From NCBI GenBank assembly GCA_016213435.1, contig JACRAL010000120.1:1-35443 (forward strand): a stretch of 35,443 nucleotides of DNA, in the 5' to 3' direction. The DNA is from Bacteroidota bacterium. GTDB taxonomy: Bacteria > Bacteroidota > Bacteroidia > Palsa-948. The first letter of the stretch is position 1. Each line of letters opens with the position of its first letter. Under the pieces are notes generated by a model, which saw only the letters and a list, made by a program, of their open reading frames with translations, did no database searches and had not been told where the DNA came from. Positions 1-35,443 of this stretch are shown one piece after another. A program made the translations under genes and the position numbers.

Positions 1-255
1 ACCATTTTCAGTTTAACAATAATTGCCGTGATATGCGGAATAAAAAGTTGGGATTGGATATTGGATGTAAACTTTGACGAGGACAAGAGTAGAAAAAGAA
101 AAGGTTATGCCTCTCTAAATTTTGCACTAACAAATAAAATGACAATCAATCTGTTAAACCAAGAGAGAAAATCCAATCTTTCAATGACCCATAAAAAACT
201 AAGAGCCAATTACGATACACCGTATCTGAAAACACTATTTATTTTTAATGCGTAA
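1..255 (+). pseudogene. C-terminal remnant of ISAs1-type DDE transposase
   Basis: The reading frame entering from the left edge ends at 253-255 with a peptide resembling the last ~65 residues of ISAs1-family transposases: W-I-L-D-V-N-F-D-E-D-K-S-R-K-R-K-G followed by N-F-A-L-x-N-K-M-T-I-N-L-L and K-x-L-R-A-N-Y-D. In intact members the block just before it is H-W-G-I-E-N-K-L-H-W, which carries the last catalytic acid. Here that block is garbled (C-G-I-K-S-W-D-W), as if a few bases were lost and neighbouring codons shifted. The catalytic Glu is therefore absent and the copy is probably dead. No terminal inverted repeat or target duplication was recognised downstream. Confidence 0.65.
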
Positions 256-285
256 AACCTGTTTATTCCGTAACTTGCAGACTAA

Positions 286-975
286 ATGACTAAGAAAAAA
301 ATAATTGTATTTACGGGCGCAGGCATCAGCGCGGAAAGTGGAATAAAAACTTTTCGCGACAGCGGTGGTTTATGGGAAGAATATAAAGTGGAAGATGTGG
401 CAACACCGGAAGCATGGGAAAATGACCCTGCAATGGTTCTATCCTTTTATAACAAAAGAAGGAAACAAGTAATGGAAGCACAGCCAAATACAGCACATCA
501 CGCACTGGTTGAACTGGAAAAAAAATTTGATGTGCATATTATTACTCAGAACATTGATGATTTGCATGAGCGTGCCGGTTCAAAAAAAGTGATGCATCTT
601 CACGGGGAAATAATAAAAAGCAGAAGCAGTGTTGACCCTGATCTTACCTATATGATAAAAGGATGGGAAATCAATATAGGGGAAAAATGCGTCAAAGGAT
701 CTCAGCTCAGACCTCATATTGTATGGTTCGGAGAGTCCGTTCCACAGATGGAAGATGCGGGAAATCTTGCCGCTAAAGCTGATATTTTTATTATTGTCGG
801 CACCTCGTTGAATGTTTATCCAGCGGCAGGGCTTGTGGATTTTGTTCCGCACAATACCCCCAAATATTTAATTGATCCGCAGGCAGTAAGCAAGGATTAC
901 ATTTCAAATATTACCGTGAAGAAGGAAAAAGCAGGAATTGGAGTTCCTGAACTTGTTAAGAAACTTTTGATATAA
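286..975 (+). CDS. cobB: NAD-dependent protein deacylase, class III sirtuin (CobB/SIRT5-like)
   Basis: The 229-residue protein is a Sir2 enzyme that removes acyl groups from lysines using NAD+, giving nicotinamide and O-acyl-ADP-ribose. The NAD-binding G-A-G-I-S-A-E-S-G lies at residues 11-19, T-Q-N-I-D-D-L-H at 87-94, and the catalytic His106 in H-L-H-G-E. Tyr55 and Arg58 in F-Y-N-K-R-R match the acidic-acyl pocket of class III sirtuins, so desuccinylation or demalonylation is likely. The two Cys pairs of the usual zinc site are nearly gone: only Cys135 remains and the first pair is replaced by R-S-S. This seems shared with other Bacteroidota homologues. It starts 30 bp after the transposase remnant. 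Length and motifs are complete. Confidence 0.93.
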   Translation: MTKKKIIVFTGAGISAESGIKTFRDSGGLWEEYKVEDVATPEAWENDPAMVLSFYNKRRKQVMEAQPNTAHHALVELEKKFDVHIITQNIDDLHERAGSKKVMHLHGEIIKSRSSVDPDLTYMIKGWEINIGEKCVKGSQLRPHIVWFGESVPQMEDAGNLAAKADIFIIVGTSLNVYPAAGLVDFVPHNTPKYLIDPQAVSKDYISNITVKKEKAGIGVPELVKKLLI

Positions 976-1323
976 TGTTACTTACTTTTTAATACTAATG
1001 TTATCAACCAGTCAACACTCAACTCATGAACATTTCTTCAAAGTATTACAATAAAAGACACAACTTATAAACTTTATTTTTTTCGTATTTTAAGAATTGT
1101 TTTCAACCAGCGTAAATACTAACATATTGTTAATAGAGTATAAAATAGATGATAATCAATAAGTTATATTTTATTATGTGTTTATTACATGTTTCTGCTT
1201 TTTTAATAACTACACTTGTCAAGTATTATCTAATAATGTTTTGAACTATACTAACAGTATTATAGTTACATTAAAATTTATATAAATAAAGAATAAATAC
1301 ATTAATGTTTGTTTAATAAGTTC
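976..1323. other. AT-rich intergenic stretch before nadA
   Basis: About 350 bp of very A/T-rich DNA between the sirtuin gene and nadA. I see no convincing open frame, RNA gene, strong hairpin or repeat. A weak promoter-like TACACTTG at 1211-1218 has one mismatch to TAnnTTTG. The nadA promoter should lie here but cannot be placed with confidence. Confidence 0.5.
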
Positions 1324-2280
1324 ATGAGCTCAACAATAAATACTTCGCTATATTTGTTTTCTGAAATTAAAAAAATAAAACAGAAAAAAAATGCAATTAT
1401 ACTCGCCCATTACTATCAGGAACCAGATATTCAGGATGCCGCAGATTTTATCGGGGATAGTTTGGGATTATCTCAGCAAGCAGCAAAGACAGAAGCAGAT
1501 ATTATTGTTTTCGCAGGAGTGCATTTCATGGCTGAGACAGCAAAAATACTATCCCCTCAAAAAAAAGTTTTACTCCCCGATCTGAATGCCGGATGTTCAC
1601 TGGCAGATGCATGCCCGGCAGATAATTTTTCAGAGTTTAAGAAAAAATATCCAAATCATATTGTAATTACCTATGTAAATTGTTCTGCTGAAATAAAAGC
1701 GTTATCAGATATAATTTGCACTTCAACTAATGCTCAAAAAATTGTAGAAACATTACCGAAAGAACAAAAAATTATTTTTGCTCCTGATAAAAATCTAGGA
1801 AAGTTCATTGAAAAACAAACAGGAAGAAAAATGGTTTTATGGGATGGTTCCTGCATGGTGCATGAAATATTTTCATTAAAAAAAATAATTCAATTAAAAG
1901 AAAAACATCCTAATGCAAAATTTATTGCTCATCCTGAATGCGAAGAAGAAGTTTTAAAAATTGCAGAGTATATAGGATCAACTACAGGATTATTGAATTA
2001 TACTATTAAAAATTCTTCGAATGAATTTATTGTTGCTACAGAAACAGGTATTATTTATCAAATGCAAAAAGCTTCGCCCGATAAAATATTTATTCCTGCA
2101 CCACCGAATAATTCTTGTGCCTGCAATGATTGTCCGCATATGAAACTCAATACACTTGAAAAATTATACGATTGCCTTAAAAATGAAAAACCAGAAATAA
2201 CGCTGGATAAATATTTAATAGAAAGAGCAGAGAAACCAATCAGAAGAATGTTAGAAATATCTGAAAGATTAGGATTGTAA
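1324..2280 (+). CDS. nadA: Quinolinate synthase NadA
   Basis: NadA condenses iminoaspartate with dihydroxyacetone phosphate to make quinolinate, the de novo NAD precursor, using a [4Fe-4S] cluster. The 318-residue protein shows L-A-H-Y-Y-Q near residue 27 and the expected cluster cysteines: Cys91 in N-A-G-C-S-L-A-D, Cys177 in W-D-G-S-C-M-V-H and Cys270 in the C-terminal C-x-C-x-x-C-P-H-M. An in-frame TTG exists at 1309, but the ATG at 1324 is preferred because homologues begin close to this point and the five extra residues add nothing. The stop is followed after three bases by the MORN-repeat gene, so the two are probably co-transcribed. nadB and nadC are not in the window. Confidence 0.93.
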
Positions 2281-2283
2281 AAA

Positions 2284-3861
2284 ATGAAAATACAGGTTAA
2301 ATATATTTTATCTCTTACCTTTTTTTATTTGATACTCACTACTTGTTTTTGTCAATCCGAACAAAAAGTAAATCCTAACGGTTATAATAAATTTTATTAC
2401 GAGAATGGAAAAATTTCAAGTGAAGGAAGCATGCACGATGGAAAACCGGACGGATACTGGAAAACATATTTACCTAACGGAAAAATAAAATCGGAAGGGA
2501 ATAGAAAAATTTTTGAACTGGACAGTATTTGGAAATTTTATGATGGCAATGGAAAAATTATAACAGAAATAAATTATCTCAATGGAAAAAAAGATGGAAT
2601 AAAAAGAATATGGAATAGTGACGGATACATTGTATCGGAAGAAAATTTTTTTGTGGATGTGAAACAAGGAATCGATTTTTTTTATTACCCTCCTGATGAT
2701 TCTATGCAAACAAAAGGAAAAGTAAAAATGAAAATACCTTTTGACAAAGGAAAGGAGAATGGCATAGCATACGAATACGACAAAGAAGGAACCATCATCA
2801 CTATATTTGAATATAACTACGGAGTTTTGAAAAAGCAAGAACAAATAAACCGAATAAATAAAATAGGACAGAAAGAAGGTACATGGAAAAAGTTTTATCC
2901 CAGTGGAAAAATAAAAGCAGAAGCAACTTTTAAAAATGGAAAAAAAACAGGATATGTAAAAACATACTCTGAAAGCGGAAACCTGGCGAATATTCAAAAA
3001 TACGTAGGAGACTCTCTTCAGAAAGAAGCTCCAGAGCTTACAACCAAACTGGAAGTGCGAAATGAATATTACGAAGACGGCAGCATTAAGAAAACAGGAA
3101 CCTATTTATACGGTATTGCGGAAGGAACACACAAAGAGTATTCTTCTGAAGGAAAAATAACCGGTGCTAAAATTTATCACGATGGCAATTTAATAGGTGA
3201 AGGATTAATGGATGAAGCTGGAAATCAACAAGGACCATGGGTGGAATATCATCCCAATGGAAAAGTAAAAGCCAAAGGAAATTATGTTAACGGAATAAAA
3301 ATTGGCGAATGGGTATTTTTTCATTCAAACGAGAGACTTGAGCAGAAAGGAACGTATGACAAGAAGGGAAAACCACAGGGGTTGTGGCAATGGTATTATG
3401 ATACAGGAAAATTGCTTCGTGAAGAAAATTATTTGAACGGGAAACGGGAAGGAAGACTCACAGAGTGGAGCGATACCGGTGCGGTTATTACACAAGGAGA
3501 ATACATTGATGGAATGAAAGAAGGAAAATGGTTTTATCAAATTCAGGATTATAGGGAAGAAGGAATGTATAAAAGCGATCAAAAAGATGGTCCATGGGAA
3601 TCTTATTTTGTAGATAATAATCAGGTAAAATTTGCCGGAAAGTTTGTTGAGGGATTTCCTGATGGAAAACATTCGTATTTTTTTCATGATGGAAAACTAA
3701 AAGAAGAAGGGAAGTATATTGTTGGAAATAAGGAAGGTAATTGGAATTATTTTAATCCTGATGGAACCCTTCTTCTTACTATCACTTACAGGAATGGAAA
3801 AGAAATTAAATTTGACGGAACAAAAATAAAACCACTTCTTCCCGGAGAAAATTTCAAATAA
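2284..3861 (+). CDS. Secreted MORN-variant (YwqK-type) repeat protein
   Basis: The 525-residue protein starts with a hydrophobic export signal (about residues 1-24, ending T-T-C-F-C-Q-S-E). It could be cleaved by signal peptidase I; a lipoprotein site is less likely because Thr precedes Cys. The rest is almost entirely tandem repeats of about 20-24 residues built on Y-x-x-G-K-x-x-x-E-G-x-Y-x-x-G-x-x-x-G-x-W, the pattern of MORN_2 (YwqK antitoxin-like) repeats; roughly 15-18 copies are visible. Such repeats form extended beta-sheet solenoids, usually for binding. The gene sits 3 bp after nadA and 3 bp before a histidine kinase, so it may belong with the kinase. Its ligand is unknown and the 'antitoxin' name of the family says little about its role. 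Confidence 0.85.
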   Translation: MKIQVKYILSLTFFYLILTTCFCQSEQKVNPNGYNKFYYENGKISSEGSMHDGKPDGYWKTYLPNGKIKSEGNRKIFELDSIWKFYDGNGKIITEINYLNGKKDGIKRIWNSDGYIVSEENFFVDVKQGIDFFYYPPDDSMQTKGKVKMKIPFDKGKENGIAYEYDKEGTIITIFEYNYGVLKKQEQINRINKIGQKEGTWKKFYPSGKIKAEATFKNGKKTGYVKTYSESGNLANIQKYVGDSLQKEAPELTTKLEVRNEYYEDGSIKKTGTYLYGIAEGTHKEYSSEGKITGAKIYHDGNLIGEGLMDEAGNQQGPWVEYHPNGKVKAKGNYVNGIKIGEWVFFHSNERLEQKGTYDKKGKPQGLWQWYYDTGKLLREENYLNGKREGRLTEWSDTGAVITQGEYIDGMKEGKWFYQIQDYREEGMYKSDQKDGPWESYFVDNNQVKFAGKFVEGFPDGKHSYFFHDGKLKEEGKYIVGNKEGNWNYFNPDGTLLLTITYRNGKEIKFDGTKIKPLLPGENFK

Positions 3862-3864
3862 GTC

Positions 3865-5727
3865 ATGGAAGAAAGAGAAAACAGCACCAAGCTTGCCCTG
3901 ATAGAAAGCGAAGCAAGATACCGCCATCTTTTTGAAAATAATCTTGCGGCAGTTTTTCGTTCTGAAGTTGGAGGAGCGCTTTTAGAAGTGAACCGGGCAC
4001 TGGTTGATATTTTCGGATATAATTCTGTAGAAGAATTGAAAAAGGCGAAAGCTCACGAACTTTATTATTCTGCTGCAGAACGATACAAATATTTGCGCGA
4101 TCTCAAAAAGAACGGGTATGTGAAAAATTATCAGATGCGCATGCGAAAAAAAGATGGAAGTGAAATCTGGATACTGGAAAATGTGATGCTTGTAAAAGAA
4201 ACAGGAACAAGCAAAGAGTACATAGAAGGAACACTCATCGATATCACTGAAACAAAACGTATCCAAACAGCGCTTCAGGAGCGAGAAGAAAACTATAAAA
4301 GCCTGATCGAGCATACGCCAGATGGAATTCTTATTCATAACGAAAAAGGAGAGGTGATCTTTGCCAATCCGGCAGCGCTTAACATGGTTGGTTTTTCATC
4401 CCTTGATGAAATGCAGGATAAAAAAATTTTCAGTTATATACTGCCTGAATATCACGATAAAATTAAATCCCGTAAGACCGAAATGAATAAAGGGAAAGAG
4501 ATACCTTTTATAGAAATAAAAATTCGCAGACCTAATGGGAAAATAGTAGAAGTTGAAACAAAGACAAATTGTATCACCTATCATGGCAGACCTTCTGTTG
4601 AAGTGGTGCTTCATGACATTTCTTTACAGCGTCAATTGGAGCGCGATCAGATTAGGCTGCAAATAGAAGAAGAAATCAACCGAGATCTGAAACGCGAAAT
4701 TGCATCGCATATCCGCACACGTCAGCGACTGAATGCAAGCCAGAAATATACACGCTTGCTTATCGACAGTTCTATTGATATGATCTTTGCCTGTGATGAG
4801 AATGGTAGGATTACAGAATTTAATCAAGCAGCACAAAATACATTTGGATATTCTTTTTCTCAAATACTGAATAAAGACATGTCCGTTTTGTACGAAGACA
4901 AGGAACAATATTCGGCCCTGAAAAAAATAATTTCAGAAGATGAAATTTTTTTCGGAGAGATAAAACAGATTAAAAAGAGCGGAGAAGCATTTCCTGCATT
5001 TATCAGCGCCTCTCTTTTAAAAAATGACAAAGGAGAAATTATCGGAATGATGAGCGTTTCTCGCGATATCACGCACACAAAAGAAGCAGAAACGCAATTA
5101 AAAAAATCTGTTCATGAAAAAGAAATTCTGCTTAAAGAAATTCATCATCGGGTGAAAAATAATCTGCAGGTAATTTCCAGCATTCTTAAATTGCAGGGTG
5201 CATATGTCAAAGATAAAAAAACACGAGATCTTCTCAACGAATGCCGGAACCGGATATCCTCTATGGCATTCATTCATGCTACATTGTACATGACAAAGGA
5301 TTTTGCCAACATCAATTTTGCAGAGTATGTGGCAAACCTTGCAGGCAACCTGCAACAGTCCTATGCGGGTAAGGACAAAAAGATTTTGTTGTGGTTGGAT
5401 ATTCCCAAAGTTTTTTTGCACATTGACGATGCCATTCCCTGCGGGCTCATCATTAATGAATTTCTTTCCAATTCCTTCAAGTATGCATTTGCGAAAAAGA
5501 AAAAAGGAACAATTGGTATATCTGTAAAAGTTAAAAAAGAAAATATTATACTTGCAATTTGGGACGATGGAAGTGGATTTCCTCAACAGGTGGATTACAG
5601 AAACACGGAATCACTAGGGCTGCAGCTCGTTATATCATTGGTAGAACAATTGCGGGGGAAAATAAAAATGGAAAGTAAAAACAACAAGGGAACAAAATTT
5701 ATAATTGCATTCAGAAAATCAAAATAA
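3865..5727 (+). CDS. Sensor histidine kinase, three PAS domains plus HisKA_2
   Basis: The 620-residue kinase has no membrane segment or signal peptide and is probably cytoplasmic. Three PAS modules follow one another (about residues 12-130, 140-255 and 290-408), each ending in a PAC-like D-I-T-x-x-K or D-I-S stretch, with a coiled linker near 255-290. The phosphoacceptor region reads E-I-H-H-R-V-K-N-N-L-Q near residues 425-435, typical of HisKA_2 kinases, with His428 the probable acceptor. The ATPase domain (about 515-618) has N-E-F-L-S-N-S-F-K-Y-A, D-D-G-S-G-F and a final G-T-K-F-I-I. The ATG lies 3 bp after the MORN gene stop. The LytTR regulator 114 bp downstream is the obvious partner. 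The sensed signal is not evident. Confidence 0.92.
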   Translation: MEERENSTKLALIESEARYRHLFENNLAAVFRSEVGGALLEVNRALVDIFGYNSVEELKKAKAHELYYSAAERYKYLRDLKKNGYVKNYQMRMRKKDGSEIWILENVMLVKETGTSKEYIEGTLIDITETKRIQTALQEREENYKSLIEHTPDGILIHNEKGEVIFANPAALNMVGFSSLDEMQDKKIFSYILPEYHDKIKSRKTEMNKGKEIPFIEIKIRRPNGKIVEVETKTNCITYHGRPSVEVVLHDISLQRQLERDQIRLQIEEEINRDLKREIASHIRTRQRLNASQKYTRLLIDSSIDMIFACDENGRITEFNQAAQNTFGYSFSQILNKDMSVLYEDKEQYSALKKIISEDEIFFGEIKQIKKSGEAFPAFISASLLKNDKGEIIGMMSVSRDITHTKEAETQLKKSVHEKEILLKEIHHRVKNNLQVISSILKLQGAYVKDKKTRDLLNECRNRISSMAFIHATLYMTKDFANINFAEYVANLAGNLQQSYAGKDKKILLWLDIPKVFLHIDDAIPCGLIINEFLSNSFKYAFAKKKKGTIGISVKVKKENIILAIWDDGSGFPQQVDYRNTESLGLQLVISLVEQLRGKIKMESKNNKGTKFIIAFRKSK

Positions 5728-5841
5728 TACAATATCAATATACTAACTGAAAGAATGATATTAATGTTTACAAATAACCACCATTAGTATTATTCGTTTC
5801 ATTTACATTCATTCGTATATTGGCATCGGAATATTAATAAC

Positions 5842-6594
5842 ATGAACAAAACTGGAATATTGGTTGTTGAAGATGAAAACATCGTAGCGAAAGATATTAA
5901 GCAGTCGTTGAAAAAGCTCGGATACGAGGTGCTCGGAATTTGTGCTACGGGAGAAGATGCTATCAGTCAGGCGGAGCGTACAAAACCAAATCTTGTGTTG
6001 ATGGATATAATGCTGAAAGGAGAGATGAGTGGAATTGAATCAGCAGATTACATTAAACAAAAACTTAATATTCCGATTATTTTTCTTACCGCTTATGCAG
6101 ACAGCAGTACACTTTCAAAAGCAAAAGTGACCGAACCGTATGGTTACATTATTAAACCTTTCAAAGAAATTGATCTCCAAACGAATATTGAAATAGCTCT
6201 TTACAAACATGAAAAGGAAAACGAGTTGAAAAGGGAAAGAGATTTTCTTTATTCCATTGTTGAGTCCAAAAACACCAAAGACACAATTTTTGTCAAGTCA
6301 AATCTCAAATTTGTAAAAATTAATACAAAAGATATTTATTTTATTGAAGCGCTTAAAGATTACGTAACGATAATCACAAAAAATAATCGCTATGTTATTC
6401 ATTCTACAATGAAGGACATTGAGAAAAAATTTTCTCCTATGGAATTTGTACGTGCGCATCGCTCTTATATAGTCCGTATCGATAAAATTGCTGCTATTGA
6501 CCGTCATTTTCTTGTGATAGAGGATCTTCACAATCAAATTCCGGTTAGCGCATCTTATCGTGACGAATTGGATAAACGTCTCAACATGATCTAA
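5842..6594 (+). CDS. LytTR-family response regulator
   Basis: The 250-residue protein has a CheY-like receiver (about 1-120) and a LytTR DNA-binding domain (about 148-248). Receiver residues are complete: acidic pair Glu10-Asp11, phosphoacceptor Asp55 in L-M-D-I-M-L, the T-A-Y switch region and Lys in I-I-K-P-F. The LytTR part shows I-x-F-I-E-A-L-K-D-Y-V, the H-S-T-M-K-D-I-E-K stretch and F-V-R-A-H-R-S-Y-I-V. It follows the PAS/HisKA_2 kinase in the same direction with a 114-bp gap, so it is the likely output partner. The DNA target is unknown. No clear TAnnTTTG promoter was seen in the gap, so it may be read from the kinase transcript. Confidence 0.93.
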   Translation: MNKTGILVVEDENIVAKDIKQSLKKLGYEVLGICATGEDAISQAERTKPNLVLMDIMLKGEMSGIESADYIKQKLNIPIIFLTAYADSSTLSKAKVTEPYGYIIKPFKEIDLQTNIEIALYKHEKENELKRERDFLYSIVESKNTKDTIFVKSNLKFVKINTKDIYFIEALKDYVTIITKNNRYVIHSTMKDIEKKFSPMEFVRAHRSYIVRIDKIAAIDRHFLVIEDLHNQIPVSASYRDELDKRLNMI

Positions 6595-6721
6595 TCTTCA
6601 AAACTAATTTGTATGAACAATATGAAAAATAAACTGCTGTAAGACATCCTCATAACAACAGAATGATAATTATATTTCATTTCGTATTTTTCGTATAGTT
6701 TCGTTTTTCGATGATTTAACA

Positions 6722-8797
6722 ATGAGCAAGAAAAATCACGCACCGAAAATTTCTTTTCCTAAGCAAGCGGGTAATAAAAAACAGCAGCAAAAAGTTTCTG
6801 TTCAAAAACAATCGGGTAATAAGCAAAAGCAATGGCTTGTCCTTGCAGTTCTTGCAGTTCTTGCAGTTATAACATTCGCAGTTTTTTATCCATCTCTTAA
6901 ATGTGAATTCACTAATTGGGATGACGGCACTTATGTTACCGAAAATCCCATGATCTGGAAATTAGATGGGAAAGCCATTAAAGAAATTTTTTCTGTTCCT
7001 GTTTCGCTTAACTATCATCCGCTCACGATGCTTTCGCTGGCGCTCGATTACAAACTGGACAAGCTGAATCCGTATTATTATCACCTGAACAATGTGCTCA
7101 TTCACATCCTAAACACGTTGTTGATTTTTGTTTTCATCCGGATGTTTATGGAAGGATACAATCGAAAACTTGTTTCTGAAAAATTTCGTCCTAATCCATT
7201 TAATGTTGCTTTAATTGTTTCTGTCCTTTTTGCTATTCATCCCATGCGGGTTGAAAGTGTGACTTGGGTAGCTGAGCGGAAAGACGTGTTGTACATGTTC
7301 TTTTTTCTTTTGTCGCTTATTGCATACATCTACCCCGACCCTAAAGGGCGAAAAGGACTTACTCCCTTTAGAGCTGGGGCGACTTTTGTTTTTTTTATCT
7401 GTTCTTGTCTTTCGAAAGGCATGGGAGTCGTTCTTCCGGTTGTGTTAGTGCTGATAGATTGGTTTTACGGAGAAGGAAAAACGGTTAAGCAAATTTCTCA
7501 AAGCATAATTAAGAAGACACATTTTTTTATTGCAGCTCTTGTGTTTGGTGTTATAGCATTTGAAATACAAAGTCACGGAGCAATTGCAGCTATGGGAACG
7601 TTTACACTGTTTCAACGGCTGACATTCGGCTGTTACGGATTTATCATGTACATATATAAATTGTTGCTTCCGATAAATCTTTCTGCGTTTTATCCGTATC
7701 CATTTACCGATGACCATGGAAATATTCCGCCCATTTATTACGCTTCTCCCTTTATTGTTTTATTTATTGCACTCGCAATATTTTTTATTCTGAAAAAAAA
7801 AGAGATCATCGGAAAAGTTCTTGCATTTGGTTTTGCTTTTTACTTTATCACCATTGCGCTGGTGCTTCAGTTTCTTTCGGTAGGTTCTGTGATCATGGCA
7901 GATAGGTATGCCTATGTCTCTTACACAGGGATTTTTTTTATCATCGGATTTTCTTTTGAATATGTACGAAAATATTTTTCTTCTTCCATTTCGAATTTGT
8001 TGGCAGGGATTCTCATTGTTGCTGCCGGATATTTTTCTTACCTCACGCATGAGCGTACTAAGGTTTGGACGAATGCGGAAACATTGTGGACAGATGCGAT
8101 GAACCAGTTTCCTTTTATAGAGATTGCTTATGAAAACCGCGGCATTTATTACAAAGACCACAACGAGCTTGATAAAATGCAAAAGGATTACGAAATAATT
8201 ACAGGAATAGACCAAAGTAAAATAAAATTAGCTCCTACCAGAAATGAAAAAATATGGAGTAATCTCGGCAACCTTTACGGGCTTCAGCAAAAGTTTGATA
8301 AATCACTGGATGCTTATTCACATGCGATAGAGATCAACCCAAAGAATTCGGGCACTTATCTGAACCGTGCAATCACGTATTCAATGATGAAGCAATACGA
8401 AAAATCAATTCCTGATTATGACAAATCGCTTGAGCTTGCTCCGGATGTTGCGCTCACCTACAAAAATCGCGCTTATACTTTGCTTCAACTTGGTCAGTAT
8501 GCTAAATCCATCAGTGATTATGATAAGGCGATAGAACTTTATCCTTATGACACAATTTCGGTACTTAATAGAGGAATTGCAAAATTCAACGCGCAAAAAT
8601 TGGAAGCTGCCATAACGGATTTTAAAAACTATATCAAAATGGTTCCTAACAATGCAGAAGCAAATTATAATGCATCTATTGCTTCAAAAAATTTGAACAG
8701 GTTTGCGGAGGCATTGCAATTTGCCCAAAGGGCAGTGGAATTAAAATATCCTGTTTCTCAGCAATACATGGATGAGTTGAAATCAAAATTGAAGTGA
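6722..8797 (+). CDS. TMTC/O-mannosyltransferase-like membrane protein with TPR repeats
   Basis: The 691-residue protein has a basic Gln/Lys-rich N-terminus, about 10-11 membrane helices (residues ~38-460) and five tetratricopeptide repeats (~510-680). After the first helix comes N-W-D-D-G-T-Y-V (Asp67, Asp68), the loop position where GT-C-fold mannosyltransferases and the TMTC family carry a catalytic acid. Y-H-P-L-T-M-L-S and H-x-x-N-V-L-I-H-I-L-N also fit this family. A lipid-linked sugar transferase on the periplasmic side is inferred. A 9-bp unit (TTGCAGTTC-like) is tandemly repeated three times near 6842-6870 and encodes L-A-V repeats in the first helix. Residues near 204-220 look like an in-frame mini-repeat insertion. 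The gene stands alone, 127 bp after the regulator. Confidence 0.8.
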   Translation: MSKKNHAPKISFPKQAGNKKQQQKVSVQKQSGNKQKQWLVLAVLAVLAVITFAVFYPSLKCEFTNWDDGTYVTENPMIWKLDGKAIKEIFSVPVSLNYHPLTMLSLALDYKLDKLNPYYYHLNNVLIHILNTLLIFVFIRMFMEGYNRKLVSEKFRPNPFNVALIVSVLFAIHPMRVESVTWVAERKDVLYMFFFLLSLIAYIYPDPKGRKGLTPFRAGATFVFFICSCLSKGMGVVLPVVLVLIDWFYGEGKTVKQISQSIIKKTHFFIAALVFGVIAFEIQSHGAIAAMGTFTLFQRLTFGCYGFIMYIYKLLLPINLSAFYPYPFTDDHGNIPPIYYASPFIVLFIALAIFFILKKKEIIGKVLAFGFAFYFITIALVLQFLSVGSVIMADRYAYVSYTGIFFIIGFSFEYVRKYFSSSISNLLAGILIVAAGYFSYLTHERTKVWTNAETLWTDAMNQFPFIEIAYENRGIYYKDHNELDKMQKDYEIITGIDQSKIKLAPTRNEKIWSNLGNLYGLQQKFDKSLDAYSHAIEINPKNSGTYLNRAITYSMMKQYEKSIPDYDKSLELAPDVALTYKNRAYTLLQLGQYAKSISDYDKAIELYPYDTISVLNRGIAKFNAQKLEAAITDFKNYIKMVPNNAEANYNASIASKNLNRFAEALQFAQRAVELKYPVSQQYMDELKSKLK
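7333..7386 (+). repeat. GC-rich palindromic mini-repeat inside the TMTC-like gene
   Basis: The stretch contains CCCTAAAGGG (7340-7349) and CTCCCTTTAGAGC (7362-7374) followed by TGGGGCGACTT. It resembles the intergenic element at 14464-14490 (CCCCCCTTTAGGGCAGAGGGGC). It encodes P-D-P-K-G-R-K-G-L-T-P-F-R-A-G between two hydrophobic segments where relatives normally have a short loop. The frame stays open. It is best read as a repeat insertion tolerated in a loop. Confidence 0.6.
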
Positions 8798-8925
8798 ATT
8801 TTTTAGACAAATTTTCCTAAATACCTCTTGTTTGTGTTTGTTAAAACTGGACTTACAAGTTTCTAAAACCTTGTTTTTACAATAATTTGATCGATTTCTC
8901 TACTTCGAAGTCAATTCTAAGATTA

Positions 8926-8957
8926 TTGTTGGGAGTATTTGATTTTATATATCTTTG
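8926..8957 (+). promoter_or_regulatory. Bacteroidota-type promoter for the RRM gene
   Basis: TATCTTTG at 8950-8957 matches TAnnTTTG exactly. TTG at 8926-8928 stands 21 bp upstream, within the 17-23 bp spacing known for this phylum. Transcription would start near 8964, giving a leader of about 45 nt. Confidence 0.65.
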
Positions 8958-9007
8958 CTGTCCTTTTCCAACTAAAAATAAAACGGAAAAGTCTAAAAAC
9001 AAGTTAA

Positions 9008-9346
9008 ATGAATATTTACGTTTCAAATCTCAGTTTCAAGCTTCAGGATGAAGACTTAAAACAAATTTTCACTTCATTCGGTGAAGTGACATCAGCAAAA
9101 GTAATCAGAGACAATCAGTCCGGCCGTTCCAGAGGATTCGGTTTTGTTGAAATGGCAAGCGATGATGATGCTCGCGCTGCTATTGAAAAACTCAATGGTA
9201 CGGAAGTAGACGGAAGGTCTATTGTTGTAAACGAAGCTCGTCCTCGCACGGAAGGTGGCGGAGGCGGAGGTGGTGGCTTCAAAAAACGCGGTGGTGGTGG
9301 CGGAGGCTACGACAACAGAAGACAGCGTGACTTCAACAGAGATTAA
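9008..9346 (+). CDS. RRM-domain RNA-binding protein with Gly-rich tail
   Basis: The 112-residue protein is one RNA-recognition motif (residues 1-80) plus a Gly/Arg-rich tail. RNP2 is I-Y-V-S-N-L at 3-8 and RNP1 is R-G-F-G-F-V-E-M at about 42-49, both with the aromatic residues that stack on RNA bases. The tail has runs of glycine with K-R and R-R-Q-R, probably a disordered RNA-contacting segment. Small RRM proteins of this kind are found in Bacteroidota and cyanobacteria and are often cold-induced; that is family knowledge and is not shown here. The gene is monocistronic, with its own promoter at 8926-8957 and a strong terminator at 9394-9445. Confidence 0.92.
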   Translation: MNIYVSNLSFKLQDEDLKQIFTSFGEVTSAKVIRDNQSGRSRGFGFVEMASDDDARAAIEKLNGTEVDGRSIVVNEARPRTEGGGGGGGGFKKRGGGGGGYDNRRQRDFNRD

Positions 9347-9393
9347 TTTCCTCTCAGACAAGTTTTCTACTATTTTCTTCTCATTAAATAACT

Positions 9394-9445
9394 AAAAATC
9401 GCTCTGGTATCCTGATAACAATCAGGACGGAGCGATTTTTTTATT
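9394..9445. terminator. Bidirectional terminator between RRM gene and sulfatase gene
   Basis: A long hairpin: AAAAATCGCTC at 9394-9404 pairs with GAGCGATTTTT at 9430-9440, and TCCTGAT / ATCAGGA (9410-9416 / 9421-9427) extends the stem to a 4-nt loop. T-runs at the right end and A-runs at the left let it work on both strands. It separates the convergent genes and overlaps the stop codon of the minus-strand gene (9441-9443). Confidence 0.88.
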
Positions 9446-11378
9446 GTTTTCCAAGTTTTTTGTTCTCAAGTAGCCATTGGGCTGTTTGCAGCATGGAGTA
9501 AGTATAGGTTTTCATGCTGTCCAGAAGAGTTTTATTGTTTTCCAGAACATTTTTCTCACTGTTGTTTGAATAATCATACATGGATTCTCCTCCAAATTTC
9601 TGTATGATGAGAAAATGCTTTTTATCCAGACATCCGACCAGGTAATCTTTACAGAAAAAAACATAAGGTCTTTCTTCCGTGAAAAGATTTATTCCCAGCG
9701 TATTATTTGTATAAGGAATTTTCAGCAAATCCATCAGTGTTGGGAAAACATCTGTTTGAATTGCAAGTTTATCTATCAGCTTAGGTTCTTTTATCAGACT
9801 GGGTGCATAAATAATAAAAGGAGAATGATGATAAGAAAGAGGAATTTCATAAGGACTTTCCATATTGCATCCATGATCGGCAACAAAAACAAAAATGGTG
9901 TTATCATACCATTTTTCTTGAGAACATCGTTTCAAAAAATTCCCCAAAGCCCAATCTGCATATTCATACACTTGTTCAAACGAATCGTTGCTTTTTGGTT
10001 TGAAAGAAGTATGTCTTGGCAGAATTTGAGGCTCGTGTGTGCTGATCGTCAGCATGGTTGCAAAGAAGGGGTTTGCTGCTTTTGCAAAATCATTTAATTT
10101 ATTGAAAGCAAAATCATATTGAACTTCATCTGAAACACCAAATATTCCTTCGCTCAGATCAGATTTATATTCTTTGGCGCTGAAGAAATTATCAAAACCG
10201 TTGTTACGCAGAAAAAATCCCATGTTGTCAAATTCTTCCCAATGGGTGCAGAAAAAATTAGTGGAGTATCCCTTCTCTTTCAGCACACTGGCAATGCCCG
10301 TAAAATGCTGGTTCACCGTGTATATGTTCGAAATAGGATGTTCTCCGGGAACGGAAGGCATGGAATATAACATGCCGTACAATCCATTGCTGGTGTGCAT
10401 TCCACAGGTATAAAATCTTGAAAAGGAAATAGATTTTTTCGTAATACTGTCAAGATTCGGAGTAAACGATTTTCCACTGGAAGAAAGTCCTGTCATTTCA
10501 GCACTCATACTTTCCATAAGCACAAAAACAATATTTGGTTTTATAGATGATGAATCGGCAAATAAAACCTTTCGTGCAATAGGAGAATTAAATTGATCAT
10601 GAACATTCAAATATCTGCGTGCATTATTTATTGCAACAGCATCATCCAGATAATGCAAATAAATTTCTTGCATGCTGTCGAAAAACGAGTGAACAGGATT
10701 CAGCGGAAGCAGGTTTACAAATGGATAGTTTGTAACAAAGGCATCGCGAATGGCAACAGGACGTTTTCTCCATCCTCCGCGAATGCCGATGAGAAGAGAA
10801 AAACTTACACATACAAAAACAATAATTTTTTTCTTGACAGAATATTTTTCTTTGAAAATATTCTTCAGAAGTTTTTTATGAATGGAAAGCAGCAGAAAAA
10901 CAGAAATAATTAATCCACTGAAAAATGCGGTCATGTAAGAATAGTATTCGGAATTTTCCATAACAAATTTCATCATGATGCCGGGAGTATCTGTCCACAT
11001 GACAATGGCAGTGCTCAAGCGCGATCCGCAGAATTTGTAGAAAGGAATATCTGCTGTACAGGCCAGCAATACAGCAAAGAAGATGACTCCGAAATAGATG
11101 GAAATACTTCTTCTGAGCCATAAGGAACTATGATTGAACAACATGGCAATAAAAAATGCAAGGGCAGGAATCAGCAAGAGATAAGAGGATACCATTGTAT
11201 CGAAACTTATTCCCAAAGAAAAAGCATCATCATAAAGATTGTTTGAAATGTTTTGAGAAGAATTTACAAGTTGCCTGAAAAACACATAACGAAAGGCGGA
11301 AAAAAGTAAAAGCAAAACAACGAAATGAATAAATAAATATAATATCCAGGAAGGAATTTTTCTAAAAAGGACTTTCAT
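9441..11378 (-). CDS. LTA synthase-like membrane sulfatase (phosphoglycerol/phosphoethanolamine transferase family)
   Basis: About five N-terminal membrane helices (first ~220 residues) precede an extracytoplasmic alkaline-phosphatase/sulfatase-fold domain. Seen are N-I-V-F-V-L-M-E-S-M with the metal-binding Glu, C-G-M-H-T-S-N-G-L-Y-G around the expected Thr nucleophile, and V-F-V-A-D-H-G-C with the Asp-His metal pair. The domain order matches LtaS-type enzymes that move glycerol-phosphate or phosphoethanolamine onto envelope lipids or glycans; the substrate in this Gram-negative lineage is unknown. The frame is open to 11435, but ATG 11378 (M-K-V-L-F-R-K) is preferred: homologues start with such a basic segment, and a TAnnTTTG box lies at 11394-11401, inside the longer frame. 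The chosen form has 645 residues. Confidence 0.85.
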   Translation of the reverse strand: MKVLFRKIPSWILYLFIHFVVLLLLFSAFRYVFFRQLVNSSQNISNNLYDDAFSLGISFDTMVSSYLLLIPALAFFIAMLFNHSSLWLRRSISIYFGVIFFAVLLACTADIPFYKFCGSRLSTAIVMWTDTPGIMMKFVMENSEYYSYMTAFFSGLIISVFLLLSIHKKLLKNIFKEKYSVKKKIIVFVCVSFSLLIGIRGGWRKRPVAIRDAFVTNYPFVNLLPLNPVHSFFDSMQEIYLHYLDDAVAINNARRYLNVHDQFNSPIARKVLFADSSSIKPNIVFVLMESMSAEMTGLSSSGKSFTPNLDSITKKSISFSRFYTCGMHTSNGLYGMLYSMPSVPGEHPISNIYTVNQHFTGIASVLKEKGYSTNFFCTHWEEFDNMGFFLRNNGFDNFFSAKEYKSDLSEGIFGVSDEVQYDFAFNKLNDFAKAANPFFATMLTISTHEPQILPRHTSFKPKSNDSFEQVYEYADWALGNFLKRCSQEKWYDNTIFVFVADHGCNMESPYEIPLSYHHSPFIIYAPSLIKEPKLIDKLAIQTDVFPTLMDLLKIPYTNNTLGINLFTEERPYVFFCKDYLVGCLDKKHFLIIQKFGGESMYDYSNNSEKNVLENNKTLLDSMKTYTYSMLQTAQWLLENKKLGKQ

Positions 11379-11393
11379 TTTTATTGTAAAAAT

Positions 11394-11401
11394 CAAAAGT
11401 A
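11394..11401 (-). promoter_or_regulatory. Possible -7 element of the sulfatase gene
   Basis: On the minus strand this reads TACTTTTG, an exact TAnnTTTG. No TTG at the usual distance was found. It lies 15 bp before ATG 11378 and supports that start. A plus-strand TATTTTTG at 11444-11451 could serve the divergent gene at 11497, but matches in such AT-rich DNA are easy by chance. Confidence 0.35.
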
Positions 11402-11496
11402 GGAAACTTCCCATAAAAAATTCATTTCTAAACAAAAGAAAATTATTTTTGATTGTTCTAAAATCATTCTATTTATTATTTTTATGAAAAAAAATC

Positions 11497-12171
11497 ATGC
11501 AGACAATAAATAATTACGGAAGAGAATTTGCACCCAACCGTTCTAAAAGAAACCTGCTCATGCTGTATGTTATCTGTGGTTTGTTTATTTGTGTCGGTGT
11601 TGGGATGATTATAGCCGGCTTACAGGGTGAGACGGATCTTATAACAGGTGGCATGGTAATGACGGGGTTTGCAACATTCCTTCTGCTGCTCGGTCATTTT
11701 TTTACTTCTCCTTTAAATGTTGCTTATTATGTAAGTTCAAGCGGCATTATTCTCAAACAAGGAAAAAAAATTCTAACGATACCTTATGGAGAGCTTGAAT
11801 CAATCACTCATCTCAGGGAAGAACAATCGGAAGAATTTATTCTGAAACTTCAAAATAAATTGGTTGACAAACAGAGAGAAGATATCAGTGAAGCATTGGA
11901 AGCAAAACAAGAATTTAATTTTGGTACCATGTTTCAAAAGACAAAAGATGCTTTTAAGAAACAAGCAAAAGATTTTGAAAAATATAAGTTTCTGAGTGTT
12001 GCTGTTGCTTATTCAGGTTCCGGAAGGCAGCGCGGACCGGCAAAGGCAAGCAGTGTCGATCTCCCATGCGATATGGTTTTCATTTTGTTGAAAAGTGGAG
12101 AATGTTATTTTATTTCTCCTCTTGATATTGAAGGATTTATTAGTGAAGTGAACAGGAATAAAAGAGCATGA
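11497..12171 (+). CDS. Two-helix membrane protein of unknown function, possible PH-like domain
   Basis: The 224-residue protein has two closely spaced membrane segments (about residues 22-42 and 50-70) and a soluble region. The part after the helices (V-S-S-S-G-I-I-L-K-Q-G-K-K-I-L-T-I-P-Y-G) looks like the first strands of a bacterial PH-like domain, interrupted by a charged, probably coiled insert (about 115-170) and resuming with strands around M-V-F-I-L-L-K-S-G-E-C-Y-F-I-S-P. The PH-like reading is an inference from strand pattern. The last bases overlap the next frame by ATGA. I do not recognise a specific family. Confidence 0.7.
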   Translation: MQTINNYGREFAPNRSKRNLLMLYVICGLFICVGVGMIIAGLQGETDLITGGMVMTGFATFLLLLGHFFTSPLNVAYYVSSSGIILKQGKKILTIPYGELESITHLREEQSEEFILKLQNKLVDKQREDISEALEAKQEFNFGTMFQKTKDAFKKQAKDFEKYKFLSVAVAYSGSGRQRGPAKASSVDLPCDMVFILLKSGECYFISPLDIEGFISEVNRNKRA

Positions 12172-12215
12172 TTCATATTTCAGAGATTAAGTATGTTTAC
12201 AAAAAAATTATAACA

Positions 12216-13262
12216 ATGCGTCAGATACTATTTTATTCGATCTTTTTTCTTTTCCATGCTGTAACAAATCTAAAGGCACAAGGAGATATTTTATTCATGC
12301 CATTTTTAGGCAGTACAAATACAGAAGATATTATTGTTTATAACAGCAAAACAGGAGAAACTGCGCAGTGGTATTTTGATAAGAGCAATAAAAAAATGAT
12401 AAAAGAGAAAGGTGGTTTTAAAATAATGAACACAGGATTTGAAGATGGGCGCACGATGATGCAATCATATATTGGTGCTGGGCATACAAGAGTAATTCTT
12501 ACATGGAATACTTCAAGTGCCCGATCTGTTTCCTGGTATTATAATAACAATACTAAAAAACTGGAAAAAAGTCCATTGGAATATCAGTTGCCACAGAATA
12601 TTGGATTATCGGGCAGTGTGATGATGCATGCCTATCTGGATAAAGAGAATACAGAAATAATTTTATGCTGGGAAACAACTACCGGAAAATCAATTTCATT
12701 TTACTACAACAGGTCTGCAAAAAAGTTTATGAAGTCAATGCCCGGTTATCAGCTTCCTGAAGATCCGGGCGTCAAAGGAAAAATCAGGATGCATCCTTAC
12801 ATAACAAAAGACGGAAGTGAAGCGGTGCTTGTTTGGGATGTGAACACAGGCAATTCTATAGCTTATTATTATGAGCGCAATGTGAAAAAATATGTGAAAT
12901 CTCCCGAAGGATTTCAATTGCCTGCAAATACGGGAATAAACGAAGAAGTAATGATGTATCCTTATATAGGCAGAGATGGAAGCGAGGATATATTAGTGTG
13001 GAACTGTAAAACCGGAAAATCGGTTTCGTGGAATTATGATTTAGGAGAAAAGAAATTTATGCCATCACCGGACAGTTACCAGCTTCCGGTAAGTTTTACA
13101 GAAAATGTGATGATGATTCCGCGCGTTGAAAATGGAGACGAGGTTATTTATGTTTGGAACAGCACAAACGGACAATCTGTAAATTATTTATTTGATATGG
13201 AGAAAAAAAGGTATGTGAAATCAGAACAAGAGTATCAACTTCCGCCTAATCCGTTTGAATGA
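12216..13262 (+). CDS. Secreted protein of six ~55-residue repeats (YQLP repeats)
   Basis: From ATG 12216 the protein has 348 residues with a clear signal peptide (M-R-Q-I-L-F-Y ... L-K-A-Q-G, cleavage near residue 22). The frame opens at 12168, overlapping the previous stop, but the extra 16 residues would bury the signal peptide. The mature part is a regular repeat: Q-L-P occurs at residues 124, 179, 234, 289 and 341, a 55-residue period. Each unit has a strand pair such as I-L-V-W-N-x-x-T-G-K-S-x-S-W-Y-Y followed by K-K-F-x-K-S. Six units are visible, the first degenerate. A small beta-propeller or similar is plausible. The family is unknown to me; it is probably exported and co-transcribed with 11497-12171. 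Confidence 0.75.
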   Translation: MRQILFYSIFFLFHAVTNLKAQGDILFMPFLGSTNTEDIIVYNSKTGETAQWYFDKSNKKMIKEKGGFKIMNTGFEDGRTMMQSYIGAGHTRVILTWNTSSARSVSWYYNNNTKKLEKSPLEYQLPQNIGLSGSVMMHAYLDKENTEIILCWETTTGKSISFYYNRSAKKFMKSMPGYQLPEDPGVKGKIRMHPYITKDGSEAVLVWDVNTGNSIAYYYERNVKKYVKSPEGFQLPANTGINEEVMMYPYIGRDGSEDILVWNCKTGKSVSWNYDLGEKKFMPSPDSYQLPVSFTENVMMIPRVENGDEVIYVWNSTNGQSVNYLFDMEKKRYVKSEQEYQLPPNPFE

Positions 13263-13292
13263 TTTTTTTGTTTGTTTGTGAACGCGGGGCAT

Positions 13293-13541
13293 TTACTTCA
13301 CTCTTTTCACTGCCCAGCCGCTGCCATCGGCAAGTTTGCCGAAAGTATATTTTACAGTGGGAAATTTTTTCATGATGTAATGGCAAATGCGCGTGGGCGT
13401 TTGGCAGCCCTTCCATTCTTTTTTAGAGATAAATAAACTTTCTCCCACATGCAAACCGATGATGGCGTTAAAAAAAGGCGAAGTTTTTCCGCTGCTTATG
13501 AGCGGAAGTTTTGAAAATTCTTCGTCAGAAATTTTTTTCAT
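13293..13541 (-). CDS. Small conserved-looking protein of unknown function
   Basis: An 82-residue soluble protein, M-K-K-I-S-D-E-E-F-S-K-L-P at the start and G-S-G-W-A-V-K-R-V at the end, with a basic central part (K-K-E-W-K-G-C-Q-T-P-T-R-I-C). No signal peptide or membrane segment. Composition and the compact alpha/beta pattern look like a real protein, but I cannot name a family. Its upstream side is unusual: an array of eight 21-bp repeats ends about 50 bp before the start codon. Confidence 0.65.
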   Translation of the reverse strand: MKKISDEEFSKLPLISSGKTSPFFNAIIGLHVGESLFISKKEWKGCQTPTRICHYIMKKFPTVKYTFGKLADGSGWAVKRVK

Positions 13542-13591
13542 GATTGATTTTTTTTGATGAAATTACAAAACGAGAATACCATTTTTCTAAA

Positions 13592-13759
13592 AGCATTCAA
13601 TCAAAACATAACAGCGTTTAATCAAAGTTTAACATCGTTCAATCGAAGTTTAACATCGTTTAATCAAAACATAAATACGTTCAAACAAAACATAACATCG
13701 TTTAATCAAACTCTAACAGCGTTTAATTAAAGTTTAACATCGTTTAATCAAAACATAAA
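13592..13759. repeat. Tandem array of eight 21-bp units
   Basis: Units start at 13592, 13613, 13634, 13655, 13676, 13697, 13718 and 13739 with no spacer. The core is CGTTTAATCAAA followed by either AGTTTAAC or AACATAAC/A; variants alternate (unit 1 CATTCAATC, unit 3 CGTTCAATCGAAG, unit 6 CAAACTCTAAC). Every frame is closed by stops, so it is not coding. It lies between the terminator at 13781-13810 and the start of the 82-residue gene, so it occupies that gene's upstream region. Confidence 0.93.
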
Positions 13760-13780
13760 TCAGAATAGTGTTTTTAACAA

Positions 13781-13810
13781 AAAAAATCCGCTTATAGCGG
13801 ATTTTTTTTG
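13781..13810. terminator. Terminator after the M4 peptidase-paralogue operon
   Basis: TCCGCT (13787-13792) pairs with AGCGGA (13796-13801) around a 3-nt loop, flanked by six A on the left and eight T on the right, so the stem extends through A-T pairs. It lies 15 bp past the stop of the minus-strand gene at 13826 and should end that transcript. Confidence 0.85.
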
Positions 13811-13825
13811 TTTTTTAAGTTTTTA

Positions 13826-14341
13826 TTACGGTACCGGATTCGCAGGAGGTGGGGTGCTGCCCTGATTGCCGCCTTGTCCTTCAAACATGGGCGACAGATC
13901 GTCCACCACTGCATCGGCACCCGGCACCTGATTATCGGCTGCCTGCTTGGAGTAATCGTAGAGTTGGCGTGTCCATATATATGCTTCGCTGCCTGCCACT
14001 TGCTGGGTATCCTTATATATTTCCAGTATCTGCGCAAGCTGCCCTGTTAGGTTTTCCATCTGGTCGTAAAAAGTTAAATCGCTGGCTGCCTCGGCAAGTG
14101 TGCCCACTCCCAAACCGGCAACTCCGGTGGCAAGAACGGCATTGTTGGGTCCATGATTTTTTATTGCCCGCTGCACGTATGGGTAGCGCGTGTTGTTGAT
14201 GTTGGGCAAACTTGTGCGCTCGGCTTTTGTAAGATTAAACTGCAGGGGCATGTTTGCCGGATTTTTCAGCGCGGTGATGGCTGCCTGCAGAGCCGTTACC
14301 TGCGCGGCTGTGAGTGTGATGTTGATTTTTGAGAATGGCAT
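13826..14341 (-). CDS. Unknown Bacteroidota protein, shorter paralogue
   Basis: 171 residues, no signal peptide. It opens with M-P-F-S-K-I-N-I-T-L-T and contains L-T-K-A-E-R-T-S-L-P-N-I-N, R-Y-P-Y-V-Q-R-A-I, D-T-Q-Q-V-A-G-S-E-A-Y and N-Q-V-P-G-A-D-A-V-V-D-D-L. These blocks are shared nearly word for word with the first ~155 residues of the neighbour at 14493-15464, so the two are duplicates. The pattern (mostly helical, with the AGSEAY and VPGA motifs) recalls a widespread uncharacterised Bacteroidota family. The tail is Gly/Pro-rich (G-S-T-P-P-P-A-N-P-V-P). The DNA is clearly richer in G+C than its surroundings, which suggests transfer. It is last in the operon. Confidence 0.8.
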   Translation of the reverse strand: MPFSKINITLTAAQVTALQAAITALKNPANMPLQFNLTKAERTSLPNINNTRYPYVQRAIKNHGPNNAVLATGVAGLGVGTLAEAASDLTFYDQMENLTGQLAQILEIYKDTQQVAGSEAYIWTRQLYDYSKQAADNQVPGADAVVDDLSPMFEGQGGNQGSTPPPANPVP

Positions 14342-14463
14342 AGTAAAACAGATTTGTGAATTTGAAAATGTGCCGATGTGTCAATGAATTTCATTGACTG
14401 TTTTTCATATCTGCACAATTTCCAAATTCGGTTGTTATTATTTGTTTTTGTTATTTGTCTTTT

Positions 14464-14490
14464 TCCCCCCTTTAGGGCAGAGGGGCTTCT
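14464..14490. repeat. Intergenic GC-rich mini-repeat
   Basis: CCCCCCTTTAGGGC followed by AGAGGGGCTTCTT. It resembles the element inside the TMTC-like gene at 7361-7385 (CTCCCTTTAGAGCTGGGGC). It lies in the 151-bp gap between the two paralogous genes. Confidence 0.55.
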
Positions 14491-14492
14491 TC

Positions 14493-15464
14493 TTAATTTG
14501 TTGTTACCACCCATCCCCTGCTTCTTAATGCAATTAATGCGGGGAATGCAGGATCGGGCACAGGCATGGTGCCTCCCGAAATATTAAGCAGTCCTCCGCT
14601 GGTTCCGTAATTATTTATTTGTGTGATAAGCGCATACATATTGGTTAATGAAATATGGTTGCCATAAAAGTTAAAGGTGGTTGCCGTGCTGAGATCACCC
14701 GTGATCGTAATATCGGTTGCATTAATATTGGGCATCTGCAATGCCGAAACATCAGTAAACACTCCGGGAGTAATTTCGGTAACTGTTATATTCTTTTGTC
14801 CGGGCAGGGTATACACGTGCTGAAAATTTATGGTGCCTCCTGCAGGCAGATCGGCAGAGTTGGTTTGTCCACTTTCCCATGTGGTGAGTATCGTTCCTCC
14901 GCTTGCCGAAAGATTTCCGGTAATGTTAATTTCCAGAGGCATGCCGCTGATGATGCTTTGATCGGAAGTGATGTTGATGCTTGCTGTTGCAGGCGGTGGC
15001 GCTGGAGCTCCTCCTCCTTTTTCAAAAAGAGTTGCCAGATCATCTACCACCGCATCTGCGCCCGGCACCTGATTGGCGGCTGCATCTTTGGCGCTGTTAT
15101 ATAGCATGCGCGTCCATGTATATGCTTCGCTGCCTGCTACCTGCTGTGTGTCTTCATAAATTTCTAATGCCTGCCTGAGCCGAAGCAGATGCGCTTTCAT
15201 CTGATCATAAAACACAAGATCGTTTGTGGCTTCGGCTTGTGTGCCGGCATAGCCGCTTACGAGTGTGGGGTTTGCCGGACCATGGTTTTCTATGGCGCGC
15301 TGCACATAGGGGTAGCGTTCGCTGTTAATATTGGCAAGCGATGTGCGCTCGGATTTTGTGAGGTTGTACTTTACGGGCAGCGTGTTAATAATGGTATCAA
15401 TGGCTGCTGCAATGGTGCTCATTTCATCGGGCGTGAGGGTGATGTTTATTTTTGAAAAGGGCAT
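14493..15464 (-). CDS. Unknown Bacteroidota protein, longer paralogue with added beta-rich domain
   Basis: 323 residues. Residues 1-155 match the neighbour at 13826-14341 (M-P-F-S-K-I-N-I-T-L-T, D-T-Q-Q-V-A-G-S-E-A-Y, V-P-G-A-D-A-V-V-D-D-L). A Pro/Ala linker follows, then a Ser/Thr/Asn-rich beta region (about 170-323) ending L-R-S-R-G-W-V-V-T-T-N. That ending resembles the last strand of leucine-rich or parallel-beta repeat modules in other Bacteroidota proteins. No signal peptide is visible, so the site of action is unclear. It starts 18 bp after the 143-residue gene and shares its G+C-rich composition with the shorter copy only. Function unknown. Confidence 0.8.
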   Translation of the reverse strand: MPFSKINITLTPDEMSTIAAAIDTIINTLPVKYNLTKSERTSLANINSERYPYVQRAIENHGPANPTLVSGYAGTQAEATNDLVFYDQMKAHLLRLRQALEIYEDTQQVAGSEAYTWTRMLYNSAKDAAANQVPGADAVVDDLATLFEKGGGAPAPPPATASINITSDQSIISGMPLEINITGNLSASGGTILTTWESGQTNSADLPAGGTINFQHVYTLPGQKNITVTEITPGVFTDVSALQMPNINATDITITGDLSTATTFNFYGNHISLTNMYALITQINNYGTSGGLLNISGGTMPVPDPAFPALIALRSRGWVVTTN

Positions 15465-15482
15465 GGAATAGTTTTTTGTTGT

Positions 15483-15914
15483 TTAGTCTTTTGTAGGAAA
15501 GTATAAAAAAGTAGCTCCTATATTTTCTATATGTTTTTTTATTTCTTTGATTTTAGGATCTAATTCAAGATTTTTTTCTCCTATAACTAATATCATTACA
15601 ACATTCACAACATCTTTATAATGGTTGGTATAATAATAAGTTTGTCCTAATAATCTCTGTATTTCCCCAGTATCTTTAATTAGTTTATCTGCTAATTTAA
15701 CTTCTACTCCTGCACTTCCATCATTGTAATCAATATCAATATAAAATTTCAAAAAACCAATTTGTTTTTCATTTGTAACTTTCAAACCATGATCTTTCAA
15801 ATGTTGAAAAACCATTTTTGAAATTGCAGGCTCATCTTTTCCTTTTAAATAATTTTTGGAAACAGAAAATGCTTGTAGTTTCTCAGATATTTGTCCTAAA
15901 AATGTAATTGCCAT
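15483..15914 (-). CDS. Small protein, possible PD-(D/E)XK nuclease-like fold
   Basis: 143 residues, no signal peptide. The centre reads F-Y-I-D-I-D-Y-N-D-G-S-A-G-V-E-V-K-L-A-D: an acidic strand, a turn, then E-V-K, which is the arrangement of PD-(D/E)XK catalytic cores. It is followed by E-I-Q-R-L-L-G-Q-T-Y-Y-Y and a hydrophobic strand V-V-M-I-L-V-I-G, also usual in that fold. The assignment is from pattern only. The gene lies 9 bp after the M4 peptidase gene and 18 bp before the longer paralogue, on the same strand and probably the same transcript. Its A+T-rich codon use matches the peptidase gene rather than the paralogues. Confidence 0.65.
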   Translation of the reverse strand: MAITFLGQISEKLQAFSVSKNYLKGKDEPAISKMVFQHLKDHGLKVTNEKQIGFLKFYIDIDYNDGSAGVEVKLADKLIKDTGEIQRLLGQTYYYTNHYKDVVNVVMILVIGEKNLELDPKIKEIKKHIENIGATFLYFPTKD

Positions 15915-15923
15915 CGTTTGTGA

Positions 15924-17885
15924 TTATTTATTAATAATTATTTTTTTGTTTGTTGTTCCATTTTCAGAATTTATTTCTATAAAGTAGATTCCGTTTGTTT
16001 CTTTTCTTAAATCAACCTGCAATGAATTGGAAAGCATTTCAGAGTGAAAAATTTCTTCGCCTAAAACATTTTCAATTTTTAAATTAATATTTTTATCTGA
16101 AAGAAAAGATGAAATTGTAAAAATGCCGTTTGATGGATTTGGAAAAACTGAAATACTGTTTGAAGAAATAATATTTACAATATTCGTGGGACTACACGGA
16201 CCAACTCCTACAGCACACCAAGCATCCTTCACACTTTTTACTTCTGGAGAAAGTATACCAAACGCTATTGCTGCTGCCTGTATACTGCCATTCATAGCAT
16301 CCGAATAATTGGATGAGTCAGTAAGCATAAATGTAACATTTGAATATGCAATTAGCAAAGCAATATCTATTCCTATTCCATTTACGCTGTAGGAATCTCC
16401 ATTATCGTTTACACCACTGCCACCTTGAGATAAAAGATAAAACCAGTAATTCTGAACGCCACTATTTATATGAACATCACCACCGCCATTCCAATATTGT
16501 CCTCCGTATGTATTTGGTTGCCTTCCATCATAGTTTCCACAACTTCCTGAAATTATTAATCCTGCTTTCGGATTACTCATTGAACGAAAATAATTATGAT
16601 TAGTACATGCAGATGATATAACAATATTCTCACCCATAGTCCAGTTAGCATTTACTCCAAGTGCAAAAAATTCTATGCCGGTACCAAAAATATCGCTGAA
16701 TGATTCGTCTAATGCTCCTGATTCTCCCTGATAAGTTAAATTCGCAGTATATTCAGTAAAAGCATGTGTTAATTCATGACCAGCAACATCCAAACCTACA
16801 ACAGCATTCATTAAAACACCATCGCCATCGCCATATGCCATTAGTGTATCATATGGATCCCAATGAGCATTATTAAAACTATTACCATAATGAACAAGGT
16901 TTACAATATCATGTCCGTTATCATCAAAACTGTTTCGCTGATAATTTGAATAATAAAAGTCATATGCTTTTTCTACTCCCCAATGAACTTGATTTGCTAC
17001 TGGATCAGAGGTAAAACTTGTTGTTGCATTTGGAAAATCTGTCATACTGCCCCAATTGGGAGTAGTATCGTTATTCAAGTTTCTTGTAAGTATTGTTTGT
17101 GAATTAGTTGGTCCGCGAGTTCCATATTCTTCCAAATAATACTTCCCATCAGTCGGATAATAAAAACAAGTAATTGCTTTTGTTCCATTATATAATGTAG
17201 TAGAGGAACCCGTAACATCCCCCTCTTTTATTATGCTTATTTTATTTACTAAATGCCCATCATTTGCATCTATAAAAACTGTCCATGCTTTTCTTAAGCT
17301 TACACCTGCAATATTAAACTTCCAACACAATTTAAAAATTCCATTTTCAGGAGCAATTGATAACACCGGTTTAGGATAATAGGTTGCATTTGGTTTTTTT
17401 GTTTTTCTCTTTAGTGAATTTTCACAAGCGGTATCTTGCCAGCGATACTTTTCTAATCCGCAGTATTTCATCGCATTTGTTATTGCCTCATCTTTTGTAA
17501 TACTTGGGGTTGTATCAAGTGAAAGAGTAGAATAAAATTTTCCGTTTGCGTACGTTGCTTTTCCATCCTTTTCATGTATTATATATTGTGCGCCAACAAT
17601 ATTAATGTCTTTATACTTTTGGGCATATTTATAATGACTACTCCCGTATTTATCCTTAGTAGTTTTTATTAATTCCAATTTATCATCGGCTTGAAATTTA
17701 AATTCATCTTTCATTTCAGTTATAAAGTTTTCGTGATTCACATTTGAATTTGGAGAAAACTCAATAGATGTCGGTACTCCTGAAAAGTTTTTCTTTTTGA
17801 TTTGATAAGTTTCATTTGTGTTTTGTGCATTTGATATTTCAAATGCACAAACCGCAAGAAAAGTGATGAGTAGTTTTGTTTTCAT
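15924..17885 (-). CDS. Secreted M4 (thermolysin-like) zinc metallopeptidase with T9SS sorting domain
   Basis: 653 residues with every element expected of an exported thermolysin relative. A signal peptide (residues 1-20, ending S-N-A-Q-N) is followed by an FTP/PepSY propeptide (~25-220). The peptidase domain has H-E-L-T-H at 370-374, third zinc ligand Glu394 in G-A-L-D-E-S-F-S-D (Asp where Asn is common), and the later V-H-I-N-S-G-V-Q-N catalytic-His block. The last ~75 residues form a type A T9SS sorting domain: V-F-P-N-P-S-N-G, then the beta strands and K-K-I-I-I-N-K. It should cross the outer membrane by T9SS and digest protein outside the cell. It is the first gene of a four-gene minus-strand run. 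Confidence 0.95.
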   Translation of the reverse strand: MKTKLLITFLAVCAFEISNAQNTNETYQIKKKNFSGVPTSIEFSPNSNVNHENFITEMKDEFKFQADDKLELIKTTKDKYGSSHYKYAQKYKDINIVGAQYIIHEKDGKATYANGKFYSTLSLDTTPSITKDEAITNAMKYCGLEKYRWQDTACENSLKRKTKKPNATYYPKPVLSIAPENGIFKLCWKFNIAGVSLRKAWTVFIDANDGHLVNKISIIKEGDVTGSSTTLYNGTKAITCFYYPTDGKYYLEEYGTRGPTNSQTILTRNLNNDTTPNWGSMTDFPNATTSFTSDPVANQVHWGVEKAYDFYYSNYQRNSFDDNGHDIVNLVHYGNSFNNAHWDPYDTLMAYGDGDGVLMNAVVGLDVAGHELTHAFTEYTANLTYQGESGALDESFSDIFGTGIEFFALGVNANWTMGENIVISSACTNHNYFRSMSNPKAGLIISGSCGNYDGRQPNTYGGQYWNGGGDVHINSGVQNYWFYLLSQGGSGVNDNGDSYSVNGIGIDIALLIAYSNVTFMLTDSSNYSDAMNGSIQAAAIAFGILSPEVKSVKDAWCAVGVGPCSPTNIVNIISSNSISVFPNPSNGIFTISSFLSDKNINLKIENVLGEEIFHSEMLSNSLQVDLRKETNGIYFIEINSENGTTNKKIIINK

Positions 17886-17920
17886 TGTATGCTTTATTCT
17901 TTGATTTTATAAAAAACAAA

Positions 17921-17949
17921 ACGCCCGCAACAAATAAATGTGCGGGCGT
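17921..17949. terminator. Orphan terminator-like hairpin in a divergent gap
   Basis: ACGCCCGCA (17921-17929) pairs perfectly with TGCGGGCGT (17941-17949) around an 11-nt loop. Minus-strand reading gives a T-rich tail (TTTTGTTTTTT), plus-strand reading a weaker one. No gene ends here: the peptidase gene starts 36 bp to the left and mnmG starts to the right. It could be a leader attenuator for the peptidase gene or the end of an unannotated transcript. Confidence 0.55.
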
Positions 17950-17990
17950 AAATTTATTTTTAGCAATACGTTTATCTACGAGCGAAAAAT

Positions 17991-18007
17991 GGGGGGGGGG
18001 GGGGGGG
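17991..18007 (+). repeat. Homopolymer of 17 G
   Basis: Seventeen consecutive G between the divergent peptidase and mnmG genes, in otherwise A/T-rich DNA. The true length is uncertain because such runs are easily misread. No frame crosses it. Confidence 0.8.
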
Positions 18008-18121
18008 TAAAAAAGGAATTGTCTGAGATGATTTAACTAATGCGTTGTATGGTGTTGTGGAGAGCATTTTAAAATGGGAGTGTACAAATGTAAATAATAT
18101 TTCAGATTACGAGGTACTAAT

Positions 18122-18149
18122 TTGCGAATACAATTTCGGCTTATCTTCG
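18122..18149 (+). promoter_or_regulatory. Possible mnmG promoter
   Basis: TTG at 18122-18124, a 17-bp spacer and TATCTTCG at 18142-18149 (one mismatch to TAnnTTTG). The leader to ATG 18162 would be very short, under 10 nt. Confidence 0.35.
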
Positions 18150-18161
18150 CGCCTCTTTTAT

Positions 18162-20147
18162 ATGAAACAAGAATACGATGTAATAGTAGTTGGTGCGGGC
18201 CACGCAGGTTGTGAAGCAGCAGCAGCAGCAGCAAACATGGGCTCCAAGGTTTTGCTCATCACCATGGACATGACCAAGATCGCCCAGATGAGCTGTAATC
18301 CCGCCATGGGAGGAATAGCCAAAGGACAAATCGTTCGCGAGATAGATGCGCTCGGTGGATATTCTGGGATTGTTTCGGATAGAACAACCATTCAGTTTCG
18401 TATGTTGAATCGAAGCAAAGGTCCTGCAATGTGGAGTCCGCGTTCACAAAATGATCGAACCATGTTTACCAATGAGTGGAGAAAAATGCTGGAGCAGACT
18501 CCCAATGTTGATTTTTGGCAGGATATGGTTCGCGAACTTATCATTTCCCCCCTCTCCTTTGGAGAGGGGTTGGGGGTGAGGCAGGGTGAGGTTACAGGAG
18601 TTATAACCGGAATGGGAATGGAATTTTCTGCAAAGTCAGTCATCCTCACCAACGGAACTTTCCTTAACGGCATTATTCACATTGGAGAAAAACAATTTGG
18701 CGGTGGAAGAGTTGGAGAGGCATCGTCAGAAGGAATAACAGAACAATTAGTTTCTCTTGGCTTTCAATCGGGCAGAATGAAAACCGGCACTCCTCCACGC
18801 GTGGATGGTCGTACACTTGATTATTCCAAAATGGAGCTTCAGCCAGGAGATGAGCAGCCAAGTAAGTTTTCTTATTTAGATGGAACTTCACCCTTCCACC
18901 AAGCCCCACCCCAGCCCTCCCTAATGGGGAGGGAGCAAACAAGGCAAGTCCTTCCCAATGGGAAGGATTTAGGATGGGCTGGAAAGGTGCAGATACCTTG
19001 TTACCTTACACATACTAATGCCGAAGTCCATGATATTCTGAAAACAGGTTTTGATAAATCTCCCATGTATGCGGGAAGAATTCAAGGACTCGGCCCGCGC
19101 TATTGTCCGAGTATTGAAGATAAGATCACACGCTTTGCGGATAAAGAACGCCATCTTATTTTCGTGGAGCCCGAAGGATGGGACACAGTCGAAATTTATG
19201 TGAACGGATTTTCAACTTCACTTCCTGAAGATGTGCAGATGAAAGCGCTGAGAAAAATGTCCGGTTTTGAGAATTGCAAAATGTTTCGTCCCGGCTATGC
19301 CATTGAATACGATTACTTCCCTCCTACTCAGCTAAATCTAACGCTTGAAACAAATCGCATTCAGAATTTATATTTCGCAGGACAAATAAACGGTACAACC
19401 GGGTATGAAGAAGCAGCTTGCCAGGGATTAATGGCAGGAATAAACGCGCACTTAAAAATAAATCATAAAGAGCCATTCATTCTTACGCGCTCGGAAGCAT
19501 ACATCGGAGTTCTAATAGATGATCTTGTAACAAAAGGAACGGATGAGCCTTATCGTATGTTTACTTCGCGTGCTGAGTACAGAATTTTATTGCGACAAGA
19601 TAATGCAGATGTTCGTCTCACGCCAAAATCATACGAGATGGGTTTGGCAAGCAAGGAGCGTTATGAAAGAGTAAAACAAAAAAATTCAGAAGCCGGAAAG
19701 ATCATGAAGTTCTTTAAGGATGAGAGTATTTCTCCTGAAGAAATAAATCCATTTCTCGAAAGCATCGGCTCCGCCCCTATTTCACAAAAAGTAAGAATGT
19801 TCGGAGTGCTTGCCCGTCCGGGAGTTTCATTGAATGATTTTGTTCGTCATAGCTCTTTAGTTAAAAACCTGGCAGAAAATTTTCATCCTGAAAGTTTAGA
19901 GCAGGCAGAAATATTAATGAAGTATGAAGGATACATCAGTAAAGAATATGAGATGGCTGAAAAAATTCAGCGCCTCGAAGAAATAAAACTCCACGAAGAT
20001 TTTGATTATCATCGTCTCACTTCTCTTTCTTCAGAGGCAAGAGAAAAACTTTCTAAGATTCGTCCTAATACAATTGGGCAAGCATCGCGTATTTCTGGAG
20101 TTAATCCATCAGATGTTTCGATACTGCTGGTTTATTTGGGAAGATGA
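18162..20147 (+). CDS. mnmG: tRNA uridine-5-carboxymethylaminomethyl modification enzyme MnmG
   Basis: MnmG (GidA), with MnmE, installs the (carboxymethyl)aminomethyl group on wobble U34 of several tRNAs using FAD. The start of the 661-residue protein is V-I-V-V-G-A-G-H-A-G-C-E, the FAD-binding loop. C-N-P-A-M-G-G-I-A-K-G, P-R-Y-C-P-S-I-E-D-K and the C-terminal tRNA-binding region ending S-I-L-L-V-Y-L-G-R are intact. The frame opens at 18045, but ATG 18162 matches the family start. Relatives have about 620-625 residues; the surplus is two in-frame repeat insertions, S-P-L-S-F-G-E-G-L-G-V-R-Q (129-141) and about 34 residues after D-G-T (243-277). Both look like mini-repeat DNA translated by chance. 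The proposed parS sites lie 2.6 kb past its start. Confidence 0.95.
   Translation: MKQEYDVIVVGAGHAGCEAAAAAANMGSKVLLITMDMTKIAQMSCNPAMGGIAKGQIVREIDALGGYSGIVSDRTTIQFRMLNRSKGPAMWSPRSQNDRTMFTNEWRKMLEQTPNVDFWQDMVRELIISPLSFGEGLGVRQGEVTGVITGMGMEFSAKSVILTNGTFLNGIIHIGEKQFGGGRVGEASSEGITEQLVSLGFQSGRMKTGTPPRVDGRTLDYSKMELQPGDEQPSKFSYLDGTSPFHQAPPQPSLMGREQTRQVLPNGKDLGWAGKVQIPCYLTHTNAEVHDILKTGFDKSPMYAGRIQGLGPRYCPSIEDKITRFADKERHLIFVEPEGWDTVEIYVNGFSTSLPEDVQMKALRKMSGFENCKMFRPGYAIEYDYFPPTQLNLTLETNRIQNLYFAGQINGTTGYEEAACQGLMAGINAHLKINHKEPFILTRSEAYIGVLIDDLVTKGTDEPYRMFTSRAEYRILLRQDNADVRLTPKSYEMGLASKERYERVKQKNSEAGKIMKFFKDESISPEEINPFLESIGSAPISQKVRMFGVLARPGVSLNDFVRHSSLVKNLAENFHPESLEQAEILMKYEGYISKEYEMAEKIQRLEEIKLHEDFDYHRLTSLSSEAREKLSKIRPNTIGQASRISGVNPSDVSILLVYLGR
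18546..18584 (+). repeat. Mini-repeat insertion 1 in mnmG
   Basis: CCCCTCTCCTTTGGAGAGGGG is a 21-bp palindrome (18549-18569) followed by TTGGGGGTGAGG. This is the same hairpin-plus-GGG-TGGGG tail layout as the copies at 18949 and 30997. It adds 13 codons and keeps the frame. Confidence 0.8.
18888..18992. repeat. Mini-repeat insertion 2 in mnmG, two copies in opposite orientation
   Basis: The first copy reads on the minus strand: hairpin CCCTCCCTAATGGGGAGGG (18915-18933) with its GGGGTGGGG tail to the left. The second reads on the plus strand: TCCTTCCCAATGGGAAGGA (18949-18967) then TTTAGGATGGGCTGG. Together they add about 34 residues between F-S-Y-L-D and Q-I-P-C-Y-L-T-H, in frame. Confidence 0.8.
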
Positions 20148-20382
20148 TTTCACCTCAGTCATTTCCGAAGAAGATGGAGTTAACAGATAAATCCCTGAGA
20201 AGAACTTTTTCGAAAAAAATATCGATTTGGTTTGGAGTGCTTTAATGCAACAAGAAATCAACGATTACACTTTAAATTATTCTAAAATAGAGTATCATTT
20301 TATGATTTAAACAATAAGTGTGAAGCGATTCACATGTATTGCAAATTAATTTCACACAAAGAGTTTTTATTGATATAATTTT

Positions 20383-20390
20383 TACATTTG
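20383..20390 (+). promoter_or_regulatory. Possible -7 element of the XRE gene
   Basis: TACATTTG, an exact TAnnTTTG, 17 bp before ATG 20408. No TTG was found at 17-23 bp upstream. Confidence 0.35.
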
Positions 20391-20407
20391 CATCGTTAAA
20401 GAAAATT

Positions 20408-20764
20408 ATGTCAGTACAAATTGGAAACATCATAAAAAAAGTAATGGAGGACAAGCGCGTCTCGCCTTCCGAACTTGCTTCCCGTCTTGGTGTTCATCCT
20501 GGAAGCATCAGCAGGATTTTTAATTACAAACACATGCATTCTTCATTGCTTCAAAAAATTTCTCAGGCTCTTGGACATGACTTTTTTAAATACTTTACCC
20601 AAGACATTAGAGTAGAGAGATCGGAAGTTGAAAAGCAAATGGAGGAAATGAAAAAGCAAATGGAACTATTGCGAAAAGAAAATGGTTATTTAAAGCAAAT
20701 AAATGAACTATTAACATTGAAATCAGGTGGAATTCCTTCAGGGCAATCCTCTCAGGAAGGCTAG
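20408..20764 (+). CDS. XRE-family helix-turn-helix protein with C-terminal coiled coil
   Basis: 118 residues from ATG 20408 (the frame is open from 20339, but this start places the HTH at the usual distance). Residues ~8-65 are a Cro/CI helix-turn-helix: S-P-S-E-L-A-S-R-L-G-V-H-P-G-S-I-S-R-I-F. Residues ~72-105 form a Glu/Lys-rich coiled coil (V-E-K-Q-M-E-E-M-K-K-Q-M-E-L-L), which suggests a dimer. A TAnnTTTG match (TACATTTG, 20383-20390) precedes it. Its stop codon TAG overlaps the first base of a parS-core palindrome. The regulated genes are unknown; the methyltransferase-DUF4271-hemD genes follow in the same direction. Confidence 0.85.
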   Translation: MSVQIGNIIKKVMEDKRVSPSELASRLGVHPGSISRIFNYKHMHSSLLQKISQALGHDFFKYFTQDIRVERSEVEKQMEEMKKQMELLRKENGYLKQINELLTLKSGGIPSGQSSQEG

Positions 20765-20778
20765 TTTCACGTGAAACA
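20763..20778. promoter_or_regulatory. parS: parS-like centromere site 1
   Basis: The perfect 14-bp palindrome GTTTCACGTGAAAC (20764-20777) is the core of the near-universal bacterial parS site bound by ParB. The flanks are A and A (consensus T and A). It begins at the last base of the XRE stop codon. Confidence 0.8.
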
Positions 20779-20865
20779 AGCAATATGAAGAGGGATAGGA
20801 ATAGATAATATAAAGATCAAAGAAAAACTATAGAATAGAATGGATGAAATCAAAAGGTAATTAAT

Positions 20866-21786
20866 ATGGAAACATTAAAAAATTGTCCGGTCTGTAATCA
20901 CGATAAATTGAATCCGTTTTTATCCTGCATTGATTATACTGTTTCACGTGAAACTTTTAAAATTGTACAGTGTGCTTCTTGCGGATTTCGATTCACAAAC
21001 CCTCGTCCGGAGGAGAAAGAAATAGGGAAATATTATCAGGCAGAAGAATACATTTCTCATTCAGATACAAGAAAAGGATTAGTAAATAAGTTGTATCAGA
21101 TTGTAAGGAATCACACGATAAAAGAAAAAGTCAAATTAATAAATAGATTAATTCCCAACTCCCAACCCCAAGCTCCTAGTTTACTCGATATAGGTTGTGG
21201 CACTGGAGAATTTCTTAATGCATGTAAAAAAGATGGTTGGGAAATAACAGGAATAGAGCCTTCGGAGATCGCCAGAAAAAATGCAGAAAATAAATATGGT
21301 ATTACTCCCTTTGTTCCAGAGAGGTTGTTTGAGATAAGCGAAAAAAAGCTTAATGTGATAACTTTATGGCATGTTCTGGAACATGTTTACCAATTGGATA
21401 AAACTATAGAACAGATCAGCAGAATATTAGCCGATGATGGAATTTTAATTGTTGCACTTCCTAATTGCGATTCTTTTGATGCAAGAAAGTATAAAGAATG
21501 TTGGGCTGCATGGGATCTACCGAGGCATATTTTTCATTTTACAAAAAAGGATATAGAAACTTTATTTAAAAAATATAATTTCAGGATAATAGAGGTTCTT
21601 CCGATGAAATTTGATTCCTATTATGTTTCCCTGTTAAGTGAAAAATATAAAAATGCTCGTCTGCCGAATGCTCAGGGAAGCTATAATTTGCTTTCAGGAT
21701 TTTGGAATGGATTTAAATCAAATTTATTAGCAGGAAAAAATGAAAATGGATTTTCAAGTCAGATATATATCTTAAAGCAAAACTAA
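20866..21786 (+). CDS. Class I SAM-dependent methyltransferase with N-terminal Cys4 zinc motif
   Basis: 306 residues. A C-x-x-C pair at Cys7/Cys10 and another at Cys36/Cys39 (C-A-S-C-G-F-R-F-T-N-P-R-P) make a small zinc ribbon common to methyltransferases that act on glycans or cell-surface metabolites in Bacteroidota. Motif I is L-L-D-I-G-C-G-T-G-E-F near 106-116. I-T-L-W-H-V-L-E-H-V and L-P-N-C-D-S-F-D follow, as in Methyltransf_11/23 proteins. The substrate cannot be told. Codons 26-30 (V-S-R-E-T) are written as GTTTCACGTGAAAC, a parS core. DUF4271 follows within 20 bp, so the genes are probably co-transcribed. Confidence 0.88.
   Translation: METLKNCPVCNHDKLNPFLSCIDYTVSRETFKIVQCASCGFRFTNPRPEEKEIGKYYQAEEYISHSDTRKGLVNKLYQIVRNHTIKEKVKLINRLIPNSQPQAPSLLDIGCGTGEFLNACKKDGWEITGIEPSEIARKNAENKYGITPFVPERLFEISEKKLNVITLWHVLEHVYQLDKTIEQISRILADDGILIVALPNCDSFDARKYKECWAAWDLPRHIFHFTKKDIETLFKKYNFRIIEVLPMKFDSYYVSLLSEKYKNARLPNAQGSYNLLSGFWNGFKSNLLAGKNENGFSSQIYILKQN
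20940..20955. promoter_or_regulatory. parS: parS-like centromere site 2 (inside methyltransferase gene)
   Basis: A second perfect GTTTCACGTGAAAC at 20941-20954, flanked by T and T (15 of 16 to TGTTTCACGTGAAACA). It lies 177 bp from site 1 and is used as codons for Val26-Ser-Arg-Glu-Thr30. Confidence 0.8.
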
Positions 21787-21803
21787 ATCATTTGAAAATC
21801 AGT

Positions 21804-22499
21804 ATGTTAATGATCCTCTCGCAAAATATTATAGAGAGTAAATACCATTATCAACCGAGTTGGGTCATGGTACTTATTGTTTTATCGGTAATGATATTAG
21901 GATATCTGTTTTCTGCATACAACACAAGATTTAACGCGTTTATAAAAACATCTTTTTCGAGTAGATTTGTAAATCAATTATCTCAAGAGGAGTATTCGCT
22001 TTCTCATCCTACATCAATTTTTTTATCAGTCAATTTTTTAATTACTGCTTCGCTGTTTATTTTGCAGGCAATTTCTATAAAAAAAATACTCTTGTCTTTT
22101 ATAGATTTTTCTTTTCTTTCTTATCTCTTGATTGTTTGTTTTCTATTTGTGATATACCTGATAAAAGTTTTATTTCTGAAAGTTATAGGATTTATTTTTG
22201 ACAAATCAGTAGCGGTTAAGGAGTATATATTTTTAATTTTTTTAATAAATCAACTCATCGGAATTGGCTTGATTCCGCTAATAATTTTTATAGCTTATGG
22301 AGAGCAATCCTTAATAAATAGTTGTGTACACATAGGATTTTGTTTTTTTATTTTAGCATTTATTATTAGCATAGGCAAGGGAGTAATAACAGCTTTTTCA
22401 GGAAGAGAAATATCCGGATTCTATTTATTTTTATACCTTTGCCTCCTTGAAATTTTACCCTTATTGTTAGGAATAAAATTGTTTGAGAATTTTGCGTAA
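21804..22499 (+). CDS. DUF4271 integral membrane protein
   Basis: About 231 residues with around six membrane helices (near residues 18-36, 66-88, 95-117, 135-160, 170-190 and 205-225). The layout, the N-terminal Y-H-Y-Q-P-S-W region and the place directly before hemD match the Bacteroidota DUF4271 family, whose function is not established. A TTG at 21792 would add four residues; ATG 21804 is preferred, with ATG 21810 also possible. The 3' end is 28 bp from the hemD start chosen here. Confidence 0.8.
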   Translation: MLMILSQNIIESKYHYQPSWVMVLIVLSVMILGYLFSAYNTRFNAFIKTSFSSRFVNQLSQEEYSLSHPTSIFLSVNFLITASLFILQAISIKKILLSFIDFSFLSYLLIVCFLFVIYLIKVLFLKVIGFIFDKSVAVKEYIFLIFLINQLIGIGLIPLIIFIAYGEQSLINSCVHIGFCFFILAFIISIGKGVITAFSGREISGFYLFLYLCLLEILPLLLGIKLFENFA

Positions 22500-22527
22500 C
22501 GGTCGTAATTTTTCTGAAAGAACCCCA

Positions 22528-23280
22528 ATGAAAATAAAATCTGTCTTAGTCGCTCAGCCGAAGCCAGAATCTGAAAAATCTCCCTACCTCGATCTTTCCA
22601 AAAAATATAATCTTAAGATTGATTTCATGCCTTTTTTTCACATGGAAGGTATTTCAGCGAGAGAATTTCGTCAAGAAAGGATTATTCTTGCAGAATATAC
22701 AGGTGTTATCATCACCAGTCGTCATAGCATTGATCATTATTTTCGTTTGTGTCAGGAAATGAGATTTGAAGTTCCTGAAACAATGAAATATTTTTGTACT
22801 TCAGAAGCTATAGCGTACTATATTCAGAAATATATTCAATACAGAAAACGCAAGGTCTTTCATGGAAAACAAAATATTCACGATCTTTCAGTAATACTGA
22901 GAAAACACAGGAATGAAAAATTTCTATTACCTCACTCAAATGTTCATAACAAAGAAATAGATATTACGCTTGATAAGGAAACAATAGATTATAAAAAGGC
23001 ACTTTTCTATCGCGCAGTTCCAAGTGACCTTTCTCATATAAAATATTTGGATTATAATGTGTTGGTTTTTTTTAGTCCTGCAGATGTGAAATCTCTCACC
23101 AAAAATTTTCCTAAGTTCAGGCAAAGAGACACATTAATCGCTGCTTTTGGCAGTACTACTGCAAAAGCTGTTCAGAATGCAGGATTCAGATTAAATATTC
23201 AAGCTCCTACACCCGAATCTCCCTCTATGGCAATGGCACTTGAAAATTATATCCGTCAGGAGAAAAAAGGAAAGAAATAA
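22528..23280 (+). CDS. hemD: Uroporphyrinogen-III synthase (HemD family)
   Basis: 250 residues from ATG 22528; an overlapping longer frame from 22483 adds an unlikely basic leader. The protein has the two-lobed HemD pattern: V-L-V-A-Q-P-K-P-E at the start, V-I-I-T-S-R-H-S-I-D-H-Y in the first lobe, L-V-F-F-S-P-A-D-V-K-S-L in the second and I-A-A-F-G-S-T-T-A-K-A-V-Q-N-A-G near the end. It closes hydroxymethylbilane with inversion of ring D, giving uroporphyrinogen III for heme and other tetrapyrroles. Other heme genes are absent here. The DUF4271-hemD pairing is characteristic of Bacteroidota. Confidence 0.88.
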   Translation: MKIKSVLVAQPKPESEKSPYLDLSKKYNLKIDFMPFFHMEGISAREFRQERIILAEYTGVIITSRHSIDHYFRLCQEMRFEVPETMKYFCTSEAIAYYIQKYIQYRKRKVFHGKQNIHDLSVILRKHRNEKFLLPHSNVHNKEIDITLDKETIDYKKALFYRAVPSDLSHIKYLDYNVLVFFSPADVKSLTKNFPKFRQRDTLIAAFGSTTAKAVQNAGFRLNIQAPTPESPSMAMALENYIRQEKKGKK

Positions 23281-23345
23281 CCTTTTTTAGCTGTAACTTC
23301 CTTTTCTGTAAATTCGTCTTACTCACAAAATAGCGATACCCTTAA

Positions 23346-23834
23346 ATGACCGTTGAGGAATTTAACCAGTGTGTTGATTTATATGCCGATAATCTTTACC
23401 GCTTCATCCTAAAGAATGTAAAAGACAAGGATAAAGCAAAAGATGTTGTGCAGGATACGTATGAGAAATTGTGGATGAAAGTGTCAGATGTGCCATCAAC
23501 AAATGCTAAATCATACATGTTCACCACGGCATACAGAACGATGATAGATATGTTCAGAAGTGATAAGAAACAAACAAGGATGGAAGACGGAGAATTTGAT
23601 GAGATGCTGAGTCACAAAAAGCAATATTCTGATCTTAAAGCTGTATTAAATGCAGCCGTAAATAAATTACCGGAGATTCAAAGAATGGTTGTGATGCTGA
23701 GAGATTACGAAGGATATTCCTATCAGGAAATAGGAGACATAGCAGGGTTAACAGAAGCGCAAGTGAAGGTGTATATTTTCAGGGCAAGAGCATTTTTGAA
23801 AACGTATATAGGTAAAATTGAAAACGTACAGTGA
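23346..23834 (+). CDS. ECF-type RNA polymerase sigma factor
   Basis: 162 residues with region 2 (Y-R-F-I-L-K-N-V-K-D-K-D-K-A-K-D-V-V-Q-D-T-Y-E-K-L-W, residues ~18-44) and region 4 (L-P-E-I-Q-R-M-V-V-M-L-R-D-Y-E-G-Y-S-Y-Q-E-I, residues ~109-155) and no sigma 1.1 or region 3, the normal ECF layout. Its stop overlaps the GTG start of the next gene, a membrane protein expected to be its anti-sigma factor. A beta-barrel protein follows, so the operon is probably an envelope-stress or surface-response unit. No FecR domain is seen, so it is not an ordinary TonB-linked FecI/FecR pair. Confidence 0.92.
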   Translation: MTVEEFNQCVDLYADNLYRFILKNVKDKDKAKDVVQDTYEKLWMKVSDVPSTNAKSYMFTTAYRTMIDMFRSDKKQTRMEDGEFDEMLSHKKQYSDLKAVLNAAVNKLPEIQRMVVMLRDYEGYSYQEIGDIAGLTEAQVKVYIFRARAFLKTYIGKIENVQ

Positions 23835-25237
23835 ATATTAACAGACATAACTGCGAAGCATTTTTCCTTGATTATTACGAGGGAAATTTATCGCCTGTGA
23901 AAGTAGGGGAGATGCTTCTATTTCTGGAAGAGAACTCTGAGCTAAAAGAGCTTTTTCAAGAATATGAAAATAGTTTTCTTGCAAAAGAAAACATACTCTT
24001 TCCCGGGAAAGAGGCGATGAAAAATATATATAATGCCGAAGGAATAGAGGCATTGCTTTCTTCCGAAGTTACGACCGATAACTGTGAACAATTTTTCATT
24101 GCATTTATCGAAGGGCAATTATCCGCTGAAAGAACCTCTAGAATGAATGTATTCCTTTCTGCTAACCAAAGTCAGGAAAAAGAATTTGAATTATTCAAAC
24201 AATGCAAACTCTCTGCAGAGAAGATTTCTTTTGAACATAAACAATCATTGAAGCAAGAATGTATTACCAAAGAGAACCGAGAAGAATATTTTATCCGGGC
24301 GATAGAAAATGATTTGAATACATCTGAGCAGAAAGAACTGAAGTTGTTTTTGTATAAAAATCTTATCTACAAACAAGAGTTCGATTTATTCTCAAAAACA
24401 ATTTTAGTTGCTAAGAAAATTTCTTTTGAAGGGAAAGCCAATTTGAAACGAAGAGAAAGAAAAACAATCTTCATTTCACTTTATTCTCAGCGAAGAGTTT
24501 ATTATGCAGCAGCAGCTTCGATTTTATTGCTTGCCGGATTATTTTTCTTTTACAGGGAGAATGAAAATACTTCAACTTATTTTGCAGATAAAATAAATCC
24601 TGTAAACAAAACGATTGTTATTGCGCAAAAAGAAACTTTAATACAGTCAGTAAAAAAGAACGAACAAGAATCTATTCTCGAAATAAAAGAATACAATAAC
24701 ATAAAACATAAAACCAAAAATGCTAAACAAGTTTATGTAAAAATGAATGTTGTTTTAAATAAATCAGAAATTCAAGAAGAAAACATACAACTTCAACCAG
24801 TTCTGTCAGAGGACATTACCGAAGAAAAATTGATCGCGCAAAAAGAAGAGCTGCGTTTGACAATGATGCAAGAAGAAACAATTCTTACACAAACAAATCA
24901 CCCTGAAGAAAAGAGAAATATTGTGAACGAGAATTCATCCGTTGCTTCGGTAAAAAACTTACAAAATAAGTCAGATGATTACCAAACAGTTTCTGTTTTT
25001 GTTACTAAAAAAATAAGATCATTGCTTGGCATTAAAAATACAAATCCCTGTACTGATTCAGACAAACTCGGATGGTGGGATCTGGCAATGGTGGCAAAGA
25101 ACGGAGTTCAAAAAATTACAGGAACAAAAGCTATTGACGTAAATAAAATTTGTGATGGCACAGGAAATAAAATAGAATATGTATTTGTTGCCGGAAATTT
25201 TGAAATCAGAAAAAGTGCGGATAAAAAAAATGAATAG
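23831..25237 (+). CDS. Single-pass membrane protein, likely anti-sigma factor with three N-terminal repeats
   Basis: 468 residues, GTG start overlapping the sigma stop (GTGA). Residues 1-215 should be cytoplasmic and hold three copies of a ~58-residue unit (7-64, 84-141, 149-206). Each opens with N-(C/R)-E-x-(F/Y)-F, then E-(G/N)-x-L, and closes with K-I-S-F-E or a variant. One membrane helix lies at ~223-241 (V-Y-Y-A-A-A-A-S-I-L-L-L-A-G-L-F-F-F-Y). The long periplasmic part (245-468) is Glu/Lys/Asn-rich and ends in a globular-looking stretch with G-W-W-D-L-A. Anti-sigma function is inferred from coupling to the ECF gene and topology; there is no H-x-x-x-C-x-x-C zinc motif. Triplication of the sigma-binding unit is unusual. 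Confidence 0.75.
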   Translation: MNINRHNCEAFFLDYYEGNLSPVKVGEMLLFLEENSELKELFQEYENSFLAKENILFPGKEAMKNIYNAEGIEALLSSEVTTDNCEQFFIAFIEGQLSAERTSRMNVFLSANQSQEKEFELFKQCKLSAEKISFEHKQSLKQECITKENREEYFIRAIENDLNTSEQKELKLFLYKNLIYKQEFDLFSKTILVAKKISFEGKANLKRRERKTIFISLYSQRRVYYAAAASILLLAGLFFFYRENENTSTYFADKINPVNKTIVIAQKETLIQSVKKNEQESILEIKEYNNIKHKTKNAKQVYVKMNVVLNKSEIQEENIQLQPVLSEDITEEKLIAQKEELRLTMMQEETILTQTNHPEEKRNIVNENSSVASVKNLQNKSDDYQTVSVFVTKKIRSLLGIKNTNPCTDSDKLGWWDLAMVAKNGVQKITGTKAIDVNKICDGTGNKIEYVFVAGNFEIRKSADKKNE

Positions 25238-25324
25238 GGGAGAAGTCCAAATTTTTTTTAACAATTCTTTTTAAAGAAGCATCACACGTTTTAAAATATT
25301 GTATAAAGAATAAAAATAAAAACA

Positions 25325-26167
25325 ATGAAAAACATTTTGTTACTTGTAATCGCTATAATTTCAGCATTTGTTTTACAAGCTCAGGATAAAAATGAAGACA
25401 CTACAAAGATAAAATGGCTTAATGGAAAGAAAATATGGATTTTTAAAGACAAGGAAATTGCACAAAAGGATAGTATAAGAAAAGAAAAAAAGAAAGGAGC
25501 TAATTTTACTCATTGGAGAGGATTCGATGTAGGCATTTGTGCCCTTTCCACTGCTAAAAATAAATTTCAAATTCCAGTTAACGATGATGTTTATAACATT
25601 AATTATTTTCTGAATTTGAAATATAACCGTTCGTGGTATTTTTCATTCAACCCCTTAGAGAAGAGTATTCACCTCTATAAAAACTATATAAATATTATTA
25701 CGGGTTTGGGAATAGAGTGGAATAGCTATAATTTTAGAAGCAATATCCTTTTAACCTCCGATTCTTCCCATATTAATGCTACTACAATACAAATGGATAC
25801 GATGCCTAATGTTAAATACATAAAAAATCAACTCAAAGCATCCTATATAAAAATTCCTCTTATAATCGAATTAAACACAAATAATTCAAATGCTGATAAG
25901 TCTTTTCATCTTGCAGCAGGAATGGAATTTGGTTACAAGATAGGTTCATGGACAAAACGAAAATATGAACAAGAGAGGACCACTTATAAAGCCAAGTTTC
26001 ACGATGATTATAATCTAAGTGCATTTAAATATGGAGTAGTTGTTCGTGCAGGGTATGGCGGATTTACACTCTTTGCTAATTATTCACTTTCGCCTTTGTT
26101 TGATAAAAATAAAGGACCTGAAATAGAAATTTATCCTTTATCAATGGGGATTGCTTTCTCATTTTGA
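25325..26167 (+). CDS. Outer-membrane beta-barrel protein (PorT/OMP_b-brl-like)
   Basis: 280 residues with a signal peptide (M-K-N-I-L-L-L ... V-L-Q-A-Q-D, cleavage near residue 20). A short charged N-terminal stretch (residues ~25-60) is followed by alternating strands (W-Y-F-S-F-N-P-L, I-N-I-I-T-G-L-G-I-E-W, G-V-V-V-R-A-G-Y-G-G-F-T-L-F-A-N-Y) and a terminal G-I-A-F-S-F with final Phe, as in outer-membrane barrels of 8-10 strands. It lies 87 bp after the anti-sigma candidate and is probably a target or member of that regulon. The exact family is not certain. Confidence 0.75.
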   Translation: MKNILLLVIAIISAFVLQAQDKNEDTTKIKWLNGKKIWIFKDKEIAQKDSIRKEKKKGANFTHWRGFDVGICALSTAKNKFQIPVNDDVYNINYFLNLKYNRSWYFSFNPLEKSIHLYKNYINIITGLGIEWNSYNFRSNILLTSDSSHINATTIQMDTMPNVKYIKNQLKASYIKIPLIIELNTNNSNADKSFHLAAGMEFGYKIGSWTKRKYEQERTTYKAKFHDDYNLSAFKYGVVVRAGYGGFTLFANYSLSPLFDKNKGPEIEIYPLSMGIAFSF

Positions 26168-26307
26168 TTTTTTTCCCTTTTAAAAATGGATTTCATCTCT
26201 GACAGAGCAAAGAATAAATATTGTAATTTGGACCTTGTAAAATAAACTAAGAAATTATAAAGAAAAATATTTTTTTCTTTTACGGAGGAATTGACATCCA
26301 AAACAAT

Positions 26308-27336
26308 ATGAAGGATCGAATAGATAAATTTTTTTCAGAAATTGAATCAATTGAAATAAAAAGCAAGGAACATCTTGAAGAATTTCGCTTGAAGTGGCTT
26401 TCCAAGAAAGGAATTGTTACTGCGTTATTTGATGAGTTTAAAATCTTAGCAAATGAAGAACGCAAAGAGGTGGGCAGGCATTTGAATGACCTGAAGAATA
26501 AAGCACAGGAGAAATTTAATCATTTGAAAGAAGAATTTGAAGGAGGAGAAGAAATTCCTGCATCTGACATTGATCTTACAAAACCTGCCGAGCCGATTGC
26601 TTTTGGTTCGCGTCATCCTATTTCCATAGTTAGAAATCAGATCGTAGAAATTTTTTCACGCATTGGATTTACCATTAAAGAAGACCGTGAGATTGAAGAC
26701 GACTGGCATAATTTTTCTGCTCTTAATTTACCGGAAGACCATCCTGCGAGGGACATGCAGGATACTTTTTTTATTAAGGGACAAAGAGAACAATCAGAAT
26801 TTGTTTTGAGAACTCATACATCATCCGTGCAAATCCGCATGATGGAAAATTCCAAACCGCCTATCCGCTGTATTTTTCCGGGCAGGGTATACCGTAAAGA
26901 AAATATTTCTGCACGGGCACATTGTTTTTTTCATCAGGTGGAAGGATTATATGTAGATGAAAATGTTTCCTTCGCTGATCTCAAGCAAACGCTTTTATTT
27001 TTTGCACAGGAAATGTTCGGAGAAGAAACAAAAATTCGTTTGCGCCCATCTTATTTTCCTTTCACCGAGCCGAGCGCAGAAGTGGATGTTACCTGTTTTA
27101 TTTGCGCAAGCAAAGGATGTGCGGTGTGCAAGCACAGTGGCTGGGTGGAAATACTCGGATGCGGAATGGTGCATCCGAAAGTTTTAGAGAACTGCAAAAT
27201 AGACAGCAAAAAGTATACAGGTTTTGCTTTCGGCATGGGTATTGAGCGTATTGCCATGCTAAAATACCAAATCAATGATATTCGTTTGTTTTACGAAAAT
27301 GATATTCGTTTCCTCAGCCAGTTTAAAAGAGCTTAA
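26308..27336 (+). CDS. pheS: Phenylalanine-tRNA ligase alpha subunit
   Basis: 342 residues, the normal length. An N-terminal coiled coil (residues 1-85) for tRNA binding is followed by the class II catalytic core. Motif 1 region G-S-R-H-P-I-S-I, motif 2 F-P-G-R-V-Y-R-K-E-N with H-C-F-F-H-Q-V-E-G, and motif 3 G-F-A-F-G-M-G-I-E-R-I-A-M-L-K-Y are all present. A Cys-rich loop (D-V-T-C-F-I-C, G-C-A-V-C-K) is usual for this phylum. With PheT (not in the window) it forms the alpha2-beta2 enzyme that charges tRNA-Phe. The 140-bp leader shows no T-box or attenuator I can recognise. Confidence 0.96.
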   Translation: MKDRIDKFFSEIESIEIKSKEHLEEFRLKWLSKKGIVTALFDEFKILANEERKEVGRHLNDLKNKAQEKFNHLKEEFEGGEEIPASDIDLTKPAEPIAFGSRHPISIVRNQIVEIFSRIGFTIKEDREIEDDWHNFSALNLPEDHPARDMQDTFFIKGQREQSEFVLRTHTSSVQIRMMENSKPPIRCIFPGRVYRKENISARAHCFFHQVEGLYVDENVSFADLKQTLLFFAQEMFGEETKIRLRPSYFPFTEPSAEVDVTCFICASKGCAVCKHSGWVEILGCGMVHPKVLENCKIDSKKYTGFAFGMGIERIAMLKYQINDIRLFYENDIRFLSQFKRA

Positions 27337-27373
27337 TTGGCGATTTTCAGTTTGTGAAACAATCGGGGAGGAT

Positions 27374-28201
27374 TTACTTTACTATTGAAATTTTCATAGG
27401 CACATCCATTAATGGTCTGTCTGACCTAGTTCGCGGCACAGAAGCAATTTTATCCACTACATCCATTCCTTCAATTACTTCACCAAACACGGTATAACTC
27501 CCGTCAAGATGCGGAGTACCACCAACGGTGGTGTACGCTTTTAGCTGCTCATTAGAAAACTTATAGGGAGGAATGTTCGGAAACTCCTTATCTGTCAGCT
27601 GATCGATTTTTGCGCGGATAATTTTTACGCTATCTATATTTCCCTGTTGTGTATATGTATTGAGTTTGTCAAAAAGAGTGTTATTTTCTTTGTTGCGCAC
27701 AATCTTATTATATGCTTTTATCCGTGTAATTCTTTTTTCAATCACAGCCAATAGACTGTCTGTAAAAACTTTTCCCTGCACGATATAAAACTGACAACCT
27801 GAAGATGACTGTTCAGGGTTTTCTTCATCGCCATTACGGGCAGCAGCCAATACCCCGCGCTTGTGAAAAAGTTTCTGATTAAACTCGGCAGGAATGGTAT
27901 AGCCCAGATCTCCGTCACCCAGAATTTTCCCAGCAGGTGCATTTTTAGAATCGGGATCACCGCCCTGTATCATAAACGTATTTATCACGCGGTGAAAAAG
28001 CAAACTGTCGTAAAAATGTTTTTCAATAAGTTTGATGAAATTATCACGGTGAAGCGGAGTCTCGTTGTAAAGTTTCAGTTTGATATTCCCGTAAGAAGTT
28101 TCGATAAGAACTATTGTGTCCGGATTTTGGGCAGCCGCCTCACTCTGGATTTCTCCAAAGGAGAAGGAGAAAAGAAAAAAAATAAGACGAAAGAATTTCA
28201 T
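27374..28201 (-). CDS. Secreted cyclophilin-type peptidyl-prolyl cis-trans isomerase
   Basis: From the ATG at 28201 (275 residues; the open frame extends eight residues further) the protein has a signal peptide (M-K-F-F-R-L-I-F-F-L-F-S ... A-A-A-Q-N). It then has a cyclophilin fold: F-H-R-V-I with the catalytic Arg, F-M-I-Q-G-G-D-P, S-S-G-C-Q-F-Y-I and V-F-G-E-V-I-E-G-M-D-V-V-D. Between Q-F-Y-I-V-Q and the V-F-G-E part lies a ~70-residue helical insert, seen in other Bacteroidota cyclophilins. It should assist folding of exported proteins in the periplasm. It converges with pheS. Confidence 0.92.
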   Translation of the reverse strand: MKFFRLIFFLFSFSFGEIQSEAAAQNPDTIVLIETSYGNIKLKLYNETPLHRDNFIKLIEKHFYDSLLFHRVINTFMIQGGDPDSKNAPAGKILGDGDLGYTIPAEFNQKLFHKRGVLAAARNGDEENPEQSSSGCQFYIVQGKVFTDSLLAVIEKRITRIKAYNKIVRNKENNTLFDKLNTYTQQGNIDSVKIIRAKIDQLTDKEFPNIPPYKFSNEQLKAYTTVGGTPHLDGSYTVFGEVIEGMDVVDKIASVPRTRSDRPLMDVPMKISIVK

Positions 28202-28257
28202 ATTAATTATTGAAGTATGAAACAACGATGAAATTGTGAGAAAGCAAAACAGAAATT

Positions 28258-29514
28258 TTATTTTCCCTGAAATTTCTTTACGATCACCGAAGCATTGTGT
28301 CCGCCAAATCCAAACGTGTTGCTGAGCGCAGCACGAACGATTCTTTTTTGAGCCTTGTGGAAAGTAAAATTCAGTTTATTGTCAAGCGCAGGATCATCGG
28401 TGAAATGGTTGATGGTAGGAGGAACAATATCATTTTTTACTGCAAGAATACAGGCCATGGCTTCAATAGCTCCTGCTGCTCCGAGTAAATGCCCGGTCAT
28501 CGATTTTGTAGAAGAAATATTTAATTTATAAGCATTTTCTCCAAACACGCCTAAAATGGCTTTACTTTCTGCAATATCTCCAAGTGGAGTAGAGGTGCCG
28601 TGTACATTGATATAATCAATTTCATCCGCATTCATGTTTGCATCTGTTAATGCGTTTTTCATTACGTTGAGCGCACCAAGACCTTCGGGATGCGGAGCGG
28701 TAATATGATGTGCATCTGCAGTCATTCCTCCTCCAACAACTTCAGCATATATTTTTGCTCCGCGTTTTAGTGCGTGCTCCAATTCTTCAAGAATAAGGCA
28801 GCCGGCTCCTTCGCCTAGAACAAATCCATCGCGGTCTTTATCAAAGGGACGAGATGCAGTTTGGGGAGAATCATTTCTTACGGACAAAGCGTGCATGGCG
28901 TTGAAACCTCCAACACCCGATTCGTTCACGGCTGCTTCAGAACCACCTGTAATAAACACATCGGCAATTCCTAATCGGATATAATTAAAAGAATCAATCA
29001 ATGCATTGGTAGAAGATGCACAGGCAGAACAGGTTGTAAAGTTAGGTCCGCGAAAACTATATTGAATGGAAATATGTCCTGCACAGATATCAGCAATCAT
29101 TTTTGGAATAAAGAACGGATTGAAGCGCGGAGTTCCATCGCCTTTGGCAAAACCGGAAACCTCGTTCTGAAAAGTTTCAAGACCTCCGATTCCTGAACCC
29201 CAGATGACACCGCAGCGGTCAAGATTTATCTTTTCTTTTTCAAGACCTGAATCAAGATAAGCTTGTTGTGCCGCTGCAAGCCCATATTGTGAATAAGGAT
29301 CCAGCTTTCGGCCTTCCTTACGGTCGAAATAATCTTCCACTTTGAACCCTTTTACCTCACAGGCAAATTGTGTTTTAAATTTGGATGCGTCAAAACGAAC
29401 AGTAGGTGCGGCTCCGCTCACGCCATTTATAAGCGCGTTCCAATAATCGGTAACTGTATTGCCAAGAGGCGTGATAGCTCCTAAGCCGGTAACAACAACT
29501 CGTTTTACTTCCAT
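28258..29514 (-). CDS. fabF: Beta-ketoacyl-ACP synthase II
   Basis: 418 residues from the ATG at 29514 (M-E-V-K-R-V-V-V-T-G-L-G); five upstream residues are possible but not family-like. The thiolase fold carries the active-site Cys in S-A-C-A-S-S, His in H-G-T-S-T-P-L-G-D and His in G-H-L-L-G-A-A-G, plus the terminal G-F-G-G-H-N. It elongates acyl-ACP with malonyl-ACP in fatty acid synthesis. It is downstream of acpP on the same strand with a hairpin between the two. The usual downstream neighbour in this phylum, rnc, is absent: a cyclophilin gene lies there instead. Confidence 0.96.
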   Translation of the reverse strand: MEVKRVVVTGLGAITPLGNTVTDYWNALINGVSGAAPTVRFDASKFKTQFACEVKGFKVEDYFDRKEGRKLDPYSQYGLAAAQQAYLDSGLEKEKINLDRCGVIWGSGIGGLETFQNEVSGFAKGDGTPRFNPFFIPKMIADICAGHISIQYSFRGPNFTTCSACASSTNALIDSFNYIRLGIADVFITGGSEAAVNESGVGGFNAMHALSVRNDSPQTASRPFDKDRDGFVLGEGAGCLILEELEHALKRGAKIYAEVVGGGMTADAHHITAPHPEGLGALNVMKNALTDANMNADEIDYINVHGTSTPLGDIAESKAILGVFGENAYKLNISSTKSMTGHLLGAAGAIEAMACILAVKNDIVPPTINHFTDDPALDNKLNFTFHKAQKRIVRAALSNTFGFGGHNASVIVKKFQGK

Positions 29515-29536
29515 GGTGAGATTAGTCAAGGACTAA

Positions 29537-29584
29537 AAATCAGTCCCGACAAAGTATTTTACCTTATCGGGACTAATTTTATCT
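29537..29584 (-). terminator. Hairpin between acpP and fabF
   Basis: AGTCCCGA (29542-29549) pairs with TCGGGACT (29577-29584). Reading the minus strand, the stem is followed by GATTTTTAG. A leaky terminator here would let acpP be made in excess of fabF. Confidence 0.6.
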
Positions 29585-29596
29585 TTTAAAGAAGAT

Positions 29597-29842
29597 TTAT
29601 TTAATGTTCTTCTTGATGTACTCAATGGCTTCGCCAACAGTGCCAATCTTTTCTGCCTGCTCATCAGGAATTGCAATGTTAAATTCCTTTTCAAACTCCA
29701 TGATCAGTTCTACTGTATCGAGAGAATCTGCACCAAGATCGTTGGTAAAACTTGCCTGTGGAGTAATTTCTTTTTCGTCTACTCCAAGCTTGTCAGCAAT
29801 AATTGCTTTTACTTTTGCATCAATGTCTGCTACTTTTGTCAT
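29597..29842 (-). CDS. acpP: Acyl carrier protein
   Basis: 81 residues from the ATG at 29842 ([15 protein letters not shown]). The phosphopantetheine Ser is at position 40 in [11 protein letters not shown], and the protein is strongly acidic with the usual four-helix pattern. It carries acyl intermediates for FabF and other fatty acid enzymes. A good promoter lies at 29867-29895 on the minus strand. It is divergent from purN, the arrangement common in this phylum. Confidence 0.97.
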
Positions 29843-29866
29843 TTTATGAGATTTTGAAATTGTTCG

Positions 29867-29895
29867 CAAAGATATACGTTCTCGTATAACGGCAA
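29867..29895 (-). promoter_or_regulatory. acpP promoter
   Basis: The minus strand reads TTG, 18 bp, TATCTTTG: an exact TAnnTTTG (29867-29874) with a TTG at a normal spacing, preceded by a long T-run. It lies 25 bp before the acpP ATG. Confidence 0.7.
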
Positions 29896-29931
29896 AAAAA
29901 AAAATTAGTAGGTTTATCCATTCTATTAATA

Positions 29932-30495
29932 ATGAAGAAAATAGCCATTTTCGCCTCTGGTGAAGGAACCAATGCCCAGCGTCTTATCGATTATTGCAAA
30001 GGAAGCGAGATAAAGATAATGCTGATTGTCTGCAATAATCCAACAGCAAATGTCTTAAATAGGGCCAGAAAAAATAATATTCCTTCTTTGCTTATTGATA
30101 AAGAAATGTTTAATAACGGTGACTCTGTTCTGAAAAAATTGCAAGATTCAAAAATTGACTTGATCGTACTTGCGGGTTTTTTATGGAAAATTCCCAATAA
30201 TATTCTTCGTTCTTTCCCAAACAAGATTATTAATATTCATCCTGCGCTTCTGCCAAAGTTTGGAGGCAAAGGCATGTATGGAATAAATGTTCACCAAGCT
30301 GTGGTCGAAGCAGGAGAAAAACAAAGCGGAATCACCATTCATTATGTGAATGAAAATTATGATGAAGGGGAAATGATTCTTCAGAAAAAATGTGATGTCG
30401 CTAAAGAAGACACTGCTGAAATGCTGGCACAAAAAGTATTGCAATTAGAGCACGAGTGGTATCCGAAAACAATAGAATTAATACTTAAATCCTAA
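29932..30495 (+). CDS. purN: Phosphoribosylglycinamide formyltransferase
   Basis: 187 residues. PurN transfers formyl from 10-formyl-THF to GAR, the third step of purine synthesis. The substrate loop F-A-S-G-E-G-T-N-A is at residues 7-15. Catalytic Asn101 and His103 are in N-I-H-P-A-L-L-P, and Asp144 is in V-N-E-N-Y-D-E-G. It is divergent from acpP and 3 bp before the next gene, with which it may be co-transcribed. Confidence 0.95.
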
Positions 30496-30498
30496 AAC

Positions 30499-30900
30499 AT
30501 GAAAACATTTTCTATTCTTAGTTCCTGGCTTCTGGCTTCTGGCTTCTGGCAAATAGCTTCAGCACAGAATACGACTACTCCCGACAAACAAAACATGCAG
30601 GTTACAACTCAAGACGCCTTTTACCCAAAAGGTGAACAGGCGCTTTATGCATATATAATGTATAACACTAAATATTCTCAAGACGCTATAAAAAATTACG
30701 TAACAGGCAGTGTAGAACTTAGTTTTGATGTGATGCCTGACAGTAGTATTAAAAATGTGAAGGTTATTAGCGATGTAGGATATGGAGTTGGAGATGCAGT
30801 CAAAGTCATGGTCGAACAATTGAAATTTGCCCCCGCTATTCAGATGGGAATGCGTGTGAAAATGAACCTGATAATGGATTTTCCGGTGAAGGCGCATTAG
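30499..30900 (+). CDS. Periplasmic TonB C-terminal-domain-like protein
   Basis: 133 residues: a signal peptide (about 1-22) followed by F-Y-P-K-G-E-Q-A-L-Y-A-Y-I, G-S-V-E-L-S-F-D-V-M-P-D-S-S-I-K-N-V-K-V-I and L-K-F-A-P-A-I, the strand pattern of a TonB_C domain without a membrane anchor of the usual kind. Such free TonB-C proteins are frequent in Bacteroidota and their role is unclear. The signal peptide codons contain a 7-bp tandem repeat (TGGCTTC, 30526-30550), so slippage would change frame. It starts 3 bp after purN. Confidence 0.75.
   Translation: MKTFSILSSWLLASGFWQIASAQNTTTPDKQNMQVTTQDAFYPKGEQALYAYIMYNTKYSQDAIKNYVTGSVELSFDVMPDSSIKNVKVISDVGYGVGDAVKVMVEQLKFAPAIQMGMRVKMNLIMDFPVKAH
30526..30550 (+). 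repeat. 7-bp tandem repeat in a signal peptide
   Basis: TGGCTTC is repeated three times in full plus TGGC, encoding W-L-L-A-S-G-F-W. The unit length is not a multiple of three. Confidence 0.85.
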
Positions 30901-31030
30901 CTGCCCCCCCTCTAACAAGCTGCGCCCCCTCCCGATAGTTATCGAGACTACGATTGTCTTTTCAGGGGAGACTTGCACACGTGCTGGGCTACTTAAGCCC
31001 TCCCTGAATGGGAGGGTTTGGGTGGGGTCA
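30901..31030. repeat. Intergenic cluster of GC-rich mini-repeats
   Basis: The gap holds a degenerate C-rich part (30905-30938, with CCCGATAGTTATCG at 30932-30945) and a clear copy of the hairpin element at 30997-31027: CCCTCCCTGAATGGGAGGG then TTTGGGTGGGG. This is the same layout as the copies in mnmG. The hairpin may also serve as the end signal for the convergent TonB-C and atpG transcripts. Confidence 0.75.
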
Positions 31031-32266
31031 TTAGTTCTTCAATGCTTCTGCTCCTCCCACAATTTCCAGAATCTCTTTCGTGATCGTTGCTTGACGTGCT
31101 TTGTTGTAAGTGAGTCGCAGGTCGCGCAGTATCTCGTTTGCATTATCTGTGGCCTTGTGCATGGATGTCATGCGTGCACCATGTTCTGCAGCCTGAGAAT
31201 CAAGCAGAGCTTTATATAATTGAATCTTTAGTGCTTTCGGAATAAGATCTTTTACAATTTCTTCTTTATCAGGTTCAAAAATATAATCAAAGGTTCTCTT
31301 TTTAGATGTTTTGTCCGCTTCAGGCTTTATTACAGGCAGATATTGTTCTATAGTAAGAAGCTGCGAAGCGGCATTTTTAAACTGGTTATAAATAATTTCT
31401 ACTCTATCATAGGTTCTTAAAGAATTATGCACGTGTGCAACAATTGAATTTTGAGCTATGGATTCACCAACCTTAACATTCAATGAAGTAATATGCCCGC
31501 TTATGATAGATTTAAATTTGGTTTCTTCTAGTTGTTCCTGCAAAAGTTCTAATTTTTTCCCAAGATTTTCAAATTCTTTTGGATCTATTTTTTTTGCGGA
31601 GGAAAGCGTTTTTTGAATTTCAGAAATTTCCTGAACAATAGTGCGGCTGTCTGTTTCAGCAATCAATTGTCCTGCTGTAACTGAATCTCCTGCAGAAACC
31701 AATACCCGGCTTATCATACCTCCCACTTTTGCTCGCACATTAGCATCTTCATCGTTAGCCATATCTCCTTTTGTATATTCTTTCATTAACTCTTCTGCAA
31801 CCTTTGCTGTATTTGAAAAATTTAAATCATTAAATAATTCATTATGATGCCCGGCATAAATCTTTTTGTTTTTCGAAAAAAAATCAGATGCTTTCTTTCC
31901 AATACAAAGAACTTTTACATGCCCTTCTTTATTTTGCTCTGCATATTTTCCTTCTATCAGAGAATTAACAGCACGCAATACATTTGAATTGAAGGCTCCA
32001 CATAAGCCACGATTAGAAGTAATAGCCACTAATAAAACTTTTTTTACCGGTTTTTCTTGTGAAAATATTCCTCCGGCCGATGCTTCAAGTGATGAGGTTA
32101 CATTGCTGAGAATATCTTTGAGTTTGCCGGCATAGGGGCGCATCTGTATAATTGTATCCTGTGCTTTTCGAAGTTTTGAAGCACTTACCATTTTCATGGC
32201 GCTGGTAATTTGCTGCGTAGAGATGGTGGAAGTAATTCGAGTCCTGACTTCTTTTAAACTGGGCAT
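31031..32266 (-). CDS. atpG: ATP synthase F1 gamma subunit with inserted barrel-sandwich/coiled-coil domain
   Basis: The ends are ordinary gamma: residues 1-167 have T-Q-Q-I-T-S-A-M-K-M-V-S-A-S-K-L and S-N-R-G-L-C-G-A-F-N. Residues 286-411 have Y-D-R-V-E-I-I-Y-N-Q-F, E-H-G-A-R-M-T-S-M-H-K-A-T-D-N-A and Y-N-K-A-R-Q-A-T-I-T-K-E. Between them about 118 extra residues (168-285) interrupt the Rossmann-like domain. They read as a lipoyl half-motif (V-G-G-M-I-S-R-V-L-V-S-A-G-D-S-V-T-A-G-Q), two short helices of coiled-coil type (~207-250) and a second half-motif (I-S-G-H-I-T-S-L-N-V-K-V-G-E-S-I), as in HlyD/membrane-fusion proteins. No biotin or lipoyl lysine motif is present. Gamma is the rotor shaft of F1. 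No other atp gene is in the window. Confidence 0.92.
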   Translation of the reverse strand: MPSLKEVRTRITSTISTQQITSAMKMVSASKLRKAQDTIIQMRPYAGKLKDILSNVTSSLEASAGGIFSQEKPVKKVLLVAITSNRGLCGAFNSNVLRAVNSLIEGKYAEQNKEGHVKVLCIGKKASDFFSKNKKIYAGHHNELFNDLNFSNTAKVAEELMKEYTKGDMANDEDANVRAKVGGMISRVLVSAGDSVTAGQLIAETDSRTIVQEISEIQKTLSSAKKIDPKEFENLGKKLELLQEQLEETKFKSIISGHITSLNVKVGESIAQNSIVAHVHNSLRTYDRVEIIYNQFKNAASQLLTIEQYLPVIKPEADKTSKKRTFDYIFEPDKEEIVKDLIPKALKIQLYKALLDSQAAEHGARMTSMHKATDNANEILRDLRLTYNKARQATITKEILEIVGGAEALKN

Positions 32267-32459
32267 AAACGGAAATTATAAATTAAGAATTTTAAATTAT
32301 AAATCAAATGCATAAATCGAGCGAAGATAAAAAGAATTACAAATCACATTGCAAGTTGCACCGTTATTAATTCAAATCTGTAACCTGAAAAAATCGTATT
32401 TTAGTTCTATTGAAATTCCAACGGCTGCCGATTGCCGCTGCAACTACCAATTAAATTTT

Positions 32460-34259
32460 ATGGGTCCACGGCTTTTTGAAGTTAAAAATCTTGTTACCGA
32501 ATTTCGCACCGAAGATGAAGCCGTTCGTGCTGTAAACGGAATCAGTTTTACACTTCATAAAGGAGAAATACTTGGAATTGTGGGGGAATCGGGTACAGGA
32601 AAATCTGTTACTGCGCTTTCAATAATGCGCCTTGTTAAAAGTCCTCCCGGAAAAATTACAGGGGGACAAATGATCTATCACAGTAAAAAATATGGTGCGG
32701 TTGATTTGGTAAGCATGCCGGAAGAACAGATTCGTTTATATCGGGGGAATGAAATTGCAATGATTTTTCAGGAACCGATGACATCTTTGAATCCTGTTTA
32801 TACGTGTGGAGATCAGGTTGCAGAAGCAATTATTCTGCATCAGAGGTGTACCGCAAAATCTGCCAAGCAAAAAACCATAGACCTTTTCAACGAAGTTCAG
32901 TTGCCACGTCCCGAAGTGATATTCGATACTTTTCCGCATCAGCTTTCGGGAGGACAACGACAACGCGTGATGATTGCCATGGCCATATCGTGCAATCCAA
33001 CTATTCTTATTGCTGATGAACCCACCACTGCGCTGGATGTTACCGTTGAGCATACCATTCTCCAACTTTTGAAAAAACTTCAGAAAGAACGAGGTATGTC
33101 AATCATGTTCATTACGCACGATCTCGGAGTAATTGCTGAACTGGCCGATCGCGTGATTGTGATGTATAAGGGAAGGATCGTGGAAGAAGGAAACGTGTGG
33201 AAAATTTTTTCCAATCCTCAGCACCCTTATACAAAAGGCCTGCTATCCTGCCGTCCGCCTCTGAACAAACATTACCACTGGCTGCCAACGATCTCTGATT
33301 TCATGATAACGCGTCCGGATGGATCTCTCACGGAAAGTTCTTTCACTATTGAACAAGTAACGAGTAAACTCATTATATCGAAGCGAGAACGGGAGGACAG
33401 ACATAAGGAAATTTATTCTGCACAGCCGATTTTACAGGTAAAAAATCTGAAAAAATATTTTCCTGTTAACAAAGGGTTGTTTGGGCACTCAAAATTTTTC
33501 ATGAAAGCGGTGGACGATGTTTCTTTTGATGTCTACCCGGGCGAAACATTGGGATTGGTTGGAGAATCGGGCTGCGGGAAAACTACTTTAGGAAGAACCC
33601 TCCTTCGACTGATAGAACCCACAAGTGGAGAGATCATATATAAAGGAAAGAACATTCTCTCGCTTTCAGCAGAGAAAATGCGCTTTTTGAGAAAAAGTAT
33701 TCAAATTATTTTTCAGGATCCCTATTCATCGCTCAATCCGCGCATCACGGTGGGAGAAGCGCTGATGGAACCCATGCGTGTGCATAACCTTTATGAAAAT
33801 GATAAACTTCGCAAAGAAAAGACCATCGATCTTTTGCACAAAGTGAATATGGCGGAAGGACATTTTTACCGTTATCCGCACGAATTTTCCGGAGGACAGC
33901 GGCAACGTATTTGTATTGCACGTGCGCTTGCACTTAATCCGGAGTTTATTATCTGCGATGAATCCGTTTCTGCGCTGGATGTTTCTATTCAGGCACAAGT
34001 ATTAAATCTTTTACGGCAATTGCAAAAAGAATTTTTATTCACCTATATTTTTATCACACACGATTTATCGGTTGCAAAATTCATGAGCGATAGAATGCTC
34101 GTAATGCAGGGTGGCAAAATTGTGGAGATGGGAGAATCGGATTCCATTTATGCCAATCCACAAACAGAATACACCAAAAAACTTATCAGCGCCATCCCAA
34201 AAGGTGAACTGCATGATATCAAGAAGAGAATGGAGGAAGAACAGAATATTGTAAATTGA
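32460..34259 (+). CDS. Fused dipeptide/oligopeptide ABC transporter ATPase (DppD-DppF type)
   Basis: 599 residues from ATG 32460 ([11 protein letters not shown]); the frame is open back to 32349 but the extra part is not family-like. It has two full ABC ATPase domains. The first (~4-265) has [17 protein letters not shown] and [10 protein letters not shown]. The second (~320-590) has [17 protein letters not shown] and [10 protein letters not shown]. Each is followed by the oligopeptide-transporter C-terminal piece (N-P-Q-H-P-Y-T-K and N-P-Q-T-E-Y-T-K). Such fusions power peptide or nickel import. The permeases and binding protein are not here. It is divergent from atpG. Confidence 0.93.
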
Positions 34260-34299
34260 AAGATAAATTTAGCAACAACTTTTGTATAGTTTTTTCTTC

Positions 34300-34374
34300 G
34301 GGAAATTAGCTCAGTTGGTTCAGAGCACTACCTCGACAAGGTAGGGGTCACAGGTTCGAGCCCTGTATTTCCCA
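34300..34374 (+). tRNA. tRNA-Val (anticodon GAC)
   Basis: A complete cloverleaf. Acceptor GGGAAAT pairs with ATTTCCC. The D arm is GCTCAGTTGGTTCAGAGC. Anticodon stem CTACC/GGTAG flanks loop TCGACAA with GAC at 34335-34337. The T arm is ACAGG-TTCGAGC-CCTGT. The discriminator is A34374; CCA is not encoded. It lies 40 bp after the ABC gene. Confidence 0.95.
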
Positions 34375-34408
34375 CAAAAAATCTCCTTCCGATATTCATG
34401 ACTTTGTG

Positions 34409-35026
34409 ATGCATATGTTTAGCGATACAAAACTCAAAGAAGAATTTACGCTTCATGCCAAGCTGATTAAAGTTCCAGAAGGCGCCATTCTGATGGAGCA
34501 GGGGAAATACATTAAAACTATTCCTATTGTTACCAAAGGGTGCATTCGTGTGTTGAGACAAAACAAAAATGGAGACGAAACTTTTTTATATCATATTATG
34601 CCCGGAGAAACCTGTGCCTTATCGTTGACCTGCTGCTCCACGCTGCAGCCCAGCGAAGTAAAAACCATTGCTGAAGAGGATACTGAGTTTTGGGCGATTC
34701 CAATTCAATACCTGGAACAATGGCAGCAATACAAAGAGTGGAAAGATTTTATCTCACTCACATATCAAAGCCGTTTCAACAAATTGCTGAAAGCCATTGA
34801 TGATATTGCTTTTGAAAAAATGGATGAACGCATATGGAAATATTTAGTGGCAAGAGCGAAAGCAAAAGATAATTTCATTCTTCATATCAGCCATGAAGAA
34901 ATTGCTCAGGAACTTAACATACAGCGAGAATCTGCCACCCGTTTGATTAAAAAACTGAAGGATCTTGGGTACATTGAAACAGGAAGGAATCAAATCCAAA
35001 TCCTGAAAAAAGAAGCCCTTGTGTAA
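34409..35026 (+). CDS. Crp/Fnr-family transcription regulator
   Basis: 205 residues from ATG 34409 (a GTG at 34406 and an ATG at 34415 are also possible). Residues ~5-120 form a cyclic-nucleotide-binding-like beta barrel (V-P-E-G-A-I-L-M-E-Q-G-K-Y-I-K-T-I-P-I-V). Residues ~145-200 form a winged helix with I-S-H-E-E-I-A-Q-E-L-N-I-Q-R-E-S-A-T-R-L-I-K-K-L. The cAMP-contact G-E-L/R-S signature is missing; the site reads G-E-T-C-A-L-S-L-T-C-C-S with three Cys near the barrel end, which could hint at redox or sulfur sensing (inference). The DUF2892 gene 65 bp downstream is a usual partner. Confidence 0.9.
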   Translation: MHMFSDTKLKEEFTLHAKLIKVPEGAILMEQGKYIKTIPIVTKGCIRVLRQNKNGDETFLYHIMPGETCALSLTCCSTLQPSEVKTIAEEDTEFWAIPIQYLEQWQQYKEWKDFISLTYQSRFNKLLKAIDDIAFEKMDERIWKYLVARAKAKDNFILHISHEEIAQELNIQRESATRLIKKLKDLGYIETGRNQIQILKKEALV

Positions 35027-35091
35027 CAATTGTTCCTGATGACCTGATTTCTTCCTTGTAGTTTTACACTATAAATCAAAAATAAAATACA

Positions 35092-35298
35092 ATGAAAAAA
35101 AACATGGGTTCAGCCGACAGGATCATAAGATTGATTATTGCGGCAATTGTGACAATACTTTATTTTACTAATATTAGCACAGGCACATTAGGGATTGTGT
35201 TATTGGCTCTTGCGGGTATTTTTTTACTCACAAGTTTTTTTGGTCTTTGTCTATTGTACTTGCCTTTTGGAATCAATTCATGCAAAAAGCAGGAGTAA
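35092..35298 (+). CDS. DUF2892 small membrane protein (YgaP-like transmembrane part)
   Basis: 68 residues: M-K-K-N-M-G-S-A-D-R-I-I-R-L-I, then two membrane helices (about 12-28 and 34-55), then G-I-N-S-C-K-K. This is the DUF2892 pattern, the membrane module found alone or fused to rhodanese in sulfur-metabolism proteins. It follows a Crp/Fnr regulator, an association known from Bacteroidota sulfur or redox clusters. The role here is not known. Confidence 0.85.
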   Translation: MKKNMGSADRIIRLIIAAIVTILYFTNISTGTLGIVLLALAGIFLLTSFFGLCLLYLPFGINSCKKQE

Positions 35299-35319
35299 TC
35301 TTTTTTAATCGAATGAATT

Positions 35320-35340
35320 CCTCGCAGCTCTGCTGCGGGG
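35320..35340. repeat. GC-rich palindrome after the DUF2892 gene
   Basis: CCTCGCAGC (35320-35328) pairs with GCTGCGGGG (35332-35340) across a 3-nt loop, one G-T pair. There is no T-run, so it is more like a dispersed palindromic repeat than a normal terminator. A TATCTTTG at 35358-35365 could be the -7 element of a gene beyond the window. Confidence 0.55.
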
Positions 35341-35443
35341 TGGCTGTTAGTGTTTAGTATCTTTGTTGTGTGAGTGAGCATATATATAAGCGACACAATA
35401 AAAATTTATTGTTGTATCATTTGGTTTGTCCTATAAAGTACCG

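Follow-up and report, generated by a model that had tools for sequence, protein, structure and literature searches.

A spacerless 21-bp repeat array upstream of an unnamed small gene, and arrays of the same period beside its relatives in Bacteroidia

Our analysis has shown that the 35,443-nucleotide stretch of Bacteroidota DNA studied here (the window) carries eight spacerless 21-bp repeats upstream of an unnamed 82-residue gene. Relatives of this gene have arrays of their own, usually of different sequence, in which the period of two helical turns is kept. This points to a previously undescribed type of pairing between a protein and a DNA array. Our favoured reading is that the array acts in cis, being bound in helical register by the small protein of its own locus, and that this protein would control its own gene; we consider this reading equally likely to prove right or wrong.

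The repeat array and its surroundings in the window

The array was detected by TRF with a period of 21 bp and 7.6 copies (13599-13758), and with a period of 84 bp and 2.0 copies at 90% matches (13596-13760). Eight copies were read when units were taken from 13599 in steps of 21, the final bases of the last unit being degenerate, and the self-match score of the array was 74, whereas none of 300 shuffles scored above 17. These three results confirm the eight spacerless repeats claimed by the first-pass annotation of this DNA. That annotation also described two alternating endings. Both exist (N, AACATAA[CA]; S, AGTTTAAC, with ACTCTAAC once), but they do not simply alternate: the units follow each other as N S S N N S S N, which makes the array two 84-bp blocks of four units each. 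A genome search for the core, proposed at the same time, returned four exact copies of CGTTTAATCAAA in 3.7 Mb, all inside the window array, and the whole array matched nothing else in this genome or in the genomes of six congeners. Rather than lying at many unrelated sites, which the annotation had named as counter-evidence, the window unit was unique to its locus in these genomes. Arrays with the same period and another sequence do exist at other sites, mostly adjoining a few unnamed gene families.

Table 1. Positions of the features discussed, in window coordinates unless stated otherwise
Feature	Position	Strand	Basis or remark
82-residue gene, unnamed family, winged-helix-like predicted element order	13293..13541	-	ATG at 13541
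Gap between array and start codon	13542..13594	-	presumed place of the 82-residue gene's promoter and ribosome site
Array of eight spacerless 21-bp units (NSSN NSSN, 84-bp super-period)	13595..13759	.	TRF and unit reading
Intrinsic terminator, 17-bp arms, between the 171-residue gene and the array	13776..13812	-	inverted repeat, T runs on both strands
171-residue gene, C1 family (~165 aa), predicted helical at low confidence	13826..14341	-	directly upstream of array
323-residue paralogue of the 171-residue protein, extra C-terminal domain	14493..15464	-	
Thermolysin-type M4 peptidase with Por secretion tail	15924..17885	-	upstream of the C1 genes
364-residue protein with sub-cut-off Csx28 match	12168..13262	+	E 1.7e-5, 24.9 bits, cut-off 50
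TTAAACAA boxes of long forms (loci L029-L034, L036-L040)	about -150 to -100 from start		

The 82-residue gene runs on the minus strand, and about 54 bp separate its ATG from the array upstream of it. The array does lie between a terminator and this gene, as annotated, but the terminator belongs after the 171-residue gene and not after the 82-residue gene; the inverted repeat, which has T runs on both strands, had first been listed on the plus strand. No clear consensus for a promoter or ribosome site was found in the gap between array and start codon. A Pfam scan of the eight window proteins around the array gave peptidase and sorting domains and one sub-cut-off match, with no rep-like match. 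The 364-residue protein has a sub-cut-off match to Csx28 that is probably due to chance.

The array is not coding and has no special RNA fold. One of its six frames is open over most of its length (plus strand, 13557-13730, with an ATG at 13557) and would encode FNQSLTS-like heptads, but it stops inside unit 7, and the periods of 22 and 43 found beside a neighbouring family (see below) argue against a ruler based on codons. We therefore regard a coding heptad repeat as almost certainly the wrong explanation here, and it was rejected in general, as every one of the six frames is interrupted by stops in 20 of 47 arrays. A structured or known RNA was also rejected, with no Rfam gathering score reached and fold z-scores of -1.56 and -1.23 for the two strands of the window array. 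A CRISPR-like array was rejected because the repeats are spacerless.

A constant period and changing units upstream of the 82-residue family

Relatives of the 82-residue protein were found in its own genome (six matches to the single protein; seven with a profile, the seventh partial) and in one of six congeners. The family was matched in 30 of 395 genomes drawn from the class, its own genome included, and in several families of that class, whereas a phylum-level draw of 395 genomes, searched with a diverse alignment, gave matches in its own genome only. Up to eight copies occur per genome. No convincing match was found in Pfam, NCBIfam, PHROGs or PDB sequences, distant kinship still being possible, and the protein had no Pfam helix-turn-helix match. 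No relative was found in plasmid records (tblastn with two family members), in viral_contigs or in phages (one member searched). Family genes lie at or near contig ends in six loci (L011, L021, L027, L043, L048 and L057), as expected if arrays break short-read assemblies.

We collected 63 locus entries. Of these, 11 are long forms, with ORFs of 170-190 aa, and 52 are short forms, among which two entries are duplicates. This gave 50 distinct short-form loci, including the window and a few partial matches, of which 45 have at least 400 bp upstream; two further family matches at contig starts (G000:C94 and G127:C161) were left out. Among periods of 8 to 79, the best was 21, 42 or 63 in all 45 testable loci (21 in 32, 42 in nine and 63 in four). 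The five remaining short-form loci have 2-213 bp upstream and are apparently cut by contig ends: arrays were present in 70 and 128 bp, an array was not seen in 156 and 213 bp, and 2 bp is too short to judge. With fixed scoring the 47 arrays reached 19-154, and a score of 19 was reached by only two of 87 control regions, namely downstream or far upstream stretches of the same loci, with periods of 14 and 42. The tie between array and 82-residue gene suggested by the first-pass annotation is therefore supported by every short-form member that could be tested. It holds both with a C1 gene ending at most 700 bp upstream on the same strand (21 of the 44 short-form loci whose upstream DNA reaches 900 bp or more) and without one (23 of 44).

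Arrays contain 2.4-13.8 copies (median 8.6) and lie 4-273 bp from the matched start (median 60), the value of 4 coming from L010, whose start is uncertain. In eight of 47 loci, one with an uncertain start, the array comes within 20 bp of the matched start, so that a promoter behind the array has no room there. The motif TAnnTTTG, which we take to be the Bacteroidetes -7 box, occurs ten times in the 3749 bp between array and start (nine loci), twice in 8237 bp within arrays and three times in 7050 bp just upstream of arrays.

The period is sharply defined. Mean autocorrelation over the 39 arrays of at least 120 bp was +0.37, +0.37 and +0.34 at 21, 42 and 63; it rose slightly above zero at 10-11, 31-32 and 52-53 and was close to zero or negative at other lags. 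The earlier idea of a phase of two helical turns is supported by these peaks, the only sharp ones, and by the periods of 22 and 43 beside C1 genes. Within units (60 arrays), letter phasing at lag 10 was significant (4 of 1000 shuffles as high), whereas phasing of A/T against G/C at this lag was not (151 of 1000). Units are also mildly dyad-symmetric, with none of 300 shuffles as high and, in a second test, 2, 1 and 3 per 100.

In contrast to the period, the units mostly differ between loci of the 82-residue family. On the same strand, unit similarity rises with protein similarity (38 of the 47 arrays, those with full-length proteins; Mantel r 0.415, 0 of 2000 permutations), whereas on the other strand it does not (r 0.06, 252 of 2000). 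This trend could be explained by shared descent alone, and below about 40% protein identity unit similarity is at background. Seven of the 23 pairs with at least 60% protein identity have unit similarity under 0.47, the 95th percentile of the background. In L046/L064, for example, proteins 85% identical go with a unit similarity of 0.44, and in L041/L042 proteins 60% identical go with 0.31. Such pairs either argue against tight coupling of array and protein or indicate that specificity is set by few residues. The nearest congeneric relative (L006) has 59% protein identity and a different unit, which counts against an operator specific to its own protein.

The first-pass annotation had raised the possibility of an unstable array, and the 84-bp block duplication and the range of copy numbers among relatives are compatible with it. 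Two loci of one genome, L008 and L009, have proteins 93% identical and nearly identical repeats in about 10 and 4 units, a difference that represents expansion or contraction of the array. On these grounds the array might be a contingency locus, in which slippage or recombination in steps of two turns tunes or switches the neighbouring gene and leaves the helical phase undisturbed. This explanation accounts neither for a period of 21-22 in unrelated sequences nor for arrays that lie 3' of C1 genes and face convergent genes, and we give it an outside chance.

Pairs of related loci show that blocks of the module have diverged to different extents. In L050/L079 the C1 genes are 95% identical in DNA, but identity drops to 44% in the interval leading from C1 to the array; the arrays are 54% and the 82-residue genes 64% identical. 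Array and 82-residue gene have thus diverged jointly and C1 has been kept, which indicates that the array travels with the 82-residue gene and not with C1. L098 and L112, in genomes G009 and G091, are syntenic: identity is 51, 77, 78, 79, 89, 90, 92 and 94% for the flanking proteins, 58% for C1 and 43% for the 82-residue protein, and the arrays differ. In L123/L127 the downstream proteins are 95-96% identical and the C1 proteins 24%. Conserved flanks around diverged modules imply that the module, or its array half, evolves faster than its surroundings or has been swapped. An exchangeable cassette, consisting of the array with the 82-residue gene or of the whole C1-array-82-residue module, with repeats serving recombination or mobility, would fit these pairs and the copy number per genome. 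The module has no recombinase or transposase, however, its units differ between copies as those of att sites or terminal repeats do not, and fast divergence in place would look identical; a cassette seems to us quite unlikely.

The long forms differ from the short forms in that boxes spaced by 10-11 bp take the place of 21-bp arrays, which counts against the favoured reading. Upstream of the 11 long-form loci there are 32 TTAAACAA boxes (at most one mismatch), compared with six downstream and 7.3 expected from shuffles, an excess that speaks for the favoured reading. Ten of 21 box pairs within 45 bp are 11 bp apart, and a TAnnTTTG box is nearer to the start than the TTAAACAA boxes in nine of 11 long forms. 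These boxes are a testable candidate for the operator of the larger version of the protein. Among the 47 arrays, only that of the window has more than two exact TTAAAC boxes (eight), which may be chance.

Arrays beside the C1 family and elsewhere in the genomes

The C1 family has seven matches in the window's own genome, including the 171-residue protein itself, and was found in 37 of 395 genomes of the class. Profile searches revealed no convincing homology for it, and no relative of the 171-residue protein was found in plasmids. By eye, the C-terminal domain of the 323-residue paralogue also ends a 402-residue protein adjoining another 21-bp array (L211). Syntenic pairs apart, no other neighbour family recurred at a fixed place in 40 loci examined over up to 12 kb.

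Further C1 copies, away from any detected 82-residue gene, were scored for arrays downstream. Arrays with a score of at least 19 were found in 35 of 49 (17 of 20 with 900 bp searched and 18 of 29 with 700 bp searched), with periods of 21, 42 or 63 in 28, of 22 or 44 in five and of 43 in two. Truncated or weak C1 matches, among them G000:C213, G212, G127:C125, G270 and G063, were not scored, nor was the tandem copy G091:C2:381775. Periods of 22 and 43 fit two helical turns. Beyond the array, the next ORF of at least 100 aa is convergent in eight of 13 loci inspected, so these arrays are not promoters of the downstream gene. Because arrays occur 3' of C1 without a detected 82-residue gene, an operator role cannot account for all arrays. 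Our favoured reading is opposed mainly by these arrays and by pairs of the L046/L064 kind.

Similar arrays are also found elsewhere in the two genomes sampled that carry these families. Of the 15 tandem arrays in 400 kb of G091, 14 have a period of 21 or a multiple of it, as do five of eight in 296 kb of the window's own genome (G000), window included. Three of the 14 in G091 are inside long open frames and may be coding; eight of the remaining 11 are followed at 33-144 bp by genes of unnamed families, as are two of the four in the window's genome besides the window array. Some proteins beside these arrays carry fn3 or carboxypeptidase-regulatory domains. The abundance of such arrays could be taken to mean that the window array is a neutral minisatellite placed here by chance. 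In three genomes without either family, on the other hand, we found a single such array in 380 kb of stretches, and the association with one gene family in all testable loci stands against the rare control regions; a neutral origin is highly improbable.

The same observations bear on a second possibility, namely that the arrays are architectural or anchoring sites for a C1-type helical protein or for a general nucleoid factor that reads phase instead of sequence, with the 82-residue gene as one of several partners and its product not their chief reader. Arrays downstream of C1 copies that lack an 82-residue neighbour, the convergent ORFs beyond them, the arrays of G091 upstream of other unnamed genes and the mild dyad symmetry of the units all speak for such sites. 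However, the short-form loci without a C1 gene still have their arrays, and in L050/L079 the array differs beside nearly unchanged C1 genes. A pure phase reader would need no similarity of units within an array, and the model of the 171-residue protein is poor (pLDDT 54), with an uninformative structure search. We think it unlikely, although well worth weighing, that the arrays serve in this way.

Several further observations were made on the proteins and arrays of these stretches. Arrays of 21 bp lie upstream of other unnamed genes in L187, L189, L191, L198, L200, L209 and L211, whose products are 404-415-aa 'NRVNMI' proteins, 336-402-aa 'QEELY' proteins and 210-aa proteins ending in an fn3 domain. 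To the eye, these proteins exchange their C-terminal domains. Small proteins adjoining arrays in L189 (15913-16194), L196 (11562-11933) and L194 (18050-18295) look DNA-binding by eye, and the L194 protein alone of these has a Pfam helix-turn-helix match, below cut-off. Orphan arrays with a period of 21 or 42 were seen in L090 (-5498..-5112), L095 (-8493..-8273) and L121 (-5924..-5687), relative to the 82-residue start; those of L090 and L095 lie near genes named by eye as nucleoside-diphosphate-kinase-like and ATP-synthase-beta-like, respectively. Another period class was found in genome G007, which has neither family: its stretches L234-L237 contain six arrays with a period of 14 bp in 140 kb.

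Tentatively, and with our doubts slightly outweighing our belief, we suggest a genome-wide, undescribed class of repeat elements that are spacerless, have a period of two turns (21-22 bp) and a sequence private to each locus, and are tied to a few unnamed families. These families would be the 82-residue winged-helix-like proteins, the ~165-residue helical proteins and modular proteins with helical and beta domains. A physical ruler would keep the period while array-protein pairs diversify or are swapped as blocks. No description of such arrays was found in the titles and abstracts returned by searches of open-access literature.

The predicted protein, known systems and a possible mechanism

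The model of the 82-residue protein, built from a two-sequence alignment, has a pLDDT of 78.6 and the order helix, helix, strand, helix, helix, strand, strand, which is the winged-helix order. Foldseek gave no match at E<=0.001, and the best VIA-align scores (Z 5.2 for R3H, 5.0 for Stn1 and 4.4-4.9 for RepE54, which is iteron-binding) are all below the required Z of 8. The model is thus a weak pointer to a predicted winged-helix fold.

Plasmid centromeres of the ParR/parC and TubR/tubC systems contain direct repeats in helical phase that adjoin the gene of a small DNA-binding protein. The module described here resembles them in its phased direct repeats and in the small, putative DNA-binding protein encoded next to these, but no motor gene was seen by the array, and two members gave no plasmid record. 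Iteron plasmids also have direct repeats of about two turns (22 bp in R6K, 19 bp in F and P1), and according to the available text of PMC4980987 the binding of Rep to iterons is cooperative and is lost when iterons are displaced by half a turn. With eight repeats of 21 bp, the window array is within the iteron definition of 17-22-bp tandem direct repeats, and as in those plasmids a winged-helix-like protein would be encoded beside it (PMC4980987, available text). Rep, however, has two winged-helix domains, whereas here there is no Rep match, several loci occur per genome and the unit is at no other site. The iteron-like cluster considered by the first-pass annotation is therefore unsupported as a replication origin, given the eight window proteins without a rep-like match, the several relatives per genome and a relative in a 1.33-Mb contig (the window's own contig is 35 kb).

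Parallels may also be provided by BldC and RdfS, winged-helix proteins that, in the available text of PMC11963761, stand in rows on DNA with about one protomer per turn and loose demands on sequence. By analogy with these and with lambda Xis, the 82-residue protein would be a small winged-helix-like protein with one protomer per turn, as proposed here, loose sequence requirements and regulation of its own region (PMC11963761). Their sites are not described in that text as strict tandem arrays of 8-10 units (PMC11963761), and our module is tied to no integrase or conjugative element. A further comparison is with the TAACTGA direct repeats of Beggiatoaceae, Cyanobacteria and some Bacteroidetes, which, in the available text of PMC4679880, are likewise intergenic, just upstream of start codons and present at many loci per genome. 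They consist of one fixed 7-bp sequence, for which that text states no period (PMC4679880), whereas the arrays here combine a fixed period with free sequence.

The precedents of BldC/RdfS and of Rep and its iterons are among the reasons why we favour phased binding of each array by its own protein (PMC11963761 and PMC4980987, as far as their available text describes them). We infer that the 82-residue protein binds DNA, that it binds this array with one protomer per turn and that it may have some effect on transcription. The protein would sit on the repeats in a row along one face of the helix, each 10.5-bp half unit taking about one protomer or each 21-bp unit one dimer, and the assembled row would control transcription of the 82-residue gene and perhaps insulate it from the 171-residue gene. 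The period would be set by protein-protein contact, and the unit sequence would drift locus by locus. With a period fixed by contact and drifting units, we propose that several array-protein pairs could coexist in one genome.

In conclusion, a period that is constant in all 45 testable members while the sequence changes represents a natural experiment on the possible reading of helical phase, instead of letters, by a protein. If confirmed, these loci would constitute many compact regulator-array pairs, each of 82 aa and about 170 bp, and would open a first way into at least two unnamed protein families found repeatedly in genomes of Bacteroidia.
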